NCBI GenBank assembly: GCA_902618795.1
Contig: CACNCF010000003.1
Coordinates: forward strand, 1 to 64,000
Source of the DNA: an uncultured Prochlorococcus sp.
GTDB taxonomy: Bacteria > Cyanobacteriota > Cyanobacteriia > PCC-6307 > Cyanobiaceae
Direction of reading: 5' to 3'
DNA length: 64,000 bases
Shown: positions 1 through 64,000 of the stretch, piece by piece
How positions within the stretch are numbered: position 1 is the stretch's first letter
Layout: each line of letters starts with the position of its first letter
Translations under genes and position numbers: made by a program
The notes under the pieces: generated by a model
What the model was told of the DNA's origin: nothing
Databases searched by the model: none
What the model saw: only the letters and a program-made list of their open reading frames with translations

Positions 1-2
1 TA

Positions 3-1334
3 TTTATATCACTCATACTTGAATTTAAATATAACAAAAATCAAATTTTAAAATTATATTTAAATAATATTTATTTAGGATCAGGAGCATACGGGGTAGA
101 CGAGGCTGCCCAAGTTTATTTTGGAAAATTTATAGAAGAATTGACATTATCAGAGATCGCATTAATTACAGGATTAGCTCCAGCTCCATCAATTTATTCA
201 CCTTATCAAAATTTAGAATTAGCTATTAAAAATAGAAATAAAGTTCTTGAATCAATGTATGTTGATGGATATATTTCTCTTTCAAATAAGAATAAGGCTA
301 TTAAAGAAAAAATAAAGTTAAATTATCAAACAGCTAATAATTTTTTAGATGATAAATTACTAATAAACTTTATTCTTCAGGAAACAGATAAAAAAATTGG
401 AAGTAAAAATGATTATAAGTTTTTAAGAATTAAATCTTCTATCAACAAAGATTGGCAAGAAAAAGGTCAAAAAATATCAAGATACGGAGGGCCTAAAGAA
501 CTTGAATTTGGTCTGTTATCTATCGAATCAAACACAGGACTAATCAGGACAATGATAACCAGCAAAAATCCATCAATTAATGAATACAATAGAGTGATTT
601 CTTCTGTAAGACCTTTAGGTTCTACTTTTAAAATAATCCCTTATGCTGCTGCATTAATAGAAGGAATAAAATTAAGCGATAAATTTGAAGACTTACCAAT
701 GTGCTGGGAAAGTTATTGCCCAAAAAATTTTTCAGATAACTATAGAGGTTCAATATCTTTGATTGAATCATTTAAAAGTTCATCAAATATCGTTCCAATA
801 TCAATAACAAAAAAAATAGGCATAAAAAATATTATTAATTTAGCGAATTCATTTGGACTAGGTTATGAGCAAGAGTTTGAGGAATTCCCATCATTAGCTA
901 TTGGCGCCTACGGAGATAATCTTTTAAACATCACAAATGCATATTCTGCAATAAACAATAATGGGAAGATTCAAAGCCCTGAAATCATAGAAACAATAGA
1001 ATCATTTAAAAAACAACCTATTTGGGAAAATAAACCTATTTCTAAGAAAATATTAGATTTAAAAATAAACAAGAAAATAAATAAACTTCTTGAAAAATCT
1101 GTAAAAGAAGGAACTTCAAAAGCAGCCTTTATAAAAGGAAAGAAAATTTATGGGAAAACAGGAACATCTGATGGAAATAAAGATCTCTGGTTTATTGGTT
1201 CCATTGATAACCTTACAACGGGGATCTGGATGGGTTATGACGATAACAAGGAATCAGAATTATCTAGTGGGAATGCAGCTTATTTGTGGAAGAAGTTCAT
1301 ATCTGAAATTTATAAAATTCCAATTAAAAAATAA
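3..1334 (+). CDS. Class A penicillin-binding protein (glycosyltransferase + transpeptidase), 5' partial
   Basis: Bifunctional peptidoglycan synthase acting in the periplasm. The frame is open from base 3 with no start, so the gene begins upstream of the window. Translated bases 60-135 give the end of a GT51 glycosyltransferase domain (LYLNNIYLGSGAYGV, then AAQVYFGK). The transpeptidase domain follows, with the SxxK motif (GSTFK, near base 620), an SxN motif (SSSN, near 780) and KTGT (near 1155). The TTG at 141 is internal and should not be taken as the start. It converges on rsmB with a gap of only 9 bp. Family assignment is secure; which PBP1 paralogue it is cannot be told. Confidence 0.93.
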   Translation, partial: FISLILEFKYNKNQILKLYLNNIYLGSGAYGVDEAAQVYFGKFIEELTLSEIALITGLAPAPSIYSPYQNLELAIKNRNKVLESMYVDGYISLSNKNKAIKEKIKLNYQTANNFLDDKLLINFILQETDKKIGSKNDYKFLRIKSSINKDWQEKGQKISRYGGPKELEFGLLSIESNTGLIRTMITSKNPSINEYNRVISSVRPLGSTFKIIPYAAALIEGIKLSDKFEDLPMCWESYCPKNFSDNYRGSISLIESFKSSSNIVPISITKKIGIKNIINLANSFGLGYEQEFEEFPSLAIGAYGDNLLNITNAYSAINNNGKIQSPEIIETIESFKKQPIWENKPISKKILDLKINKKINKLLEKSVKEGTSKAAFIKGKKIYGKTGTSDGNKDLWFIGSIDNLTTGIWMGYDDNKESELSSGNAAYLWKKFISEIYKIPIKK

Positions 1335-1343
1335 ATTTTATTT

Positions 1344-2660
1344 TTAAGATTTATAAGAAATTATTGCAGAATAAAATCCATCACCAGGATAATCCAAGCT
1401 AGGTAAAATTTGCTTTTGGCTAACCAATTTTAAAGTTTTGTTTTTTTCAATAAATCGTTCAATTAATAGATTATTTTCATCAGGACAAATAGTACAAGTT
1501 GAATAAACTAAAGTACCATCTTTTTTCAAAAGAGGGAAAATGCTCTCCAAAAGTTTTTCCTGTAATAAAGTTAAAGATTTTATTTTTTCTTTACTTAAAG
1601 ACCATCTAGAATCTGGATTCCTGGAAAGAGTTCCAATGCCTGAACATGGAGCATCTATTAAAATCTTATCAAAATAAGATATAAACTTAGGATTTAATTC
1701 AATCAAACTCGTAGCATCAGCCTTAAGGGTATTAACAGATTTCAAATTTAACCTTTCTAAATTTGATTGCAGTATTTTCAATCTTTTTACTGATCTATCT
1801 ACGGCAATGATTTCAGCACTATCATTTGTTAATTCTGCAAGGTGGGTAGACTTACTTCCAGGAGCTGCACAAGCATCTAAAATCTTTTCCCCTTCTTTTG
1901 GATTTAAGAGAGGTGCTATCCACTGAGAAGATCTATCTTGAATTGTCCAAAGTCCATCACTATATCCTGGTAAATTTTTTATAGATCTTGGATTAGATTT
2001 TAAAGTAATTCCATTATGTAAATCTTTAATAATTTCAGCATCAATTTTATTTTCATGAAGTACTTTCAAAAAGTTATCTAAATTAGTTTTTAATTGGTTA
2101 ATTCTCAAATCAATTGATGGTTTTTTATTAAATGCCTTAATGATATTTTCACCCTCGCTATTTCCGACCCATTTAAAAAGATCCTTCACAAGCCATAATG
2201 GAAATGATTCAAGATATGAAATTCTTTCTTTTCTATCAGAAGATAATTCCGGAAAGATTTTTTGTTCTAATTTTCTTGATGCATTTCTCAATATCGCATT
2301 TACAGTTCCCGATAAACCATTTAAATCTGTTTTTTTAGCTACTTCTACAGTGGTAGAAATAGCAGCAGGAAATGGGATTTTATCCATTTTCAATAGTTGA
2401 TACAAACCTATATGTAGAAGCCATCTTAACTTTGGAGGCTGCTTTTTATGAGTAATTTTTGATGTATGATCCGTCCAAAGATCAAGAAATTTTCTATACC
2501 TTATGCATCCAAAAGATAATTCCGTAATAAAAGCTATATCAAGAGGATTAAATTGATAATTTTTTAAAACCTTTTCAAGAGCATGATCAGAAAAATCACC
2601 AGAACTCACTTTTAATAAAATTTCCCAAGCTGCCTTTCTTTGTAGATATCCGATGCTCAA
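1344..2660 (-). CDS. rsmB: 16S rRNA (cytosine-967-C5)-methyltransferase RsmB
   Basis: Cytoplasmic SAM-dependent rRNA methyltransferase of the RsmB/Sun (NOL1/NOP2) family, 438 aa, the normal length. The first ~130 residues resemble the NusB-like RNA-binding domain. The catalytic half carries the SAM site LDACAAPGSKSTHLAE, and the two family cysteines sit in DAPCSGIGTL and YSTCTICPDEN. The ATG opens MSIGYLQRKAAWEIL, in line with the NusB-like start. It converges with the PBP gene. Confidence 0.95.
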   Translation of the reverse strand: MSIGYLQRKAAWEILLKVSSGDFSDHALEKVLKNYQFNPLDIAFITELSFGCIRYRKFLDLWTDHTSKITHKKQPPKLRWLLHIGLYQLLKMDKIPFPAAISTTVEVAKKTDLNGLSGTVNAILRNASRKLEQKIFPELSSDRKERISYLESFPLWLVKDLFKWVGNSEGENIIKAFNKKPSIDLRINQLKTNLDNFLKVLHENKIDAEIIKDLHNGITLKSNPRSIKNLPGYSDGLWTIQDRSSQWIAPLLNPKEGEKILDACAAPGSKSTHLAELTNDSAEIIAVDRSVKRLKILQSNLERLNLKSVNTLKADATSLIELNPKFISYFDKILIDAPCSGIGTLSRNPDSRWSLSKEKIKSLTLLQEKLLESIFPLLKKDGTLVYSTCTICPDENNLLIERFIEKNKTLKLVSQKQILPSLDYPGDGFYSAIISYKS

Positions 2661-2711
2661 AATATTATTAATTTTTTAAAGATAACTTTAATATACAAAA
2701 AATTCAAAAAT

Positions 2712-2855
2712 TTAAACTACTTTTTCAATTGCAGAATTAAACCAAATAAAACCTAAGATAGAAATAAGTGAAAGATTAAATCCTAAAAAAAGAAAGATAT
2801 TTAAAGAATGGATTCTTTCACGAAAAAATATTTTTTTTTCTTTTTGATACTTCAT
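2712..2855 (-). CDS. Small single-pass membrane protein (47 aa), unknown function
   Basis: An ATG-started reading frame of 47 codons. It has a basic N-terminus (MKYQKEKKIFFRERIHS) followed by one hydrophobic stretch (LNIFLFLGFNLSLISILGFI) and a short tail. That is the layout of a single transmembrane segment with the N-terminus inside. It sits 52 bp upstream of rsmB on the same strand. I recognise no family; the composition and clean start support it being real. Confidence 0.5.
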   Translation of the reverse strand: MKYQKEKKIFFRERIHSLNIFLFLGFNLSLISILGFIWFNSAIEKVV

Positions 2856-2874
2856 TATTAAAATAAAAACTTAT

Positions 2875-3054
2875 TCAGGATTTCAAACGGCAACCAATAT
2901 TGATAGATCCTGCATCAAGCATTCTTCCTAATTTAATTGCTATGGATTCCTCCAACCTATTGAAATGAGATTGATGGGTAGTTATCCAATCTAATTCAGA
3001 AAAAGTGATAATTCCCGTCGAATTACTTTTTAAAAAAAGTGTTCCAATTTTCAT
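2875..3054 (-). CDS. Conserved-looking small protein (59 aa), unknown function
   Basis: A 59-codon frame starting MKIGTLFLKSNSTGIITFSEL. No signal peptide or membrane segment. The sequence is mixed alpha/beta with a WITTHQSHFNRLEESIAIK helix and a C-terminal IGCRLKS. It reads as a structured soluble protein, not random translation. It lies 19 bp upstream of the small membrane protein at 2712-2855 and may share its transcript. Function unknown. Confidence 0.5.
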   Translation of the reverse strand: MKIGTLFLKSNSTGIITFSELDWITTHQSHFNRLEESIAIKLGRMLDAGSINIGCRLKS

Positions 3055-3159
3055 TAGATAAATCTAATTATTTACAAACTAACATCCGTACTTAATATTT
3101 CTTCATAACATAATATTCTTTTAATTTTTCAAAGAAAACTGTAGGTTATTACTCTTAAT

Positions 3160-4650
3160 TTATTGAATATCTCTTAAAAATTTTTCGGCCGTTTTCAGGT
3201 GATTATTTAATTTTTCCTCTGACATTTTATCGAGATTTCTCGTTAACATTGCCAGACGATATTGCTTTCTAAAAAAGCTTTCATTATCTTTAATAAATTT
3301 CCAAAATAAGCCATCCCATATTTCACACCATGGGCCACTTTTAAAATCAGACATTTTTTTTACATAATTAGAGCTTGATATATATGGCTTTGTTGAAAAG
3401 ATACCTCCATCACTAAACTGACTCATTCCGTAAACATTTGGGACCATTACCCAATCATAGGAATCAATAAACATTTCCATAAACCATTTATAAACTTGAT
3501 TGGGGTGGATTCTACATAGAAGCATAAAGTTGCCAACAATCATCAGCCTCTCAATATGATGACAATATCCAAATTTAATAATATTTTTTATAACAACGTC
3601 TACTGGTTCAATTCCTGTATTTCCTTTATAAAAAGATTCTGGAATTGGCTCATTTTCAAAATTCCAAAAATTACTATTGCGCATCTTTGTTCCATACTTC
3701 TTATAGACAAGGCAAATAAATTCTCTCCATCCAATAATTTGACGAATAAAACCCTCTAAAGAGTTAATTGGAACATTATTATTTTTGGCATAAAGTAATG
3801 CTTTATTTACTACTTCATTTGGTGTTAGTAATCCACTATTTAAAAGAGGAGAAAGTAAACTGTGCCATAAAAAAGAATTTTCTTTAGAAATAGCATCCTC
3901 ATAATCTCCAAATAAGAAAAATCTATGTTTAAAAAAATCATTTAACCATTCATCTGCCTCTTCAAAATTAGTTGGATATAAAAAGTTATTACTTTCTCCA
4001 ATAAACTTAATATCAAAATTGGCTAATGACCTTTCTGCATTAACTACAAATTGATTTTTTTGTAATTTAGGTATATCAGGTATATTTATTTTTTTGGGTA
4101 ATTTTTTTCTGTTCATTTCATCGAAACTCCATTTACCACCTTCAGGTGTATCATCAGGATTAACTAATATCTTTTGGCTCTTTCTTTGATTCTCATAAAA
4201 TCTACCCATAAGAGGTTTTTTTATATTTGATGCAAATAACTTTTTTAAATCTTCACTGCTCATAAACATGGGAGAAGGCAAAATATTTAAAGCTAAATTA
4301 TTACTTTCAACAAAATTATTAATCCTCTTCATTATTAAAAAATCATGAGGGTCAATGAGATTTATTTTCTGATATTTATCTTTAATAAATTCAGATAAGT
4401 AGTCAACTGTAGAAATATTATTCTTGTTTTCGATATATAAAACTTTAAAGCCAGATATTTCTAAATAATTTTTATAAGCGAGCATAGAGGCTCTATGAAA
4501 AACTAACTTATTTTTATGGTTAATTAATTTATGAAATTTATCATTTCCAAAAAATAATGAGTCTTCCAAAATCAAAATTTCACAATTTATTTTTAAGATT
4601 GGGCTTTCTCTAAAAAGTTGATGCGGGAAAATAATTGATACTTCTTTCAT
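3160..4650 (-). CDS. Photolyase-related protein of the FeS-BCP/(6-4) photolyase family, apparently without the Fe-S site
   Basis: 496 aa. The N-terminal part matches the 'deoxyribodipyrimidine photolyase-related' family ([17 protein letters not shown]). The C-terminal FAD-binding half has the family blocks [21 protein letters not shown] and [13 protein letters not shown], then KPYISSSNY. Characterised members bind 4Fe-4S through four cysteines, one after a TGDTDMxC-type motif and three in a loop after KPYxxxxxYIxxMS. Here the first position reads Pro (TGIEPV), and the loop is shortened to [13 protein letters not shown] (residues 433-445), leaving only Cys442. The cluster is therefore probably absent. 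The start overlaps the upstream DUF2256 stop (ATGA), so the two are translationally coupled. Confidence 0.88.
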
Positions 4651-4778
4651 CTTTGCGACTTCCTGTTACTGCATCTTTTTGAACAGTAGATAACATCATC
4701 CCAACAGTTTTTCCATTTTTTACGCCATTCGAACGGCCTATTGCAAACAGGACAAGTTTTAGTAGAAAGATTTTTCAA
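4647..4778 (-). CDS. DUF2256 zinc-ribbon-like protein (43 aa), TTG start
   Basis: A 43-codon frame with two CxxC-like pairs: [14 protein letters not shown] near the N-terminus and [13 protein letters not shown] near the C-terminus. This matches the DUF2256 pattern (CPxCxRPFxWRKKW...VxYCSxxC), a small putative zinc-binding family often found beside photolyase-related genes. The only suitable start is TTG, 3 bp after the upstream stop. The TGA overlaps the photolyase ATG. It is below many gene-caller length limits. Confidence 0.82.
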
Positions 4779-4781
4779 AAT

Positions 4782-5018
4782 TTATAATTTTCTTTTATGA
4801 GTAGATTTAAATCTTGTTGAATCTTTAAGCGCCATGTGTTTTGTATTTCTTCCCGTAACTCTCTTTCTCCAGACTTTGAAGGATTTGGGTTTAAGATTTT
4901 GACGCATAATTTTTATCGCATCTTCCTCTTTTAAACCAAATTGATACTCGATAGCTTCAAAGGGTGTTCTATCTTCCCAACACATTTCTATTATTCTGTC
5001 TATATCGATACTTTCCAT
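4782..5018 (-). CDS. TIGR03643-like small protein (78 aa)
   Basis: Short basic protein starting MESIDIDRIIEMCWEDRTPF and continuing FEAIEYQFGLKEEDAIKIMR, which resembles a helix-turn-helix-like segment, then a basic tail (KVWRKRVTGRNTKH). This agrees with the TIGR03643 family of unknown function, which I recall occurring near photolyase-related genes. It is 2 bp downstream of the DUF393 gene and 3 bp upstream of DUF2256, within one operon. Family call is from pattern memory. Confidence 0.75.
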   Translation of the reverse strand: MESIDIDRIIEMCWEDRTPFEAIEYQFGLKEEDAIKIMRQNLKPKSFKVWRKRVTGRNTKHMALKDSTRFKSTHKRKL

Positions 5019-5020
5019 AT

Positions 5021-5425
5021 TTATCGTTCACATTTTGAGGTACAAAGTTTTTCAATATTGGATCTACCTGTAATTTGAAGTCTATATTTTGCCCAATATC
5101 TGTAAACTAGTCTCAATAATGGCGATAAGAGCTTAATCTTTAAGGGATAATAAACCCAACCTAAACCAACTAATTCATAAGAATATGCAAGTACATCTAG
5201 TCCCCTAATAATTTCACCATTTTCCATAATCCCATGCAGGTTTGACATAGCTTCTGAATATGAGATGTCATTAAAAAGACTTTGATCATAATCCTTACTA
5301 TTAATATCTATAAATGCAATTTGATTTAAGATATCTCTTTTTTTTAGAAAATTTGTTTCTCTCAAACAAAGTGGACAACCACCATCGAATAAAAAGGTTA
5401 ATTTATTTTTCATATTTTTATTCAA
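5021..5425 (-). CDS. DUF393 (DCC family) thiol-disulfide oxidoreductase-like protein
   Basis: 134 aa. After a short N-terminal strand it carries FDGGCPLCLRET, the DxxCPxC signature of the DUF393/DCC family, which has a predicted thioredoxin-like fold. No signal peptide, so probably cytoplasmic. It is the first gene of a tight same-strand run (DUF393, TIGR03643-like, DUF2256, photolyase-like). A first start MNKNMKNKL is used; the second Met (residue 5) is equally possible. The redox role is inferred from family. Confidence 0.82.
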   Translation of the reverse strand: MNKNMKNKLTFLFDGGCPLCLRETNFLKKRDILNQIAFIDINSKDYDQSLFNDISYSEAMSNLHGIMENGEIIRGLDVLAYSYELVGLGWVYYPLKIKLLSPLLRLVYRYWAKYRLQITGRSNIEKLCTSKCER

Positions 5426-5590
5426 ATATAGAAATTAAATAACTTTTTTGTGGAATAAAAAATTTTTTTTAGAGTACAAGCTTTATAAAGCCTTAATAAT
5501 TGCCAGTTCTAATTTAGTGAAATTATATTATCTTATAAACTAATAAGCCATTGACTAAGGGATACATCAATGGTTTAAAACTATTTATTA

Positions 5591-5794
5591 TCAATCATCT
5601 AACAGATGAACTCCCTCTCCTACGTCAGGAGTAAATTTACAATATTTTTCAAAAATAATTCCAACACCTCTCATTTTTTCTCCTAACTCATCGTTAAATT
5701 TATTCCATTCTTCCGATTCACGCTCAGGTAAATCCCACCCTTGTTTTTCTACCATACTTGTTATTACTGTATAGTCCCATTCTATGTATGCCAT
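5591..5794 (-). CDS. Conserved-looking hypothetical protein (67 aa)
   Basis: Small acidic soluble protein (MAYIEWDYTVITSMVEKQGW ... GEGVHLLDD) with no membrane segment or known motif. It has a good ATG and no overlap with other genes. A 165 bp AT-rich gap separates it from the photolyase operon downstream, so it is probably transcribed alone. Function unknown. Confidence 0.6.
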   Translation of the reverse strand: MAYIEWDYTVITSMVEKQGWDLPERESEEWNKFNDELGEKMRGVGIIFEKYCKFTPDVGEGVHLLDD

Positions 5795-5890
5795 TGAGTT
5801 AATTCAAACTACCAAAATATTATAAACCAAGAGATTTAATAGGTAATCAATATTTTTTGAATATAATTTAAAAGTGTGAAAAAATTATAA

Positions 5891-6562
5891 ATGTCAATTT
5901 TGCCAAGAAGATTTGAACGAATCAAAAGTGTTTTAGATTGCAGAATGAAAAACTTGACTGTTTTAGTTGAGGATGTCAATAAACCACATAATTTATCTGC
6001 GATATTAAGGACATGTGATGCAGCAGGAGTTTTCGAAGCAAATTTTATTAGCAAAACGAATGCCGTTAAGACTTTTAATAGTACTGCTCAAGGAAGTCAA
6101 AAATGGGTAAAACTGAATAATCATGAAAACACTATCGCGGCAATATCTGATTTAAAGAATAAGGGTTTTAAATTATATGGAACGACTCTTAATAGTGAAT
6201 CAGTAGATTATAGAAATTTTGATTATTCTCAAAATACATGTTTTGTTTTGGGAGCAGAAAAATGGGGGCTAAGTAATGAACTTATATCAATGGTTGATCA
6301 ATCAATTTTTATACCTATGAGGGGTATGGTTCAATCTTTGAATGTTTCAGTTGCTGCTTCTATATTATTATTTGAAGCTGTTCGCCAAAGAAAAAATAAA
6401 GGTATATTGCCCGCTAATGGAGAAGGGTTAAATATGAATGAATATCAAAAAACACTTTTTGAATGGTGTTACCCAGAATTAGCTGCGGTGTATAAAAAAT
6501 CAGCTAAAGAATATCCAAAGTTGAATGATCAAGGAGAACTTGATGCTATTACAGATAACTAA
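5891..6562 (+). CDS. trmH: tRNA (guanosine-18-2'-O)-methyltransferase TrmH
   Basis: SPOUT-fold SAM-dependent methyltransferase of the SpoU/TrmH family, 223 aa, close to TrmH length. All three family motifs are visible: NLSAILRTCDAAG, VLGAEKWGLS and SLNVSVAASILLFEAVR, the last forming the knotted cofactor site. It modifies the tRNA D-loop. It converges tightly (2 bp) on the minus-strand permease gene. TrmH is preferred over TrmL/RlmB from the N-terminal RFERIKSVLDCRMKNLTVL segment. Confidence 0.9.
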   Translation: MSILPRRFERIKSVLDCRMKNLTVLVEDVNKPHNLSAILRTCDAAGVFEANFISKTNAVKTFNSTAQGSQKWVKLNNHENTIAAISDLKNKGFKLYGTTLNSESVDYRNFDYSQNTCFVLGAEKWGLSNELISMVDQSIFIPMRGMVQSLNVSVAASILLFEAVRQRKNKGILPANGEGLNMNEYQKTLFEWCYPELAAVYKKSAKEYPKLNDQGELDAITDN

Positions 6563-6564
6563 AT

Positions 6565-7410
6565 TTATTCAGAATTTTGACTATCAAAAATTTCTTCGAG
6601 GTCCTCTCCTATAAAAGAAAGACCTAAAACTAAAAAAAACATTGCCAAACCTGGGAACAAAGCCGTCCACCAGATACCTGTAGGTAAAGCGGCAAGAGCC
6701 AGATTTAAATCACTTCCCCACTCTGGGACATCTGCAGGAACACCAAGACCTAAAAATCCTAAACTTCCTAATACCAAAACGGCATCTGCAGCATTTAGGG
6801 TTAGCAGAATAGGCAATGGTGTTATTACATTTGGGAGAATATATTTAAAAATAATTTTTTTGACATCAGCTCCTGCAACTTGAGCCGCCTCCACATAAGT
6901 TTCGGATTTAACCAAAATTGTTTGATTTCTTATTAATCTAAAATATTGAGGAGAGTAAACAATACACAATGCCAAAGCAGCGTTAAGGATACCCTTACCC
7001 AATACAAAAGCCACAACAACTGAAAGCAAAATTACAGGTATTGAAAAAATAGTATCCATTATTAGTGATAAGCATTTATCAAAAAAACCACCAAAATATC
7101 CACTTAATAATCCCAATGGCAAGCCCAAACTTAATGAAAAAAGAATAGCTAAGAATACAACTTCTATAGCTAAGGATGATCCTTGTAAAGTTCTTAAACA
7201 AACATCTCTTCCTAATCTATCTGTGCCACAAAAATGATTAAGCGAAGGAGGGGCAAAGATATCATTGCTTAACATTGAAAATGAATAACCAAAAAAATTA
7301 TTGACCTCTAAAAATTTCATTATTAAAACAACAAGAAGATAAAAAAGTACAATTAGAACTCCAGCTTTTCTGATATTTGCGCCGACAAGATTAAATGAGT
7401 TAATATCCAA
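6565..7410 (-). CDS. ABC transporter permease, DppC/OppC type
   Basis: 281 aa inner-membrane permease with about six hydrophobic segments. It has the DppC N-terminal pattern (FCGTDRLGRDVCLRTL) and the ATPase-docking EAA loop (YVEAAQVAGADVKKIIFKYI). In this family the substrate is usually a di/oligopeptide, nickel or a similar small molecule. The partner DppB permease, the ATPases and the binding protein are not in the window, so the substrate is open. It converges with trmH. Confidence 0.88.
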   Translation of the reverse strand: MDINSFNLVGANIRKAGVLIVLFYLLVVLIMKFLEVNNFFGYSFSMLSNDIFAPPSLNHFCGTDRLGRDVCLRTLQGSSLAIEVVFLAILFSLSLGLPLGLLSGYFGGFFDKCLSLIMDTIFSIPVILLSVVVAFVLGKGILNAALALCIVYSPQYFRLIRNQTILVKSETYVEAAQVAGADVKKIIFKYILPNVITPLPILLTLNAADAVLVLGSLGFLGLGVPADVPEWGSDLNLALAALPTGIWWTALFPGLAMFFLVLGLSFIGEDLEEIFDSQNSE

Positions 7411-7487
7411 AATCTTTTTAACAGATATGACTGAAATATACCCGATTCTTTTAAAATAAATAGCTATAAGTTTTAAATTTGAAAAAA

Positions 7488-9296
7488 TTACTGGTTTAAT
7501 TTCAAGACTGCCATAAAAGCTTCTTGAGGGACTTCAACTTTACCCATTGCCTTCATTCTTTTTTTACCTTTGGCTTGTTTCTTTAAAAGTTTCTTTTTCC
7601 TAGAAATATCCCCGCCATAACATTTAGATAAAACATCTTTTCGCAAAGCACTTATGCTTTCACTTGCAATAATTCTGCTACCGATTGATGCTTGAATAGG
7701 TATTTTAAATTGTTGTTTTGGAATAAGTTCTTTTAATTTTTCAACTAAACTTCTGCCAATTCCATAAGCCTTATCTTTATGAACGATAGAAGTTAATGGA
7801 TCTGCTCTTTCTGAATTTATTAGAACATCTAATCTAACAAGGTCATTTTTTCTATAGCCAATCAAATGATATTCCATTGATGCATACCCTTGGGTTCTAC
7901 TTTTCATTTGATCAAAGAAATCTGTAACAACTTCTGCTAATGGAATTTCATAAATCAAGGTAACTCGATCTGTTGTTATGTATTTCATATCTATAAATAC
8001 TCCCCTTCTTTCCTGACATAAACCCATTAATGTTCCATTAAATTCATTGGGAGCATAAATTTCCATTTTCACATAAGGCTCTTCTATTGATTCTCTAAGT
8101 TGTGGATCAGGAATTGTAGAAGGATTATCAATAAAGATATGTTCCTGCTGATTTAAATTAACTTTATAAATAACTGATGGTGCCGTTACGATTAGATCCA
8201 AGTCATATTCTCTTTCTAATCTTTCTTGAACAATCTCCATATGAAGAAGTCCTAGGAATCCGCACCTAAATCCGAATCCCATTGCGCTACTGGTTTCGGG
8301 CTCATATTTTAAAGCCGCATCAGATAATTGTAATTTTTCTAGTGATACTCTTAAATCTGGAAATTGATCAGCATCAGTCGGGAATAAGCCACAAAAAACC
8401 ATAGGATTTGCTGTCTTATATCCAGGCAAAGGATCATTGGCAGGTGAATTTAAAAGAGTAATCGTATCTCCCACTCTCGCATCAGCAACTGATTTTATAG
8501 AGGCAGCTAAATAACCAACTTCTCCTGCATGTAATTCATCCACTTGCTGCTGATCAGGCGCCATTATTCCTATCTCATCTAGTTCATAATTTTTCTTACT
8601 TGCCATTAATAATATTTTTTCTCTCTTATTTAGAGACCCAGATATCACCCTGAAATAAACAATAACTCCCCTGTACGGATCATAATAAGAATCAAAGATC
8701 AGTGCCTTTGTAGGTAGTTTAATTTCATCTTGAGGAGGAGGAACTCTTCTTACGATTGCTTCCAAAATATCTTTAATACCAACTCCAGTTTTTGCTGAAC
8801 AATTTATTGCATTAGATGTATCAAGTCCAATAATTTCCTCTATTTCTTGTTTTATTTTTTCAGCATCAGCCCCTGGTAAATCAACTTTATTTAAAACAGG
8901 AATTATTTCAAGATTATTTTCTAAGGCAAGATAAACATTAGCTAAGGTTTGAGCTTCTACTCCTTGACTTGCATCAACAACAAGTAAGGCGCCTTCACAA
9001 GCTTGAAGAGATCTACTAACCTCATAAGAGAAATCAACATGCCCTGGAGTATCTATTAAGTTCAAAACATATTCTTGGGAATCTTCAGCTTTATATTTCA
9101 TCCTAGCGGCCTGTAACTTGATAGTAATTCCTCTCTCTCTTTCAAGATCCATACTGTCCAAAAATTGTTCTTGCATATCCCTTTGCTGCACAGTACCAGT
9201 ATCTTGAAGTAACCTATCTGCAAGGGTAGATTTACCATGGTCAATATGAGCGATTATGCAGAAATTTCTAATTTTTGAAACAGATATATCAGTCAT
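7488..9296 (-). CDS. lepA: Elongation factor 4 (LepA), ribosome back-translocase GTPase
   Basis: 602 aa, the usual LepA length. The GTPase domain has [14 protein letters not shown], the switch region [16 protein letters not shown] and NKVDLPGA. Further on are domain II and the EF-G-like domains, then the LepA-specific C-terminal basic domain ending [19 protein letters not shown]. LepA has no G' or domain IV insertion of EF-G, as here. It acts on stalled or mistranslocated ribosomes. It stands alone between the permease and mqo genes. Confidence 0.97.
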
Positions 9297-9351
9297 ATAG
9301 AAAGAAAAATTCTCCTCTTATTACATCTTGAATAATATTAGCTAATTAGAA

Positions 9352-10848
9352 TTATGGATGGAAACCAAAAATGGAATTATTTCTTTTTTTAATTTCTTTT
9401 ATGAAGGTACTGTAATTTTCAGAGACTGATAGTTCTGGATAAATTAAATCATTTATTTTTTTCTGAAGATTATGCTTATCGTTTAAAAATAAAACAGATT
9501 TTTCTAGAACCTCAACCATAATTGAAACCGCAGTACTTGCTCCCGGAGACGCTCCCAACAAAGCAGATAATGATCCATCAGATGAATTTACAATCTCAGT
9601 TCCAAATTTTAAAGAACCACCACCTTCAGTTTTTTTAATTATTTGGACTCTTTGACCAGCATTCTTTAAATACCAATCAGAAGGATTAGCTGATGGCATC
9701 ATATTCTTTAAATTCTCAACTCTTGAGTTATGGTTCTTTAATGATTGTGATATAAGGTAATTAATTAAATCGTTGTTCTTGAAACCAACGTCTAACATAG
9801 AAAAAATATTATTCTTTTTAATTGAACTAAATAAGTCAAAGTATGAACTTTGTTTAAGAAATTTCGTTGTAAATCCAGCAAAAGGTCCATATAAAAGAAG
9901 TTTTTTATTATCAATCCATCTGGTGTCTAAATGTGGCACAGACATTGGTGGAGATCCAATATCAGCTCTACCATAAACTTTTGAGTTATGTTTTTCTGTT
10001 AGATCTTTTTTCTCGCAAATAAGCCATTTCCCACTAACAGGAAATCCACCATAACTTTTTGCTTCTGGAATTTTTGATTTTTGTAAATAATTAATTGTTT
10101 TTCCACCAGCACCAAGAAAAACGTAGCCAGTTCTAATTGAAGTTTTTCTACCTTCAGAACTGATTTCTAGTTCCCATTGTTTTTTATCAATTTTCTTTAA
10201 ATCTACTAATTCTGTTTTGTATCTAATTTCAACATTTTTGTTTAAAGAAACTAATGACAAATACTCTTTAGTTAAAGCCTCAAAATTGATATCAGTTCCC
10301 CTACCTATTCTGGTAGCAGCAATTTGAGTAGATGGATTTCTATCTTTTGTTATTAGAGGAGCCCATGATGAAATTTCATCAAAAGATGTAGAAAATTCCA
10401 TATCGATAAATTCAGAATTTTCAGACATTTTCTGAAATCTTTTTTTTAAAAAAGAAATATTATCCTGACCAGAAACAAAGCTAATATGAGGAATAAATTT
10501 TAGAAACTTGTTAATATCAATCTTCCCTGCTTCATACAATGAGGCCCATAAAGACATGGATGTTTCAAAAGAACGATTTATTGAGAGCGCTTTATCTATT
10601 TTTAGATTTCCTTTTTCATCTAAAGGGGTATAGTTTAATTCGCAATTAGCCGCATGTCCTGTACCTGCATTATTAAAAGCACCAGTACTTTCACTTCCTG
10701 GAGCATTTAATTTTTCTATAATAAGAAATTTTATATCTGGTAAAACTTCTGAAATTAGGAGGGCTAAAGTACTACTCATTATCCCTGCTCCTACTAAGAC
10801 TGCATCAAAGTAGCTATTGTCATTAGTGGGATTTTTAGATGAAGTCAC
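9352..10848 (-). CDS. mqo: Malate:quinone oxidoreductase
   Basis: 498 aa FAD-dependent peripheral membrane enzyme oxidising malate to oxaloacetate with transfer of electrons to quinone. The FAD-binding N-terminus ([20 protein letters not shown] type), the [18 protein letters not shown] block and the C-terminal [18 protein letters not shown] block are family-typical. In an organism lacking NAD-malate dehydrogenase this would be the malate oxidation step; that context is inferred from the cyanobacterial setting. Divergent from the nfu gene. Confidence 0.95.
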
Positions 10849-10918
10849 AACAGAAAATTATCTTTTTTGCAATTAATCAGATTTCTTTCTAGGCTTATTA
10901 TAAAGTTAATCCAAAATT

Positions 10919-11164
10919 ATGAGTACTGAAACACTCTCTCTGACAAACGAAAATGTAGAAAAAGTCCTTGACGAGCTAAGACCTTTTTTAATTTCTGATG
11001 GAGGTAATGTTGAGATTGCAGAAATAGATGGTCCTATTGTCAAAGTCAGACTTCAAGGAGCATGTGGTAGTTGCCCAAGTAGCACTATGACTCTCAAAAT
11101 GGGTATTGAAAGAAAGTTAAAAGAAATGATTCCTGAAATAAGCGAAGTTGTCCAGGTTTTATAA
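10919..11164 (+). CDS. NifU-like Fe-S scaffold protein (Nfu domain)
   Basis: 81 aa, a single NifU C-terminal (Nfu) domain. The cluster-binding CxxC is in [16 protein letters not shown]. Stand-alone Nfu domains in cyanobacteria deliver Fe-S clusters, including to photosystem I. It is divergent from mqo with a 70 bp intergenic region. Confidence 0.95.
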
Positions 11165-11186
11165 AAATTTTTAACTGAAATATATT

Positions 11187-11444
11187 TTATTTAGTTTTTA
11201 ATTCCTTCAACAAAGATGATTCCATATCAAGGCAATCAATTGGAAGTCCTTGACCAATAGCGATTAAAAGAGGTGCAAGAATTCCTAAAGTAAAAACTAA
11301 ATTTGATTGGCTTACATCATATTTACTCAAAGTAAAAGTTATCAAATAAATAATTGAAAAATAAGCATGTAGTGAAAAAAATTCTTTTGGCTTTAATACT
11401 GGCCATCTTAAAGTATTTCCCAAGAAATATAAAAAACCTGTCAT
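11187..11444 (-). CDS. Small membrane protein (85 aa), cyanobacterial hypothetical
   Basis: Starts MTGFLYFLGNTLRWPVLKPK and contains two hydrophobic stretches (ACYF..IIYLITFTL region and LVFTLGILAPLLIAIGQGLP), so probably two transmembrane helices, with a short soluble C-terminus ending KELKTK. No recognised family. It converges with nfu (22 bp gap). Confidence 0.65.
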   Translation of the reverse strand: MTGFLYFLGNTLRWPVLKPKEFFSLHAYFSIIYLITFTLSKYDVSQSNLVFTLGILAPLLIAIGQGLPIDCLDMESSLLKELKTK

Positions 11445-11594
11445 AAATAAATAGTTACATGAAGATTAAACCAAATATAAACATAAACCTTTTTAGAGAC
11501 TATTTATAAATAAATTTACCTAAGATAATAATTAAAAAAACATTAAATCTTCGTTTCTATTTGTAAAAGCTAGACATGCAGCTAAAAATACGCT

Positions 11595-11600
11595 TATAAT
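11595..11600 (+). promoter_or_regulatory. Candidate -10 box of the riboswitch/DUF4278 transcript
   Basis: TATAAT hexamer 25 bp before the riboswitch P1 stem, giving a predicted transcript start near 11606-11608 that would include the entire aptamer. No clear -35 box is visible, as is common in these genomes. Confidence 0.5.
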
Positions 11601-11625
11601 TATTTGGTAGCAATAGCTACTTTTT

Positions 11626-11671
11626 CGTTCACCCTCATTTGAGGGCGCAGTTCGAGTCATACCATGGAACG
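11626..11671 (+). ncRNA. Glutamine riboswitch, Downstream-peptide type
   Basis: Closing stem P1 is CGTTC (11626-11630) with GAACG (11667-11671), five perfect pairs. Inside it, stem CCCTC/GAGGG (11632-11636 with 11641-11645) has an ATTT loop, followed at once by the conserved CGCAGTTCGAGTC segment. This arrangement (CGTTCACCC, hairpin, GGGCGCAG, closing GAACG) is that of the glnA/Downstream-peptide glutamine aptamers known from cyanobacteria. It immediately precedes a small peptide gene, as the motif name implies. A G-rich GGGGGA follows P1 and could be the occluded ribosome-binding site. Published cyanobacterial examples raise expression when glutamine is abundant; the direction here is inferred. 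Confidence 0.85.
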
Positions 11672-11699
11672 GGGGATGGCCGTGTTGTCACATCGAAAC

Positions 11700-11873
11700 A
11701 TGACTACTTTAACTTACAGAGGTAAAAACTACGTTCAAAACAAAGAAGCTGCTAAAAAGCAACTTGTTGAACTTACCTACAGAAGAAACGTATACACCAA
11801 TAGAATGGATGACGCTTCTTCAAGTAATGAAAAAGCAGAATTAAATTATAGAGGTATTAATTACACTAAATAA
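11700..11873 (+). CDS. DUF4278 small protein under glutamine riboswitch control
   Basis: 57 aa from ATG 11700, beginning MTTLTYRGKNYVQNKEAAKK. The LTYRGxxY repeat unit, seen at the N-terminus, in the middle (LTYRRNVY) and at the C-terminus (LNYRGINY), is typical of DUF4278. In-frame ATGs at 11664 and 11676 would add MERGMAVLSHRN, but those bases lie in or just after the riboswitch and are probably conserved as RNA, so 11700 is preferred. A strong terminator follows. The peptide is likely a nitrogen-status effector; its target is unknown. Confidence 0.78.
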   Translation: MTTLTYRGKNYVQNKEAAKKQLVELTYRRNVYTNRMDDASSSNEKAELNYRGINYTK

Positions 11874-11888
11874 TTTAATTAAAAAATT

Positions 11889-11917
11889 AAAAGCCCCTTT
11901 TCAGGGGCTTTTTTTTT
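11889..11917 (+). terminator. Intrinsic terminator after the DUF4278 gene
   Basis: Stem AAAGCCCCT/AGGGGCTTT with loop TTTC and a run of T. Nine base pairs, GC-rich core; one of the clearest terminators in the window. Confidence 0.9.
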
Positions 11918-11949
11918 GGGCTATATTTGTCGAGAGTCCTTTAAAAAAT

Positions 11950-12744
11950 ATGTCTGAAAGTTGCTGTAATACAACCACACCTAATAAAGCATCTAATCAA
12001 TTCGATCATAAAGATGCGATTCAAGAAAGATATGGTTCAGCCGCACTAGAAAAAGAAAGTTGTCTTTGTACACCAGTTGGGTTTAATCCCGTTTTACTTG
12101 AAGCAATTCCTCAAGAGGTTATAGAAAGAGACTATGGATGTGGGGATCCAACTAAATATGTTCAAAAAAATGATATAGTCTTAGATCTTGGAAGTGGTAG
12201 CGGCAAAAATGCTTTTATTTGTGCCCAAATTGTTGGGAAAGAAGGGAAAGTTATTGGAGTTGATCAGAATCCTGATATGCTTTCTTTATCTAGATCAGCC
12301 TCTAAAGAAGTTACAAAAAATATAGGTTTCAACAATACAGAATTTCTAGAAGGTTCAATTGAAAAACTTGATGAATTAGATAAAGATTTAAGTCCATTAA
12401 TTGCCGACAAATCAGTTGATATTATTTTAAGTAATTGCGTTTTAAACTTGGTAAGTCCAGAATCTAGAAATAACCTTCTAAGAAATATAAAAAGAGTTTT
12501 AAACGATAATGGAAGAATTGCAATTAGCGATATTGTCTCTAACAAAAAAGTTCCTTTAAGATTGCAAAATGATCATGATCTATGGACAGGATGTATTAGT
12601 GGAGCATGGTATGAACCAGACTTTATAAGTGACTTTAAAGAACTAGGATTTAAAAATTTAGAATTTGCAGAAAGGAGTGCTGAACCTTGGAAAGTAATTG
12701 AGGATATAGAATTTAGAACAGTAACTTTAGTAGGCAATATTTAA
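11950..12744 (+). CDS. ArsM-like SAM-dependent methyltransferase
   Basis: 264 aa Rossmann methyltransferase. Motif I is VLDLGSGSGKNAFICAQ, then GVDQNPDML, and SNCVLNLVSPE follows. Cysteines occur at residues 5, 6, 38, 40 and 64, in the SNC motif, and in TGCISGAW. Paired cysteines of this kind are typical of arsenite methyltransferases that bind As(III). The N-terminal RYGSAALEKESCLC is like the wider ArsM-related group. Substrate is not proven; selenium or another thiophile is possible. It precedes a class V aminotransferase-fold gene by 36 bp on the same strand, so they are probably co-transcribed. Confidence 0.7.
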   Translation: MSESCCNTTTPNKASNQFDHKDAIQERYGSAALEKESCLCTPVGFNPVLLEAIPQEVIERDYGCGDPTKYVQKNDIVLDLGSGSGKNAFICAQIVGKEGKVIGVDQNPDMLSLSRSASKEVTKNIGFNNTEFLEGSIEKLDELDKDLSPLIADKSVDIILSNCVLNLVSPESRNNLLRNIKRVLNDNGRIAISDIVSNKKVPLRLQNDHDLWTGCISGAWYEPDFISDFKELGFKNLEFAERSAEPWKVIEDIEFRTVTLVGNI

Positions 12745-12780
12745 AAAATTCAAGAGTTTAAAAATATAACTTAAATTTCC

Positions 12781-13956
12781 ATGAGAAATAATCTAAGAGA
12801 TCAAATACCAGCATTAAAAAATAAGTATTATTTCAACTACGGCGGTCAAGGACCATTACCAAAATCTTCTCTAGACGCGATAGTTAAAACTTGGGAAATT
12901 ATCCAAGATTTAGGACCATTTACCAATGATATGTGGCCTTTTATTTATAAAGAGATATTAACCACAAAAAGAATCATTGCGCAAAAATTAGGTGTCAATT
13001 CAAAGAATATAGCTTTTACTGAAAATATCTCTTCGGGTATGATTTTGCCCTTTTGGGGAATAAAAGTAGAAGAGGGAGAAGAGTTGTTAATAAGTGACTG
13101 TGAACATCCTGGAGTAGTGGCTGCAAGTAGAGAATTTTGCAGAAGAAATAAATTAATATTCAAAATTTTGCCAATCCAAAAAATTAAAAATCTAAACGAC
13201 AATAATATAATTTTAGAGATTTTGAAAACTCTAAATAGTAAGACTAAGATCCTAATTATTTCTCATATCTTATGGAACTTTGGATATAAAATTCCTTTAA
13301 AACAAATTTCTATCGAATTAAAAAATAATCGAGAAGATTCTTATTTACTTGTTGATGGTGCTCAAACCTTTGGGCACATAAATATTGAAAAAGAAGTTTT
13401 TTATTGTGATTTATATTCAATAACTTCTCATAAATGGGCATGTGGACCAGAAGGACTTGGAGCCATTTATGTCTCAGATAGATTTATTCATGAAACAGAT
13501 CCAACAATAATTGGTTGGAAATCATTAAAAAAAGAACAAGGCATTTATGAGCCTTCAGATAATCTTTTTCATGATGATGCAAGGAAATTTGAAATAGCTA
13601 CCTCTTGTATTCCTTTACTTGCTGGGCTCCGGAATTCTTTAGATCTTTTGGATAAAGACTGCCATGAAAAAGAAAAAAACAAAAATATCAAAAAATTAAG
13701 TGGAAAACTTTGGGATGAATTAAATCAATCAAAGGGTGTTGAATTAGTTTTAGAAAAAAAATATTTAAATGGGATTGTTAGTTTTAATATCGCAACTATT
13801 AAAGATAAGGATAAATATGTAAAGAAACTTGGAGAAAAGAAAATTTGGATTAGAGTTTTAGAAGATCCAAAATGGTTTAGAGCATGCGTACATCAAATGA
13901 CTACAGAAGCTGAGATTGATTTACTTGCTAGAGAAATTAAAAAAATATTGACTTAA
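12781..13956 (+). CDS. Class V aminotransferase-fold PLP enzyme, cysteine/cystine lyase (C-DES)-like
   Basis: 391 aa. It opens with a YFNYGGQGPLPKSS segment, which I associate with cyanobacterial L-cysteine/cystine C-S lyase (C-DES) and its relatives. The PLP lysine is in SITSHKWACGPEGLG, and LLVDGAQTFGH supplies the PLP aspartate. A cysteine desulfurase (SufS/IscS-like) role is the main alternative, but the mobile Cys loop of those enzymes is not obvious. It directly follows the ArsM-like methyltransferase. Fold secure; reaction uncertain. Confidence 0.75.
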   Translation: MRNNLRDQIPALKNKYYFNYGGQGPLPKSSLDAIVKTWEIIQDLGPFTNDMWPFIYKEILTTKRIIAQKLGVNSKNIAFTENISSGMILPFWGIKVEEGEELLISDCEHPGVVAASREFCRRNKLIFKILPIQKIKNLNDNNIILEILKTLNSKTKILIISHILWNFGYKIPLKQISIELKNNREDSYLLVDGAQTFGHINIEKEVFYCDLYSITSHKWACGPEGLGAIYVSDRFIHETDPTIIGWKSLKKEQGIYEPSDNLFHDDARKFEIATSCIPLLAGLRNSLDLLDKDCHEKEKNKNIKKLSGKLWDELNQSKGVELVLEKKYLNGIVSFNIATIKDKDKYVKKLGEKKIWIRVLEDPKWFRACVHQMTTEAEIDLLAREIKKILT

Positions 13957-13984
13957 AGATCTATTGATATAAAAAAAATTTAGT

Positions 13985-14689
13985 TTACCAAGGTATCTCC
14001 GAATTGTCCCATGCAATAAATTTTCCTGTAGATTCTGGTGATTGATTTTTAATAATATTTATCAGGAATTGGGAGGATTTTTCTTTACTAAATAATTTAT
14101 GTTCTGGAACAAATTTATGAAAAGGTCTAGATAAATCAGTATCTACTGTTCCTGGATGAAGCAATGTGATAGCAGCCTTTGGGAAACGTCTAGCCCATTC
14201 AATACTTAAAGATTTAAAAAACTGATTTTGCGCAGATTTTGCAGCTCTATATGAATACCAACCTCCAGTTTGATTATCTCCAATGCTACCAACTCTTGCA
14301 CTTATACTTGCAAAATTAAAATCGCAATCTTTTGGTATAAATTCTTCAATCGCTTTAGCTAATAAAATAGGAGAAAAGGCATTTATTGAAAAACTTTCCA
14401 TCATATTCTTTTTATCAAGATGTTGTAATCTTTTTTCCGGTTGAAGAGAATCACTATGAAGTCTACCTGTAGCATTAATAACTAGCCTTAATTTTGAAGG
14501 ATGATTTGATATTTTATTTTTCAACTGCAAAAGGGATTGAGAATCCTCTATATCTAATTCCCAAAAAGGATTAAATTCACTTTTTCTTCCACACAAAACA
14601 ACATCTAAATCTTTTTCACTTTCATTCAGATCTTTAGCTAGTTGTGTTCCAATTCCACCTGCGCCTACAACTAAGGCTAAGCCTTTCAT
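13985..14689 (-). CDS. Short-chain dehydrogenase/reductase (SDR)
   Basis: 234 aa NAD(P)-dependent SDR. The dinucleotide-binding glycines are in LVVGAGGIGTQLAKDL. The catalytic tetrad region reads NFASISARVGS ... WYSYRAAKSAQNQFF, with Ser, Tyr and Lys in the YxxxK spacing. The C-terminal LHPGTVDTDLSRPF is typical of the CsgA-like SDR group. Substrate unknown. It converges with the PLP-enzyme gene and lies downstream of murE on the same strand. Confidence 0.88.
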   Translation of the reverse strand: MKGLALVVGAGGIGTQLAKDLNESEKDLDVVLCGRKSEFNPFWELDIEDSQSLLQLKNKISNHPSKLRLVINATGRLHSDSLQPEKRLQHLDKKNMMESFSINAFSPILLAKAIEEFIPKDCDFNFASISARVGSIGDNQTGGWYSYRAAKSAQNQFFKSLSIEWARRFPKAAITLLHPGTVDTDLSRPFHKFVPEHKLFSKEKSSQFLINIIKNQSPESTGKFIAWDNSEIPW

Positions 14690-14770
14690 TTTATTAAAAA
14701 TAACTCCATTGATTCTAAGAAACTTTTCTTGTGATTTGCGTAAAAATCTTTCTTATTTGATTAGGAAATT

Positions 14771-16306
14771 TTATTGAGATTTATTTTTTTCTTTTAATAA
14801 TTTATAAGCTATTTTTCTATCATCAAAATTAATAACTTTATCATTGAGAATTTGGTAGTCTTCATGTCCTTTTCCTGCAATTAAAATAATATCTTTTTTA
14901 TTGGCAAATTTAATAGATTCATTTATTGCTTTAAATCTATCAATTTCAATTCTTATTTTGTCTCTTTTTTTTATACCCATCAAAATATCATTCACTATCT
15001 TTTGGGGTTCTTCTGATCTTGGATTATCTGAAGTTATAAAAAGTTGATCAGACAACTCTTCAGCTATTGATCCCATCAAAGGCCTTTTACTACGATCACG
15101 ATCTCCGCCACAGCCAAAAACTGTTATTAGTTTCCCTTCACAAAGTTTTTTAATTGATTGCAAAACTTTTTTTAATCCATCAGGAGTGTGGGCATAATCA
15201 ACAATTACTGTTGGGAAAGATCTTGAAACGTCACTATCATCAATCTGTATTTTCTCCATTCTCCCAGGAGCACCAGGGAAAGATTGTATTAGCTTTGATA
15301 AATCTTTTAAAGAAAAATTCAGTTTATACAGAATTGTTATTGCTTGAATCGCATTCATTAAATTAAATTCACCAACAAGTGGAACAAACAGTTGAATTTT
15401 TTCCCTAGGTGTATGAAAAATACAAGTGGAACCACTTTCAGTAAATTTTTTATCTGTTACGAAAAAAAAATCATCATTTTCAAATTCACTTTCAGTAATC
15501 TTTGTAGACACTAATGAAGATCTTTTTTTAAGATCAGACGATAATTTAGATATCCAATGGTCATCGTGATTTAATACAGAAATTCCATCCTTTTCTCTTA
15601 AATAAGGTGGGAGAAACAATTTTCTTTTTGTTTGAAAATAAGATTCCATATCTGGGTGATAATCAAGATGATCTTGAGTTAAATTAGTAAAAATAGCCGC
15701 CTCAAATTCGCATCCTGATATCCTCTTTTGAGCAATAGAATGAGAACTTACCTCTAATATCGCGAATTCAGATTCAGCCTCAACAGCAGCATTTAATTTC
15801 TTTTGAAGTTTATCAGCGAAATCAGTTGTATGAGAAGCCACTTCTGAGAAGCCAGGCCATCTATTAAACAAGGTCCCAAATAATGCAGTCTTTTTCCCTA
15901 ATTTTTTTAAAAGATATTCCAATAAGAAAGTAATTGTCGTTTTTCCATTAGTACCAGTAACACCAATAAGTTTAAGTTTTCTTGAAGGCCTATTCCAAAA
16001 CTCAGCGACAATTTGACCAAAAATATAATCTAAATTATCTTCAATAACCAAAATCCTTTCTCGATCAATAGATCCAATTCTCTCTTTTGCAGCAGACCCA
16101 ATAATGGCTGCCTCCGCGCCATTTTCAATTGCCTCAATACAAAATTTTCCTCCATCAACATTTAAACCAGGCATTCCTAAAAATAAAGTTCCTTTTTGTA
16201 CTTCTTTAGAGTTAAAAGAAATATTATTGATTTCATGATCGATTAAATCTAATGAAGGAATAATTCCTACTAAATCTAAAAGTTTATGTAATTTTACAGA
16301 TCTCAT
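14771..16306 (-). CDS. murE: UDP-MurNAc-L-Ala-D-Glu:meso-diaminopimelate ligase MurE
   Basis: Cytoplasmic ATP-dependent peptidoglycan ligase, 511 aa. P-loop GVTGTNGKTTITFLLEY; central-domain DYAHTPDGLKKVL; and DNPRSEEP, the DNPR signature of enzymes that add meso-diaminopimelate rather than lysine. N-terminal uridine-binding domain with SFNSKEVQKGTLF. It is first of a run with a glutaredoxin-like gene and yidD upstream on the same strand (gap 9 bp). Confidence 0.96.
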   Translation of the reverse strand: MRSVKLHKLLDLVGIIPSLDLIDHEINNISFNSKEVQKGTLFLGMPGLNVDGGKFCIEAIENGAEAAIIGSAAKERIGSIDRERILVIEDNLDYIFGQIVAEFWNRPSRKLKLIGVTGTNGKTTITFLLEYLLKKLGKKTALFGTLFNRWPGFSEVASHTTDFADKLQKKLNAAVEAESEFAILEVSSHSIAQKRISGCEFEAAIFTNLTQDHLDYHPDMESYFQTKRKLFLPPYLREKDGISVLNHDDHWISKLSSDLKKRSSLVSTKITESEFENDDFFFVTDKKFTESGSTCIFHTPREKIQLFVPLVGEFNLMNAIQAITILYKLNFSLKDLSKLIQSFPGAPGRMEKIQIDDSDVSRSFPTVIVDYAHTPDGLKKVLQSIKKLCEGKLITVFGCGGDRDRSKRPLMGSIAEELSDQLFITSDNPRSEEPQKIVNDILMGIKKRDKIRIEIDRFKAINESIKFANKKDIILIAGKGHEDYQILNDKVINFDDRKIAYKLLKEKNKSQ

Positions 16307-16315
16307 ATAAAAAAA

Positions 16316-16618
16316 TTATTTCTCCAGAATGGTAATAATATTTTTTTTAAACCAATTCTTTAATTGATCATCTTTTAATCTTGGAGAAATGCGAGGCAAT
16401 TCTATGATCTCCTCAGACCTAATTCTTTCAATAGCAATAACAGGTACTTCATAATCATATTTTTTATATTTATCTTTATATAAATCGACCCTATCAATAT
16501 CAATTTCTTTAAGCTCTTCTAGATTAGGGAATAACTCATTAAGATTTATTTTTGCCAGTTTGTTTTTTAATGAATCACAAAGGCAACATCCCTGCCTAAC
16601 AAAAATAAATATTTTCAT
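16316..16618 (-). CDS. Glutaredoxin-like protein (DUF836 family)
   Basis: 100 aa thioredoxin-fold protein. The redox motif is near the N-terminus in VRQGCCLCDSLKNKL (CxxC). The cis-proline strand YEVPVIAI follows. It is 4 bp downstream of yidD and 9 bp upstream of murE, so probably in the same operon. Disulfide-exchange partner unknown. Confidence 0.88.
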   Translation of the reverse strand: MKIFIFVRQGCCLCDSLKNKLAKINLNELFPNLEELKEIDIDRVDLYKDKYKKYDYEVPVIAIERIRSEEIIELPRISPRLKDDQLKNWFKKNIITILEK

Positions 16619-16622
16619 TCAT

Positions 16623-16859
16623 TTAGTCAGGCACAGGGTCACATCCACAGGGAGTTAAAGGATGACATCTGCTTAATCTTTTTAAAGTTAACCAACCTCC
16701 CTTCCAAGGACCATGTCTAGTTATTGCCTCATATCCATAAGAGCTGCAACTTGGAATAAATCTGCATCTTGGTCCAAAAAAAGGAGAAAACCACTTTTGA
16801 TAAAACGAAATCATAAAAAGAAGTATAGAAGTAATTGATTTATTAATAGTTTTGAACAC
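16623..16859 (-). CDS. yidD: Membrane protein insertion efficiency factor YidD
   Basis: 78 aa. Hydrophobic N-terminus followed by the family block [19 protein letters not shown], then [19 protein letters not shown] and a C-terminal CGCDPVPD. All conserved cysteines are present. YidD assists YidC-dependent membrane insertion. Start at MFKTINKS. Confidence 0.95.
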
Positions 16860-16954
16860 TTTAATGATGTAAAATAATATTTCCAGTAGTAATTAGTTTA
16901 ATTGAATTTAATCAATTATCCAATTTATTGCAAATTTCTATTTAATTTAAAATT

Positions 16955-17563
16955 ATGTCAAGATACCGCGGCCCCAGATTAAGGGTTACGCGTCGCTTGG
17001 GAGAACTACCAGGTCTCACCAGGAAAGCTTCAAAGAAGTCTAATCCTCCAGGTCAGCACGGCCAAGCCCGTCGCAAGCGATCAGAATATGCAATTCGTCT
17101 AGAAGAAAAGCAGAAACTTAGGTTTAATTATGGAGTTTCTGAAAAACAACTAGTTCGTTATGTAAAAAAAGCTAGAGCTCAAGAAGGATCTACAGGAACT
17201 AACCTACTAAGACTTTTGGAAAACAGACTTGATAATGTTTGTTTTAGATTAGGTTTTGGAGGTACCATTCCAGGCTCAAGACAATTAGTAAATCATGGCC
17301 ATGTAACCGTTAATGGAAAGGTTCTTGATATTGCTGGTTATCAATGCAAATCAGGCGATGTAATCGGAATTAAAGAAAACAAAGCAAGCAAAAAACTTGT
17401 TGAAGGTAATATAGAATTCCCTGGCTTAGCAAATGTTCCACCTCATCTTGATTTAGACAAACCTAAATTAACGGGGAAAATAAATGGGAAATGCGATAGA
17501 GAGTGGGTGGCTCTTGAAATAAACGAACTACTAGTTGTTGAATATTATTCAAGAAAAGTTTAA
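16955..17563 (+). CDS. rpsD: 30S ribosomal protein S4
   Basis: 202 aa, standard length. N-terminus [20 protein letters not shown], followed by the S4 RNA-binding domain ([27 protein letters not shown]). Divergent from yidD. Codon use is less AT-extreme than its neighbours, as expected for a highly expressed gene. Followed by a hairpin terminator. Confidence 0.98.
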
Positions 17564-17583
17564 TACTACTTTTCTTTGGATTA

Positions 17584-17617
17584 TTAAATCTCTCATTAAA
17601 AAAAATGAGAGATTTAA
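17584..17617 (+). terminator. AT-rich hairpin terminator after rpsD
   Basis: Perfect 14-bp stem TTAAATCTCTCATT/AATGAGAGATTTAA around an A-rich loop, with T-rich flank downstream. GC content is low but the stem is long, and its position between two + strand genes fits a terminator. Confidence 0.65.
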
Positions 17618-17640
17618 TTTAATTCTTATTTTTAAAAATA

Positions 17641-18804
17641 ATGGGAAATAAGGAAAATAATATCAAAAAGCCAGGTTTTAAGACCCTATCTATTCACCAT
17701 GGGGAAACATTTGCAGAAGAAACTGGATGCGTTATGCCTCCTATTTTTTCTACATCCACTTTTAAACATGGAAATAAAGATAATTTCGACTACACCAGAT
17801 CAGGCAATCCAAACTTTAGAATTCTAGAAAGCGTCCTTAAATCAATAGAAGATTCTAAATACTGTACGGTTTTTGGATCTGGAATTAGCGCGGTAACTGC
17901 AATTTCATCAACACTAAAATCAGGTGACAAGATACTCTGCGAGTCAAATCTCTATGGTTGTACAGTGAGGATGTTCGAAAAAGTTTTCAAGAAATTTGGG
18001 CTTGAAGTTTTATACACAGATTTTACAAACGAAAATAATATCAAAAAGATTTCATACTTCGAGCCAACCTTGATATGGCTAGAAAGTCCAACTAATCCAC
18101 TTTTGAAGGTACTTGATATTAAGGCGATTTGTGATGAAGCGAATAAACTACAAATCCCAGTAGTAGTAGACAACACCTTTTCAACGGCACTTATTCAAAA
18201 ACCATTGGACCTTGGTGCAACACTATCACTCGTAAGCACAACAAAATTCATTAATGGACATAGTGATGCACTTGGTGGAGCAGTACTGACAAATAATGAG
18301 GTATGGAATAGTAAGATGCTTTTCTCTCAAAAAGCTCTAGGGCTTCAACCATCTCCTTTTGATAGTTGGCTCATTACGAGAGGAGTAAAAACTCTTCCTT
18401 TAAGAATCGAACAACAAACGCAAAGTGCAAAATTAATTTCTGAAGAATTAGACAATCATAAAATAATTAGTAAAGTAATTTATCCTTTTAGTCAAAAACA
18501 TCCGCAATTTAATTTAGCAAAATCGCAAATGCGATCTGGAGGTTCGATGATCACCATAAAATTAAATTTAAATAAAGAGGATACTTTTAAATTTTGCAAA
18601 TCTCTCAAATATTTCTCGCTAGCAGAAAGCCTTGGAGGAGTTGAAAGTTTAATTTGTCACCCCGCAACAATGACTCATGCTTCTGTTGATGATGAAACAA
18701 AAAATCTTTTAGGGATAGATGATGCTCTTGTCAGATTATCGATTGGATGTGAAGAAACAAACGATTTAATCTCAGACATATTATTTGCTTTAAATAAATT
18801 CTGA
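17641..18804 (+). CDS. Cystathionine gamma-synthase/beta-lyase family PLP enzyme
   Basis: 387 aa Cys/Met-metabolism PLP enzyme. N-terminal GFKTLSIHHGE and DYTRSGNPNFRILE bind phosphate/PLP. The Schiff-base lysine is in SLVSTTKFINGHSDALGG. C-terminal SLGGVESLICHPATMTHAS is shared by CGS, CBL and methionine gamma-lyase. Which step it performs cannot be fixed from sequence alone. It is followed within 3 bp by a second PLP enzyme of this fold and then cysK. Confidence 0.88.
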   Translation: MGNKENNIKKPGFKTLSIHHGETFAEETGCVMPPIFSTSTFKHGNKDNFDYTRSGNPNFRILESVLKSIEDSKYCTVFGSGISAVTAISSTLKSGDKILCESNLYGCTVRMFEKVFKKFGLEVLYTDFTNENNIKKISYFEPTLIWLESPTNPLLKVLDIKAICDEANKLQIPVVVDNTFSTALIQKPLDLGATLSLVSTTKFINGHSDALGGAVLTNNEVWNSKMLFSQKALGLQPSPFDSWLITRGVKTLPLRIEQQTQSAKLISEELDNHKIISKVIYPFSQKHPQFNLAKSQMRSGGSMITIKLNLNKEDTFKFCKSLKYFSLAESLGGVESLICHPATMTHASVDDETKNLLGIDDALVRLSIGCEETNDLISDILFALNKF

Positions 18805-18807
18805 AAA

Positions 18808-20277
18808 TTGAGAGATTTACTTAAAAACCCTATATGGAAAAATTTAGAGTTGGGATATTCTATTCCTGATAGTATTCATGCTGTTTCTGTAGCATTACCA
18901 ACTTGGAATGATGTAATAAATTACGAGGAAAAAAATCAAGCATGCATGAATTTATTGAAGTCCATTTACCCAAGATTCGGGCTAAACCCGATAGTGAAAA
19001 GATTATGTGAAAAAATAAAAAAGGAAAATTATTACAACAATAAAAGTATCTGGCCATATCCGAATGAAAGCATAGCTTTTAAAGCTAAAAAATACATTGA
19101 TAGAAATACTTCTGAACAATTCTCATTAATTGAAAGAAGAGATAATCTAGCTTTCTTAATAACTGAAAAAGAAGGCAGTATTTATGCAAAATCTTTTTGG
19201 CAACATACTGGTCTTGGCATATCTTCAAGGGCTGCTGCTATAGAACTAGGTCTTGAAGATTGCCCTCCAAAATCTTACGTAAATGAATGTTCTCAAAGAA
19301 TAAAAAATAGAATTTCTAAATCTACAAAAATTAACTCTAATGATATTCACTTAACTTCATCTGGCATGTCTGCATTGCATACATCATTAGAAATCATATA
19401 TAAATTATTTCCAGCTAAACCAACACTACAAATTGGTTTCCCATATGTAGATGTACTTAAATTACCAATGAATATCTTTTATGGAGCCAAGTTAATTACA
19501 GAGGAAAATTGCGAGGATATTGAATTAGAAATCAAAAACATAAATCCATCAGCATTAATTATTGAACTACCGAGTAATCCAATGCTCAAATGTGTAAACA
19601 TTAAAAAAATTTCAAAAATAGCTAAAAAGTTAAATATTCCATTAATTGTTGATGATACGATTGGTTCGAATTTAAATATAAATTCCATAGAACATGCGGA
19701 TATAGTTTTTACTTCACTTACAAAAATTTTTTCAGGTAGTGGTGATATTCTTGCCGGATCATTAATACTAAATCCAAAAAGCAAATGGATTGATCAGTTT
19801 AGAAATGCATTAAACGAGATTAATATTCCAATACTTTCCGATGGAGATATAGTGTATCTAGAGAAAGTTAGTAGAGATGTAAATCAAAGAGTTTTTGAAC
19901 AAAATAAAGCATGTTTAGAATTAAAAAAAAGATTAGAGACTCATAGCGAGATTAAAAATATTTTCCATCCTGAAAATTGTCCAAATTTTAATTCTTTACT
20001 TACTTCTAATGGGGGATACGGCTGCTTATTATCGTTTGAATTAAATGGAGGATTGAACAAAGCTAGAAAATTTTATGATTCTCTAAAAGTATCTAAAGGA
20101 CCTAGTTTAGGTACAAAATTTACTCTAGTTTGTCCTTATGTTTTACTAGCTCATTATGACGAGTTGGATTGGGCTGAAAGTTTTGGTATACCCTCGCACC
20201 TTATTAGAGTATCAGTTGGATTAGAAGACCAAGATCAATTATGGGGAACCTTTTCTGAAGCACTAAATAATTTCTAA
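18808..20277 (+). CDS. Divergent, enlarged cystathionine gamma-synthase-like PLP enzyme (TTG start)
   Basis: 489 aa, about 100 residues longer than the usual CGS fold. The extra part lies at the N-terminus (residues 1 to ~150: MRDLLKNPIWKNLELGYSIP onwards). The PLP lysine is in FTSLTKIFSGSGDILAGSL, and VDDTIGSN provides the PLP aspartate. The first in-frame ATG is at residue 47, inside the family-like N-terminus, so TTG 18808, 3 bp after the previous stop, is the best start. Likely acts in methionine synthesis with its neighbours; exact reaction unknown. Confidence 0.8.
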   Translation: MRDLLKNPIWKNLELGYSIPDSIHAVSVALPTWNDVINYEEKNQACMNLLKSIYPRFGLNPIVKRLCEKIKKENYYNNKSIWPYPNESIAFKAKKYIDRNTSEQFSLIERRDNLAFLITEKEGSIYAKSFWQHTGLGISSRAAAIELGLEDCPPKSYVNECSQRIKNRISKSTKINSNDIHLTSSGMSALHTSLEIIYKLFPAKPTLQIGFPYVDVLKLPMNIFYGAKLITEENCEDIELEIKNINPSALIIELPSNPMLKCVNIKKISKIAKKLNIPLIVDDTIGSNLNINSIEHADIVFTSLTKIFSGSGDILAGSLILNPKSKWIDQFRNALNEINIPILSDGDIVYLEKVSRDVNQRVFEQNKACLELKKRLETHSEIKNIFHPENCPNFNSLLTSNGGYGCLLSFELNGGLNKARKFYDSLKVSKGPSLGTKFTLVCPYVLLAHYDELDWAESFGIPSHLIRVSVGLEDQDQLWGTFSEALNNF

Positions 20278-20361
20278 ATTCCTAGTATTTACCGTATAGA
20301 AACTTATATACTCTTTTTCTGAAAAATAGTTAGTATTAATATATATTTTCTCAATATATAA

Positions 20362-21348
20362 ATGGCAAAAATTTATGAGGACAACAGTCTTGCTATTGGA
20401 AATACTCCATTAGTAAAATTAAAATCAGTTACTAAAAACGCGAAAGCTACAGTACTTGCAAAAATTGAAGGTAGAAACCCCGCTTATAGTGTCAAATGTA
20501 GGATCGGCGCAAACATGATCTGGGATGCCGAGAAAAGTGGGAAACTTACAAAAGACAAAACTATTGTTGAGCCAACTTCTGGAAATACAGGAATTGCTCT
20601 AGCTTTTACTGCTTCAGCAAGAGGTTATAAACTGATCCTTACAATGCCAGAATCCATGTCAATTGAACGAAGAAGGGTAATGGCAGTGTTGGGTGCTGAA
20701 ATTGTTTTAACAGAGGCATCTAAAGGTATGCCTGGAGCAATAGCTAAGGCTAAAGAAATTGCTGAAAGTAACCCTTCTCAATATTTCATGCCAGGTCAAT
20801 TTGATAATCCAGCAAACCCTGAAATTCATTTCAAAACTACTGGGCCAGAAATCTGGGATGATTGCGATGGTGAAATTGATGTCCTAGTTGCAGGGGTTGG
20901 AACTGGCGGCACAATTACAGGAGTTTCACGATACATTAAGCAAGAGAAGGGCAAGAATATTACTTCTGTAGCTGTAGAACCATCACACAGTCCTGTTATT
21001 ACACAGACAATGAATGGAGAAGAGGTTAAATCCGGACCACATAAAATCCAAGGAATTGGAGCAGGATTTATTCCTAAGAACCTTGATTTATCAATTGTTG
21101 ATAAGGTCGAACAAGTAACAAATGACGAATCAATTGAGATGGCTCTTAGGTTAGCTAAAGAGGAAGGTCTATTAGTAGGAATATCTTGTGGGGCTGCCGC
21201 TGCCGCTGCTGTTAGATTAGCTGAACAAGATGAATATGCTGGGAAGACAATTGTAGTTGTTCTACCTGATTTAGCAGAGAGGTATTTATCATCAATTATG
21301 TTTACTGAAGTTCCAAGCGGAATCATTCAAGAACCAGTCAAAGCCTAA
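20362..21348 (+). CDS. cysK: Cysteine synthase (O-acetylserine thiol-lyase)
   Basis: 328 aa fold-type II PLP enzyme making cysteine from O-acetylserine and sulfide. N-terminal IGNTPLVKL; the PLP-lysine region here reads [17 protein letters not shown]; the substrate loop is [13 protein letters not shown]; the phosphate-binding loop is [10 protein letters not shown]. Family-typical length. It closes the sulfur amino acid block; converges tightly with queA. Confidence 0.95.
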
Positions 21349-21350
21349 AT

Positions 21351-22475
21351 CTATTTTTTCTCCAGTAGTGAATCTGGTGAAATATACATCGCATCGCCAT
21401 AAGAGAAAAATCTAAATTTTTCTTTTATGGCTTTTTTATACAGATCTAATAATCTTTCTCTACCAATCATTGCACTTACTAAAAGTAATAATGAACTTTT
21501 AGGGAGATGAAAATTAGTTAATAATCCATCAACTACCTTAAATTTATAACCTGGCTTAATTACTAAATCTACATATTTAGCTATGGGAATAAAGTCATTA
21601 ATTTCGTGAGAATAACAACTTTCAAGAGCTCTTACGCTAGTTGTACCAATAGCAATTATTTTTCTATCGGTTTTCTTTATTCTTTTTATTTCCTCCACTA
21701 CTTCTTTATTAACACTTACCCATTCTTTGTGAAGTTTTAAGTTACTTAAATCTTCTTGATCAATTGGCTTGAATGTTCCATAACCCACGTGCAAAGTTAT
21801 CGGTAAGATTATTACGCCTTTTTTTTTTAGATTGGAAATAAGACTTTTGCTTAAGTGTAAACCAGCTGTTGGTGCAGCAACTGCTCCCGGATTTGTTGCA
21901 TACTCAGTTTGATAATTTTTCTCATGAAAAGATTCTTCTTCGGAATTTTTTATATAAGGAGGAAGAGGGATTTCCCCGTATTTATCAAGAAGTTCATTCA
22001 TTGAATTGAGATCATTTATATTTTCCGGAAATTTAATAAATCTCCCTCCAGTTTCTTCATCAACTCCATCAACAATCAAATTAATATCTTGTGCTAATGG
22101 AGATTTTAATTTTAATTTTCTATTTATTTTTAACTTTTTTGCTGGCTTTGCCAAACATAACCAAACAGATTCATGGGATCTTTCTAAAACTAATAATTCG
22201 ACTAATATATTATTCTCTAATTCAACCTTTAACCTAGCTTTCATAACTTTAGTATTATTTACAATTACAAGATCCCCTTCTCTAAATTCATCTAAAAGAT
22301 TCTTGGTAAATTTATTAGTTAAACAGTCTTCTTCTAAAAAACTATTTCTAACTATCATCAATCTTGATTCATGCCTAATTGCAGAAGGTTTATTAGCAAT
22401 TAATGAAGGATCAAGTAAATAATCATAAGCTTCAAGCTTATAATCTCTTTCTCCATTATTAATTTGAGAAATCAA
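21351..22475 (-). CDS. queA: S-adenosylmethionine:tRNA ribosyltransferase-isomerase QueA
   Basis: 374 aa, full length for the family. Recognisable blocks are DYLLDPSLIANKP (usually LPxxLIAQxP), DLVIVNNTKVMKARL, NPGAVAAPTAGLHLS, THVGYGTF-like LHVGYGTFKPI, and TNFHLPKSSLLLLVSA. Catalyses the penultimate step of queuosine formation in tRNA. 6 bp downstream of pdhC on the same strand, probably co-transcribed. Confidence 0.96.
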   Translation of the reverse strand: MISQINNGERDYKLEAYDYLLDPSLIANKPSAIRHESRLMIVRNSFLEEDCLTNKFTKNLLDEFREGDLVIVNNTKVMKARLKVELENNILVELLVLERSHESVWLCLAKPAKKLKINRKLKLKSPLAQDINLIVDGVDEETGGRFIKFPENINDLNSMNELLDKYGEIPLPPYIKNSEEESFHEKNYQTEYATNPGAVAAPTAGLHLSKSLISNLKKKGVIILPITLHVGYGTFKPIDQEDLSNLKLHKEWVSVNKEVVEEIKRIKKTDRKIIAIGTTSVRALESCYSHEINDFIPIAKYVDLVIKPGYKFKVVDGLLTNFHLPKSSLLLLVSAMIGRERLLDLYKKAIKEKFRFFSYGDAMYISPDSLLEKK

Positions 22476-22481
22476 TTAAAT

Positions 22482-23849
22482 TTAGGAGACAAGAGTCTCT
22501 GGCTCATCTTCAATTAGGGAAGCCAAGTCTTTTAAGAATGAAGCTCCATCAGCTCCATAGATCACTCTGTGATCAGCTGTTAGATTTACTTGCATTATTT
22601 TTTTAACAGATATTGAACCATCACTATTAGCAACAACGGTTGGTTTCGATGATGCTATGGCTAAAATAGCACCGGTACCTGGAGGAAGAATTGCGTCAAA
22701 TCTATCAACTCCAAACATCCCAAGGTTAGATAAAGTGAAGGTTCCTGTTGAGTATTCATCAGGTTCTAACTGTTTTGATCTTGATCTTTTTACGAGATCT
22801 TTCCATTCCCTAGACAATTCGAATAAATCAGTATTGCATGGTTCTTTTAAAACTGGAGTTATTAGTCCACCATCTTCCATCGCAACAGCAACAGCAATAT
22901 TTATATTTTCTGGATAAGAAATTCCATTCTCTGAAAAACTTGAGTTAACTTGAGGATGTTTCTTTAGTGTCTTTGCAACTGCCTTTACTAGTAAAGCAGT
23001 CATAGTAACCCCGTTCTGTTTTACTTTTTTGTAGAAATTATCTAATTTATCTGTGTTAATGGAATAACCCACCCTAAAACATGGCACATCTAAACTAGAT
23101 TCCATATTTTTATTTACCGCTTTTTGAAGAGTATTAAATTGAACTGTTTCTCCGGGATTACCAAAGCTATTTCCTGAAGTTTCTGGTTTACTTTCAACTC
23201 CCAAATTTGCACCAGGTATACTTACAGGAGAACCACCTTCACCTATCCATGGTATAGAGACTGGTTGACCATTAGCTTTTAAAATATCATCGGCTTGAAT
23301 CCTTCCGTGAGGTCCGGATCCATGAACCTTTGCTAAATCAACACCCATTTGAGAGGCAAGTTTTTTAGCTCTTGGAGATGCAATTATCCTCGAAGAAACA
23401 TTACTTGTAGCAGCATTAATTTGGTCACTATTAAAAGATTGGACTGCCTTTTCACTCTTTAACACGACTTCTTTTTCTTGTTTTTCAACAATTTCACTTT
23501 GGGCCACTGGTTTTTCTTCAGTTTTATTGCTTACCAATTCAAGTTGATCCGAACTAGGAACTTCAGGTTGATTTCCTTTATTTTGTTCTTGAACAGAAGC
23601 TATCTCATCCTCATTTTCTACAATAAGACCGATAGTCTCTCCTACTGGTGCAGTGCTGCCAGCAGGCATTAAAACAGCCGCAAGATATCCATCTTGAAAA
23701 GATTCAACATCCATATCTGCCTTATCAGATTCAACAACCAAGACAGATTCACCTCTTTCAACTTTATCTCCTGGATTTTTCAACCATTCCACAATCTTGC
23801 CCTCCGTCATAGTAGAACTCAAAGCAGGCATAAATATTTCGTGAGACAT
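22482..23849 (-). CDS. pdhC: Dihydrolipoamide acetyltransferase, pyruvate dehydrogenase E2
   Basis: 455 aa with one N-terminal lipoyl domain (lipoyl lysine in VVESDKADMDVESF, about residue 43), a flexible linker, a peripheral subunit-binding domain (ASPRAKKLASQMGVDL ... GSGPHGRIQADDI) and the C-terminal acyltransferase domain ending in NLTADHRVIYGADGA, with the catalytic His. Start MSHEIFMPALSSTMTEG is the usual E2 start. The octanoyltransferase gene lipB, needed to lipoylate it, is 2.7 kb away on the same strand. Confidence 0.95.
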   Translation of the reverse strand: MSHEIFMPALSSTMTEGKIVEWLKNPGDKVERGESVLVVESDKADMDVESFQDGYLAAVLMPAGSTAPVGETIGLIVENEDEIASVQEQNKGNQPEVPSSDQLELVSNKTEEKPVAQSEIVEKQEKEVVLKSEKAVQSFNSDQINAATSNVSSRIIASPRAKKLASQMGVDLAKVHGSGPHGRIQADDILKANGQPVSIPWIGEGGSPVSIPGANLGVESKPETSGNSFGNPGETVQFNTLQKAVNKNMESSLDVPCFRVGYSINTDKLDNFYKKVKQNGVTMTALLVKAVAKTLKKHPQVNSSFSENGISYPENINIAVAVAMEDGGLITPVLKEPCNTDLFELSREWKDLVKRSRSKQLEPDEYSTGTFTLSNLGMFGVDRFDAILPPGTGAILAIASSKPTVVANSDGSISVKKIMQVNLTADHRVIYGADGASFLKDLASLIEDEPETLVS

Positions 23850-23938
23850 AAGAAAATTGTTATTGCATAAGTTTCAAGGGATTTCTACCAAACTTCCTAA
23901 AGTTTTTATGATTAAGAACCCTTTAAACTCTTGTTTTA

Positions 23939-23944
23939 ATTATA
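23939..23944 (-). promoter_or_regulatory. Candidate -10 box upstream of pdhC
   Basis: On the minus strand the sequence reads TATAAT, about 90 bp upstream of the pdhC ATG in an otherwise gene-free 218 bp gap. No -35 box identified. Confidence 0.4.
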
Positions 23945-24067
23945 CGAAATCATGTTCACAGTGGGAACTCTTAAAACTTAAGAAAGTAATAATTTAGATC
24001 GATTAGAAATTAAAACTTTTCGCAGTTAAGATTTACTTATTTTATCAAAAATACTAAATCTTTTTAT

Positions 24068-24511
24068 TTAATTATTGTCTATAGACTGAATAACGCCGTC
24101 TTTAACAGTAATTGAGACTTGCATTTTTTCGATAAGATTGTCGCCCACAGTGACATCACAGAAACTATCCACTTGCCCTTGATCAACAATTTCATCCATT
24201 TTTAATTCGCGAACTTGACTCTGTTGTTGCAGTAGATTTCTTTTTTGTTCTTCAATTTCATTTCGTTTTGCTGCTACTTGTTGTTGCACCTGACTAACCT
24301 GTTCTTGAACCCTTGGATCTAGAGGATTAACCGATTGGGATCTAATGTTATTTACTATTTGCTGACCCTCCTGCTCAAGTTGAGATAATTGCTGATCAAT
24401 GTTTGAAATTGCTTTACTTAATTCTTTTTCAGCATCTTCCTTCCAAGTTGGAGTAACTACAGCTTTAATAGCTATTGAGCGCTTTATAGATATTGAGTTT
24501 TTTGTTTCCAT
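24068..24511 (-). CDS. YlqD-like coiled-coil protein
   Basis: 147 aa. N-terminal strand segment SIAIKAVVTPTWKEDAEKEL, then a long Gln/Glu-rich helix with heptad character (QQLSQLEQEGQQIVNN ... RNEIEEQKRNLLQQQSQV) predicted to coil, then a C-terminal beta part (VTVGDNLIEKMQVSITVKDG). This layout matches the YlqD family of unknown function. Stands between pdhC and the acyl-activating enzyme gene. Confidence 0.75.
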   Translation of the reverse strand: METKNSISIKRSIAIKAVVTPTWKEDAEKELSKAISNIDQQLSQLEQEGQQIVNNIRSQSVNPLDPRVQEQVSQVQQQVAAKRNEIEEQKRNLLQQQSQVRELKMDEIVDQGQVDSFCDVTVGDNLIEKMQVSITVKDGVIQSIDNN

Positions 24512-24549
24512 AAAAAATTAAATTACCTTTTCAATATAGAAAGAACAAA

Positions 24550-26493
24550 TCAATTTTTCTTACTAAATTTCTGTTCATACATATTTTCTATTTGTAATGA
24601 ATATTTTCTTTCTATTTCTTTTCTTTTTTGTTTAAGAGTTTGTGTTAACAAACCATTTTCTAAAGTAAAGGCATCAACGAAATAACAATCTAATATTTGT
24701 TCTTCTGCTCTTGCTCCTAATCGACTTTTAAGCAAATTATTAATTTGTGATTTAAAAAATGTACTTATATTCTTATCCAGGTTTAACTTTGAAAGGTCTT
24801 CTTCCAAAAACTTGTTTTTAACTAATTCAACATTAGGCACTACGAGGGCCGTTAAACATTTCTTATCTTGTCCTACTAGTTGAATTTGATTAATAAATTC
24901 AGAACTAAGGATTTCGGTCTCTAGCGGATTCGGTTCTATATTTTCACCGCTTGATAGCACTATTGTATCCTTGGCTCTTCCTGTTATAAAAAGGGAACCA
25001 TTTGGTATTAGAAAACCTAAATCACCAGTATCAAACCAACCATCCTTGGATAGAACATCTTTTGTAGCTAATTCATTATTAAGATAACCTTTCATTACTT
25101 GTGGTCCCTTGACAAGAATTTTTCCGACTTCTCTGAACTTCAGAATCTTTCTTTTATCATCATTCACTATTTTGATTTCGGTAAATGCTAGAGGCTGACC
25201 TGATGATCCTCTAACATTTAATTCTCTTCTCCTACAAGTTAATACTGGACTAGTTTCTGTAAGTCCATATCCCACCAAAACATCTACACCTAAAGATTCA
25301 AAAAAAAGATCCACATGTTCTGGCAATGCACCTCCGCCATTAATGGGAAATTTCAGTTTTTCTCCGCATAGTTGTCTAAGAATATTTGGCCATAAAAAAA
25401 TAGTAGATAATTTATGTAAAGGATATCGGCCAATAACAGTAGCCAGTAAGGGGATTTTTGCTTTGAATGCTATTTGATTGATATCCAAATTTCTGATCTT
25501 TCTTAAACTTCTTTTAAAAACAGAACTATTACTTATCAAAAACTTAATAAGTTTTTGCTTTTTGGAAGGCATTTTTTTCAATGCCTGAAAAAAACCATCA
25601 TGTATTGCCTCCCATAATCTTGGTACAGTAGCCATGACAACAGGTTTTATTTGTGTAATATCATCTTTCAAGAATTTAGGAATTGTATAGTATTGAGAAC
25701 AACCACATGAGAAAAAGAAGTATTCAGCACTCCTCTCATAAGAATGCCAGATAGGCAACACACTTAATACAGAGGTCCCAGGTTCTGGATCAGCAATATA
25801 GGCTAAATTGATTATTTGATGCAAAAAATTTGCATGAGTCAAAGGGACACCTTTCGGTTTTCCTGTTGTCCCAGAAGTGTAAAGGATAGTAGCAACATCA
25901 TCAATTTTTGGATTAAATTTTTCAATATTATTAATTTGTGAATTTTCCTTTTCTGCTTTTCTTATAAATTGATTCCAATTTATTAAACTTTCAAATTGTT
26001 CATCTTCTAAATTGATTATAAATTTCAGTCTTTTTTTTAATTCTTCTTTGTTGTTTAACTTTAGCCAAATCTCCTTAGATTGAACTATTAGACCTACTGA
26101 ATTAGAGTGCTCAATAATATAGTCTAATTCTACTGCAGGAGAATTAATACCTCTCACTGCATTTATAGCTCCTAAACGCATTAAGCCTTGATCAACAACT
26201 AGCCATCTTGGAGAATTTTCAGATATTACAGTAACTACATCCCCCTTTACTAAACCATAATTTTTAAAAGAAAAAGAAACTTTTGTTATTAAATCAGCCA
26301 GCTCAGAATAAGAAAATTTTTCTTTGTATTTCCCTCTCAAATCGCAAACAGCTAAAGTATCACCACAATTAAATTTTAATTTTTCCCAAATTTGATCTAT
26401 GTGATGAAGGTTCTTAATAAAATCTCTATTTTTAGTAAATTTATCTTTTTTAAAAAGAGGTTTAGCTGAAGGCCAGTATGCTAAATCACGCAT
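24550..26493 (-). CDS. Long-chain acyl-CoA/acyl-ACP synthetase (AMP-binding)
   Basis: 647 aa ANL-superfamily adenylating enzyme. ATP-binding P-loop TILYTSGTTGKPKGVPLTHA; LVGYGLTETSPVL; C-terminal hinge region GWFDTGDLGFL and GRAKDTIVLSSGENIEP. Length matches fatty-acid activating enzymes. In cyanobacteria the orthologue is mainly an acyl-ACP synthetase recycling free fatty acids; that preference is inferred. Downstream of lipB on the same strand (27 bp). Confidence 0.9.
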   Translation of the reverse strand: MRDLAYWPSAKPLFKKDKFTKNRDFIKNLHHIDQIWEKLKFNCGDTLAVCDLRGKYKEKFSYSELADLITKVSFSFKNYGLVKGDVVTVISENSPRWLVVDQGLMRLGAINAVRGINSPAVELDYIIEHSNSVGLIVQSKEIWLKLNNKEELKKRLKFIINLEDEQFESLINWNQFIRKAEKENSQINNIEKFNPKIDDVATILYTSGTTGKPKGVPLTHANFLHQIINLAYIADPEPGTSVLSVLPIWHSYERSAEYFFFSCGCSQYYTIPKFLKDDITQIKPVVMATVPRLWEAIHDGFFQALKKMPSKKQKLIKFLISNSSVFKRSLRKIRNLDINQIAFKAKIPLLATVIGRYPLHKLSTIFLWPNILRQLCGEKLKFPINGGGALPEHVDLFFESLGVDVLVGYGLTETSPVLTCRRRELNVRGSSGQPLAFTEIKIVNDDKRKILKFREVGKILVKGPQVMKGYLNNELATKDVLSKDGWFDTGDLGFLIPNGSLFITGRAKDTIVLSSGENIEPNPLETEILSSEFINQIQLVGQDKKCLTALVVPNVELVKNKFLEEDLSKLNLDKNISTFFKSQINNLLKSRLGARAEEQILDCYFVDAFTLENGLLTQTLKQKRKEIERKYSLQIENMYEQKFSKKN

Positions 26494-26520
26494 ATTAAAT
26501 TGATTTTGAAATTTTAATTT

Positions 26521-27171
26521 CTATTTTGATACAAAATCAAAATTAAACTCTTCCTGAATGATTTTTTTAACAATTCTCTTGACTTCTTGAATATTTAGAT
26601 TTTTATTGTAATCAATCATATTTGCCATAAGACAATTTTCTATTCCGCAAGGAACAATTTTATTAAAGTTTTCTAATTCGCAGTCAATATTGATTGAAAA
26701 TCCATTTATTGTAATCCATCTTTTACAACCAATTCCAATTGAAGCAATTTTTTTATTTCCTATCCAAACACCAGTGAAACCTTCTCTTGAATGACAATCT
26801 ATGTTAAAAGTTCCAAGAATTTTTATTATAATTTCTTCAATTTTTCTTAAATACCAATTTAAATCTTTATTAAAATTTTTCAAATCTAACACCAAGTAAG
26901 TTACTAATTGTCCTGGCATATGACAAGTAACTTCACCACCTCTATCAATCTTAAAAACATCATAATTATTATCATTCAAAGAAAATAATAAATTATCGTA
27001 ATTAGATCCTCTACCCAACGTATAACAGAGTTGATGCTCACCTATCCAAATAAAATTAGGGTTAGAGTTATCTACAATCAATGCCTCCTGATATTCTTTT
27101 TGTAATTTATAAACATCATTGAAAAAAGAAATATTATCAGGTTGTTTAATTATTGCTGTTCTATTAACCAT
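26521..27171 (-). CDS. lipB: Lipoyl(octanoyl) transferase LipB
   Basis: 216 aa. [18 protein letters not shown] is the family substrate loop (RGGxxTxHxPGQ). [15 protein letters not shown] carries the catalytic lysine, and VPCGIEN the catalytic cysteine. It transfers octanoyl from ACP to lipoyl domains such as that of PdhC encoded nearby. Divergent from hpf with a 44 bp gap. Confidence 0.95.
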
Positions 27172-27215
27172 ATTTAAGTAGATTTAGAAAGTAAGTAAAT
27201 ATTTTTAGATTTGTT

Positions 27216-27800
27216 ATGAAAATTTTAATCCATGGGAAAAATCTTGAGCTCACTGGAGCATTAAAAGAATATACTGAAGCAAAGATAGAAAAAGCAACAC
27301 ATCACTATAAGGATATCGTTAAAGAAGCTGACATACACCTTTCAATAGAAAAAAATCCAAGAGTTTCCTTCCAGACTGCAGAAGTTACTATTTTTGCAAA
27401 TGGAACTGTAATTAGAGCCGAAGAGAAAACTGAAAATCTATACTCAAGCATTGATTTAGTTTCAAATAAACTTTGTAGAAAATTACGTAAATACAAAGAA
27501 AGAAACAATAAAACGATCCATAATAATCAATTTAAAAATAAAGAGTCTTTCCCAATTGAAAATACAGAATCAAGATTTTTAGATGAAGCTTTACTTAAAG
27601 AAGGAATAGAAGCAAGTCTTCCTGAGCCATCTATAAAAAATAAATACTTTGAAATGAATCCAATTTCATCAGAAGAAGCAAGAAAACAATTAGATCTAAT
27701 TGATCATGATTTTTATGTTTTTCGAAATAAAAAAAATAATGAACTTCAAGTTATTTACAAGAGGAATCATGGAGGTTATGGACTGATTCAATCTAAATAA
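27216..27800 (+). CDS. hpf: Long ribosome hibernation-promoting factor (LrtA type)
   Basis: 194 aa. N-terminal S30AE domain (MKILIHGKNLELTGALKEYTE, then KATHHYKDIVKEADIHL) and a C-terminal dimerisation domain with DHDFYVFRNKKNNELQVIYKRNHGGYGLI. This is the long HPF form known in cyanobacteria as the light-repressed LrtA. It dimerises idle 70S ribosomes. First of a + strand run with deoC-like and recO (8 bp, 0 bp gaps). Confidence 0.95.
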   Translation: MKILIHGKNLELTGALKEYTEAKIEKATHHYKDIVKEADIHLSIEKNPRVSFQTAEVTIFANGTVIRAEEKTENLYSSIDLVSNKLCRKLRKYKERNNKTIHNNQFKNKESFPIENTESRFLDEALLKEGIEASLPEPSIKNKYFEMNPISSEEARKQLDLIDHDFYVFRNKKNNELQVIYKRNHGGYGLIQSK

Positions 27801-27807
27801 GTTTTAA

Positions 27808-28467
27808 ATGCCCAATATTGAATATGAATTAAACGAGAAAATTCATGCGATTATTATCAACCCTTATCTATCCTGGGAAGATTTCCATGTAAATTGCGAT
27901 TTAATAAAAAAATACAATATCAAAAATATTTCTACTGCACTTAATTATTTGGATGATCTTAAAAACTGTTTAGGTAATTACAGTGCGGATATAAACGCAC
28001 TAGTTTCTTACCCTTTAGCAGATTTACCAGTTTCATTTATTGAAGAATTAGTTTGTTTTGCAAAAGATAAGGGTGCAAAAGGAATTGAATATATCCCAAA
28101 CTTTATTAATTTATCCAAAAGAAACTTGGAAACTTTCGCTGCTGAAATTGAGCAAGTTAAATTATCTGGATTACCAGTTTCAATAATCATAAATAAATCA
28201 AAACTAAAAGAAGAAGTTTTTATTAATGCGATAGAAATATGTTTGGAATTAGGAATAAAAAATTTTCAATTCGGGGACGGGTTTGGGTCTCCTCTTACAT
28301 CTAATGATGTCCACGAAATACTAAAAATAACAGGCTCACAAAATGAAATCAAAGTTGTAGGTGGTATAAAAAAACTGACGCAAGTAATTGATTTGTTTGA
28401 TAATGGAATTAGTTGCGTGGGAACTTCCAATTTTTATGAAATTTTTGAAGAAGTAAACGTTATTTAA
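27808..28467 (+). CDS. DeoC-like protein lacking the Schiff-base lysine
   Basis: 219 aa TIM-barrel of the deoxyribose-phosphate aldolase/DeoC family by overall layout (KYNIKNISTAL, ALVSYPLAD, GAKGIEYI, IKVVGGIKKL). In active DeoC the Schiff-base lysine is in FIKTSTGFG. The aligned segment here reads NFQFGDGFG with Gln154. The catalytic Asp of GADEIDMV is replaced by Glu94 (GAKGIEYI). Lys182 in IKVVGGI is kept. It is therefore probably not a normal aldolase. It lies between hpf and recO, whose ATG follows its stop directly. Confidence 0.78.
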   Translation: MPNIEYELNEKIHAIIINPYLSWEDFHVNCDLIKKYNIKNISTALNYLDDLKNCLGNYSADINALVSYPLADLPVSFIEELVCFAKDKGAKGIEYIPNFINLSKRNLETFAAEIEQVKLSGLPVSIIINKSKLKEEVFINAIEICLELGIKNFQFGDGFGSPLTSNDVHEILKITGSQNEIKVVGGIKKLTQVIDLFDNGISCVGTSNFYEIFEEVNVI

Positions 28468-29253
28468 ATGTCTGGTTCTGGTGAGTGCAGACTAAAAGGT
28501 CTCTGTATTAAAGCTTCTCCGTTAGGCGAGAATGATAGATTAATAACTATCCTTACCGATGAGCAAGGGATTGTTAGATTAGCGGTACCTGGTGCTAGGC
28601 GTCCCAAAAGTAGTCTTGCCGCAGCTACTCCTTTAACATATTTAAGTCTGCAGATTTTTGGGAAAAGAAATCTTAAGTCTGTACGTCAAATAAAAATATT
28701 AAAAAGCTATTCTGGTCTAGGGAAAAATATTGAATGTCTTGCAGCCGCACAGGCAATAACTGAATTAACATTTTTGTTAGTAGCTAATAATGACAAGCAA
28801 CAAGACTATTTATCTTGCGTTCTTGCACATCTTGATAGGATTTATTTGTATGAAGAATCTAAAGAAGAAGATATTAAAATGCTCTCAATGAGTATTCAAT
28901 CTTTAGTCCATCTTTTAGCAATCGGAGGTATTAATTTACCAATTCATCATTGTTGTAAAACTGGAGAACCTATTATTCCACCATTAGGAAATTGGCAATG
29001 GAGTTGTTATTATTTGCCAAGTGAAGGGTTTTCATCCATAGAAGATCCTCAAAGTAATCTAAAAATAAATGCATCTGAAGTTGCTCTATTACAGAGACTT
29101 CTTTTCCCAGAATTACCAATAAAATCTAATGGAGAGTTGTTGGGTCCCAAAAAAGTCTGGCTTAAAATATTATTCATTATTGAGACATGGATTTCTACTC
29201 AATTAGAGAAGGATCTATCTTCACTAAAAATGTTGAGAGAAATATATAGTTAG
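28468..29253 (+). CDS. recO: DNA repair protein RecO
   Basis: 261 aa. N-terminal OB fold with GLCIKASPLGENDRLITILT, GIVRLAVPGARRPKSSL. A helical C-terminal domain follows with a HHCCKTGEP remnant of the zinc region seen in many RecO proteins. RecO loads RecA with RecF/RecR. Starts on the base after the deoC-like stop. Confidence 0.9.
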   Translation: MSGSGECRLKGLCIKASPLGENDRLITILTDEQGIVRLAVPGARRPKSSLAAATPLTYLSLQIFGKRNLKSVRQIKILKSYSGLGKNIECLAAAQAITELTFLLVANNDKQQDYLSCVLAHLDRIYLYEESKEEDIKMLSMSIQSLVHLLAIGGINLPIHHCCKTGEPIIPPLGNWQWSCYYLPSEGFSSIEDPQSNLKINASEVALLQRLLFPELPIKSNGELLGPKKVWLKILFIIETWISTQLEKDLSSLKMLREIYS

Positions 29254-29338
29254 AATTTTCATGATGCATTAAAAAATTTAAAAAATGTGATCATGGCGCC
29301 TTTGCCTGTTAACTTAATAAATAGTTAATTCAATTAAT

Positions 29339-30505
29339 GTGGTTCATATTGCCTGGTTGGGAAAAAAATCCCCTTTTTGTGGAAATGTAACTTACGGTAA
29401 TTTAACTACTAAAGAATTAAAGAACAGAGGGCATAAAATTAGTTTTATTCATTTCGACAATCCCTCTAGTTCAAGTTCATCAAGCCCATTATTTCTTGCA
29501 AATGATCCTGATGTAAGTCTCCCATATTTAATTAAATCTCAAGTTTATACAATACCCTCGCTAAGGGCAGAAAAAGAACTAAGGCTATCAATGGAAAGAT
29601 TAAAACCTGACATAGTACATGCAAGCCTAACTTTATCTCCTTTAGACTTTAGACTTCCAGAGCTTTGTAATGAAATTAATGTTCCTCTTATAGGAACATT
29701 TCATCCACCATTTGATGCAAAAAATAGAAATCTAACTGCGAGCACTCAACAATTAACGTATCAACTTTATGCTCCTTCTTTAGCAAAGTTCGATAAAATC
29801 ATTATTTTTTCTGAAACTCAAAAAAATGTTCTTGAGAAATTAGGAGTACCTAAAGAAAAACAAATAATTATTCCAAACGGTGTTGATGAGAATATTTGGA
29901 AACCTTTTTACGATAAAAATAAAAAATATGAACAGGTAAAAAACAAACTTGGGAATGAAAGAATCTTTTTATATATGGGTAGGATTGCCAATGAGAAAAA
30001 TATCGAAGCACTTCTACGTTCTTGGCGCCAAACAAAAACTCAAAATTGCAAATTAGTTATTGTTGGAGATGGACCAATGAAGCCAACACTTGAAAATAGT
30101 TTTTCTAACCTTGGAAATGAGAAATTAATTTGGTGGGGTGCCGAATTAGATTTAGAAACTAGGGTAGCAATAATGCAAATAGCAGAAGTATTTTTCTTAC
30201 CAAGCTTGGTAGAAGGTTTATCATTGTCACTTTTAGAGGCGATGTCTGCTGGTACTGCTTGCGTAGCTACAGATGCAGGAGCTGATGGTGAAGTTTTAGA
30301 TAACGGAGCAGGAATAGTAATTTCAACTGATAATGTAGCTTCACAATTGAAAACTATAATCCCAATTCTTATAGAACACCCATCATTTACAAAAGATCTT
30401 GGAGAAAAAGCTAGAGAACGTATACTTAAGAGATACACAATTTCTAAAAATATAGATTCACTTGAAAAAGTTTATATGAACTTAAAAGATAATTTAAAAA
30501 ACTAA
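29339..30505 (+). CDS. GT4-family glycosyltransferase
   Basis: 388 aa GT-B glycosyltransferase. N-terminal IAWLGKKSPFCGNVTYGN; GTFHPPFDAKNR; MGRIANEKNIEALLRSW; and the nucleotide-sugar EX7E region PSLVEGLSLSLLEAMSAGT. The start is GTG 29339; the ATG two bases upstream is out of frame. Possible roles are a mannosyl-/glucosyltransferase or a sulfolipid-type lipid transferase; the acceptor cannot be told. It overlaps the convergent proC by 4 bp. Confidence 0.85.
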   Translation: MVHIAWLGKKSPFCGNVTYGNLTTKELKNRGHKISFIHFDNPSSSSSSSPLFLANDPDVSLPYLIKSQVYTIPSLRAEKELRLSMERLKPDIVHASLTLSPLDFRLPELCNEINVPLIGTFHPPFDAKNRNLTASTQQLTYQLYAPSLAKFDKIIIFSETQKNVLEKLGVPKEKQIIIPNGVDENIWKPFYDKNKKYEQVKNKLGNERIFLYMGRIANEKNIEALLRSWRQTKTQNCKLVIVGDGPMKPTLENSFSNLGNEKLIWWGAELDLETRVAIMQIAEVFFLPSLVEGLSLSLLEAMSAGTACVATDAGADGEVLDNGAGIVISTDNVASQLKTIIPILIEHPSFTKDLGEKARERILKRYTISKNIDSLEKVYMNLKDNLKN

Positions 30506-31314
30506 CGAAACTCTTTACTTCGATTACTAGCTGAAACTATTGATTCAATTAATGCTGACCTTACACTCTTTTTTTCTAAAACCCTTAAAGCAGAGATAGT
30601 TGTTCCACCTGGAGAAGTTACTAAATTTTTAAGCTCAGAAGTAGTAAGTTTATTTTCCTTTATTAAACAAATAGTCCCAAGTATCATTTCCATTACAAGT
30701 TCCTCTGAAATTATTTTTGGTAATCCCCCGCTTAACCCTCCATCACTTAAAGCTTCTATAATTAAAGCAATAATTGCAGGACCTGATGAAGTCAAAGCTA
30801 AAAATATATCAAGGTAATCTTCAGTAAATTCATAAACTTTACTAGTATTTTCAAATAATTTTTTTGTAAATTGTTTCTGATCTTCTGTAATTTCTTCTCC
30901 CCAAGAAATCCCTGTTAAACCTTTTCCAATAGTTATTGGAATATTTGTGACTATCCTAACGCATTTATGATTAGGAAACTTTTGAGTAAGTCTATTTATT
31001 GAAACCCCAGCAAGAATTGAAACTATTAAATTGTCTTTATTTTTTAAATGATTGGTCTCACTTATATCTTTAAATTGTTGAGGTTTTATCGAAAGAAGTT
31101 TATATTGACAATCCCAAATTATTTTTGACTCTTTAGAACCTGATTTATAAACATTTATATTGTATTTATAATTTTTTTTTATATTTTCTAAACTTTTTTC
31201 TGAATTTACAAGACAAAAAACATTGCCTGGCTGAATTAATTTGTTATCTAATAGAGGAGTTATTATAGCACTTGCAATATTTCCAAAACCAATAATCGCA
31301 ATTTTATCAGTCAC
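30502..31314 (-). CDS. proC: Pyrroline-5-carboxylate reductase
   Basis: 270 aa NAD(P)H-dependent last enzyme of proline synthesis. N-terminal IAIIGFGNIASAIITPLL; VSILAGVSINRL; and the C-terminal signature SGPAIIALIIEALSDGGLSGGL, then SPGGTTISALRVLE. 7 bp downstream of sepF, same strand, an arrangement common in cyanobacteria. Confidence 0.95.
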   Translation of the reverse strand: MTDKIAIIGFGNIASAIITPLLDNKLIQPGNVFCLVNSEKSLENIKKNYKYNINVYKSGSKESKIIWDCQYKLLSIKPQQFKDISETNHLKNKDNLIVSILAGVSINRLTQKFPNHKCVRIVTNIPITIGKGLTGISWGEEITEDQKQFTKKLFENTSKVYEFTEDYLDIFLALTSSGPAIIALIIEALSDGGLSGGLPKIISEELVMEMILGTICLIKENKLTTSELKNLVTSPGGTTISALRVLEKKSVRSALIESIVSASNRSKEFR

Positions 31315-31321
31315 AGATTAT

Positions 31322-31897
31322 TCATGAATAAGCACTTAATTTAGAATTACCCCATGCTGGCTCAGGAGTAGTATTTTTGCCCAAACTATATTGTGGTGGG
31401 TTTTCTATAGGCACAGAAGAAGGAGAAGCTTCTTCTGGGGAAGAACTAGTTACATTTACACAGCTTGGGGCAAAAAGAAAAATACTTTCACCGACTCTCT
31501 CTTGATGTCCATCAATTGCATATGTGCCCCCAGCAATAAAATCAACCGCTCTTTGAGCTTGATCAGGATCCATCATAGTTAAATTGAGAATTACAGTTTT
31601 TCTCTCTCTTAATGCTTGTATAGCTTGAGGCATCTCATCAAAACTTCTAGGTTCCATTAAGCTTACTTCTGAGGATGAATTTGAGATCCCAGGCATACCA
31701 ACTACTTTTGATGACCTGTTGTTATTCATAAAATCAAATGGATTTGAATTTGTAAGAGCATTTGCATTCTTTGGATTTTGTTTGAAATTATTAATATCAT
31801 TTAATTCATCCTCCGAATCATAATCCAACTCATCAAAATCATCATCGAGATACTCATCCCCTGCAACAACTGCCTTTAATCTAGAAATAATTGACAC
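31322..31897 (-). CDS. sepF: Cell division protein SepF (Cdv2)
   Basis: 191 aa. N-terminal amphipathic helix [20 protein letters not shown] for membrane attachment, an acidic linker, then the SepF core domain with [40 protein letters not shown] and IGESIFLF-type [13 protein letters not shown]-terminal Ser/Pro-rich tail. It tethers FtsZ to the membrane. Confidence 0.93.
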
Positions 31898-31920
31898 CTT
31901 TTAAATCCTCTTGAAATTGA

Positions 31921-31947
31921 TTACTAAGGTTTAAGAACCTTAAGTAA
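31921..31947 (-). repeat. Imperfect inverted repeat upstream of sepF
   Basis: Arms TTACTAAGGTT and AACCTTAAGTAA around a short AAG-type loop, with one bulged base. It lies 24 bp upstream of the sepF start and has no T-run, so it looks more like an operator or 5'-leader hairpin than a terminator. Confidence 0.35.
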
Positions 31948-32046
31948 TAGATTCATTTTTTAAATGAATAAACTACCTATACTTAAATAACGTTAGTTGA
32001 ACTTTACTGCAAGTTTATAGATAAGATTTTTATAAAAAATAACTAA

Positions 32047-32682
32047 TCAGGATCTACCTCCAAATATCAATGATCCTAATCGTAACCAAGTTGATCCAGC
32101 GTCAATAGCTTCCTCCCAATCACCAGACATCCCCATTGAACAATCTGGTAGTTGCAGTGAATCAGCGAGAGCACGACATTTTTTGAACAACCCTGAATTT
32201 TCTTTAGAGCTAAGACCTTTAGGATTGATTGTCATCAAACCGGTTAATGAAATATTTTTTAACTCTTGAATTTCTTTCCATTTCAATATTAAAAATTCAG
32301 GATTAAAGCCTCCTTTAGTAGGGTCATCACTCAACTTAACCTGCAACATTATTAATGGATTTTTCTTCTCTTCAATTGAAATATTAGAAATCTTTTGCAA
32401 CTTTTCAAATGAATCTACTGAATGAATGTATTTAAAATTTTGAACTATTTTTCTTATTTTATTACTTTGTATTCTTCCAATAAAGTGCCAATTTATTTGT
32501 TTAAGATCTTTCAAGGTTAATTGTTTTTCAAACGCTTCTTGAACCTTACTTTCACCAAAATCGTTCTGACCTATATTTTGAATAGTCTTGATTTCTTGAC
32601 TTTTAAATCCTTTACTTACCGCAAGAATATTTACATTTGATGGAATTTTATTTTTTATTTTTAAATAATTTTCAGGGTTCAC
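32047..32682 (-). CDS. pipY: PLP homeostasis protein (YggS/PipY)
   Basis: 211 aa alanine-racemase-fold PLP-binding protein without racemase partner domain. The PLP lysine is in ILAVSKGFKSQEI; NDFGESKVQEAFEK; and C-terminal CSMGMSGDWEEAI ... STWLRLGSLIFG bind the phosphate. It follows pipX by 3 bp, the operon known as pipXY in cyanobacteria. Confidence 0.95.
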   Translation of the reverse strand: MNPENYLKIKNKIPSNVNILAVSKGFKSQEIKTIQNIGQNDFGESKVQEAFEKQLTLKDLKQINWHFIGRIQSNKIRKIVQNFKYIHSVDSFEKLQKISNISIEEKKNPLIMLQVKLSDDPTKGGFNPEFLILKWKEIQELKNISLTGLMTINPKGLSSKENSGLFKKCRALADSLQLPDCSMGMSGDWEEAIDAGSTWLRLGSLIFGGRS

Positions 32683-32685
32683 CTT

Positions 32686-32952
32686 TTATAAGAAAGTTTG
32701 CGTAAATAAATTCTCCCATTTAGATAGTTCTTCAGATCCCTTTCTTTTAGCTTTTTGAAGGTTTAATTCGGCCTGATTACGCGCATCTAAATAAGGTATA
32801 ACTTCAAAAAAAACTTCTCTCTGTTGAACTTCTACCAAAAAAAACATTTTTTGAGCGTATAAAGTCGCATAAATATCTCTCCCATCATTTCCAGGAGAAA
32901 CTTGATATAGCATGCCAAATGTTGGATGGTTTAAATAACGCTCAGAACTCAA
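32686..32952 (-). CDS. pipX: PipX, co-activator of NtcA and partner of PII
   Basis: 88 aa. N-terminal Tudor-like domain with RYLNHPTFGMLYQVSPGND and DIYATLYAQKMFFLV, then two C-terminal helices (EAELN-type DARNQAELNLQKAK ... SKWENLF). PipX swaps between PII (GlnB) and the nitrogen regulator NtcA according to 2-oxoglutarate and ADP/ATP. First gene of pipXY, 19 bp downstream of the EcfT-like gene. Confidence 0.95.
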   Translation of the reverse strand: MSSERYLNHPTFGMLYQVSPGNDGRDIYATLYAQKMFFLVEVQQREVFFEVIPYLDARNQAELNLQKAKRKGSEELSKWENLFTQTFL

Positions 32953-32971
32953 ACCTAAAATATTGTGTTAT

Positions 32972-33886
32972 TTATAATGCACCATACAGTTTTCTAAGAA
33001 AAATTGCTATGCAAATAAAACAAATCGATAATGTATTAACAATTACATTGAGAGATTTTGAAGGATAAAGAGTTCTAAATCTGTTGGTTTTTATAATAAT
33101 TTTTTTCTTTGAGAGTAATGATTCTGCTCCATGATCAATTCTCAGAAATATATTTTGAAATAACCTTTCTACTAAGATTAATAAAACATTAAAGGATTTC
33201 TTTAATCCTAAATTTCGAAAATTTATTGATCTAACTGACACTGATTTAATGATATTTTGAAGTTCTTCTTGCACTAGAGGAATAAAACGTAATGCAATTA
33301 ACAACTGAAAAAGCCACTTACTAGTTGGCAATCCAATCTTTCTTAATGGAGACATAAACCAACTTAATCCCCATACAATATCTTCCTGCAATGTTGTTAA
33401 AAGCATCAAATTCACGCTATGAACAACGGTAAATATTAAAGTGGAGGTTTTTATTCCTAGTTCAAAGGCTTTTCTTGATAAGTTATAGGGACCAAAATTA
33501 ATAAACCATATCTTCTGCGAAGGAATTTGCAAAATATTCCATTCTTTTTGGCTTTCCAGTACTACTTGCAACTCATTGGGATTTCTCAAGTAGCCATCAA
33601 GAGATTGAATATCAGAAGAGGCAAGTATTGATATACATCCAATTAATAGTGACAAACATGAGAGAAAAAATAATGATCGCCACCATACTCTAGATGGCAA
33701 TAAACTTAAAAAAGTAATTAATAGTAAAAAACCAACTAAACTCAATCTCCATATTGGACCTGCCCAGATTGGAGTGATTAAAAATATCATTACGATAATT
33801 ATTTTTAATCTACTATCTATAATTCTTAGCCAACTTTTATTACCATTAACGTATTGACCAACAGAAAATTTGGTTAGCAAATTCAT
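32972..33886 (-). CDS. Energy-coupling factor transporter T component (EcfT/CbiQ family)
   Basis: 304 aa, multi-spanning. N-terminal segment WLRIIDSRLKIIIVMIFLI is typical of CbiQ/EcfT (usually HxLDPRxKL). The coupling-helix region here reads LLIALRFIPLVQEELQNIIKS, with the conserved ALRFxP. It would couple ATPases to a vitamin/metal S component; neither is in the window. Its start overlaps the der stop by one base. Confidence 0.85.
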   Translation of the reverse strand: MNLLTKFSVGQYVNGNKSWLRIIDSRLKIIIVMIFLITPIWAGPIWRLSLVGFLLLITFLSLLPSRVWWRSLFFLSCLSLLIGCISILASSDIQSLDGYLRNPNELQVVLESQKEWNILQIPSQKIWFINFGPYNLSRKAFELGIKTSTLIFTVVHSVNLMLLTTLQEDIVWGLSWFMSPLRKIGLPTSKWLFQLLIALRFIPLVQEELQNIIKSVSVRSINFRNLGLKKSFNVLLILVERLFQNIFLRIDHGAESLLSKKKIIIKTNRFRTLYPSKSLNVIVNTLSICFICIAIFLRKLYGAL

Positions 33887-35259
33887 TAATCTTTTTGAAT
33901 TAACTCAATATTTTCTCTTTCGACTTCTTTATTTAAAGCTCTTTGCTGTTTTCCTCTCCAAAGTAAAATGAGAGGTGTGCCTTCAAAACCTAAATTTACT
34001 CTAATTTGTTTTTCAATATATCTTCTATAAGTTATTCCGAATAATTTAGGGTCATTTACAAAAAGAGTAAAAGTGGGAGGTTTGTTCTTTACTTGAGTAC
34101 CATAATAAAGCCTACCTTGCTTTCCGCTTCTCTTCGTGGGAGGACTTTTCCAACTGATTGATTCTTTTAGTACTTCATTAACTACAGATGTTGTAACTCT
34201 TCTTCTATGTTGATTTACAGCATTAAGAGCATGCTCAAAAATATTATCAACTCTTTGACCAGTTAGGGCAGATATAAAAATCATTTTTGACCAGTGTAAA
34301 AAATAAAGTTTAGATCTAAGTTCTTTTTCTACTTGATAAATTGTTGAACTATTTTTTTCTACAAGATCCCATTTATTAACAACAATTATACAAGCTCTAC
34401 CTTGTTCTTCTATGCGCCCAGCCAGCTTCTGGTCTTGATCAGTTACTCCATCTACAGCATCTATAACTAAAACACAAACATCACTTCTATCTATAGATTT
34501 AAAAGCCCTATTAATACCAAAAAATTCAGTGCCATATTTAACATTTTTCTTTCTTCTAATCCCCGCGGTATCAATAATTTTCCAATGATTATCACCTTTT
34601 TTAATAAGCGTATCTATTGAGTCAGTTGTTGTGCCACTAATATCACTAACTATTGCTCTTTTTTCACCACAGATCGAATTTAACAAACTAGATTTGCCAA
34701 CATTAGGCCTACCAATAATTGACATCATTATCTTTTCTTCATCAGCCTGGATATTATCTTCAGGAAGTTCGCCAATAACTAGATCTAAAAGATCTCCAGT
34801 ACCTGAGCCATGAATAGCTGAAACAGGGTTAGGTTCGCCCAATCCTAATTTCCAGAACTCTGAAGCCAGGGATATTCCTAAAGTAGTAGATTCACATTTA
34901 TTAACAGCAACGATTGTTTTACAGCTTGAGTTTCTTAACCATTTTGCTATTGATAAATCACCATCAGTAACGCCTTGATTCCCATCTACCACCAGTAACG
35001 CGAGTGAAGCCTCTTCTAGAGCTAAGAAAACTTGTGTCCTTATCTCTGGGAGAAATTCACTATCATCATCAAAAACTAAACCTCCAGTATCAACTATTTG
35101 AAATTCCTTACCTCCCCATGAAGCATTTTGATAAGTTCTATCTCTTGTAACACCTGGCTTATCAAATACTATTGCATCATTACTTTGGCAAAGACGATTA
35201 ACTAAGGTAGATTTCCCAACGTTAGGTCTTCCGATAATTGCTATTGTAGGAAGAATCAA
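33886..35259 (-). CDS. der: Ribosome assembly GTPase Der (EngA)
   Basis: 457 aa with two tandem G domains. G1 motifs [16 protein letters not shown] and [17 protein letters not shown]3 DTGG and DTAGI; G4 NKCE and NKWD. The C-terminal KH-like domain has [20 protein letters not shown]. Needed for 50S maturation. Confidence 0.97.
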
Positions 35260-35333
35260 TTCTTCTCTCCAAAGAAAGTAGTATCTATTACAACTATACC
35301 TTTAATAGAATCATTTACCTTTTTCAAAAAAAC

Positions 35334-35819
35334 TTATTTAATTTCTGGATCGCCAAAATGTCCTTTAACTGGATTAACAGGGGGTGAACTAGGACTTGGC
35401 ATGAATCCACTATCTTTTGAAAAACAATCATTTTCAATCGTCCAATAAATCAACCAATTTACTGCCGTCGCTCTTCTAGTTCTTCTTGGATAGAGTTCAT
35501 TAATCTTATAACCTTTAAAATTGAGAAAATTTTTCAATCCCTGTTTATATTCTTTTGGAATTGATCGAGTCAAATGTATTGAGGCTGGTCTCTCTGAAAT
35601 GATTTGAGGAGCTTTTTCAAATTTTTCTGACCAATAAGAAGGAGTCAATGCGCTAAAGGCCCAATCATTTATAGATAATTCTTTAGTATAAAAAAGTCTT
35701 TCCCAAACCAATTCGCAAACAAAAACATCACTAACTCTATCTTCGAGAACAAGAAATAATAGATCCTTACATATTGGCCATGTAAATTTATTTTCAACTA
35801 ATTTTTCTTTTTTATACAT
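35334..35819 (-). CDS. DUF1823 family protein
   Basis: 161 aa soluble protein of a cyanobacteria/plastid-lineage family of unknown function. Typical parts: ICKDLLFLVLEDRVSDVFVC, LVWERLFYTKE, and PRRTRRATAVNWLIYW near the C-terminus. Its ATG directly follows the cobI stop region (1-base overlap), so it is in the same operon. Confidence 0.78.
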   Translation of the reverse strand: MYKKEKLVENKFTWPICKDLLFLVLEDRVSDVFVCELVWERLFYTKELSINDWAFSALTPSYWSEKFEKAPQIISERPASIHLTRSIPKEYKQGLKNFLNFKGYKINELYPRRTRRATAVNWLIYWTIENDCFSKDSGFMPSPSSPPVNPVKGHFGDPEIK

Positions 35820-36574
35820 TAATCGAACCTTATCAAAATCAAAGAAAAATAAGGCATAAATTCCTTATTATATTGCGATGCATATTGAATAATTTGATCA
35901 GGCATCCCAACACTCAAAGCTATTAATGTTGTATTGATGATATCCTCTTTTTTTAAAATTTCCCTAACTAAATTCCATCTTTTGCCAACTTTCATAATGG
36001 CCAATACCGTTTTATTTGCTTTACTTTCCCTAATTAGGGTTGTTAGTTCAGATTCTGAAGAAGGGCATTCTTTGATGATTAATGTCTCTCCTTTTTTTAC
36101 CAAATCAAAATCATTCAAAGCTGCTGCCGCTGAAATAGAGGAAATACCAGGTATTGTTTTGGTAATAATTTCAGCATGATTATTTTTTATTAACCTCAAG
36201 ATATTAGAAGAACTTGCAAATAGTGAAGTATCTCCAAGACAAAGTAAAACAACTGATTCGCCATTTTTTATAAATTTCACAATTTTTTCTACAGCATTAG
36301 ACCATATTTCATCTGGATCAAAACCCTTCCTAGCCATTGGGAAGATGATAGGGATATTTTTTTTAAATTTGGTGTATTTCTTGACTATTTCCGCAGCAAA
36401 ACTCTTTTTATTATCATCTGATATTGGGAAAACTATAACTTTCGCTTTTTTTATTGCATCCACAGCAGCAATTGTTAAAAGCGATGGATCTCCAGGGCCT
36501 ACACCAACGATGGTGAATGTTGGTAAATCAGTTTTATATGAATTAAGTAAACTTAACAACTTTTTTATTATCAT
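35819..36574 (-). CDS. cobI: Precorrin-2 C20-methyltransferase (CobI/CbiL)
   Basis: 251 aa from the internal ATG at 36574. A longer frame to 36643 would run into the miaE coding end, so the shorter start is preferred. SAM-dependent tetrapyrrole methylase: FTIVGVGPGDPSLLTIAAV at the N-terminus; VLLCLGDTSLFASSSNIL; PGISSISAAAAL. Acts in corrin ring synthesis for (pseudo)cobalamin. Downstream of miaE, upstream of the DUF1823 gene. Confidence 0.9.
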   Translation of the reverse strand: MIIKKLLSLLNSYKTDLPTFTIVGVGPGDPSLLTIAAVDAIKKAKVIVFPISDDNKKSFAAEIVKKYTKFKKNIPIIFPMARKGFDPDEIWSNAVEKIVKFIKNGESVVLLCLGDTSLFASSSNILRLIKNNHAEIITKTIPGISSISAAAALNDFDLVKKGETLIIKECPSSESELTTLIRESKANKTVLAIMKVGKRWNLVREILKKEDIINTTLIALSVGMPDQIIQYASQYNKEFMPYFSLILIRFD

Positions 36575-36590
36575 TTTTATTTTATTAACT

Positions 36591-37199
36591 TTAGCTATGT
36601 ACCCTTGGCAATACAAAAGTTTCAGCCAATATTGCTGACTCAATTTCAGACAATTCCTCTAACCTTCTGAAAGTTTGATTTTTAGAGAATTTAGTTTGCG
36701 CTAGTTTCAAGTAAACTCCAAAATGTCTTGCCTCACTCTCTAGCAGAGACTCATAAAGGGATTTAAACGATTTATCTTCATAATTCAGCGCAAGCAAGCT
36801 TAATCTTTCATGACTTCTTGCTTCAATAAGACCTGCTATTAAAAAACTATCAAGCATTCTATTGGGCTCTTCCTTTCTTATATGCTTGGATAATTCAGCT
36901 CCATATGGAGGCGGTTTTAAGGACTCAAGAGAATGTCCAAGATCCTTTAAAAAATAAAGTATTTTTTCAAAATGCTCTAATTCCTCTCTCGCTATTGGAC
37001 TTAAAACTTCTGCCAGATTTGGTTCTGATGGATATCTAAACATCAATTGAATAGCTACTCCTGCTGCTTTTCTTTCACAATGAGCATGGTCAATAAGAAT
37101 ATCTATTGGATTAGATAATGCGAGTTTAATCCACTTATCTGAGGTAAATGACGATAAATGTTTAATATGAGAATTGGGCCTATTAAAATCGACTAGCAT
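36591..37199 (-). CDS. miaE: tRNA hydroxylase MiaE-like di-iron protein
   Basis: 202 aa helical bundle. Di-iron ligands are likely in DHAHCERKAAG, REELEHFEKIL, EARSHERLSLL and ESEARHFGVYL, the repeated Exx(H) pattern of tRNA-(ms2io6A) hydroxylase. It immediately follows aroQ (stop and ATG adjacent), on the same strand. Confidence 0.9.
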   Translation of the reverse strand: MLVDFNRPNSHIKHLSSFTSDKWIKLALSNPIDILIDHAHCERKAAGVAIQLMFRYPSEPNLAEVLSPIAREELEHFEKILYFLKDLGHSLESLKPPPYGAELSKHIRKEEPNRMLDSFLIAGLIEARSHERLSLLALNYEDKSFKSLYESLLESEARHFGVYLKLAQTKFSKNQTFRRLEELSEIESAILAETFVLPRVHS

Positions 37200-37640
37200 T
37201 TAATCTTTAATACTCAAATATCCAATGATTCCTTCAAGAGCTAAGGAATAACTTGATATGCCGAATCCACTAATAATTCCTATAGCTTTATCTGTAAGAA
37301 AAGATTCTTTACGAAAATCTTCTCTACTGAAAATATTTGAAATATGTAATTCTACAAAAGGAATTTTCGATCCAATTAAAGCATCACGAATAGAAATCGA
37401 GGTATGAGTAAAAGCACCAGCATTTATAAGAATACCTTGGATACTTTTTACAGACTCCTGAATTTTATCTACTATTTCTCCTTCGTGATTACTTTGAAAA
37501 CATTCAAGATTAATACTTTTTTCTTTAGCAACTTTAATTAAATCTTTTTCTATATCACTCAATGTTTTATTACCATATATTTCAGGTTCTCTAGTGCCCA
37601 AAAGATTTAGATTTGGTCCATTTATCAATAAAATATTCAT
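37200..37640 (-). CDS. aroQ: 3-dehydroquinate dehydratase, type II
   Basis: 146 aa dodecameric shikimate-pathway enzyme. Start chosen at 37640 ([19 protein letters not shown]), because all type II enzymes begin just before the INGPNLN motif; the longer frame only adds a hydrophobic non-family stretch. Other motifs: [37 protein letters not shown]. Confidence 0.95.
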
Positions 37641-37742
37641 CATCAATAAAGTCTTTTCTTTATAAATGCTATCTATAAAGAAACAAAAAAACCAAAACAA
37701 TTTCACACAAAGTGTCCATTAACTGATAAGTTCAAATAGTGG

Positions 37743-37824
37743 GGGTCGGTGCCCGAGTGGTTAAAGGGGGCGGACTGTAAATCCGCTGGCTCTGCCTACG
37801 TTGGTTCAAATCCAACCCGGCCCA
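37743..37824 (+). tRNA. tRNA-Tyr (anticodon GTA)
   Basis: Acceptor stem GGGTCGG pairs with CCGGCCC. Anticodon loop CTGTAAA on stem GCGGA/TCCGC. Long class II variable arm (82 nt total). T-arm GTTGG-TTCAAAT-CCAAC. CCA not encoded. Confidence 0.97.
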
Positions 37825-37834
37825 CTTTAAAATT

Positions 37835-37906
<72 letters not shown>

Positions 37907-37994
37907 CTTGAGAAATTGATTAATATAAATGTGATCTAGTAGATCAGCATTCTAACTAGAATTCAAATATATTTAACATAGTTTGTATTTAGTA

Positions 37995-38186
37995 ATGCCA
38001 CTATCGTCATACCGGATGCACAGAATTTATCTTGCAGCGACCATGAATTATGGTCTAGGTTCTGATGATCCAGAAGAGTTGGCCTACTACAACAAAATCA
38101 GAAAAAAGATGGCTGACATGAAAAAAGAACCAGTTAAAAAAGGGATACCCCTTAATTGGGATACCCCCGAAGGATTGGATAAATGA
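37995..38186 (+). CDS. Small hypothetical protein (63 aa)
   Basis: From ATG 37995, MPLSSYRMHRIYLAATMNYG then a charged region (DDPEELAYYNKIRKKMADMK). TTG 37983 would add four residues and ATG 38043 is a shorter alternative. Lies 88 bp after the tRNA pair. Its stop overlaps the start of the next small gene (ATGA). Soluble, no recognised family. Confidence 0.55.
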   Translation: MPLSSYRMHRIYLAATMNYGLGSDDPEELAYYNKIRKKMADMKKEPVKKGIPLNWDTPEGLDK

Positions 38187-38269
38187 ACCTGAATACTTTT
38201 TTATTAATTTATGGCAGTCTGATGTTTATTGGTCTGCCTTTACTAATGATTCTTAAAGGCAAAAATTGA
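38183..38269 (+). CDS. 28-aa membrane peptide coupled to the upstream gene
   Basis: ATG overlaps the preceding TGA (ATGA). Sequence MNLNTFLLIYGSLMFIGLPL then LMILKGKN, one hydrophobic helix with a basic end. The overlap and the clean hydrophobic/basic pattern favour a real, translationally coupled microprotein. No family recognised. Confidence 0.5.
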   Translation: MNLNTFLLIYGSLMFIGLPLLMILKGKN

Positions 38270-38411
38270 TCAAAATTTCATACACCTTACCCATATTTAA
38301 ATTCAATTGTTGATCCTTTATCCGTATATGAGAGTACCTCAAACCGTACATATTTATTAGTCGAATGGACTCTCTAACTAGTTAGAACATAGATGTAGTC
38401 GTCATGAGCAA

Positions 38412-38549
38412 ATGTCTACTAAATCCAAACTAAAAGAAGATTATAAATCTGAGATTGAAGAAAGATCAGAAAAAGAACTTCTTGAGGAAGAAATCAGGAA
38501 TCAGCAAACATTGGATAGCTTTGTTGAATCTGAAAAAAACTGGAGTTGA
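38412..38549 (+). CDS. Small charged helical protein (45 aa)
   Basis: MSTKSKLKEDYKSEIEERSE then a continuous Glu/Lys-rich helix (EKELLEEEIRNQQTLDSF) ending EKNWS. Likely a short coiled coil. No family recognised. It is followed 27 bp later by another small gene with a good ribosome-binding site. Confidence 0.45.
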   Translation: MSTKSKLKEDYKSEIEERSEKELLEEEIRNQQTLDSFVESEKNWS

Positions 38550-38576
38550 TTAAATTTATTTATTTAGGAGAAAGTT

Positions 38577-38762
38577 ATGAACTTAAAAAGATCACCATTC
38601 TCAATTCTGGACAAAGACAAAAGAGAAATGGACTATATCAAAGGAGTTTATAAGAGAAAAATTCAAGCTGAAATTGAATCTTATAGAGACCCCGAAGACA
38701 AAGATAAGAGAGATACAATCCAAGCTCAAGATGTATTGATGCTTGATAGGATCTCAATTTAG
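38577..38762 (+). CDS. Small hypothetical protein (61 aa)
   Basis: MNLKRSPFSILDKDKREMDY, then a basic helix (IKGVYKRKIQAEIESYRDPED) and IQAQDVLMLDRISI. Start is preceded by TAGGAGAAAGTT, an unusually good Shine-Dalgarno for this genome. Converges with the next minus-strand gene with no gap. Unknown function. Confidence 0.6.
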   Translation: MNLKRSPFSILDKDKREMDYIKGVYKRKIQAEIESYRDPEDKDKRDTIQAQDVLMLDRISI

Positions 38763-39059
38763 TTATTTTTTTTTCTTCTTCTTCTTATCTTTCTTCTTCT
38801 TTACCTTTTCATAAACCTCATCAGCCTTCTGTTCAATACTGTCAAGCTTATTTGAGATTTCTTTTATAGCTTCTGCTTTTCCTTCTTTAACTAAAGTATT
38901 ACTTAACTCAATAATTTTAACTGGCTCTCCTTTAACTACAGTATCTTTTGTCTCTTCAGTTTTAATTCCAAACTTACCTTTTATAAAATTGGCTATAAAT
39001 ATAAGAACAGGTACATGGGCTAGACCACCTATTACTATTCTTGTTTCTGAATAAGCCAT
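38763..39059 (-). CDS. Membrane-anchored protein with Lys-rich tail (98 aa)
   Basis: One N-terminal hydrophobic stretch (GGLAHVPVLIFIANFIKG), then a charged helical region predicted to coil (ALIKE..NKLDSIEQKADEVYEKV) and an extreme poly-lysine tail (KKKKDKKKKKKK). The basic tail suggests nucleic acid or acidic-surface contact; that is only an inference. No family recognised. Confidence 0.6.
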   Translation of the reverse strand: MAYSETRIVIGGLAHVPVLIFIANFIKGKFGIKTEETKDTVVKGEPVKIIELSNTLVKEGKAEAIKEISNKLDSIEQKADEVYEKVKKKKDKKKKKKK

Positions 39060-39200
39060 TTAATAGTTAAAAGAACTGAAATATTTAAGCATAAATTTAA
39101 TTTTTAAATTCGTTTTATTAAGCCAATAAATATTAGTAATCATTTCTTGATTCGTAGATTAAAATTCTTGCTATTAATTAAGTAGAGACTTTTTTATTAA

Positions 39201-39290
39201 ATGCCATTAGACGTATTTCTAATGAACATGTGTGTTGTAGTTATAGCATTGCTTATCAGAAGAGAAATCAAACTTAAGAAGGCAAGATAA
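39201..39290 (+). CDS. 29-aa membrane microprotein
   Basis: MPLDVFLMNMCVVVIALLIR followed by REIKLKKAR: one hydrophobic helix and a strongly basic C-terminus, fitting an inserted peptide with cytoplasmic tail. Next microprotein starts 3 bp after its stop. Confidence 0.5.
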   Translation: MPLDVFLMNMCVVVIALLIRREIKLKKAR

Positions 39291-39293
39291 ATT

Positions 39294-39413
39294 ATGAAAA
39301 CACAAATTTTAAAAGAGCATTATATTCCAAATATCCATGCTATTACCATTTTACTAATGCTTCTTCTATGTCTATGGTTACCTCTAGCACTCAGATTCTT
39401 ATTAATAATTTAA
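39294..39413 (+). CDS. 39-aa membrane microprotein
   Basis: MKTQILKEHYIPNIHAITIL then LMLLLCLWLPLALRFLLII, a hydrophobic C-terminal helix. Three bases downstream of the 29-aa microprotein, forming a two-gene unit. No family recognised. Confidence 0.5.
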   Translation: MKTQILKEHYIPNIHAITILLMLLLCLWLPLALRFLLII

Positions 39414-39536
39414 TCGAATTAATTAGTTAATACGCTTATCCTAAAACTCTGCTATACCCATAATTTTGTTTTAAAGATCTTATATGGAAATCCTGTTTCG
39501 AATTATTTGTATGGATTTAAATAGTTAGTGTTTAGA

Positions 39537-39821
39537 CTACTCAGAAACCCAACTTGTGATTTTCGTTGTGCTATAAATATGCCCACCAGATTCTATATTC
39601 TTGATGGTTTCTGGATCTGAAAAAACATGCTTAGCCACACCTTCTTCAGCTTGATGAATAACAATAACTTCTTTTGGATCAATTAAACTTTTGCCACGAT
39701 ATAGAGGAGTAAGTCCTACCGTTTTATGAAATTCATCTATTTCTGGACTATCAAACATTTTTACCCACTCCTCATAAGTATTTGAAAGTTTAAAGGTGAA
39801 AACAGTAGTTTCAATAGTCAT
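39537..39821 (-). CDS. DUF3764 family small protein
   Basis: 94 aa, MTIETTVFTFKLSNTYEEWV, with KMFDSPEIDEFHK, PLYRGKSLIDPKEVIVIHQA and HIYSTTKITSW. This matches the DUF3764 pattern from marine picocyanobacteria, a small alpha/beta-barrel-like fold. Third of three adjacent minus-strand genes of similar size and likely related fold. Confidence 0.75.
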   Translation of the reverse strand: MTIETTVFTFKLSNTYEEWVKMFDSPEIDEFHKTVGLTPLYRGKSLIDPKEVIVIHQAEEGVAKHVFSDPETIKNIESGGHIYSTTKITSWVSE

Positions 39822-39849
39822 AAAAAAAAGCTAATTGCTATTTATTTTA

Positions 39850-39864
39850 GATCGACTGTCAATA
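39850..39864 (-). repeat. 15-bp repeat GATCGACTGTCAATA, copy 1
   Basis: Lies immediately after the stop of the gene at 39866-40213. Identical to the copy at 40317-40331, which lies just after the stop of the neighbouring gene. Perfect 15-bp match at equivalent 3' positions. Confidence 0.7.
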
Positions 39865-39865
39865 A

Positions 39866-40213
39866 TCAAGAAAAAACTGGTGGATAAGGTGTTTGCCCAT
39901 TCATTAATGATGTGTCAATTGGTTTACAGATATTCATCAGAGCATCTTGTCCAAAACCTGGACCAGAGGGGCCATCTATAAACTCCTGAAAATCTTCAGC
40001 AGAAATACCCTCTTTTACTTCCCAAAAACAATATACAGGACCAGTTTTAGTTACGGCATTTGCAGAATGGTTAAAAAATCCTTTTTCTTTATTAGCTGCA
40101 ACCGCATCATCCCATCCACCACCTGGTGACATTGCCGCATAAGCTGTTTCCCACCATTTTTCAGCTTTTCCTGCCTTAAATTCATGATGAACAATATAAA
40201 AAGTTGATGCCAT
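39866..40213 (-). CDS. Small dimeric alpha/beta-barrel-like protein (115 aa), unknown function
   Basis: MASTFYIVHHEFKAGKAEKW, WWETAYAAMSPGGGWDD, then VYCFWEVKEGISAEDFQEFI. The pattern of an N-terminal strand with H, a helix with WW, then CFWEVKEG is like DABB/ABM-type folds. Sits between a DUF3764 gene and an ABM-domain gene. No exact family; substrate unknown. Confidence 0.7.
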   Translation of the reverse strand: MASTFYIVHHEFKAGKAEKWWETAYAAMSPGGGWDDAVAANKEKGFFNHSANAVTKTGPVYCFWEVKEGISAEDFQEFIDGPSGPGFGQDALMNICKPIDTSLMNGQTPYPPVFS

Positions 40214-40289
40214 AAAAATAATATTTGTATTGATAATAAAGCTACTTGATATAAGTAAAGGGATGATTAATTTATTTTGAATTCCTAAA

Positions 40290-40313
40290 TAAAAAAGGGG
40301 GCTAAAAGCCCCT
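40290..40313 (-). terminator. Intrinsic terminator of the ABM-domain gene
   Basis: On the minus strand: AGGGGCTTTTAGCCCCC stem (6 GC-rich pairs, 3-nt loop) followed by TTTTTTATTT. It separates the gene at 40345-40698 from the one at 39866-40213. Confidence 0.85.
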
Positions 40314-40316
40314 AGC

Positions 40317-40331
40317 GATCGACTGTCAATA
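40317..40331 (-). repeat. 15-bp repeat GATCGACTGTCAATA, copy 2
   Basis: Between the stop of the ABM-domain gene and its terminator. Identical to copy 1 at 39850-39864. Confidence 0.7.
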
Positions 40332-40344
40332 TATACAATCTAAA

Positions 40345-40698
40345 TCAGAATCCAGATATTGCTTCATAGAAATCAGCGTCTGGGAGTATTTCTTTCAAGG
40401 GTTCGATCTCCTTAGCTGGGCCTTGGACCTGCACAGTAATATCTGACACTTCAAAAAGCTTAGGAATCATATGTCCCATATTTTTGAGATGAAATAAAGC
40501 AGCGGCACCATCTTTATATGCCTCTCTTACATAAGCCTTATCTGACCCGCATGTAGTGATATTAAAAAAAAGGCAGTCTGGTTCATTAGCTTTTGTTAGC
40601 TCCAAAATTTCTTCTAGAAGAGCTATGCACTGGTCCATCTTCCCATCCTTGATTGTGAAGTGGGGATGGATAGAAACCATGGATGTATCGAGAGACAT
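40345..40698 (-). CDS. Antibiotic biosynthesis monooxygenase (ABM) domain protein
   Basis: 117 aa. VSIHPHFTIKDGKMDQCIAL, then LLEEILELTKANEPDCLFFN, AYVREAYKDGAAALFHLKNM: the dimeric ferredoxin-like ABM fold, with the usual EAYxDxxAxxxHL block. Such proteins are small monooxygenases or signal-binding proteins; the substrate is unknown. Own terminator downstream. Confidence 0.82.
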   Translation of the reverse strand: MSLDTSMVSIHPHFTIKDGKMDQCIALLEEILELTKANEPDCLFFNITTCGSDKAYVREAYKDGAAALFHLKNMGHMIPKLFEVSDITVQVQGPAKEIEPLKEILPDADFYEAISGF

Positions 40699-40838
40699 TA
40701 ATTTATAGATATTTCTCCTATCTTTTTAGCAACTAATTTTGATAAACAAGTTAAAAATATAGATTATCTAAAAATTAAGAATTTTAATTTGGTATCGCAT
40801 GTACCGTTTATACGTTTTTTGAAAGCTATTAATTGGAT

Positions 40839-41021
40839 ATGAGTTATTTTGCTGAACCAAACCATATTGAATATGATGCATGGTTCGATGAAAACATCGA
40901 CCCAGTGGATCTTGTTAATTACTCAGATGAAAAGGAGTTCAGTGATTCGGTACACTTTAAGTTCCATAAGATGTCCACTAGAAATTTAACGATTGGTTCT
41001 TCTGATAATTTTCACTGGTAA
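40839..41021 (+). CDS. Acidic small protein (60 aa), unknown
   Basis: MSYFAEPNHIEYDAWFDENI then DPVDLVNYSDEKEFSDSVHF, ending FHKMSTRNLTIGSS and NFHW. Highly acidic, soluble. Start at ATG 40839; TTG 40833 is two codons earlier. No family recognised. Confidence 0.5.
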   Translation: MSYFAEPNHIEYDAWFDENIDPVDLVNYSDEKEFSDSVHFKFHKMSTRNLTIGSSDNFHW

Positions 41022-41057
41022 GTAAAAGATTTTTCACTACATAGATAGTTGTGAATC

Positions 41058-41435
41058 TTACGCAGAATATGTTCCATCACTTTCTCTTCGCGCCTTAGCT
41101 AATACAATTTCATCTACAACTTTTTCAATCATGTAAGCACTCTTTTTACCAAAGCATTTTTCTTTTTTTATACTCTCAAAATCATTTGGGATTAAAGTAT
41201 TATTTTCACAACAATCGCATTTAATATCAATTTTCTTACCTCTGAGAACCTCCAAAGCTCTAGAAAAAATCCATTGCTGAACTGAAATACTTTCCCAACT
41301 ATCAAAATTAGACCATTCATCAAAATCCCTATTAAGGATGCCTTTTAATCCATCAGCCTGATTTACATATACTAAGTTTGAATCTTTTCTTGGTTCATCA
41401 TTAATACCAATTGTTTTGACAGAATTTTGATTCAT
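41058..41435 (-). CDS. Hypothetical protein (125 aa) with Cys pair
   Basis: Middle segment VQQWIFSRALEVLRGKKIDI then KCDCCENNTLI with a CxCC cluster, ending in a basic helix. Soluble. Cys cluster may bind metal; not matched to a family. Upstream neighbour on the same strand is the DUF985 cupin (70 bp). Confidence 0.6.
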   Translation of the reverse strand: MNQNSVKTIGINDEPRKDSNLVYVNQADGLKGILNRDFDEWSNFDSWESISVQQWIFSRALEVLRGKKIDIKCDCCENNTLIPNDFESIKKEKCFGKKSAYMIEKVVDEIVLAKARRESDGTYSA

Positions 41436-41505
41436 TAAATATAGATTGATTGAGTAGCCTTATTAATCTAGAGGATAATTCCAAAAATATAAACAAAAAA
41501 ATGTC

Positions 41506-41973
41506 TCAAATAAGATCATTAATTGCTTTATCCAATCTAGAAGTATGATTTGTATTTCTGAGTAATTCAAAATCTTTAAAATCAAAGCCAGGTCCAACAC
41601 AACAACTCACTAAAGTAAATTCGCCTGTACTTTTTGCAGCTTGCCAATATCCAGATGGGATCATTTCTACTGGATTATTGGAATCTAAAATTAAATTTCT
41701 TATTAACTTATTATCATCATCTAGGCACCATAAATTCAGTGGATCGCCCCTTAAATAAATCCAAATTTCATCAGCATTTTTTACTCTGTGCCAAGCACTT
41801 TTTGCATCTCTCTCCAAAAGATAATAAATTCCCGTGATAAAATTTCTACTTTGGCCATCTTCCCTTATTAGAGAATTCTCACTCCTTACTATCTCTCTAA
41901 ACCATCCACCCTCAGGATGAGGAGATAAATTTAATTGTTTAATTATTTCTATGTTTTTTTTATTAGGATTCAC
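41506..41973 (-). CDS. DUF985 cupin-domain protein
   Basis: 155 aa. Begins with LNLSPHPEGGWFREIVRS, the DUF985 signature; then GIYYLLERDAKSAWHRVKNAD and EIWIYLRGDPL, the cupin His/Glu region; and SCCVGPGFDFKDFEL. Predicted metal-binding cupin of unknown substrate. Confidence 0.88.
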   Translation of the reverse strand: MNPNKKNIEIIKQLNLSPHPEGGWFREIVRSENSLIREDGQSRNFITGIYYLLERDAKSAWHRVKNADEIWIYLRGDPLNLWCLDDDNKLIRNLILDSNNPVEMIPSGYWQAAKSTGEFTLVSCCVGPGFDFKDFELLRNTNHTSRLDKAINDLI

Positions 41974-42055
41974 ATCACAAAAATATATTTTAAATTTCTC
42001 TTATACTTAAAAGCTAACTGAAAATAAATCAAAATAAACTATATTTTCTAAAAAA

Positions 42056-42199
42056 TTAAGCACAAATAACTGACAAATCTACAAAATTTTTATTTTCATC
42101 TGCCAGTTCAGTAATGATTCTATTGAGCCATTCAGAGGTCGTTTCACAATAGCCTACATTTAAAATAGTTTTTTGCTTTGCTGTTTCTTCTTTATTCAT
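42056..42199 (-). CDS. Small hypothetical protein (47 aa)
   Basis: MNKEETAKQKTILNVGYCET, TSEWLNRIITELADENKNF, VDLSVICA. Soluble, mixed composition, believable helix pattern. 83 bp upstream of the cupin gene on the same strand. No family recognised. Confidence 0.5.
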   Translation of the reverse strand: MNKEETAKQKTILNVGYCETTSEWLNRIITELADENKNFVDLSVICA

Positions 42200-42381
42200 A
42201 GTTAAAGTATTTTTTTATAAATTAGTCTTAAATTAAATCTATGTGAATAAGTCTTAATTACTATCTATTTTAAAAAGTTGTATTTAATACATATTTAAGA
42301 ACTGCTAGTAAACAAATAAAATTAAATCGTTGACAAGAAAATGTATACAAGTAAGAGTAGAAAAAATTTATTATTTAACCT

Positions 42382-42567
42382 ATGAATAACATCAAGATTG
42401 AGGAATTGATGAAAGCAAGGTTCGATGGTATTGCTAATAGAATTGGGCAATTAAGCAAAAGGGAAAGTGAGTCTTTATTACTTGAGCATCTTGAGTGGTT
42501 GGAGGGAGGATGGGAGACTGAAGAAATCTTATTTTTAAAAAAGCCCTACAGAAAATGGTGGTTCTAA
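42382..42567 (+). CDS. Small helical protein (61 aa)
   Basis: MNNIKIEELMKARFDGIANR, IGQLSKRESESLLLEHLEWL, then KKPYRKWWF. Two amphipathic helices with an aromatic/basic end. Preceded by a 180 bp gene-free AT-rich stretch. Converges with thiD. Unknown function. Confidence 0.6.
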   Translation: MNNIKIEELMKARFDGIANRIGQLSKRESESLLLEHLEWLEGGWETEEILFLKKPYRKWWF

Positions 42568-42585
42568 CTCCACTTCTATAAATAA

Positions 42586-43365
42586 TTAATGATGGCCTAA
42601 GGGACCAGGGCCAGAGCCTATTTTATAAGATTTATCTAAAGATTTCTCAACAAATAATTTCGCTTTTTGTATGGAATCTAATAGATCAAAACCTAAAGCC
42701 TTGTAACCACAAATAGCAGCACTCAAAGTACAGCCGCTACCGTGGGTATTTTTTGTATTTATAAAATTATTAAAAAGCCACTCTTTTCTACCATTTAAGT
42801 CAAGGAAAAAATCCTTCCCTTTCATATCTTTTAAACCGCCACCTTTTATAAGTACCGCTTTAGCTCCAAGACTAATAATTTTTTTTGCTGAATTTTCGAT
42901 ATCTTCTTTACTCCTTATTTCTAAACCAGAAAGAAGATTTGCTTCATAAATATTTGGAGTTACCAAATCAGCAATTGGTAATAAGAGTTTTTTATAAGCA
43001 TTAATAGCAGAATCTTCCAGTAATTTAGAACCAGTTCTTGTAACCATTACTGGGTCAATAATTTTTGTTATTTTGTATGTATTTAATTTTGAAGCAGTAT
43101 CATTAATTATCCTTTCATTTAATAACATTCCAGTTTTTAAGGCATCAATAGCAAAATCAGCAAATAAAGTATCTAACTGATTTAATAAAGTATTCTTCTC
43201 TACTGGTTGAACGCATGTAACCTCTATACTATTTTGTGCGGTAATACATGTAATAACAGAACATCCATGTACTTTAAGGGCCATGAAAGTTCTCAAGTCA
43301 GCCTGTATGCCTGCTCCACCCCCAGAGTCACTACCGCCTATTGAAAGTGCAATTTTAGAATACAT
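42586..43365 (-). CDS. thiD: Hydroxymethylpyrimidine/phosphomethylpyrimidine kinase
   Basis: 259 aa ribokinase-fold kinase of thiamine synthesis. N-terminal SIGGSDSGGGAGIQADLRTF; KTGMLLNERI; C-terminal NTHGSGCTLSAAICGY containing the catalytic anion hole. Follows the TenA-family gene on the same strand (49 bp). Confidence 0.95.
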   Translation of the reverse strand: MYSKIALSIGGSDSGGGAGIQADLRTFMALKVHGCSVITCITAQNSIEVTCVQPVEKNTLLNQLDTLFADFAIDALKTGMLLNERIINDTASKLNTYKITKIIDPVMVTRTGSKLLEDSAINAYKKLLLPIADLVTPNIYEANLLSGLEIRSKEDIENSAKKIISLGAKAVLIKGGGLKDMKGKDFFLDLNGRKEWLFNNFINTKNTHGSGCTLSAAICGYKALGFDLLDSIQKAKLFVEKSLDKSYKIGSGPGPLGHH

Positions 43366-43414
43366 AATTTATTAACTCGTTTTTGAAAGTACTATAAATA
43401 AATTTTAATTTAAA

Positions 43415-44038
43415 TCAAAAATCTGAATATGCATTAAAAAAATCTAACTCCAATTCCATAGCTCTTCTGTATAAATATTTCGCCTGATTAATATCATATG
43501 TTTCTTTATTTGCCTCAATAAGATTTTCAAGTGAATCTGCTAGCTTTTCAAAGCTCTCATCAGAATAAGTAATTATCCATTCTTTATATTTAATGTCAAA
43601 ATCCTCCTTATACAATCTTTTTCCTATCCAAGAATAAAGTCGCATACATGGAGTCATTGCAAACATTATTTCAACAGAGCTAAGTCTTTTGGAAGTATCA
43701 TCAAGAAAATCTGTATAATTTTTAGTTGCTTTTTTTATATAGTTATTAGACAAATTAATATCCCATTCTTTTGCATACGTTTCATGAAGTATTAACTCCT
43801 CTGAAACGCCCATTAACAGTTCACTTAACTTCCTTATTGAGTACTTATCTTTTGATTTGGAAACAGCAAGACCATAAGCCTTAGCAAAAGTCTCTAAAAA
43901 GAAATAATCTTGAGCTAAATATTCTTGAAATATATTTTTAGGGAGACTTCCATTCTTTAAACCTTGAACAAATTTTGTATTTAAACTTAGTAAAGCAATC
44001 TCATAATTATCCTCCCAAAGTTTTTTTGTTATTTTCAT
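43415..44038 (-). CDS. TenA family protein (thiaminase II-like)
   Basis: 207 aa helical protein. N-terminal FVQGLKNGSLPKNIFQEYLA and QDYFFLETFAKAYGLA; AMTPCMRLYSWIGKRL carries a Cys at the usual TenA_C nucleophile position; C-terminal RRAMELELDFFNAY has the acidic residue. Hydrolyses aminopyrimidines for HMP salvage, supplying ThiD encoded just downstream. Confidence 0.88.
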   Translation of the reverse strand: MKITKKLWEDNYEIALLSLNTKFVQGLKNGSLPKNIFQEYLAQDYFFLETFAKAYGLAVSKSKDKYSIRKLSELLMGVSEELILHETYAKEWDINLSNNYIKKATKNYTDFLDDTSKRLSSVEIMFAMTPCMRLYSWIGKRLYKEDFDIKYKEWIITYSDESFEKLADSLENLIEANKETYDINQAKYLYRRAMELELDFFNAYSDF

Positions 44039-44124
44039 TTTTTTGATTTTTAGTTATTCTAAAATTTTTTATATTTTTTAACTACAAACTTAATCTTATT
44101 TTTCTAGGATTAAAAGAAAAAATT

Positions 44125-45621
44125 ATGAAAGAAATAAATATCTTATGGTTTAAGAAAGATTTAAGAGTTTTTGATAACGAAGCTCTCTGTGAGTCTATAA
44201 AAGACAATGATATTTTACCTATTTATATTATTGAGTTAGATATTTGGAGACAAAATACTCATTCAGATAGACAATGGCAATTTTGCAAAGAAAGTTTAAT
44301 AGATTTAAGAAATGCACTTGCTGAGATTGGACAACCATTAATTATTAGGACTGGGAATGTTATTAATATATTTAATGAAATTAGTTCAAAATTTAAAATC
44401 AAAGGTATATATAGCCATCAAGAAACCGGAGATTGGCTTACTTATAAAAGAGATCAAAAAGTAAGAGAATGGGCTTTAAGCAAAAATATTATTTGGAAGG
44501 AATTTCTACAATTTTCAGTTTTTAGAGGAAATTTAGATAGGAATAATTGGTCTAAAAAGTGGCAAAAAAATTCCGAAAAAAACTTACTTAAAGCTCCATT
44601 AAGAATTAATCCTATTAACTTTAATATTGGAGAAATACCCTCAGACGAGATTTTTTCCTTTAAAAATGAAAAGTGTCCAGGAAGAATGCAAGGCGGAAGA
44701 AAGAGAGGTTTAGAGAGAATGCAATACTTCTTTAGTAATAAATTAGATTCTTATTCAAAAGATATATCTAGCCCAGAAAAATCATTTGATAGTTGTACAA
44801 GATTATCCCCATATATTTGTTGGGGATGCATTTCATTAAAAGAAATTTTTAAAAAGGCAAATATATCAAAAAACAATAATTCTACGATGTTAAAAAGCAG
44901 ATTAACTTGGCATTGTCATTTTATTCAGAAACTTGAAAGTGAACCAGAACTAGAGTTTAGGGAATACCATCCTTTTTTTAAAAATATTAGAGAAAAAAAT
45001 AATGAATTACTTTATTCATGGAGTTCAGGTAATACGGGCTTTCCTTTTATAGATGCATGTATGCGTTCATTAAATTTCAATGGATGGATTAACTTCAGGA
45101 TGCGAGCGATGTTAATGTCTTTTGCTAGCTATAATTTATGGCTACCATGGCAAGATTCAGGTTCTGAATTAGCAAATAAATTTGTAGATTATGAGCCTGG
45201 AATACATTGGAACCAATGCCAAATGCAATCTGGAACTACCTCTATAAATACGAATAGAATTTATAATCCTATTAAGCAGGGAAAAGATCATGATCCTCAA
45301 GGTAAATTTATAAAAAAATGGATACCAGAATTAAAAGATATATCACTTAATTTCATTCATGAACCATGGCTACTATCTAGATTTAATCAAGAAGAATATG
45401 AACAAATTAATTACATAAGACCAATAATTGACATTCCAATTAGCACTAAAACTGCAAAGAAGAAAATTCAGGAAATCACTAAAAAGGATGGATATTGGGA
45501 TATCTCAAAAGAAATTTATTTAAAGCATGGCTCTAGAAAAAGGCCTAGAAAAAACATAAATAATAAAAAAAATGTTTCTAAGGAAAAGGGAAAACAATAC
45601 GAACTGAAATTAGATTTCTAA
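44125..45621 (+). CDS. Cryptochrome/DNA photolyase family protein (non-FeS)
   Basis: 498 aa. N-terminal antenna-type domain starts ILWFKKDLRVFDNEAL. FAD-binding half: CTRLSPYICWGCISLKEIF, RLTWHCHFIQKLESEPELE, GNTGFPFIDACMRSLNFNGW, FRMRAMLMSFASYNLWLPW, and DYEPGIHWNQCQMQSGTTSI. The last block differs from the classical class I NNGGWQW segment, so it belongs to a divergent subfamily. Likely CPD repair under light. Unrelated in detail to the photolyase-like gene at 3.2-4.7 kb. Divergent from the TenA gene. Confidence 0.88.
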   Translation: MKEINILWFKKDLRVFDNEALCESIKDNDILPIYIIELDIWRQNTHSDRQWQFCKESLIDLRNALAEIGQPLIIRTGNVINIFNEISSKFKIKGIYSHQETGDWLTYKRDQKVREWALSKNIIWKEFLQFSVFRGNLDRNNWSKKWQKNSEKNLLKAPLRINPINFNIGEIPSDEIFSFKNEKCPGRMQGGRKRGLERMQYFFSNKLDSYSKDISSPEKSFDSCTRLSPYICWGCISLKEIFKKANISKNNNSTMLKSRLTWHCHFIQKLESEPELEFREYHPFFKNIREKNNELLYSWSSGNTGFPFIDACMRSLNFNGWINFRMRAMLMSFASYNLWLPWQDSGSELANKFVDYEPGIHWNQCQMQSGTTSINTNRIYNPIKQGKDHDPQGKFIKKWIPELKDISLNFIHEPWLLSRFNQEEYEQINYIRPIIDIPISTKTAKKKIQEITKKDGYWDISKEIYLKHGSRKRPRKNINNKKNVSKEKGKQYELKLDF

Positions 45622-45747
45622 ATTTTATTGTCAGAAATTTCCAGATTTCTTTTAGCGCCTAGGAAAGTTTTTAAATTTTGAAATTAAATAAATAATTCCA
45701 CGATGAACTAATGCAAGCTTTAATGTATTTATTAGATTTTATTAATC

Positions 45748-45921
45748 ATGTCTGAAAGATTTCAATGGGACGATACCAATAGTTCTGGTATATGGTGGAG
45801 TACTAATGTAAGTATTCGAGACGAGTGCATTTTGCTCAAAGAAGATACTCAATGCGAAGATTCTGATATCGTCGAACTTCTTAGGAGTATTGCACAAAAT
45901 ATTGAAGATAATGGCCTTTAA
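45748..45921 (+). CDS. Small acidic protein (57 aa)
   Basis: MSERFQWDDTNSSGIWWSTN, VSIRDECILLKEDTQCEDSD, IVELLRSIAQNIEDNGL. Acidic, soluble, two Cys. Codon use and composition look coding. Lies between the photolyase and the iminopeptidase. No family recognised. Confidence 0.55.
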   Translation: MSERFQWDDTNSSGIWWSTNVSIRDECILLKEDTQCEDSDIVELLRSIAQNIEDNGL

Positions 45922-45944
45922 TTTTTAAAGGAATATTCTCTCTT

Positions 45945-46895
45945 TTAGAGATTTTGAATTCCTTTTACAGCTTTTATTAATTCTTTAGTAATGCCCTTTT
46001 CACTCATTGAATGACCAGCATCATTAACAATAATTAATTCAGAATTTTTTAATTTCTTATTTAGATCCCATGCACTCCTAACAGGACATACAACGTCATA
46101 CCTCCCTTGAATTATTTTTGTTGGAATCGATTCTATTGTTTTTATATTTTTCAAAATAAAATCATCTTCTAAGAAAATATTATTAATAAAATAATGACAC
46201 TCGATCCTTGCAAAGGCATCTGAAAAAGAATTAACTTCAGACTTATCAAAATCAAATTTTTTATTTATTAAATGACTTGTTGAGAGTTCCCATTTTGTCC
46301 AAGCTGCTGCTGCTTTTGATCTAAGATTCGCATCTGAAGATGTTAGATATTTATAAAAAGAACTTATTAAATCATTTCTTTCTTCTTTTGGTATTACAGA
46401 AATATATTCTTCAAATTCATCGGGGAATATCTCACTTGCACCATATTGATAGAACCATAATAATTCAAACTTTCTACATAAAAATATTCCTCGCAAAGTT
46501 AAGCTGATAACTCTTGAGGGATTTTTAATCGCATATATAAGTGAAAGTGTTGAGCCCCAAGATCCACCAAACAAATGCCAAGTATCTATTTTTAAAAGAA
46601 TCCTTAATTTCTCAATATCATCAACTAAATGATTGGTCGTATTTTCTTTTAATTCGGAGAAAGGAGTTGAAGAACCGCAACCTCTTTGGTCAAATTGAAT
46701 AATATCGAATTTATCTGGGTCAAAGTATCTTCTATATCTTGGTTGACTTCCTCCTCCTGGACCTCCATGAATAACAAGAATTTTTTTGCCATTTGGATTA
46801 CCAGATCTTTCCCAATAAATAGTATGAATATCACTTACTTGTAAAAAACCCTTTTCACGTACTTCAATTTTTGGAAACAAGACTTGATCTTTCAT
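45945..46895 (-). CDS. pip: Proline iminopeptidase
   Basis: 316 aa alpha/beta-hydrolase, S33 family. Oxyanion HGGPGGGSQPRYRRYFDP; DQRGCGSSTP; nucleophile FGGSWGSTLSLIYA; catalytic Asp in IQGRYDVVCPV; His in NDAGHSMSE. Cleaves N-terminal proline from peptides. Own gene; structured region upstream. Confidence 0.94.
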   Translation of the reverse strand: MKDQVLFPKIEVREKGFLQVSDIHTIYWERSGNPNGKKILVIHGGPGGGSQPRYRRYFDPDKFDIIQFDQRGCGSSTPFSELKENTTNHLVDDIEKLRILLKIDTWHLFGGSWGSTLSLIYAIKNPSRVISLTLRGIFLCRKFELLWFYQYGASEIFPDEFEEYISVIPKEERNDLISSFYKYLTSSDANLRSKAAAAWTKWELSTSHLINKKFDFDKSEVNSFSDAFARIECHYFINNIFLEDDFILKNIKTIESIPTKIIQGRYDVVCPVRSAWDLNKKLKNSELIIVNDAGHSMSEKGITKELIKAVKGIQNL

Positions 46896-46965
46896 TTTGA
46901 AATATTTTTAATCACTTTATTAATCCATATTATCCAAAAAAAAGTCTAGTTTAGAAGAAATTTGT

Positions 46966-46998
46966 TAAAAAAAAAGGACTGCTTGTACAGTCCTTTTT
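46966..46998 (-). terminator. Strong intrinsic terminator (works on minus, symmetrical)
   Basis: 11-bp stem AAAAAGGACTG/CAGTCCTTTTT with 6-nt loop. On the minus strand the stem is followed by more T (nine in all). No + strand gene ends here; the pip gene starts at 46895 on minus, so it terminates a minus-strand transcript from 47.0-47.3 kb. Confidence 0.85.
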
Positions 46999-47300
46999 AA
47001 TATTTGATTTCCTTCTTACAGGATATAAAATTACATATTTTAAAGTCTATTTACTCATAAACCTAGAATACGTGAATGCGGGGATTTCTCTCGATAATTT
47101 CAGTCCCTATTGTCGCTAGTAATTATAAAGCGAAGTCTTATCAGACTAATTGATTGAACTTAAATTTTCGAATAATCCCATTCTCAGGAATACGCTTCCT
47201 ATATTTTGGAATTTGCTAAATTTCAGGCGGACTATCAATCATTTAGATTGCCTCCGAACTCAACATTTATAAATTACTCCTTTTTATATTTACAGTAAAT
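46966..47300 (-). ncRNA. Candidate structured non-coding RNA ending in a strong terminator
   Basis: This ~500 bp gap (46896-47403) has no protein-coding frame. On the minus strand it contains several hairpins (CAATC/GATTG near 47240; GGAA/TTCC near 47190; AGTCT/AGACT near 47140) and comparatively GC-rich blocks, and ends at the terminator below. The layout fits a small RNA of about 200-320 nt; a 6S-type RNA is possible, but I cannot match it to a family. Exact 5' end unknown. Confidence 0.4.
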
Positions 47301-47403
47301 CCGTAAATATGCTGATTTACTTTTTTCTTAATTTGTAAGAGGATTTTAATGATCCTTTGTTTTTTATAGATAAATATAAAAATTAAAGTCTATAATCCCT
47401 TAT

Positions 47404-47586
47404 TTATTCAGATTCATATAGCAAAATAGATTCAATTATTCTTTTATCACTATCAGAAAGTTTATAATCTTCTAATTTCCACTGAACAAAGTTTACACAC
47501 TCATCAATAGAAGGATTCTTATCTCGGCACTTACTCCACTCTCTAATCCAATCTGCCAAGGCAAAAGTTATTTTTGTAGTAAGCAT
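47404..47586 (-). CDS. Small hypothetical protein (60 aa)
   Basis: MLTTKITFALADWIREWSKC then RDKNPSIDECVNFVQWKLED and a C-terminal helix. ATG 47586 chosen over TTG 47595. Soluble, two Cys. Downstream of another small gene on the same strand (29 bp). No family recognised. Confidence 0.55.
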   Translation of the reverse strand: MLTTKITFALADWIREWSKCRDKNPSIDECVNFVQWKLEDYKLSDSDKRIIESILLYESE

Positions 47587-47615
47587 ATTTACCAATCAGG
47601 GTAATTAAAATCTCC

Positions 47616-47729
47616 TCAAATAGGTTCTTCATAAAATTCCCCTTCTTTTAAACCTTTGTCATATTTTTCAATTATCTTTTTATAAGAAGCTATTGAGGGA
47701 ATTAAATCTCCTACATATATGGGTTCCAT
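47616..47729 (-). CDS. Small peptide (37 aa)
   Basis: MEPIYVGDLIPSIASYKKII then EKYDKGLKEGEFYEEPI. Soluble, no hydrophobic helix. Same strand as the 60-aa gene, probably one transcript. No family recognised. Confidence 0.4.
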   Translation of the reverse strand: MEPIYVGDLIPSIASYKKIIEKYDKGLKEGEFYEEPI

Positions 47730-47803
47730 TGTGATTGTTATAATAATTTTAATTATTTATTATTTTAAATAAGAATTTAATAAATAGATTATTAATATGC
47801 ATT

Positions 47804-47899
47804 ATGGATTTCATCAAAAAGAACAAGATCTTAACACTAATGGCTGTAATTGCAGTTTTATCATTTGCATTAGAAAAAGTAGGCATAATACACCCTTAA
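47804..47899 (+). CDS. 31-aa membrane microprotein
   Basis: MDFIKKNKILTLMAVIAVLS then FALEKVGIIHP. Basic N-terminus followed by a hydrophobic helix. No family recognised. Confidence 0.45.
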   Translation: MDFIKKNKILTLMAVIAVLSFALEKVGIIHP

Positions 47900-47927
47900 A
47901 TTAATTAAGTTTATTTGTAAATACATC

Positions 47928-48017
47928 CTAATGAAATAAGTAAACCGATACTATTACTGCAAAAATAAGCAATGGAGATAATAATGTAAAAACTAAAGTT
48001 GAAAGATTAATCAGCAT
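47928..48017 (-). CDS. 29-aa membrane microprotein
   Basis: MLINLSTLVFTLLSPLLIFA followed by VIVSVYLFH, almost entirely one hydrophobic helix, like the size of small photosystem or cytochrome subunits. No specific match seen. Converges with the 31-aa microprotein. Confidence 0.45.
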   Translation of the reverse strand: MLINLSTLVFTLLSPLLIFAVIVSVYLFH

Positions 48018-48106
48018 AAATTTTAAATAAATACACAAATTTAATAAACATCACTTTTAAGCATTTGCAATAAGTAAAATTTAAATTATTACGATATAAA
48101 AAGAAT

Positions 48107-48301
48107 TTGAATAGAGAAAGATATAAAGAAGAATATGAAGAGGGCTCAGACTTACTATGGCCTAGTGAGAAAGAAGATAAAGTTACTAGGAAATTTTATA
48201 GGGATTTATCTCGTTTAACAAAAAACGAAAAATCAAATAATATAAAAAGATTTAACTTTTTTGAACTAGTATTATCAATAATAAAATTGAAAAAATTTTA
48301 A
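48107..48301 (+). CDS. Small basic/acidic protein (64 aa), TTG start
   Basis: MNRERYKEEYEEGSDLLWPS, EKEDKVTRKFYRDLSRLTKN, then a hydrophobic-basic C-terminus (FFELVLSIIKLKKF). Only a TTG start is available and there is no family match, so this is the least certain of the listed short genes. Confidence 0.35.
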   Translation: MNRERYKEEYEEGSDLLWPSEKEDKVTRKFYRDLSRLTKNEKSNNIKRFNFFELVLSIIKLKKF

Positions 48302-48328
48302 AATCAAACTATCTATAAATTCAAATTT

Positions 48329-49096
48329 CTATATAAATTTTTTCGACTTATATCTCTTTTTCTTTCTAATTTCTTTAGCCGCTAATATTTGCTCTTTTCT
48401 TCTAATTTTATGATCGCTAATAGGATTTTTATCATTATATACATATAGTATTTCTTTAATAAACTCTTGCCGATCCCCTGCCATCTCTAACATTGGGAAC
48501 ATTATTGCCAAATCTGATGCAACAGAGAAATAATGACCATTATTGGTAAGAAAATCACTTTTGTTGATAGAAAGCCACAAATCATGTCTAAATGTTTTTA
48601 GATGAGAAGCATACCAAAAATATTTTCTATATAAATTAAGCTTTCTTATTAAACTAGGATATTTTTTTCCTTGAACTCCTTTAGATGATAGATGAGAACC
48701 ATAAGTAATTAAGCAATTAGTATTTATATACTTTTCATGTAAAATATCTAGAACGTCGCCGCTATAAAGATAGTCATCTCCATCAACTAATATATTAATT
48801 GTCTTAGATGGTGCTTCTATATTTAAACTAAGCAACTTATTAATATTATTTAAAGCACCTAGCCTCCTTGGGTTCTTACATATATCAAAATTATCATACC
48901 TATTACAAATTTCTAATGCTAATTCATAAGAATAATCAGTAGAGCAATCATCAATTACATTTACTTGATAATTTTTATATGTTTGCTTAATAATTGAATT
49001 AAGACATTTCTTTATATATTTTTCTGAATTAAAAACTGGAATAATAATATTAAATAAAAATTGTTTATTTTCTTTATAAATATACTTTGTTTCCAA
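48329..49096 (-). CDS. GT2-family glycosyltransferase
   Basis: 255 aa GT-A enzyme. FNIIIPVFNSEKYIKKCLNS, QVNVIDDCSTDYS, and the metal-binding VDGDDYLYSGDVL (DxD). Short, without extra domain. Probably adds a sugar to a cell-surface polysaccharide. Divergent from the GT11-like gene, very AT-rich. Confidence 0.88.
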   Translation of the reverse strand: METKYIYKENKQFLFNIIIPVFNSEKYIKKCLNSIIKQTYKNYQVNVIDDCSTDYSYELALEICNRYDNFDICKNPRRLGALNNINKLLSLNIEAPSKTINILVDGDDYLYSGDVLDILHEKYINTNCLITYGSHLSSKGVQGKKYPSLIRKLNLYRKYFWYASHLKTFRHDLWLSINKSDFLTNNGHYFSVASDLAIMFPMLEMAGDRQEFIKEILYVYNDKNPISDHKIRRKEQILAAKEIRKKKRYKSKKFI

Positions 49097-49193
49097 TGAA
49101 TATCAAATTCCTGATAAATTAAAATTATATAATGTTTTAGAGATAAAAAAATATAAAAATTTTTTTCTTAATTAAATTTATTAGATTTTGAGA

Positions 49194-50027
49194 ATGCTTT
49201 TTTCTAGAATGGTAGGAGGATTGGGTAATCAATTATTTCAGACTGCAGCATTACTTAAATATAGACGCCACAGAGAAAAAGTTATTATTTCTTTTTTAGG
49301 AGATATTCATATACCTAAAAGAGAAAATTGTCTAAGTTATATTTTTGAAATACCTGATTGGCTATATTTCGATAATTCTAGAAAACTAAATTTATTGACT
49401 AAATTATTTGCCAGAAGTTCTGCAGGATTAAGATTTGGCAGTTATTTGCCTTTATTTGGAATAAATGATAGGAATTTTAATTATCATAAATCTTATTTTT
49501 TGAGACAAAAATTATTATTTTTAGATGGTTATTTCAATCAAAACTGGGAATTTAAACAGCTCCATTCTTTATTCAGTGCATTAAAATTAAAAAAAATTAA
49601 ATTGAATAAAGAACAGCTCAAAATTTGTAATAAAAACGTAGTGATTCATATTAGAGGTGGAGACTTTCTTTCAATAAATAACTTAAATATTTGCAAACTT
49701 GATTATTACAAAAATTCAATAGAATATTTTCTCTCAAAAGGGGCAAAAACTTTTATGGTAATTTGTGAAGATCAAAGTTATGGAAAAGATTTAATAAAAG
49801 AACTCAAAAATTATTTTACCGATTTGCAAATATCAATTTTAAAATCAGATTCTATTAAAAATGATTTTAATCTAATTAGATGTTCAAAATTAGCAATTTT
49901 AAGCAATAGTACTTTCTCTTGGTGGGCATCTTTTTTATCAAATTCAAAGGAAGAATTTTTAGTCCCTTCTAATTTCTCAATTAAAGAAAAACGGTTAATT
50001 CTCCCTAGCGAAACCATAATAAATTAA
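49194..50027 (+). CDS. GT11-family (alpha-1,2-fucosyltransferase-like) glycosyltransferase
   Basis: 277 aa from ATG 49194 (TTG 49188 possible). The GT11 blocks are VGGLGNQLFQTAALLK at the N-terminus, VVIHIRGGDFLSI in the middle and ILSNSTFSWWASFLS near the C-terminus. These bind GDP-fucose in characterised members; the true donor is inferred. Beside a divergent GT2 gene, suggesting a small surface-glycan module. Confidence 0.88.
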   Translation: MLFSRMVGGLGNQLFQTAALLKYRRHREKVIISFLGDIHIPKRENCLSYIFEIPDWLYFDNSRKLNLLTKLFARSSAGLRFGSYLPLFGINDRNFNYHKSYFLRQKLLFLDGYFNQNWEFKQLHSLFSALKLKKIKLNKEQLKICNKNVVIHIRGGDFLSINNLNICKLDYYKNSIEYFLSKGAKTFMVICEDQSYGKDLIKELKNYFTDLQISILKSDSIKNDFNLIRCSKLAILSNSTFSWWASFLSNSKEEFLVPSNFSIKEKRLILPSETIIN

Positions 50028-50123
50028 ATATTAAATAATTTACTATTTTGTGAAATTATAATAATGATCAAAATTTATATTTTTTCAATTATCTAAAATA
50101 ATTAAAACTTTTAGAATATTGAT

Positions 50124-50987
50124 ATGAATATTTTTTATGAAAGGATTAAAAATATATATTTTGGAATGTTTCTTTTAAGTCCAAAACTATTATCAACAAT
50201 AATTTTTATTCCTTTTTTGTACATCTGTGGATGGATCTTAGCTACTCCTATTTTTTTATTAGGTATTGATAAAGAAAATCTTTCTTTAATAGGTACAATT
50301 TTTACTTTCTTAATATATGTTTTTTCTTTACCAAGATGGTTCAAATTACGCTGGGGTGTTAAAAATACTTGGACATTACTTGGAATTAATAAAATTGACA
50401 AAAATATAAATTTATTTATCTTTTTTTTTAGAGGTTTCTTATTATCAATAGTCCTTATATCTCTAATTTTAATTCCAATAATTGGAACAAAATGGGGTTA
50501 TTGGATAGGCACAATTTCTAAAGATACATTTATAAATGCAATTTATCTTATTTTAGGTGTTGGATTCGCAGAAGAGCTTATTTTTAGAGGCTGGCTTCTG
50601 GAGGAATTGAAAAACCAATTTGGATTAAAAAAAGCAATCTTTGGACAAGCATTAATTTTTAGCATAGTTCATATAGGATTTGATTTGCCATTTTTGCAGA
50701 TGCTAAGCATACTTACTGGATTATTTTTGCTAGGTATTTTATTATCTCTTGTAAGGTTAAAAGATAAGAACTCTTTGTGGGGATGTATTGGATTACATGG
50801 AGGACTTGTTGGATTATGGTTTATCACAAATAATGGGTTATTAGCAATATCAAAAAATGCACCTAAATGGTTGGTTGGTCCAGGAACTATAAATACAAAC
50901 CCCCTTGGTGGAATATTTGGAATATCTTTAATAGCAATTTTTTGTTTTTTGAATTTTAGACTTTTGAGAGAAAAATCAAAGTTTTAA
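50124..50987 (+). CDS. CPBP family intramembrane metalloprotease
   Basis: 287 aa with about six to eight hydrophobic segments. The CPBP/Abi motifs are GFAEELIFRGWLLEEL (EExxxR), FSIVHIGFDLPFLQ (H) and GLHGGLVGLWF (H), forming the metal site. Cyanobacterial members are membrane proteases of varied roles; substrate unknown. Confidence 0.9.
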   Translation: MNIFYERIKNIYFGMFLLSPKLLSTIIFIPFLYICGWILATPIFLLGIDKENLSLIGTIFTFLIYVFSLPRWFKLRWGVKNTWTLLGINKIDKNINLFIFFFRGFLLSIVLISLILIPIIGTKWGYWIGTISKDTFINAIYLILGVGFAEELIFRGWLLEELKNQFGLKKAIFGQALIFSIVHIGFDLPFLQMLSILTGLFLLGILLSLVRLKDKNSLWGCIGLHGGLVGLWFITNNGLLAISKNAPKWLVGPGTINTNPLGGIFGISLIAIFCFLNFRLLREKSKF

Positions 50988-51015
50988 ATAAAAGTTATAT
51001 GGTATAAAAAAATTT

Positions 51016-51264
51016 CTACCATCTTGGGTATGTTTTTTGCCAACCTTCACTTGACAATTTTTTCCATAATAATCTTGCTTCTTCAATAACAATTTTTTTT
51101 CTAGTTTTCATTAATGGAGCATTTTCCCCATGAATTCCCATAATAATCCCTTCTTCAATAAACATATAAGTAATAGATTTATCAGAATAATCTTTATCTT
51201 TATAAAAACGAATCACCCCTACAAAATTGGAATCAATTAACCAAAAATCATTATTTGAATTCAA
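51016..51264 (-). CDS. DUF1651 family small protein
   Basis: 82 aa. FWLIDSNFVGVIRFYKD, GIIMGIHGENAPLMKTRKK, then EEARLLWKKLSSEGWQKTYP: the ARxLWxxLxxxGW ending fits DUF1651 of marine picocyanobacteria. Unknown function. Confidence 0.78.
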   Translation of the reverse strand: MNSNNDFWLIDSNFVGVIRFYKDKDYSDKSITYMFIEEGIIMGIHGENAPLMKTRKKIVIEEARLLWKKLSSEGWQKTYPRW

Positions 51265-51336
51265 TAAACCAAAATGAAATTAAATTAATCATATGCTTTC
51301 ATTACAATTTACGAAGTAAATATTTATTTATTTTTC

Positions 51337-51765
51337 TTATACTTGATATATTTTTTCTTTTTGTCTATTTTTTTTCAATTCGCCATGTTTTTTCTTTAAC
51401 TCAACTCTTTTCTTTTGCGATGCTTTAGTAGGTTTTGTAGATCTTCTTAATTTAAATGGTTTATTTAAGCCATCTTTTATGATTGAACTTAATTTCATTA
51501 AAGCTAGCTGCCTATTTAGTAATTGACTTCTATGTTCTTGAACCGCTAACTGTAAACTATTTTTCACTAATTTGTTTTTCAAATTATTCTTAAGTATTGC
51601 TTTCTGATAATAATTTAGGACTTTTGAATCTTCTAAATTAAAAATAATCTCTACTCTGCTTTCAATTTTATTGATATTCTGCCCTCCAGGACCGGAAGAT
51701 CTGGAAAATCGCCACTTAATTTCGTTGGAGGGTATTACTAATTTTTTAGTAATTTTTAAATCCAT
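51337..51765 (-). CDS. arfB: Ribosome-rescue peptidyl-tRNA hydrolase ArfB (YaeJ)
   Basis: 142 aa release-factor-like protein with RSSGPGGQNINKIESRVEI, carrying the catalytic GGQ, and a basic C-terminal tail (KPTKASQKKRVELKKKHGEL) that enters the mRNA channel. No codon-recognition domain, as in ArfB. Frees stalled ribosomes. Confidence 0.92.
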   Translation of the reverse strand: MDLKITKKLVIPSNEIKWRFSRSSGPGGQNINKIESRVEIIFNLEDSKVLNYYQKAILKNNLKNKLVKNSLQLAVQEHRSQLLNRQLALMKLSSIIKDGLNKPFKLRRSTKPTKASQKKRVELKKKHGELKKNRQKEKIYQV

Positions 51766-51860
51766 TTTATTTCTTCTTAATTTTGAATTTTTGAATTATC
51801 TTTCTAAAACTTTAAAACATAACTCAAAATATGGGGGGTAAATACTGGGCGGTTAAGTTA

Positions 51861-51887
51861 GGTAAACCGAAATTCGGTGTATTTGCC
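51861..51887 (+). promoter_or_regulatory. Structured 5' leader hairpin upstream of the 78-aa gene
   Basis: GGTAAACCGAA/TTCGGTGTATTTGCC folds into a hairpin: inner ACCGAA/TTCGGT and outer GGTAAA/TTTGCC with a GTA bulge. It is 81 bp upstream of ATG 51969 and more GC-rich than its surroundings. Purpose unknown. Confidence 0.35.
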
Positions 51888-51968
51888 GTATCAATATCTT
51901 CGGTATTTATCCTTTCATATTTCAAATAATTATCAGATATTGAGTTTGTACTAATTCAAAGGTCACTT

Positions 51969-52205
51969 ATGTATTCAATGTTTGATCTTCTTTTTGAAAC
52001 ACCTTCATATCGCCCAGTATATATTATTTCCGATAGTGAAATGAGGGAGTTAAAGAAAAACCAACATCAAGGAGAGCTTGATGAAATTACAAAACAAAAA
52101 GTAAAACTTGAAGATGCTTTTAAAGCTCAACTAAAACATCTTGAAGAGAGAGAAAAAGAAGTAAAAAAAGAACTTAAAGTACTCTCAGCCTCAAAAGATA
52201 AATAA
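51969..52205 (+). CDS. Small coiled-coil protein (78 aa)
   Basis: MYSMFDLLFETPSYRPVYII then SDSEMRELKKNQHQGELDEI and a long charged helix (KLEDAFKAQLKHLEEREKEV), which should coil. Preceded by a 130 bp leader with a hairpin and followed by a strong terminator, so a single-gene transcript. No family recognised. Confidence 0.7.
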   Translation: MYSMFDLLFETPSYRPVYIISDSEMRELKKNQHQGELDEITKQKVKLEDAFKAQLKHLEEREKEVKKELKVLSASKDK

Positions 52206-52233
52206 TTTATTTTTAGAGAAATTATTTTTTTCC

Positions 52234-52260
52234 AAAGACGGTTTTTAACCGTCTTTTTTA
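52234..52260 (+). terminator. Intrinsic terminator after the 78-aa gene
   Basis: 10-bp stem AAAGACGGTT/AACCGTCTTT with TTT loop and T-run. Confidence 0.88.
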
Positions 52261-52325
52261 ATTCTTTTAATCTTAAGGTATCCATTAAATCCACAGATTT
52301 TAAAAATATTTTCCATAATTAACTC

Positions 52326-52430
52326 ATGAAAAATAATAAAGAAAAGATAAGAATGTTCTTACCCTTTAGCTGGATCGTTTGTGCAGCAATATCTTTTGCT
52401 TATATAAATTCACATTTAATAAATACCTAA
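52326..52430 (+). CDS. 34-aa membrane microprotein
   Basis: MKNNKEKIRMFLPFSWIVCA then AISFAYINSHLINT. Basic start and one hydrophobic helix. Five bp before the next gene, so co-transcribed with the 114-aa membrane protein. Confidence 0.5.
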   Translation: MKNNKEKIRMFLPFSWIVCAAISFAYINSHLINT

Positions 52431-52435
52431 TTTAG

Positions 52436-52780
52436 ATGTCTTATCCCTCGAAAGACGAAATACTTTCATATTCAAAAGGTTGGGTAGCATCTTTTTTAAA
52501 TTTTCTTCCTGGTTTAGGATCGGGTTACTTATATCAAAGAAGATGGAAACCCTATTTTTTTACCATCACTGCTAGTACTTCATGGTTTGCTTTAGGTTTG
52601 TTTTTACAAGGAGATTCAGAACCCTCTCAAAGTGAACAAATAATTGGAATTTCTGGTCTTTTTTTTATATCAATAGTTACAGTTATAGAAGCCAACTTAG
52701 CTTTCAAAAAAGCATGTAATAAAACAAAAGCTGAAAAAAAGAAGATAATTCCCTCTGAAAAAAAAGGATGGTTTAAATAA
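52436..52780 (+). CDS. Membrane protein (114 aa), two to three helices
   Basis: WVASFLNFLPGLGSGYLYQR, WKPYFFTITASTSWFALGLF, then ISGLFFISIVTVIEANLAF and a Lys-rich tail. The FLPGLGSGYLYQRRWKPYF segment is like small TM2-type membrane proteins. Coupled to the 34-aa microprotein upstream. Unknown function. Confidence 0.7.
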   Translation: MSYPSKDEILSYSKGWVASFLNFLPGLGSGYLYQRRWKPYFFTITASTSWFALGLFLQGDSEPSQSEQIIGISGLFFISIVTVIEANLAFKKACNKTKAEKKKIIPSEKKGWFK

Positions 52781-52884
52781 TTTAAAAAATTAGATCTATA
52801 AAAATATTTAATTATTTCTCAGTTTCTTAATTTAAATAAATAATTACCATAAGTGATTTTTAAGATAATTAAAAAAAATTTTTT

Positions 52885-53157
52885 TTAGTTATAAAAAAAT
52901 AAAATTTCCTTTTCTTTAAGACCTTCCCATCCCGAGTCAATTAATAATTGATTCAATGTTTCTTTATCAAAATGCTTAGAACCCGTTTTGACACATCTAT
53001 TTCTCATTGATTTTTTAACACCACTCCTTTGTCTTTTATTCTCCTCATCCATAATCCTATTGTATAGATCTAGCATTTTTTGAGGGATTGGAGTACCGTC
53101 AAGATCAACTCCATTTTCAATAGCAAGATCAACAGCCTGCATTCCCATTTTCTTCAT
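52885..53157 (-). CDS. Hypothetical protein (90 aa)
   Basis: Start at ATG 53157 (MKKMGMQAVDLAIENGVDLD) favoured over 53190. Helical, basic middle (DEENKRQRSGVKKSMRNRC), ending in LIDSGWEGLKEKEILFFYN. Same strand as the peroxiredoxin gene upstream (66 bp). Unknown function. Confidence 0.65.
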   Translation of the reverse strand: MKKMGMQAVDLAIENGVDLDGTPIPQKMLDLYNRIMDEENKRQRSGVKKSMRNRCVKTGSKHFDKETLNQLLIDSGWEGLKEKEILFFYN

Positions 53158-53223
53158 ATATTTAAAAAAGCTGAAACCATAATAAAACAAAAGTAATTAA
53201 TCTAAAATTCTTTGATTAATAAT

Positions 53224-53673
53224 TTATTGATTTTGAATTTCCTTAAGTACTCTAATAGCCTCTTTAATGTGTTCAGGACCATTCAATAAATCTCTAAAAA
53301 TATGCCTAACTGTCCCTTTGCGATCGATAACGTAAGTTACCCTACCATCCATAAAACCTAATACTTTAGGAACTTTAAAAGTTTTCCTAAGAGCGTCATT
53401 CGTATCACACAGTAATGGATATTGTAATTTATTTTTATTGGCAAATGCCAGATGACTTGAGGTACTTCCATTACTTACTCCCCAAACTTGTGCACCTAAT
53501 ACTTTAAATAAGTCATATTTATCTCTAAATCCGCAAACTTCTATAGTGCAACCCGGCGTATCATCTTTTGGATAAAAGAACAAAACAAGGGGATTTTTTA
53601 ATCCCTTATTTGATCTTTTAACTCCATTTTGATCCAGTAAAGAAAATTCTGGAATTTTATCTCCAATCTTCAC
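53224..53673 (-). CDS. bcp: Peroxiredoxin Q (BCP family)
   Basis: 149 aa thiol peroxidase. FYPKDDTPGCTIEVCGFRD holds the peroxidatic Cys and, five residues later, the resolving Cys of the BCP/PrxQ type. VWGVSNGSTSSHLAFANK and TYVIDRKGTVRHIF complete the fold. Reduces peroxides using thioredoxin. Confidence 0.94.
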   Translation of the reverse strand: MKIGDKIPEFSLLDQNGVKRSNKGLKNPLVLFFYPKDDTPGCTIEVCGFRDKYDLFKVLGAQVWGVSNGSTSSHLAFANKNKLQYPLLCDTNDALRKTFKVPKVLGFMDGRVTYVIDRKGTVRHIFRDLLNGPEHIKEAIRVLKEIQNQ

Positions 53674-53837
53674 AATGATTCTTATAAAGTTCCATATTAG
53701 AGGTTAATATGTTTTTTTTGTGGCCTTAAAGCAAATAACTGATATTAAAGTAAGTTTTTTTGTTTTAAAAGATACTAAAAAATTATTGAAATAAACTAGG
53801 GTGAATTTAATTAGGGTGTATTTATTAATTCAATAAT

Positions 53838-53972
53838 ATGGAATTAATAATTTATATTTTTTTATTTCTTATTCTTTTTTTGGGAGTTATTTTTAACTTA
53901 AAAATAACTAATTTTAAAAAAGTTAAAGAAATACGAAACAAAACTAAAGATTATTCGAAAAAGAATAATTAA
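53838..53972 (+). CDS. 44-aa membrane microprotein
   Basis: MELIIYIFLFLILFLGVIFN then a basic tail (LKITNFKKVKEIRNKTKDYS, KKNN). One N-terminal hydrophobic helix and a Lys-rich cytoplasmic tail. Converges with the secreted protein gene at 53989. Confidence 0.5.
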   Translation: MELIIYIFLFLILFLGVIFNLKITNFKKVKEIRNKTKDYSKKNN

Positions 53973-53988
53973 ATATGTATTGCTAAGA

Positions 53989-54222
53989 TTAAAATTCAAT
54001 TTTTTCATTTGGTGTAAATACTGAGCAATATTTTTTTACTAGGTCCTTTGGCTGAATAGTGGAAGAATTCGTTAATTTTAGTTTTTCTATAGCCTTATTA
54101 GCATTAATCTCACCGAGTCGATATCTTGCACACGTATCCAATACCTTAAACATTTTTGTTGTAACGGCTTCAGCTGGATAAATTAGAAAAAAAAGGTAAA
54201 AAACAACAAATACGTACTTCAT
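53989..54222 (-). CDS. Secreted small protein with signal peptide (77 aa)
   Basis: N-terminal signal MKYVFVVFYLFFLIYPAEA with an AxA cleavage site at about residue 19, then a soluble domain containing two Cys (DTCARYRLGE, VKKYCSVF) that could form a disulfide in the periplasm. No family recognised. Confidence 0.65.
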   Translation of the reverse strand: MKYVFVVFYLFFLIYPAEAVTTKMFKVLDTCARYRLGEINANKAIEKLKLTNSSTIQPKDLVKKYCSVFTPNEKIEF

Positions 54223-54259
54223 TTTTTTTTAATTAGTAAATATTTAGCGAATAGATTCA

Positions 54260-54291
54260 TAATTTAGAAAAAAATTAATTTAGAAAAAGAT
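54260..54291. repeat. Two-copy 16-bp tandem repeat
   Basis: TAATTTAGAAAAAAAT followed directly by TAATTTAGAAAAAGAT, one mismatch. In a gene-free AT-rich gap. Confidence 0.5.
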
Positions 54292-54401
54292 TAAAATTTA
54301 ATAGAATAACCTAATTTGAGTAGAATCTAGGATTTCTATAAAATAAATAATAAAAGAAATTAAGATAAAATAAGTGACAGTAATAAATAATCTCGGTGAA
54401 A

Positions 54402-54539
54402 ATGAGAAAATTAATAGATAAACATAAAACTCTTATAAATTGGTACCAAAAAAAATTAAAATTGAGTGATTATCAATTACTTTGGCTAGTTTTCTTTAAA
54501 GGAGTATTAATAACAATAATATTTTTCAAAATTTTTTAA
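54402..54539 (+). CDS. 45-aa membrane microprotein
   Basis: MRKLIDKHKTLINWYQKKLK then LSDYQLLWLVFFKGVLITII and FFKIF. Basic N-terminal half and hydrophobic C-terminal helix, giving an N-in single-pass protein. Preceded by a weak purine-rich site (GGTGAAA). No family recognised. Confidence 0.5.
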   Translation: MRKLIDKHKTLINWYQKKLKLSDYQLLWLVFFKGVLITIIFFKIF

Positions 54540-54628
54540 TATTAAAAAGCTGTTCCGAGAATGAAATTTTCACATGATTTGTCTATATTTAATAGTAGAT
54601 TTCCTAATTAGTTAAATAGTTATCAGTT

Positions 54629-54895
54629 ATGAATATTTTTGGTGTAGGTTTGCCTGAAGTTACTGTAATACTTATCTTAGCTCTTTTAATTTTTGGTCCA
54701 AAAAAGCTTCCAGAATTAGGGAAACAGCTTGGTAAAACTTTAAAAAGTCTTAAAAAAGCGTCGAATGAATTTCAAAATGAAATTGATCAAGTTATGAACG
54801 AAGAAGATAAAGATGAATCTCCTAAATCTATAGAAAGCAATCAAACCAATGAAATTAATCAAGAAAAAATAGATTCAGAAAACAGCAAAAAATAA
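54629..54895 (+). CDS. tatA: Twin-arginine translocase subunit TatA/E
   Basis: 88 aa. FGVGLPEVTVILILALLIFG is the membrane helix, PKKLPELGKQLGKTLKSLKK the hinge and amphipathic helix, and an acidic tail follows. Forms the pore of the Tat export system in the plasma/thylakoid membrane. Followed after 4 bp by a 130-aa gene with TTG start. Confidence 0.95.
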   Translation: MNIFGVGLPEVTVILILALLIFGPKKLPELGKQLGKTLKSLKKASNEFQNEIDQVMNEEDKDESPKSIESNQTNEINQEKIDSENSKK

Positions 54896-54899
54896 TATC

Positions 54900-55292
54900 T
54901 TGGACAGGCCCATAACCCCTATAGACGAATTTGAAAGAGCATTAGATAAAGCAGCTCTTACTAATGAAGAATATGAATTGATAGACTACATCCGCTATAC
55001 AAGTGTTTTTACACAACCTAGTCTTATTCAAGATTTAAAAAGGCCATCAAAACCTCCTCTTTTGTCAGTTCTATGTCAAATTTGCAGAAAAATTGGTTCG
55101 GAAATGCCAGATCATTTCAAAAAAGTAATTGAGTGGTCAATTGAAATAAGTGATCACAATACAAAATGGGATGGTCATTTAATTTGCGCAGAAGCATTGA
55201 ATATAGACAAAATCCCATTAAGTCCTATTCATGGAACAACTTTATTTGATGTTCTTGTTGTACACAAAGAATTATTTCTTGGATTTGATTAA
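54900..55292 (+). CDS. Hypothetical soluble protein (130 aa), TTG start
   Basis: MDRPITPIDEFERALDKAAL, LTNEEYELIDYIRYTSVF, PSLIQDLKRPSKPPLLSVLC and a C-terminal DHNTKWDGHLICAEALN. Helical, soluble. TTG start is 4 bp after the tatA stop, so probably coupled to tatA. I do not recognise the family. Confidence 0.7.
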   Translation: MDRPITPIDEFERALDKAALTNEEYELIDYIRYTSVFTQPSLIQDLKRPSKPPLLSVLCQICRKIGSEMPDHFKKVIEWSIEISDHNTKWDGHLICAEALNIDKIPLSPIHGTTLFDVLVVHKELFLGFD

Positions 55293-55293
55293 A

Positions 55294-55611
55294 TTAATCA
55301 TCTAAAGGCACAGAATCAGTATCTATAACTTCCGAATCATCATACTTATTTATTTTATTTTCAATCCAGTTATTTATATAACTAACTAAAGGCAATGAAC
55401 CTCTAAAAATAAAAATAGAGGTAGGCAAAGCGCTTAATAAACCGACTACAGGACTTTTAAAAAGTAATCTTCCAGCTTTTATGTTAAATAAAATAATAAG
55501 CACTGAGGGAACTAAAACTTTAACTACTGTTTTGAGCGCCTCAAGCCAACCGACACTATAAGTCCACCATATTAAAAATATGCCAACTAAATAGAGGAAT
55601 AAGTAAGTCAT
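55294..55611 (-). CDS. Membrane protein (105 aa)
   Basis: Three hydrophobic segments (MTYLFLYLVGIFLIWWTYSV, VLVPSVLIILFN, VVGLLSALPTSIFIF) and an acidic C-terminus ending DTDSVPLDD. No family recognised. Converges with the previous gene with a 1 bp gap. Confidence 0.65.
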   Translation of the reverse strand: MTYLFLYLVGIFLIWWTYSVGWLEALKTVVKVLVPSVLIILFNIKAGRLLFKSPVVGLLSALPTSIFIFRGSLPLVSYINNWIENKINKYDDSEVIDTDSVPLDD

Positions 55612-55702
55612 AAAAATAGTATAATGATTATCTATTTATCTTGTTCTTGCTAAGAAAAAGACTTTATAAATTTCTTTAACATCAATCAATCAAATTCTAG
55701 TA

Positions 55703-55918
55703 ATGAGTTTTTCTGAAATAAGAAAATTTTTAATTAAGATGCAATCTGATGAAGAATTAAAAAAGCAGGTTACGACATCCTCTACAGCAGATGATGTAGC
55801 CCTAATAGGTCAACGCTTAGGTTATGACTTTTCAGGAGATGATCTCTTAAGATTTAATGGACAAAAAGTTGATAAAGTTACTGTAAGAAAGGTAGATCAT
55901 CCAGGAGAATACCACTAA
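55703..55918 (+). CDS. Nif11-like leader peptide family protein
   Basis: 71 aa. MSFSEIRKFLIKMQSDEELK, KKQVTTSSTADDVALIGQRL, GYDFSGDDLLRF: the Nif11-type leader domain (FL..m..d..L......a.....va...Gy.fs..dL). In prochlorosin-type systems this is followed by a GG cleavage site and a Cys/Ser/Thr-rich core. Here the tail KVDKVTVRKVDHPGEYH has neither, and no LanM gene is in the window. So it is likely a stand-alone Nif11 peptide. Confidence 0.85.
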   Translation: MSFSEIRKFLIKMQSDEELKKQVTTSSTADDVALIGQRLGYDFSGDDLLRFNGQKVDKVTVRKVDHPGEYH

Positions 55919-55919
55919 A

Positions 55920-56429
55920 TTAAGAATTAACCCATAATGCAAGCCCTCCGCCCCTCCCTCGAGCACATAACCAATTATCTTTGGTGCTAATTCCTACAAG
56001 TGAGAAAAAAGGCATTTTTTTATCTTCAGGTTTTTTTAATTTCTTATTAAATACAGGAAAACTACTAATACTAATTTTCAATTCTTCAAAATAGAAAACC
56101 AATAAAGGTCTAATGCCTTTTAATTCTGCTCTGCCTAAAAAAGTAATATTTAATAATCCGAAATTAACTGAATTTTTTATTTCATAATTTATTTGATCCT
56201 CTTTATTTTTACTTTTCAATTCTAGTCTTGCCGACAATACTTGGAGAATCGAACTGGGTATATTTTTGATTTCATCTGACTCCTTTCCCCATACATACTT
56301 AAACTTCCATATCCCTAACAATTCCTCATGTAAAATTCCGCTACCATTTTTTTGGGAATTTTTTTCTAATAGCTTTATCTCATTAATATCAGGGAAGTGA
56401 TTCACAATAGATTTTAATCTAAAAATCAA
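55920..56429 (-). CDS. Fibrillin/PAP-like hypothetical protein (169 aa)
   Basis: Lipocalin-like layout: LLGIWKFKYVWGKES near the N-terminus and WLCARGRGGGLALWV at the C-terminus. This beginning (GxWxxxY) and end (ARGRGGGLALW) resemble plastid-lipid-associated (fibrillin) proteins, which bind hydrophobic molecules at thylakoids. Family call tentative. Converges with the Nif11-like gene. Confidence 0.55.
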   Translation of the reverse strand: MIFRLKSIVNHFPDINEIKLLEKNSQKNGSGILHEELLGIWKFKYVWGKESDEIKNIPSSILQVLSARLELKSKNKEDQINYEIKNSVNFGLLNITFLGRAELKGIRPLLVFYFEELKISISSFPVFNKKLKKPEDKKMPFFSLVGISTKDNWLCARGRGGGLALWVNS

Positions 56430-56579
56430 ATACTAAGATAACTCTATAAAAAATGTTTTTTGTTTAAAAATCTCTCCAAAAAGATTTCTTTGTTTCAATA
56501 TATTTCCAAAAAAATATTTTTTTTGGCACACATAAGGAACAAGATTCCGTTAATATGTTTACATAAAGTAACTAATTCA

Positions 56580-56690
56580 ATGGATTTTATCTCTAAAAGT
56601 CAAGGATACATACCTCTAAAAGCAGTTCCTTACATATTTTTCCTTGCCGTTGTTCTAAGTATTACAACATCAACTAATACATTTGTCTAA
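56580..56690 (+). CDS. 36-aa membrane microprotein
   Basis: MDFISKSQGYIPLKAVPYIF then FLAVVLSITTSTNTFV. One hydrophobic helix in the second half. 38 bp upstream of the desaturase-like gene on the same strand. No family recognised. Confidence 0.45.
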   Translation: MDFISKSQGYIPLKAVPYIFFLAVVLSITTSTNTFV

Positions 56691-56728
56691 ACTCATTAGT
56701 TTTACGAGAAGAGCAAAGTTAATATTTA

Positions 56729-58258
56729 ATGGAAAAGTACGATGTTGTAATAGTAGGTAGTGGAATAGGAGCACTATGCTGTGGTTCAATTTTAGCTTTA
56801 TCAGGCAAGAGAGTACTTATATGTGAAGCACATACTCAGCCGGGAGGTGTTGCACACAGTTTCAAAAGAAAAGGTTACACTTTCGAATCAGGTCCTTCAT
56901 TGTGGAGTGGAATAGGTAAATGGCCGACAACTAATCCACTAGGGCAAATTCTTAAATTACTTGATGAAGAAGTTGAACTATTTCAATACAAAGGTTGGCA
57001 AGTAATTGTCCCCGAAGGCAATTTTCATCTTGATGTGGGGGAAGAACCTTTTAAACAAACAATTAAAACTTTAAGAGGTGAGAAATCTGTTAAAGAATGG
57101 GAATCATTTATTTCCGGAATAAAACCTCTTAGCCAAATAATAAATGAAATACCTTTACTCTCATTTTCTCCCGAATCAATAAATTTCTTAGATCTAATAA
57201 ATTTAACCTCAAAATTTTTACCTAATATCAATCAAATACCAAAAATTAATAAAGGCTTTGGGAATTTAGTAAATAATCATCTAGAGGATCCTTTTCTCAG
57301 AAATTGGGTTGATTTATTGAGCTTTTTGATAAGTGGTATGTCAATGCATGATACAAATACAGCTGCGATGGCTACTTTATTTAGCGAATGGTTTGAACCA
57401 AATTCATACCTTGAATACCCCAAAGGAGGTAGTGAATCTATCGTAAAAGCCTTAATTAATGGATTTAAAAAAAATGGAGGAGAATTAATTCTTTCTTCGA
57501 GAGTAAAGACAATTAACTTCAATAAAAATTTAGCCACAGGTATAACTCTTAATAATGGTTCTAGTTATAGTTGTGAATCTGTTGTCACGAATACTGATGT
57601 TTGGAATTTAAAAAAGTTAATTCCAAATGAAATTTCAAAAAAATGGAATCCAAAAGTTTTGAATCCTAATAAATGTGATTCTTTCCTTCATATTCATCTA
57701 GGTTTTGATGCTGATGGTCTTGAAAATTTGCCAATACATGCGATACATGTTAACGAGTGGGAAAAAGGTATAATTGCAGAAAGAAATATAGCTGTATTTT
57801 CAATCCCATCTGTTTTAGATAAAAATATGGCCCCTGAAGGAAAACATGTTCTTCATGGTTATACTCCCGCAAATGAACCTTGGGAAATTTGGAAAAACCT
57901 AAATCCCAAGGAATTAGAATATAGAAATTTGAAAGAAGAAAGATGTTCAATATTCCTTAATGCAGTGCGAAAATTCATCCCTGATATAGATGAAAGGATT
58001 GATTTAAAGATGCTAGGAACCCCAATCACTCATAAAAAATTCACCAATACCTTTTGCGGTAGTTACGGCCCTGCATTATCTGCAGCAAAAGGTCTTTTTC
58101 CAGGCTGCAAAACTCCAGTGAAAAATTTATTTACTTGCGGTGCAAGTACATTTCCAGGTATTGGAATTCCTGCTGTTTCAGCAAGTGGCGCTTACGCAGC
58201 TGAAAAAATTATTGGCAAAAAAGAATTTAAAAGTCTTCTTAAAAAAATAAATTTATGA
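56729..58258 (+). CDS. Phytoene desaturase/carotene isomerase-like FAD oxidoreductase
   Basis: 509 aa flavoprotein. N-terminal VVIVGSGIGALCCGSILALS for FAD; CEAHTQPGGVAHSFKRKGY, FESGPSLWSG; C-terminal NLFTCGASTFPGIGIPAVSA completing the FAD site. This layout is shared by CrtI/CrtH-type carotenoid enzymes and the retinol saturase-like group; the actual substrate is not determined. Likely carotenoid or isoprenoid redox at the membrane. Confidence 0.85.
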   Translation: MEKYDVVIVGSGIGALCCGSILALSGKRVLICEAHTQPGGVAHSFKRKGYTFESGPSLWSGIGKWPTTNPLGQILKLLDEEVELFQYKGWQVIVPEGNFHLDVGEEPFKQTIKTLRGEKSVKEWESFISGIKPLSQIINEIPLLSFSPESINFLDLINLTSKFLPNINQIPKINKGFGNLVNNHLEDPFLRNWVDLLSFLISGMSMHDTNTAAMATLFSEWFEPNSYLEYPKGGSESIVKALINGFKKNGGELILSSRVKTINFNKNLATGITLNNGSSYSCESVVTNTDVWNLKKLIPNEISKKWNPKVLNPNKCDSFLHIHLGFDADGLENLPIHAIHVNEWEKGIIAERNIAVFSIPSVLDKNMAPEGKHVLHGYTPANEPWEIWKNLNPKELEYRNLKEERCSIFLNAVRKFIPDIDERIDLKMLGTPITHKKFTNTFCGSYGPALSAAKGLFPGCKTPVKNLFTCGASTFPGIGIPAVSASGAYAAEKIIGKKEFKSLLKKINL

Positions 58259-58375
58259 ATCAAGTTCTTTTTTATATGGCTACAAATACTTAGTTAAGAA
58301 ATAAGAATAAAGAAAGCAAAAACGTTCAAGAATGATAATCTTTATCTGAACATAAACTTAACTTATAGCTCTTAT

Positions 58376-58579
58376 ATGTTTTTCTTATCAATTCCTCAAG
58401 CCTGGCATTTAGTTGGCACTTGGTCAGAACAACTTCCAAATGAGTCAAATCTTATAGGAATGGGTCAAACAGAATTAATGATGACTTTACATTCAATATT
58501 CGTTCCTCTCTTACTTGTAATTTCATATTATCTATTCAATAGGCTTAATAAAAACGAATCAAAGAAAATTAAAGGATGA
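58376..58579 (+). CDS. Small membrane protein (67 aa)
   Basis: MFFLSIPQAWHLVGTWSEQL, GQTELMMTLHSIFVPLLLVI, then SYYLFNRLNKNESKKIKG. One clear hydrophobic helix and a basic tail. It converges with the 96-aa gene. No family recognised. Confidence 0.6.
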   Translation: MFFLSIPQAWHLVGTWSEQLPNESNLIGMGQTELMMTLHSIFVPLLLVISYYLFNRLNKNESKKIKG

Positions 58580-58590
58580 TCGTTTAAGGT

Positions 58591-58881
58591 TTATTTAGCT
58601 GAACTTCTTCTAACTACTTTTCTGCCTGTAGAAGTATCAACTCCGCTTGAATCTTTAGTTTGTGAATTAGTTTCAACATTATCACCATCACTCTTATCCA
58701 TTTCTGCGCAAACACCTACTACCATGGCAGCTTGCATTTGATCTGGCAAATCTCCAATGGTTAATAAGGCCTTTAAAACTAATTGAAGTCGAGTTTGCCG
58801 ATCTATTTCAGGTCTTAGTTTTTTTACGGTATTCCAAAGTTCTTGGGTAACTTCTTTTAAAAGTTCTCGATCTACAGCCAA
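58591..58881 (-). CDS. Conserved-looking helical protein (96 aa)
   Basis: MAVDRELLKEVTQELWNTVK, DRQTRLQLVLKALLTIGDLP, MQAAMVVGVCAEMDKS, then a low-complexity Ser/Thr/basic tail (STGRKVVRRSSAK). Well-formed amphipathic helices. Unknown function. Confidence 0.65.
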   Translation of the reverse strand: MAVDRELLKEVTQELWNTVKKLRPEIDRQTRLQLVLKALLTIGDLPDQMQAAMVVGVCAEMDKSDGDNVETNSQTKDSSGVDTSTGRKVVRRSSAK

Positions 58882-58973
58882 ATTAAATCCTTCTTGATAT
58901 TTCTACTAATCTAACAAAAAATTGGATCTCGTAAAATAATTTTCAATAAAAAAATTGTTAGTTAATAATTTTT

Positions 58974-59180
58974 CTATCCGAATACAAGTTGCATTTGTTG
59001 ATGCAATTCATTCTTCTCTTGCAAAAGTTGATCTTTGTCAATCTTTTTAAGAGTAAAAGTTCTATAAAATTTTTTTTGAATCTTTATTGGAGTATTTTCA
59101 AACTTTGCATTTTTGCTTATTAGAGAATTCCACTCTTTTGAATTAAAAGTGGCATAAGGAGAAGATGAAATCACTTTCAT
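58974..59180 (-). CDS. Small hypothetical protein (68 aa) behind a palindromic site
   Basis: MKVISSSPYATFNSKEWNSL, then a basic stretch (KIQKKFYRTFTLKKIDKDQL) and a Gln-rich helix (QEKNELHQQMQLVFG). An 18-bp perfect palindrome lies 16 bp upstream of its ATG. Unknown function. Confidence 0.55.
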   Translation of the reverse strand: MKVISSSPYATFNSKEWNSLISKNAKFENTPIKIQKKFYRTFTLKKIDKDQLLQEKNELHQQMQLVFG

Positions 59181-59196
59181 ATCTTAATAATACATC

Positions 59197-59214
59197 TGTA
59201 CTAATATTAGTACA
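59197..59214. promoter_or_regulatory. 18-bp perfect palindrome, candidate operator
   Basis: TGTACTAATATTAGTACA, equal to its own reverse complement, 16 bp upstream of the minus-strand ATG at 59180. Half-sites TGTAC/GTACA are spaced wider than the cyanobacterial LexA (GTAC-N4-GTWC) and NtcA (GTA-N8-TAC) consensus, so the binder is unknown. Confidence 0.55.
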
Positions 59215-59476
59215 TTTTTACTATAGCGCAACAACTGCTTCCACTTATCTTAATTTTAAAGTTTCCTTATGAATAGATTCTTTTTATCTATTTTTGTAGG
59301 AATCATAAGATTGATAAATGAATAAACGTATCATGAGTTACTTTTTGATACCTTTTTTTAGTGTCTTAAGACTTTTCTCGCTTAAATACCTTTTAAAATA
59401 GTTAATTTGTTGAAATTAACATTGACAAGATATCTTTAGTAATCCTTCCTATAAAGAGAATAATCAATTAATAAAA

Positions 59477-59785
59477 ATGCTTCTTAGTAATGAAAAAAGA
59501 CTAAAGATCCAAGGAATAATTAAAAGAATTGCTCAAGATAAATCAATTACATTAGAAGAAAGGATATATGTGGAGAAATTTGCGCACCATAATTCAACAA
59601 TTTCTCTTTGGCTGAAAAAAGCTAACAGCTTTAGAAGGAATGGTACAAAAAATGATGGGGGTATTGATAACCTCTTACAATCATTTGGGATAGATGGTCT
59701 AGATAAAGAAAATCATTTCAACCCAAATGAAGATGATATATCGGATTGGTTTGGCGGTGCTCCTGGTTGGCTAAGGAGAAGCTAG
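59477..59785 (+). CDS. Hypothetical protein (102 aa)
   Basis: MLLSNEKRLKIQGIIKRIAQ, DKSITLEERIYVEKFAHHNS, TISLWLKKANSFRRNGT, ending DISDWFGGAPGWLRRS. Helical N-terminus and a conserved-looking DWFGG...W ending. Soluble. Unknown function. Preceded by ~290 bp without a gene on +, which holds only the palindrome noted at 59197. Confidence 0.65.
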   Translation: MLLSNEKRLKIQGIIKRIAQDKSITLEERIYVEKFAHHNSTISLWLKKANSFRRNGTKNDGGIDNLLQSFGIDGLDKENHFNPNEDDISDWFGGAPGWLRRS

Positions 59786-59798
59786 GTTCAATAATTAT

Positions 59799-59912
59799 TC
59801 AATTTACCCAAGCTATCTTACACAAATATATACTCATAAAAGATATAAATACCCAAAACACCCATGGTATAAATTTAATCGGGACTAAATATTTTTTTGA
59901 AAAGGTTTTCAT
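59799..59912 (-). CDS. 37-aa membrane microprotein
   Basis: MKTFSKKYLVPIKFIPWVFW then VFISFMSIYLCKIAWVN. Basic N-terminus and a hydrophobic aromatic helix. No family recognised. Confidence 0.4.
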   Translation of the reverse strand: MKTFSKKYLVPIKFIPWVFWVFISFMSIYLCKIAWVN

Positions 59913-60058
59913 ATAAATTTTTCTTTTAGATTATTTCTTCTTTACCGTTTTTGAAAATAGGTTTAATTGCTCTATTTATAAATTAAACAATATTCGAAAC
60001 CCCAAATATATTTAATCACTTTAAGTAGATAAAGTTAATCAGCCTTAATCATCACAAT

Positions 60059-60199
60059 CTAAGCAACTTTATTTTCAATCTTCCTTGTAAAATTTACTAT
60101 TTTTGCCTCATCATGGCCTGAATCATTCCAATATTTTATAAGTCTTTCTAATTCATCTATCCTCTTTTTGGCATTTGCAATTTTTTCAGTAGTTGTCAT
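60059..60199 (-). CDS. Small helical protein (46 aa)
   Basis: MTTTEKIANAKKRIDELERL then IKYWNDSGHDEAKIVNFTRK, IENKVA. Clear amphipathic helices, soluble. Divergent from the PTOX gene. No family recognised. Confidence 0.5.
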   Translation of the reverse strand: MTTTEKIANAKKRIDELERLIKYWNDSGHDEAKIVNFTRKIENKVA

Positions 60200-60354
60200 A
60201 TAAAATTTTTATCTATCCAATTAATGCATGAAAAAAAAATATTTCAATGGAGGTAACAATTTTTAGACTATAAATATTAATTTTTGGTTAATTACTTCAA
60301 TACATTATGGCCACCGAGCCACTGAGTAATTATACTTAAAGAAAAACAAAATTT

Positions 60355-60864
60355 ATGAAGAAATTAAATTCTTTGATTTTGAATAGTACTGTTAACTTCT
60401 TAGATTTCATATACTCAGGTAGATCTTTACAAAGATTTTGGGTTTTAGAAGTAATAGCTAGATCACCTTATTTTGCATTTCTTTCAGTTCTTCATTTTAA
60501 AGAATCCCTAGGAATTAAAAATGAAAAAACAATGATTTTAATGAAAGAACATTTTTATCAAGCTATTAACGAAACTGAGCATCTTAAAGAAATGGAGAAA
60601 AGAGGAGGAGATAGGTTCTGGATTGATAGATTTTTTGCGAGACACCTTGTGCTTATCTATTACTGGATAATGGTTTTTTATTATTTCATCTCTCCAGCTT
60701 ATGCTTATGATGTCAACATAAAAATCGAAGAACATGCATTTGAAACTTATTCTAAATATTTAATAGATAACCCAAATGATCAAAAAATAAAAGAAATTGC
60801 TCAAGATGAATTAAATCATGTTCAAGAACTTAACGAAGCTTTGTCAATGCTTACAACAGTTTAG
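60355..60864 (+). CDS. ptox: Plastoquinol terminal oxidase (PTOX, alternative oxidase family)
   Basis: 169 aa di-iron quinol oxidase on the membrane surface. Iron ligand motifs in order: RFWVLEVIARSPYFAF with LHFKESLG; QAINETEHLKEM; KIEEHAFETYSKYL; IAQDELNHVQELN. This is the full set of AOX/PTOX glutamates and histidines, in a short protein. It oxidises plastoquinol with O2, relieving excess excitation. Converges with the NdhF-like gene by 4 bp overlap. Confidence 0.92.
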   Translation: MKKLNSLILNSTVNFLDFIYSGRSLQRFWVLEVIARSPYFAFLSVLHFKESLGIKNEKTMILMKEHFYQAINETEHLKEMEKRGGDRFWIDRFFARHLVLIYYWIMVFYYFISPAYAYDVNIKIEEHAFETYSKYLIDNPNDQKIKEIAQDELNHVQELNEALSMLTTV

Positions 60865-61295
60865 ATTAGTGCTGAAAAATCTATTAGCAATATTGAGAGT
60901 ATCACCGAAGAAGAAATTAATCCTAGGCTAATCATTAATGAAACATAACCTTTTTTTCTAGGCAATTTATAAAAAGATATTCCAATAATTAATATCATTA
61001 TTAATGAGAAAAAAATTATAATTTTTTCATTTACTAAATTGAGATGTATAACTAAATTTTTTTCTTCAAAAAATTTGAGAAATTCAGATAAAACTAATTC
61101 TTCTTCTATTTTCTTAAAATAGTCAAATGAGCTTATTAAAGCAGAACTTAATAAAGATAATGCAACCAGTGCAGTAACTGGTTTTGTTAACCTGTTAAGT
61201 GTTCTGTTAAAACTTGCCAATAAAATAAAAATCAATAAAGAGGTTACTAAAGGTATTAAAGGTATAAGAGTTATTGAATTTATGAAATTTCCCAC
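60861..61295 (-). CDS. NdhF/ND5 N-terminus-like membrane protein (144 aa)
   Basis: About four hydrophobic segments (LIPLIPLVTSLLIFILLASF, TALVALSLLSSALISSF, IIIFFSLIMILIIGISFY, VSLMISLGLISSSVILS). The N-terminal LIPLIPLVTSLLIF resembles the start of NdhF (chain 5 of NDH-1), but the protein ends long before the proton-channel domain. Either a truncated NdhF paralogue or a separate protein. The gene ends inside the PTOX stop. Confidence 0.6.
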   Translation of the reverse strand: MGNFINSITLIPLIPLVTSLLIFILLASFNRTLNRLTKPVTALVALSLLSSALISSFDYFKKIEEELVLSEFLKFFEEKNLVIHLNLVNEKIIIFFSLIMILIIGISFYKLPRKKGYVSLMISLGLISSSVILSILLIDFSALI

Positions 61296-61442
61296 GGAAA
61301 GAATATGTATCTAACTTAAAATTTTATATTATCTCGACGCGTTATTTTATTAAATAAGATTTTTTAAAATCTAAAATGTAATTAGTACCTATTGCATTCT
61401 GTGTAAATTGATACCAAAATTAAATTAGTATTGAAAAATAAA

Positions 61443-61544
61443 ATGTTAGCCATTTCTGAAATTATTATTGCAAGTGCTATCTTCCTAGGAATTGTATATT
61501 GGGAAGTTAAATTCCTATACACCAAAACTACTGTAGCGAAATAA
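61443..61544 (+). CDS. 33-aa membrane microprotein
   Basis: MLAISEIIIASAIFLGIVYW then EVKFLYTKTTVAK. One hydrophobic helix, basic tail. No family recognised. Confidence 0.5.
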   Translation: MLAISEIIIASAIFLGIVYWEVKFLYTKTTVAK

Positions 61545-61660
61545 ATTCACTCAAAACAGGCAAATTAAAAACGTAGAAAATTTAAATAAAATTTAAGAAT
61601 TTAAGTTAACAAAAAAAGCTCTAAATATGAGAGAATAAACACAAATATCAAGTTCTTCTA

Positions 61661-61798
61661 ATGAGCGAAGTCCAAAATTCAAATACTAACTCAACTCAGC
61701 AGCAACAACAGCAACAGCAACAATCCTATTCAGACAGCAAAATTAATTCTGATGAGAGCGAGAGACTTTATCTTGAGATGAAAGAAGCTTGGCTTTAA
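61661..61798 (+). CDS. 45-aa protein with nine-glutamine run
   Basis: MSEVQNSNTNST, nine Gln encoded by mixed CAG/CAA codons, then SYSDSKINSDESERLYLEMK, EAWL. Mixed codons argue against simple slippage of a triplet repeat. Soluble, low complexity. Unknown function. Confidence 0.5.
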   Translation: MSEVQNSNTNSTQQQQQQQQQSYSDSKINSDESERLYLEMKEAWL

Positions 61799-61910
61799 AT
61801 TTAATTCGTGTTTGAAATTACATTTCTATAATTTTTTTTTAATTTTGAAGTAATCAATACTTTTTTATTTTCTATACCCTTTAAATTTTATTTAACAGCA
61901 AGGGTATTTT

Positions 61911-62042
61911 TTGAGAAAACTAAAGCAGTTTGAAAAAATTAACGGAAGACTCGCAATGGGAGGGTTGATATATTTAGTTTTTACAAAATTAGTTTCTAAC
62001 CGTGCCGACATATTAGATCAACTTAAATCTTATTTAATTTAA
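61911..62042 (+). CDS. Hli-like miniprotein (43 aa), TTG start
   Basis: MRKLKQFEKINGRLAMGGLI then YLVFTKLVSNRADILDQLKS, YLI. The ExxNGRLAMxG block is the chlorophyll-binding signature of high-light-inducible proteins and LHC helix 1/3. Here Met is followed by GG rather than LG. TTG start is preceded by CAAGGG, a good ribosome-binding site. Likely a thylakoid pigment-binding or photoprotective peptide. Confidence 0.7.
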   Translation: MRKLKQFEKINGRLAMGGLIYLVFTKLVSNRADILDQLKSYLI

Positions 62043-62059
62043 ATAATGAATTGGAAATA

Positions 62060-62152
62060 TTATCCAGGAATATTTCTTTCTATATAAGCGTCAGTTAAAG
62101 CTAGGATTAACCCCAATAATGTTGAAAATATAGCAATTTCAGTTGATTCCAT
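62060..62152 (-). CDS. 30-aa membrane microprotein
   Basis: MESTEIAIFSTLLGLILALT then DAYIERNIPG. Acidic N-terminus, one helix. Size like a photosystem small subunit but no specific match. No family recognised. Confidence 0.45.
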   Translation of the reverse strand: MESTEIAIFSTLLGLILALTDAYIERNIPG

Positions 62153-62229
62153 TTTATTTTTGAATTACCCCTAGTTTGCTAAATAATTCAAAGTTCAGCA
62201 ACAAAACTAATAACTTACTATAGTACTTA

Positions 62230-62235
62230 TATACT
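62230..62235 (+). promoter_or_regulatory. Candidate -10 box of the DUF3104 gene
   Basis: TATACT hexamer 14 bp before the GTG start, within a TAATAACTTACTATAGTA ... TACTATTAGTTATTTA imperfect inverted repeat (62208-62245). If this is the -10, the mRNA would be nearly leaderless. Confidence 0.35.
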
Positions 62236-62249
62236 ATTAGTTATTTATT

Positions 62250-62498
62250 GTGAGCTCAGCAACTCCTGAGTTTCTTTTCGTTAGGCCTGGTGATTATGTC
62301 GCAATTAAAAAAGAAAATTGCGAAGATACTAAGGAAAAGGATGAAAATTATTGGGTCGGTCAAGTTATCGACTGTATTGGAGGAGCTAGAAATCCAAATT
62401 CATGGACCTTGTTTCAAGTTGCCAATATTGACAATGGAGAGATCACTATAATCAACGCCGATATTGTAGAAAAAATTTTGAAAACTTCTGGAAGTTAA
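62250..62498 (+). CDS. DUF3104 family protein
   Basis: 82 aa, GTG start. FVRPGDYVAIKKENCED, NYWVGQVIDCIGGARNPNSW, TLFQVANIDNGEITIINADI and VEKIL match the DUF3104 pattern of marine picocyanobacteria (GDxVAVx..WWxGQV...GGARxPxxxTLFQV). SH3-like small protein of unknown function. Confidence 0.82.
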   Translation: MSSATPEFLFVRPGDYVAIKKENCEDTKEKDENYWVGQVIDCIGGARNPNSWTLFQVANIDNGEITIINADIVEKILKTSGS

Positions 62499-62564
62499 TC
62501 TTAATCAAACAAACTTCTTTCAGTATTACAGAAACAAAAGGTAAAATGCAGGCTTTAAAAGGTA

Positions 62565-63455
62565 TTACCCCAATTCCAAGCAGGCAAGCCCGTATACTTG
62601 ATTCATTGGGCAGGAAGGTTTAATGCCTTTATACATTCTGTAAGTTTTTGATATTACCTCAAATCCCAAACTAGATAAAAGATAATTTGCGTAAGGATTC
62701 AGATTAGAGCAATCCAATAAAATTTGGGAATCTAATTCACCAACCAACTTCCTTATTAATAGTTCAGCAAGTGGTGGAGTATCCGCCAAAAGAGGTCCGA
62801 TTCTCCAACCTTGCCTATTATCCTCCAAGACACAAGGTCTTATTCTGCCAAATCCATGGCACATCCCATTATTATCGACAATTGCACTGACATTACCATG
62901 AGAATTTTTCAACCAGTCATTTAGAAAATGTGGCCTGGGACTAGGCTCTCTTTGATCATCATAAATTAAGACTGCTTCAGAAGAAATTTTATTACCCGGG
63001 ACAACTTTAAAAGAATGAAATTGATCTTTATAGAAATTTCTCAATGGCAAATCTTGAGAACCATTTAATTTCCATCGATTTGTAATGGAAGATTTTCTAA
63101 ACCCCCACTTTGCGTAATCATTTAATCTATCTGGGGCAGCCTCAAGACCAATACAATCAACATTTTTCAAATATTCGAGGGCATGTTTCCACAATCTCAC
63201 TCCATATCCATTATTCCTGAATTCTTTTTTAACGATAAATAAACCCATAAAACCATACGAGGAATTATATTTTATACACGCAATAGAGCCTATAGGATTA
63301 TTGTCTAAACAAGCTACCCATACCCCTTGTTTATCTGTATTTCTATAAATTGATAAATCATCCATTCCAGGAGAAAATCCTTCTAACCTTGCCCAGTTTG
63401 TTACTTCTGGTATTTCATTTATAGATATCAATCTAATTGAAAATTTTTCCCTCAT
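62565..63455 (-). CDS. GNAT family N-acetyltransferase (two GNAT-like halves)
   Basis: 296 aa. First half has the acetyl-CoA site region LFIVKKEFRNNGYGVRLWKH; second half has IRPCVLEDNRQGWRIGPLLA and a C-terminal YLLSSLGFEVISKTYRMYKG. The tandem layout resembles GNATs with a C-terminal non-catalytic repeat (YitH/HolE-like DUF1248 type). Substrate unknown. Confidence 0.85.
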   Translation of the reverse strand: MREKFSIRLISINEIPEVTNWARLEGFSPGMDDLSIYRNTDKQGVWVACLDNNPIGSIACIKYNSSYGFMGLFIVKKEFRNNGYGVRLWKHALEYLKNVDCIGLEAAPDRLNDYAKWGFRKSSITNRWKLNGSQDLPLRNFYKDQFHSFKVVPGNKISSEAVLIYDDQREPSPRPHFLNDWLKNSHGNVSAIVDNNGMCHGFGRIRPCVLEDNRQGWRIGPLLADTPPLAELLIRKLVGELDSQILLDCSNLNPYANYLLSSLGFEVISKTYRMYKGIKPSCPMNQVYGLACLELG

Positions 63456-63611
63456 AGAAATATACTAACCAAGAAAAATTTGAATTTTTAAAAGCAATAT
63501 TAATAAATTTGATTATTTCTCATAAATCATTCGCTTTGATTTAACTGCCTAAAAACCTTAATTATTTACAATTTATCCTCTGATATATTTAATACTATTC
63601 AAAGGTAAAAA

Positions 63612-64000
63612 ATGAAAATTTCTGATAAATTTCATTTAGAAGACATCTATAAATTAAAAAATACAGTTCTCACTGGTAAAACTGAAGATATAAAATGGCG
63701 GATTCATCATATCAATATAGTTTCTAAACTTTTGGATGAAAATAAAAAAGAGATAATTAAATCACTTTTTGTTGATCTCGGCAAATCTGAAATTGAAGGA
63801 CTTTCAGAAATCCTTTTAGTGAAAGAAGAAATTTCACTTATAAAAAAGAAACTCAATTATTGGATGCGACCAAAAAAGATTGATACCCCTTTTTATCTTT
63901 TTCCATCATCCTCCAAAGTTATTTATGAACCTCTTGGGTGTGTCTTAATTCTTGGTCCTTATAATTATCCATTACTTTATATTTTAAAACCATTGGTAAA
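63612..64000 (+). CDS. Aldehyde dehydrogenase, 3' partial
   Basis: Starts at ATG 63612 (MKISDKFHLEDIYKLKNTVL) and runs off the window. VIYEPLGCVLILGPYNYPLL is the ALDH family-3-type block (YEPLGVVLIIGPWNYP). The catalytic Cys is beyond the end. Substrate likely a long-chain aldehyde by family. Confidence 0.88.
   Translation, partial: MKISDKFHLEDIYKLKNTVLTGKTEDIKWRIHHINIVSKLLDENKKEIIKSLFVDLGKSEIEGLSEILLVKEEISLIKKKLNYWMRPKKIDTPFYLFPSSSKVIYEPLGCVLILGPYNYPLLYILKPLV

Follow-up and report, generated by a model that had tools for sequence, protein, structure and literature searches.

A glutamine-II riboswitch with a putative NtcA operator at its predicted transcription start, leading a small DUF4278 gene of Prochlorococcus

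Prochlorococcus has few regulators but nonetheless maintains several glutamine-II switches in each genome, set before the genes of tiny DUF4278-like proteins. How is one such switch wired to its gene, where does the encoded protein begin, and what precedes the aptamer? The locus described here raises all three questions within a few hundred bases. It lies on the plus strand of a 64-kb window (the whole stretch of DNA that was analysed) from an incomplete genome of 1,073,069 bases. The original prediction, made from the letters of the window, had read it as a glutamine riboswitch of the Downstream-peptide class driving a DUF4278 peptide.

The aptamer and its relatives

The Infernal search that the original prediction had proposed bears out the class, with a covariance match far above the gathering score. 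Infernal cmscan places Glutamine-II (RF01704, formerly Downstream-peptide) at 11623-11680 on the plus strand with 67.5 bits against a gathering score of 33 (E = 3.7e-14, for the whole 64-kb window against 4227 families), and the match spans model positions 1-60 of 60. Residue roles come from the account of the crystal structure 6QN3 (PMC6698751), whose numbering we transferred to the locus by our own mapping: C1-C5 correspond to 11626-11630, C17-G18-C19 to 11646-11648, A33-U34-G35 to 11664-11666, G36-G40 to 11667-11671, and G41 and G42 to 11672 and 11673. The five-pair pseudoknot helix PK (CGTTC/GAACG, 11626-11630/11667-11671), P1 (CCCTC/GAGGG, 11632-11636/11641-11645), the linking strand CGCA (11646-11649, next base G) and P2 (seven pairs with A11661 bulged, 11656-11663/11674-11680) are all present, as are the conserved core residues described for 6QN3 (CGCA, A33, G35, G41/G42). 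The CCCTC/GAGGG hairpin and the CGCAG segment had both been recognized at the outset. Two other details are corrected here. The helix CGTTC/GAACG, which had been called a P1 stem with five perfect pairs, does have its five pairs, but it is the ligand-binding pseudoknot, and the hairpin is the real P1. The G-rich stretch following the pseudoknot helix, which had been taken for a ribosome-binding-like sequence, is actually the ligand-binding aptamer core plus P2.

Loss of pairing in close relatives had been named as a possible refutation. The pseudoknot pairing persists, and at some loci both of its sides change together (e.g., CGTCC/GGACG and CGTTG/CAACG). By sequence and predicted structure, the aptamer is a member of the Glutamine-II riboswitch class; L-glutamine binding itself is taken from papers on other members.

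The RF01704 motif occurs in 148 of the 151 genus genomes searched and in 65 of 101 family genomes, with the genome of the locus included in both counts. Named genomes were also scanned, and the 80 closest relatives kept bear the title Prochlorococcus or, for a few, uncultured Synechococcaceae. NifU and methyltransferase motifs both flank the gene in 77 of 80 orthologue loci; the three exceptions, all on short stretches, each miss one flanking motif (NifU or methyltransferase). Among viral contigs, 17 stretches fitted a pattern for relatives and none was confirmed. Between NifU and the riboswitch gene lies an 85-aa open reading frame (ORF) on the opposite strand (11187-11444, minus) with no match in Pfam. 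Elsewhere in the window, the Yfr8/9 RNA (Rfam RF02360) was found at 47039-47264 on the plus strand (full model, 256.5 bits); in MED4, Yfr8 and Yfr9 are described as an overlapping RNA pair (PMC2518516).

Two further glutamine-II matches are present in the same genome, C19 (68.7 bits) and C2 (52.5 bits). The third copy (L003; G000:C2:27018-27075, minus strand) precedes a 56-aa ORF lacking DUF4278, for which the best Pfam match, 12.9 bits, is below the cut-off. In a further set of glutamine-II loci (L226, L229, L231-L233, L237, L242-L244 and L246-L248), the pseudoknot is changed to CGTCC/GGACG and the aptamer stands ahead of a conserved peptide of 33 aa, MVNMYFNGKSFVYC...LTYRG..Y; a Pfam scan of one of these peptides gave no match.

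A palindrome at the predicted transcription start

The TATAAT at 11595-11600 had been noted as a -10 box, which stands. It follows a -35 element, TAGACA (11571-11576), after an 18-nt spacer, so that the candidate promoter at 11571-11600 (plus strand) has 11 of 12 consensus matches. A promoter scan returned 3 promoter-like sites against a mean of 2.5 in shuffles, and the promoter evidence is therefore weak taken alone; the -10 box and its spacing to a downstream palindrome recur in orthologues. The palindrome, GTAGCAATAGCTAC at 11607-11620 (plus strand), has the form GTAGC-N4-GCTAC, in agreement with the NtcA consensus GTAN8TAC. We predict transcription to start at the first G of the palindrome, an assignment that draws on the mapping of Yfr6 in MED4 together with the C19 locus and is uncertain by a few bases. 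The Yfr6 transcript is reported to begin at a G, and nucleotide 97 is given for its peptide frame (PMC1242208); when this distance is counted out at the C19 locus, rather than in MED4, the G falls on the palindrome's first base, to within a few bases.

To follow the palindrome across the riboswitch class, we used a set of records built from an aptamer regular expression. The expression gave 210 records, of which two (L240 and the minus-strand L127 record) were false and dropped, leaving a main set of 208. It had missed 24 loci; 23 were added, L157 being left out as the same site as L214, for a total of 231 records, which are distinct sequences yet not independent, 81 of them being near-identical locus orthologues. 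Within 30 bases before the aptamer, GTAN8TAC is found in 216 of the 231 (81/81 locus orthologues, 135/150 others). Exactly GTAGC-N4-GCTAC is seen in 186 of the 216 sites, and both inner pairs are complementary in 202, allowing G-T. (These strict figures supersede those for a looser pattern, GTN10AC, found in 217 of 222 records.) The 15 records in which GTAN8TAC is absent are L003, L178, L198, L206, L225, L250, L236, L241 and seven of one DUF4278 paralogue group (L154-L156 and L158-L161). The seven have a glutamine-II aptamer (47-51 bits for the three run through cmscan) and carry a GTATCA..GAAC-like stretch further upstream; in five of them, GTT-N8-TAC takes the place of GTAN8TAC.

The genome of the locus has GTAGCN4GCTAC at two sites, each of them at a glutamine-II riboswitch. 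Nine genomes together hold 27 sites, 19 of which coincide with glutamine-II matches by coordinate comparison. The remaining eight are mixed: some are coding (e.g., clpX of G218), and in G220 one follows a glutamine synthetase gene on the 3' side, ahead of a minus-strand ORF (gene names from translations). As a control we reversed the pattern. The reversed form is absent or rare in low-GC genomes, with none in the genome of the locus, but in three larger genomes it is commoner than the pattern itself (27, 19 and 13 against 5, 5 and 3), so for these the argument rests on position and not on rarity.

NtcA sites near the transcription start are reported to repress (PMC8092223), and at this locus GTAN8TAC is close to the predicted start, as at NtcA-repressed genes. 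A site atop the start would fit repression by NtcA, and we infer both its binding and its repression here from the motif and its placement. In four loci (L116, L124, L137 and L138), a recurring GTATC/GTAGC with GAAC some bases after it is found ~55-75 bases before the aptamer, upstream of the promoter; by eye, this stretch resembles a second, degenerate NtcA site.

Instead of being an NtcA operator, or besides being one, the palindrome could be kept as a 5'-terminal RNA hairpin, serving for example transcript stability. Its inner pairs do covary: across 49 distinct 14-mers, 97.1% of cells are paired against 94.0% in shuffles, three pairs have changed on both sides, and none of 500 shuffles scores as high. 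Moreover, L225 (upstream of 301-362) carries GTCGTCACCACGAC, in which five pairs are kept and GTA..TAC is lost. The glnA/amt loci scanned in the nine genomes lack GTAN8TAC in 8 of 17 cases; the 12 NtcA-like boxes listed upstream of the genes at the others, some perhaps there by chance, have zero or one inner pair each, so that none has both, against 202 of the 216 riboswitch sites. However, two-sided symmetry is also expected of the DNA site of a dimer, and the covariation score is equally high when the palindrome is slid by -3 (0.151 vs 0.140), in a test whose shuffles leave relatedness in. At the fifth pair, C-A outnumbers T-G by 13:3 in the main set and 13:6 with the added loci (6:4, a small margin, by distinct 14-mers), whereas selection on an RNA should favour G-U. 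These counts are mild. Because the slid control scores as high and C-A mismatches exceed T-G wobbles, we favour, without certainty, the palindrome as the predicted DNA operator of a dimer whose transcript happens to fold; the RNA hairpin comes second and strikes us as improbable.

Taking the palindrome as a DNA operator, we lean, at slightly better than even odds, to a more general statement: the transcripts of the glutamine-II class start within an NtcA operator of their own, and do so in paralogues whose small proteins differ. If so, the first 14 nt would be both repressor site and RNA 5' end, which would put an AND gate (low 2-oxoglutarate plus high glutamine) within one short leader. Our search of the literature, as far as its accessible text extends, did not notice this operator position across the riboswitch class, and we make no claim that it is unpublished.

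Mode of action, start codon and protein

For the type-2 switch of a Prochlorococcus strain, glutamine binding is reported to activate expression (PMC6316151), and the ON direction assumed here comes from such other members of the class. Huang et al. thought the switch translational because the aptamer is close to the start codon (PMC6698751). We weigh against this the folding at our locus and its relatives, where the start region opens modestly and inconsistently. With the aptamer formed, the mean unpaired probability predicted for the start region rises from 0.43 to 0.63 in 35 near-identical locus orthologues, from 0.47 to 0.52 in 87 other records and from 0.65 to 0.67 in 18 yfr6-type records; in a sample of 60, the gain in opening is 0.069, against 0.037 (sd 0.10) for shuffled tails. 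Under a second constraint scheme, the start codon of the locus opened when the fold was cut at 11720 and closed when it was cut at 11735 or 11760. As the outcome at the locus varies with the coding length folded and with the constraints, we infer the expression platform, which would be a translational one, instead of reading it from the fold.

A specific OFF pairing was set aside: AGUCAU (11655-11660) with AUGACU (11700-11705) was a candidate noted by eye, and when the leader was scanned for duplexes with six segments of the aptamer, no segment was preferred in all groups. Among the locus orthologues none stood out (mean z -0.21 to 0.93). In the yfr6-type group the two strands of P2 did (-1.89, -1.68), and the remaining records gave a slight score for the pseudoknot 5' strand together with P1 (-0.70).

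Control through transcription termination instead of translation is very unlikely. The palindrome with its T's (11606-11621) does score as terminator-like on the plus strand, but it is located before the aptamer; no terminator-like site is listed on that strand from the aptamer to the start codon, all others falling after the ORF, and the aptamer ends only 19 nt from the start codon. These 19 nt are the leader (11681-11699, plus strand). A Shine-Dalgarno match (GGAG, GAGG or AGGA, 4-16 bases upstream of the start) is found there in 0 of 81 locus-orthologue records, against 91 of 119 other records with a recognized ORF (8 further records, in which no ORF was recognized, were left out).

Two in-frame ATGs, at 11664 and 11676 (11664-11678, plus strand), are present inside the aptamer upstream of ATG 11700. 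The original prediction had placed them in or just after the aptamer, adding that the N-terminal extension MERGMAVLSHRN may be an RNA by-product. The comparison supports this. ATG 11664 is the core A33-U34-G35, and ATG 11676 lies within the P2 3' strand. All 208 of the 208 main-set records have A at position 33, and position 34 varies freely (168 T, 25 A, 9 C, 6 G); constraints on the RNA core thus account for the "ATG" at 11664. The frame is not kept in relatives: beyond the locus orthologue group, the aptamer ATG is mostly out of frame or absent (15 in frame, 67 out of frame and 34 absent among 116 distinct records). A one-base, frame-breaking deletion falls between 11676 and 11700 in 3 of the 81 orthologue records (L052, L099 and L103). 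In the ORF from 11700, variable sites at codon positions 1/2/3 number 7/3/21 (33 distinct orthologue ORFs), against 3/2/2 in the 24-nt extension 11676-11699, which has no third-position bias in a small sample of 7 sites. A 69- or 65-aa protein starting at 11664 or 11676, with an aptamer-encoded N-terminus, is scarcely credible on these figures: the frame is open from 11664 and is kept in 40 of 45 distinct locus-orthologue records, but 3 of the 45 are out of frame and 2 have no aptamer ATG, and the Pfam DUF4278 match starts only at residue 14 of the long ORF. The third-position bias that begins at ATG 11700, the frame-breaking deletions upstream of it and the loss of frame in relatives make this codon the most likely start, giving 57 residues, and the matter appears settled as far as comparison allows.

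The 57-aa peptide with repeated units that had been predicted is thus an ORF of 57 codons from ATG 11700 (11700-11873, plus strand; stop TAA at 11871-11873) with three LxYRxxxY repeats. Scanned from 11664, the ORF matches PF14105, DUF4278, with 41.6 bits against a gathering cut-off of 25.3 (E = 1.6e-10). The profile covers nearly the whole length of the 57-aa protein, and 14 columns are invariant among 18 homologues. Against solved structures, phmmer gave two chance-level matches (E 0.8 and 1.6) and a profile search gave none; an AlphaFold model from 18 sequences (mean pLDDT 70.5, pTM 0.27) is too weak for fold searching. NCBIfam returned one match, far under the cut-off, for the 57-aa protein and none for two homologues. 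The strong terminator placed after the ORF is also confirmed, with a 10-bp stem at 11889-11912 and a T run to 11917 (plus strand); the terminator pattern was found in 64 of 80 orthologue loci.

The proposed circuit and known systems

We put at about 80% the whole explanation, namely a type-2 riboswitch mRNA that is glutamine-ON, has an NtcA operator at +1 and encodes a nitrogen-damping protein. The transcript would run from ~11607 to ~11917. When nitrogen is short, active NtcA would sit on the +1 operator and block transcription. When nitrogen is plentiful, NtcA would leave; high glutamine would bind the pseudoknot CGUUC/GAACG and stabilize P2, opening translation of the 57-aa DUF4278 protein from AUG 11700 on. 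With the NtcA block and the glutamine ON switch combined, the protein would be made only when both signals report plentiful nitrogen. For Yfr6 of MED4, a fall upon nitrogen depletion has been reported, in a signal that the figure legend calls inconstant (PMC1242208).

What the protein does is the weakest step of this explanation; most likely, it damps nitrogen assimilation. Picocyanobacteria appear, in the account of PMC6316151, to be without full-length inactivating factors, and the same source describes the DUF4278-bearing N-terminus of the inactivating factor IF17 as stabilizing IF17 while being dispensable for inhibition. Together these speak against a direct inhibitor role. The target of these small proteins would be glutamine synthetase or another point of nitrogen metabolism, in cells that reportedly have no classical inactivating factors. 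With the start codon, the context for ribosome binding and the putative +1 operator assigned, an experimenter can choose the peptide to express and the mutations that would tell the NtcA input apart from the glutamine input.

With RF01704 and 6QN3 the locus shares the full-length covariance match, PK, P1, CGCA, A33, G35 and G41/G42; it differs in that P2 of the locus orthologues contains a bulged A and, within the 3' strand, an ATG, and in its leader lacking a Shine-Dalgarno match. In MED4, PMM1846 is like the locus in joining a small DUF4278 protein, a type-2 riboswitch and an NtcA motif (PMC6316151). PMM3822n of that strain is described as the ORF of a ~250-nt mRNA that, in its 5' part, clusters with yfr6 (PMC1242208). 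The paralogue at C19 in the genome of the locus resembles Yfr6, its MED4 counterpart, and its peptide is 63% identical to the 57-aa protein over residues 3-37. PMED4_04601, for which 67% identity with the Yfr6 peptide has been reported (PMC2518516), may be the MED4 orthologue of the locus gene, as suggested by that identity only.

Outside the marine picocyanobacteria, Synechocystis gifB/IF17 offers a likeness in what is reported of it: DUF4278, a glutamine-on switch and NtcA repression (PMC6316151, PMC7760959), the NtcA part at our locus being a prediction. The wiring proposed here would be that reported for gifB, the gene of a glutamine synthetase inhibitor. Unlike the locus, gifB has a type-1 aptamer, and IF17 is a protein of 149 aa in which the DUF4278-bearing N-terminus can be dispensed with for inhibition. 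Synechocystis PirA, too, is a small protein under nitrogen regulation, and the NtcA sites of its gene are positioned for repression (PMC8092223), but those sites are centred at -33.5 and -48.5, against +1 at the locus, and PirA is reported absent from marine picocyanobacteria. PMC6316151 describes type-2 glutamine riboswitches as confined to the marine picocyanobacteria, where they occur in multiple copies and are associated with DUF4278 genes, and as far as that description goes, the locus is of this known kind, the type-2 glutamine riboswitch/DUF4278 arrangement. Beyond it, the sequence comparison suggests one added regularity, a putative operator at +1, and with it NtcA repression and glutamine activation of one and the same transcript.
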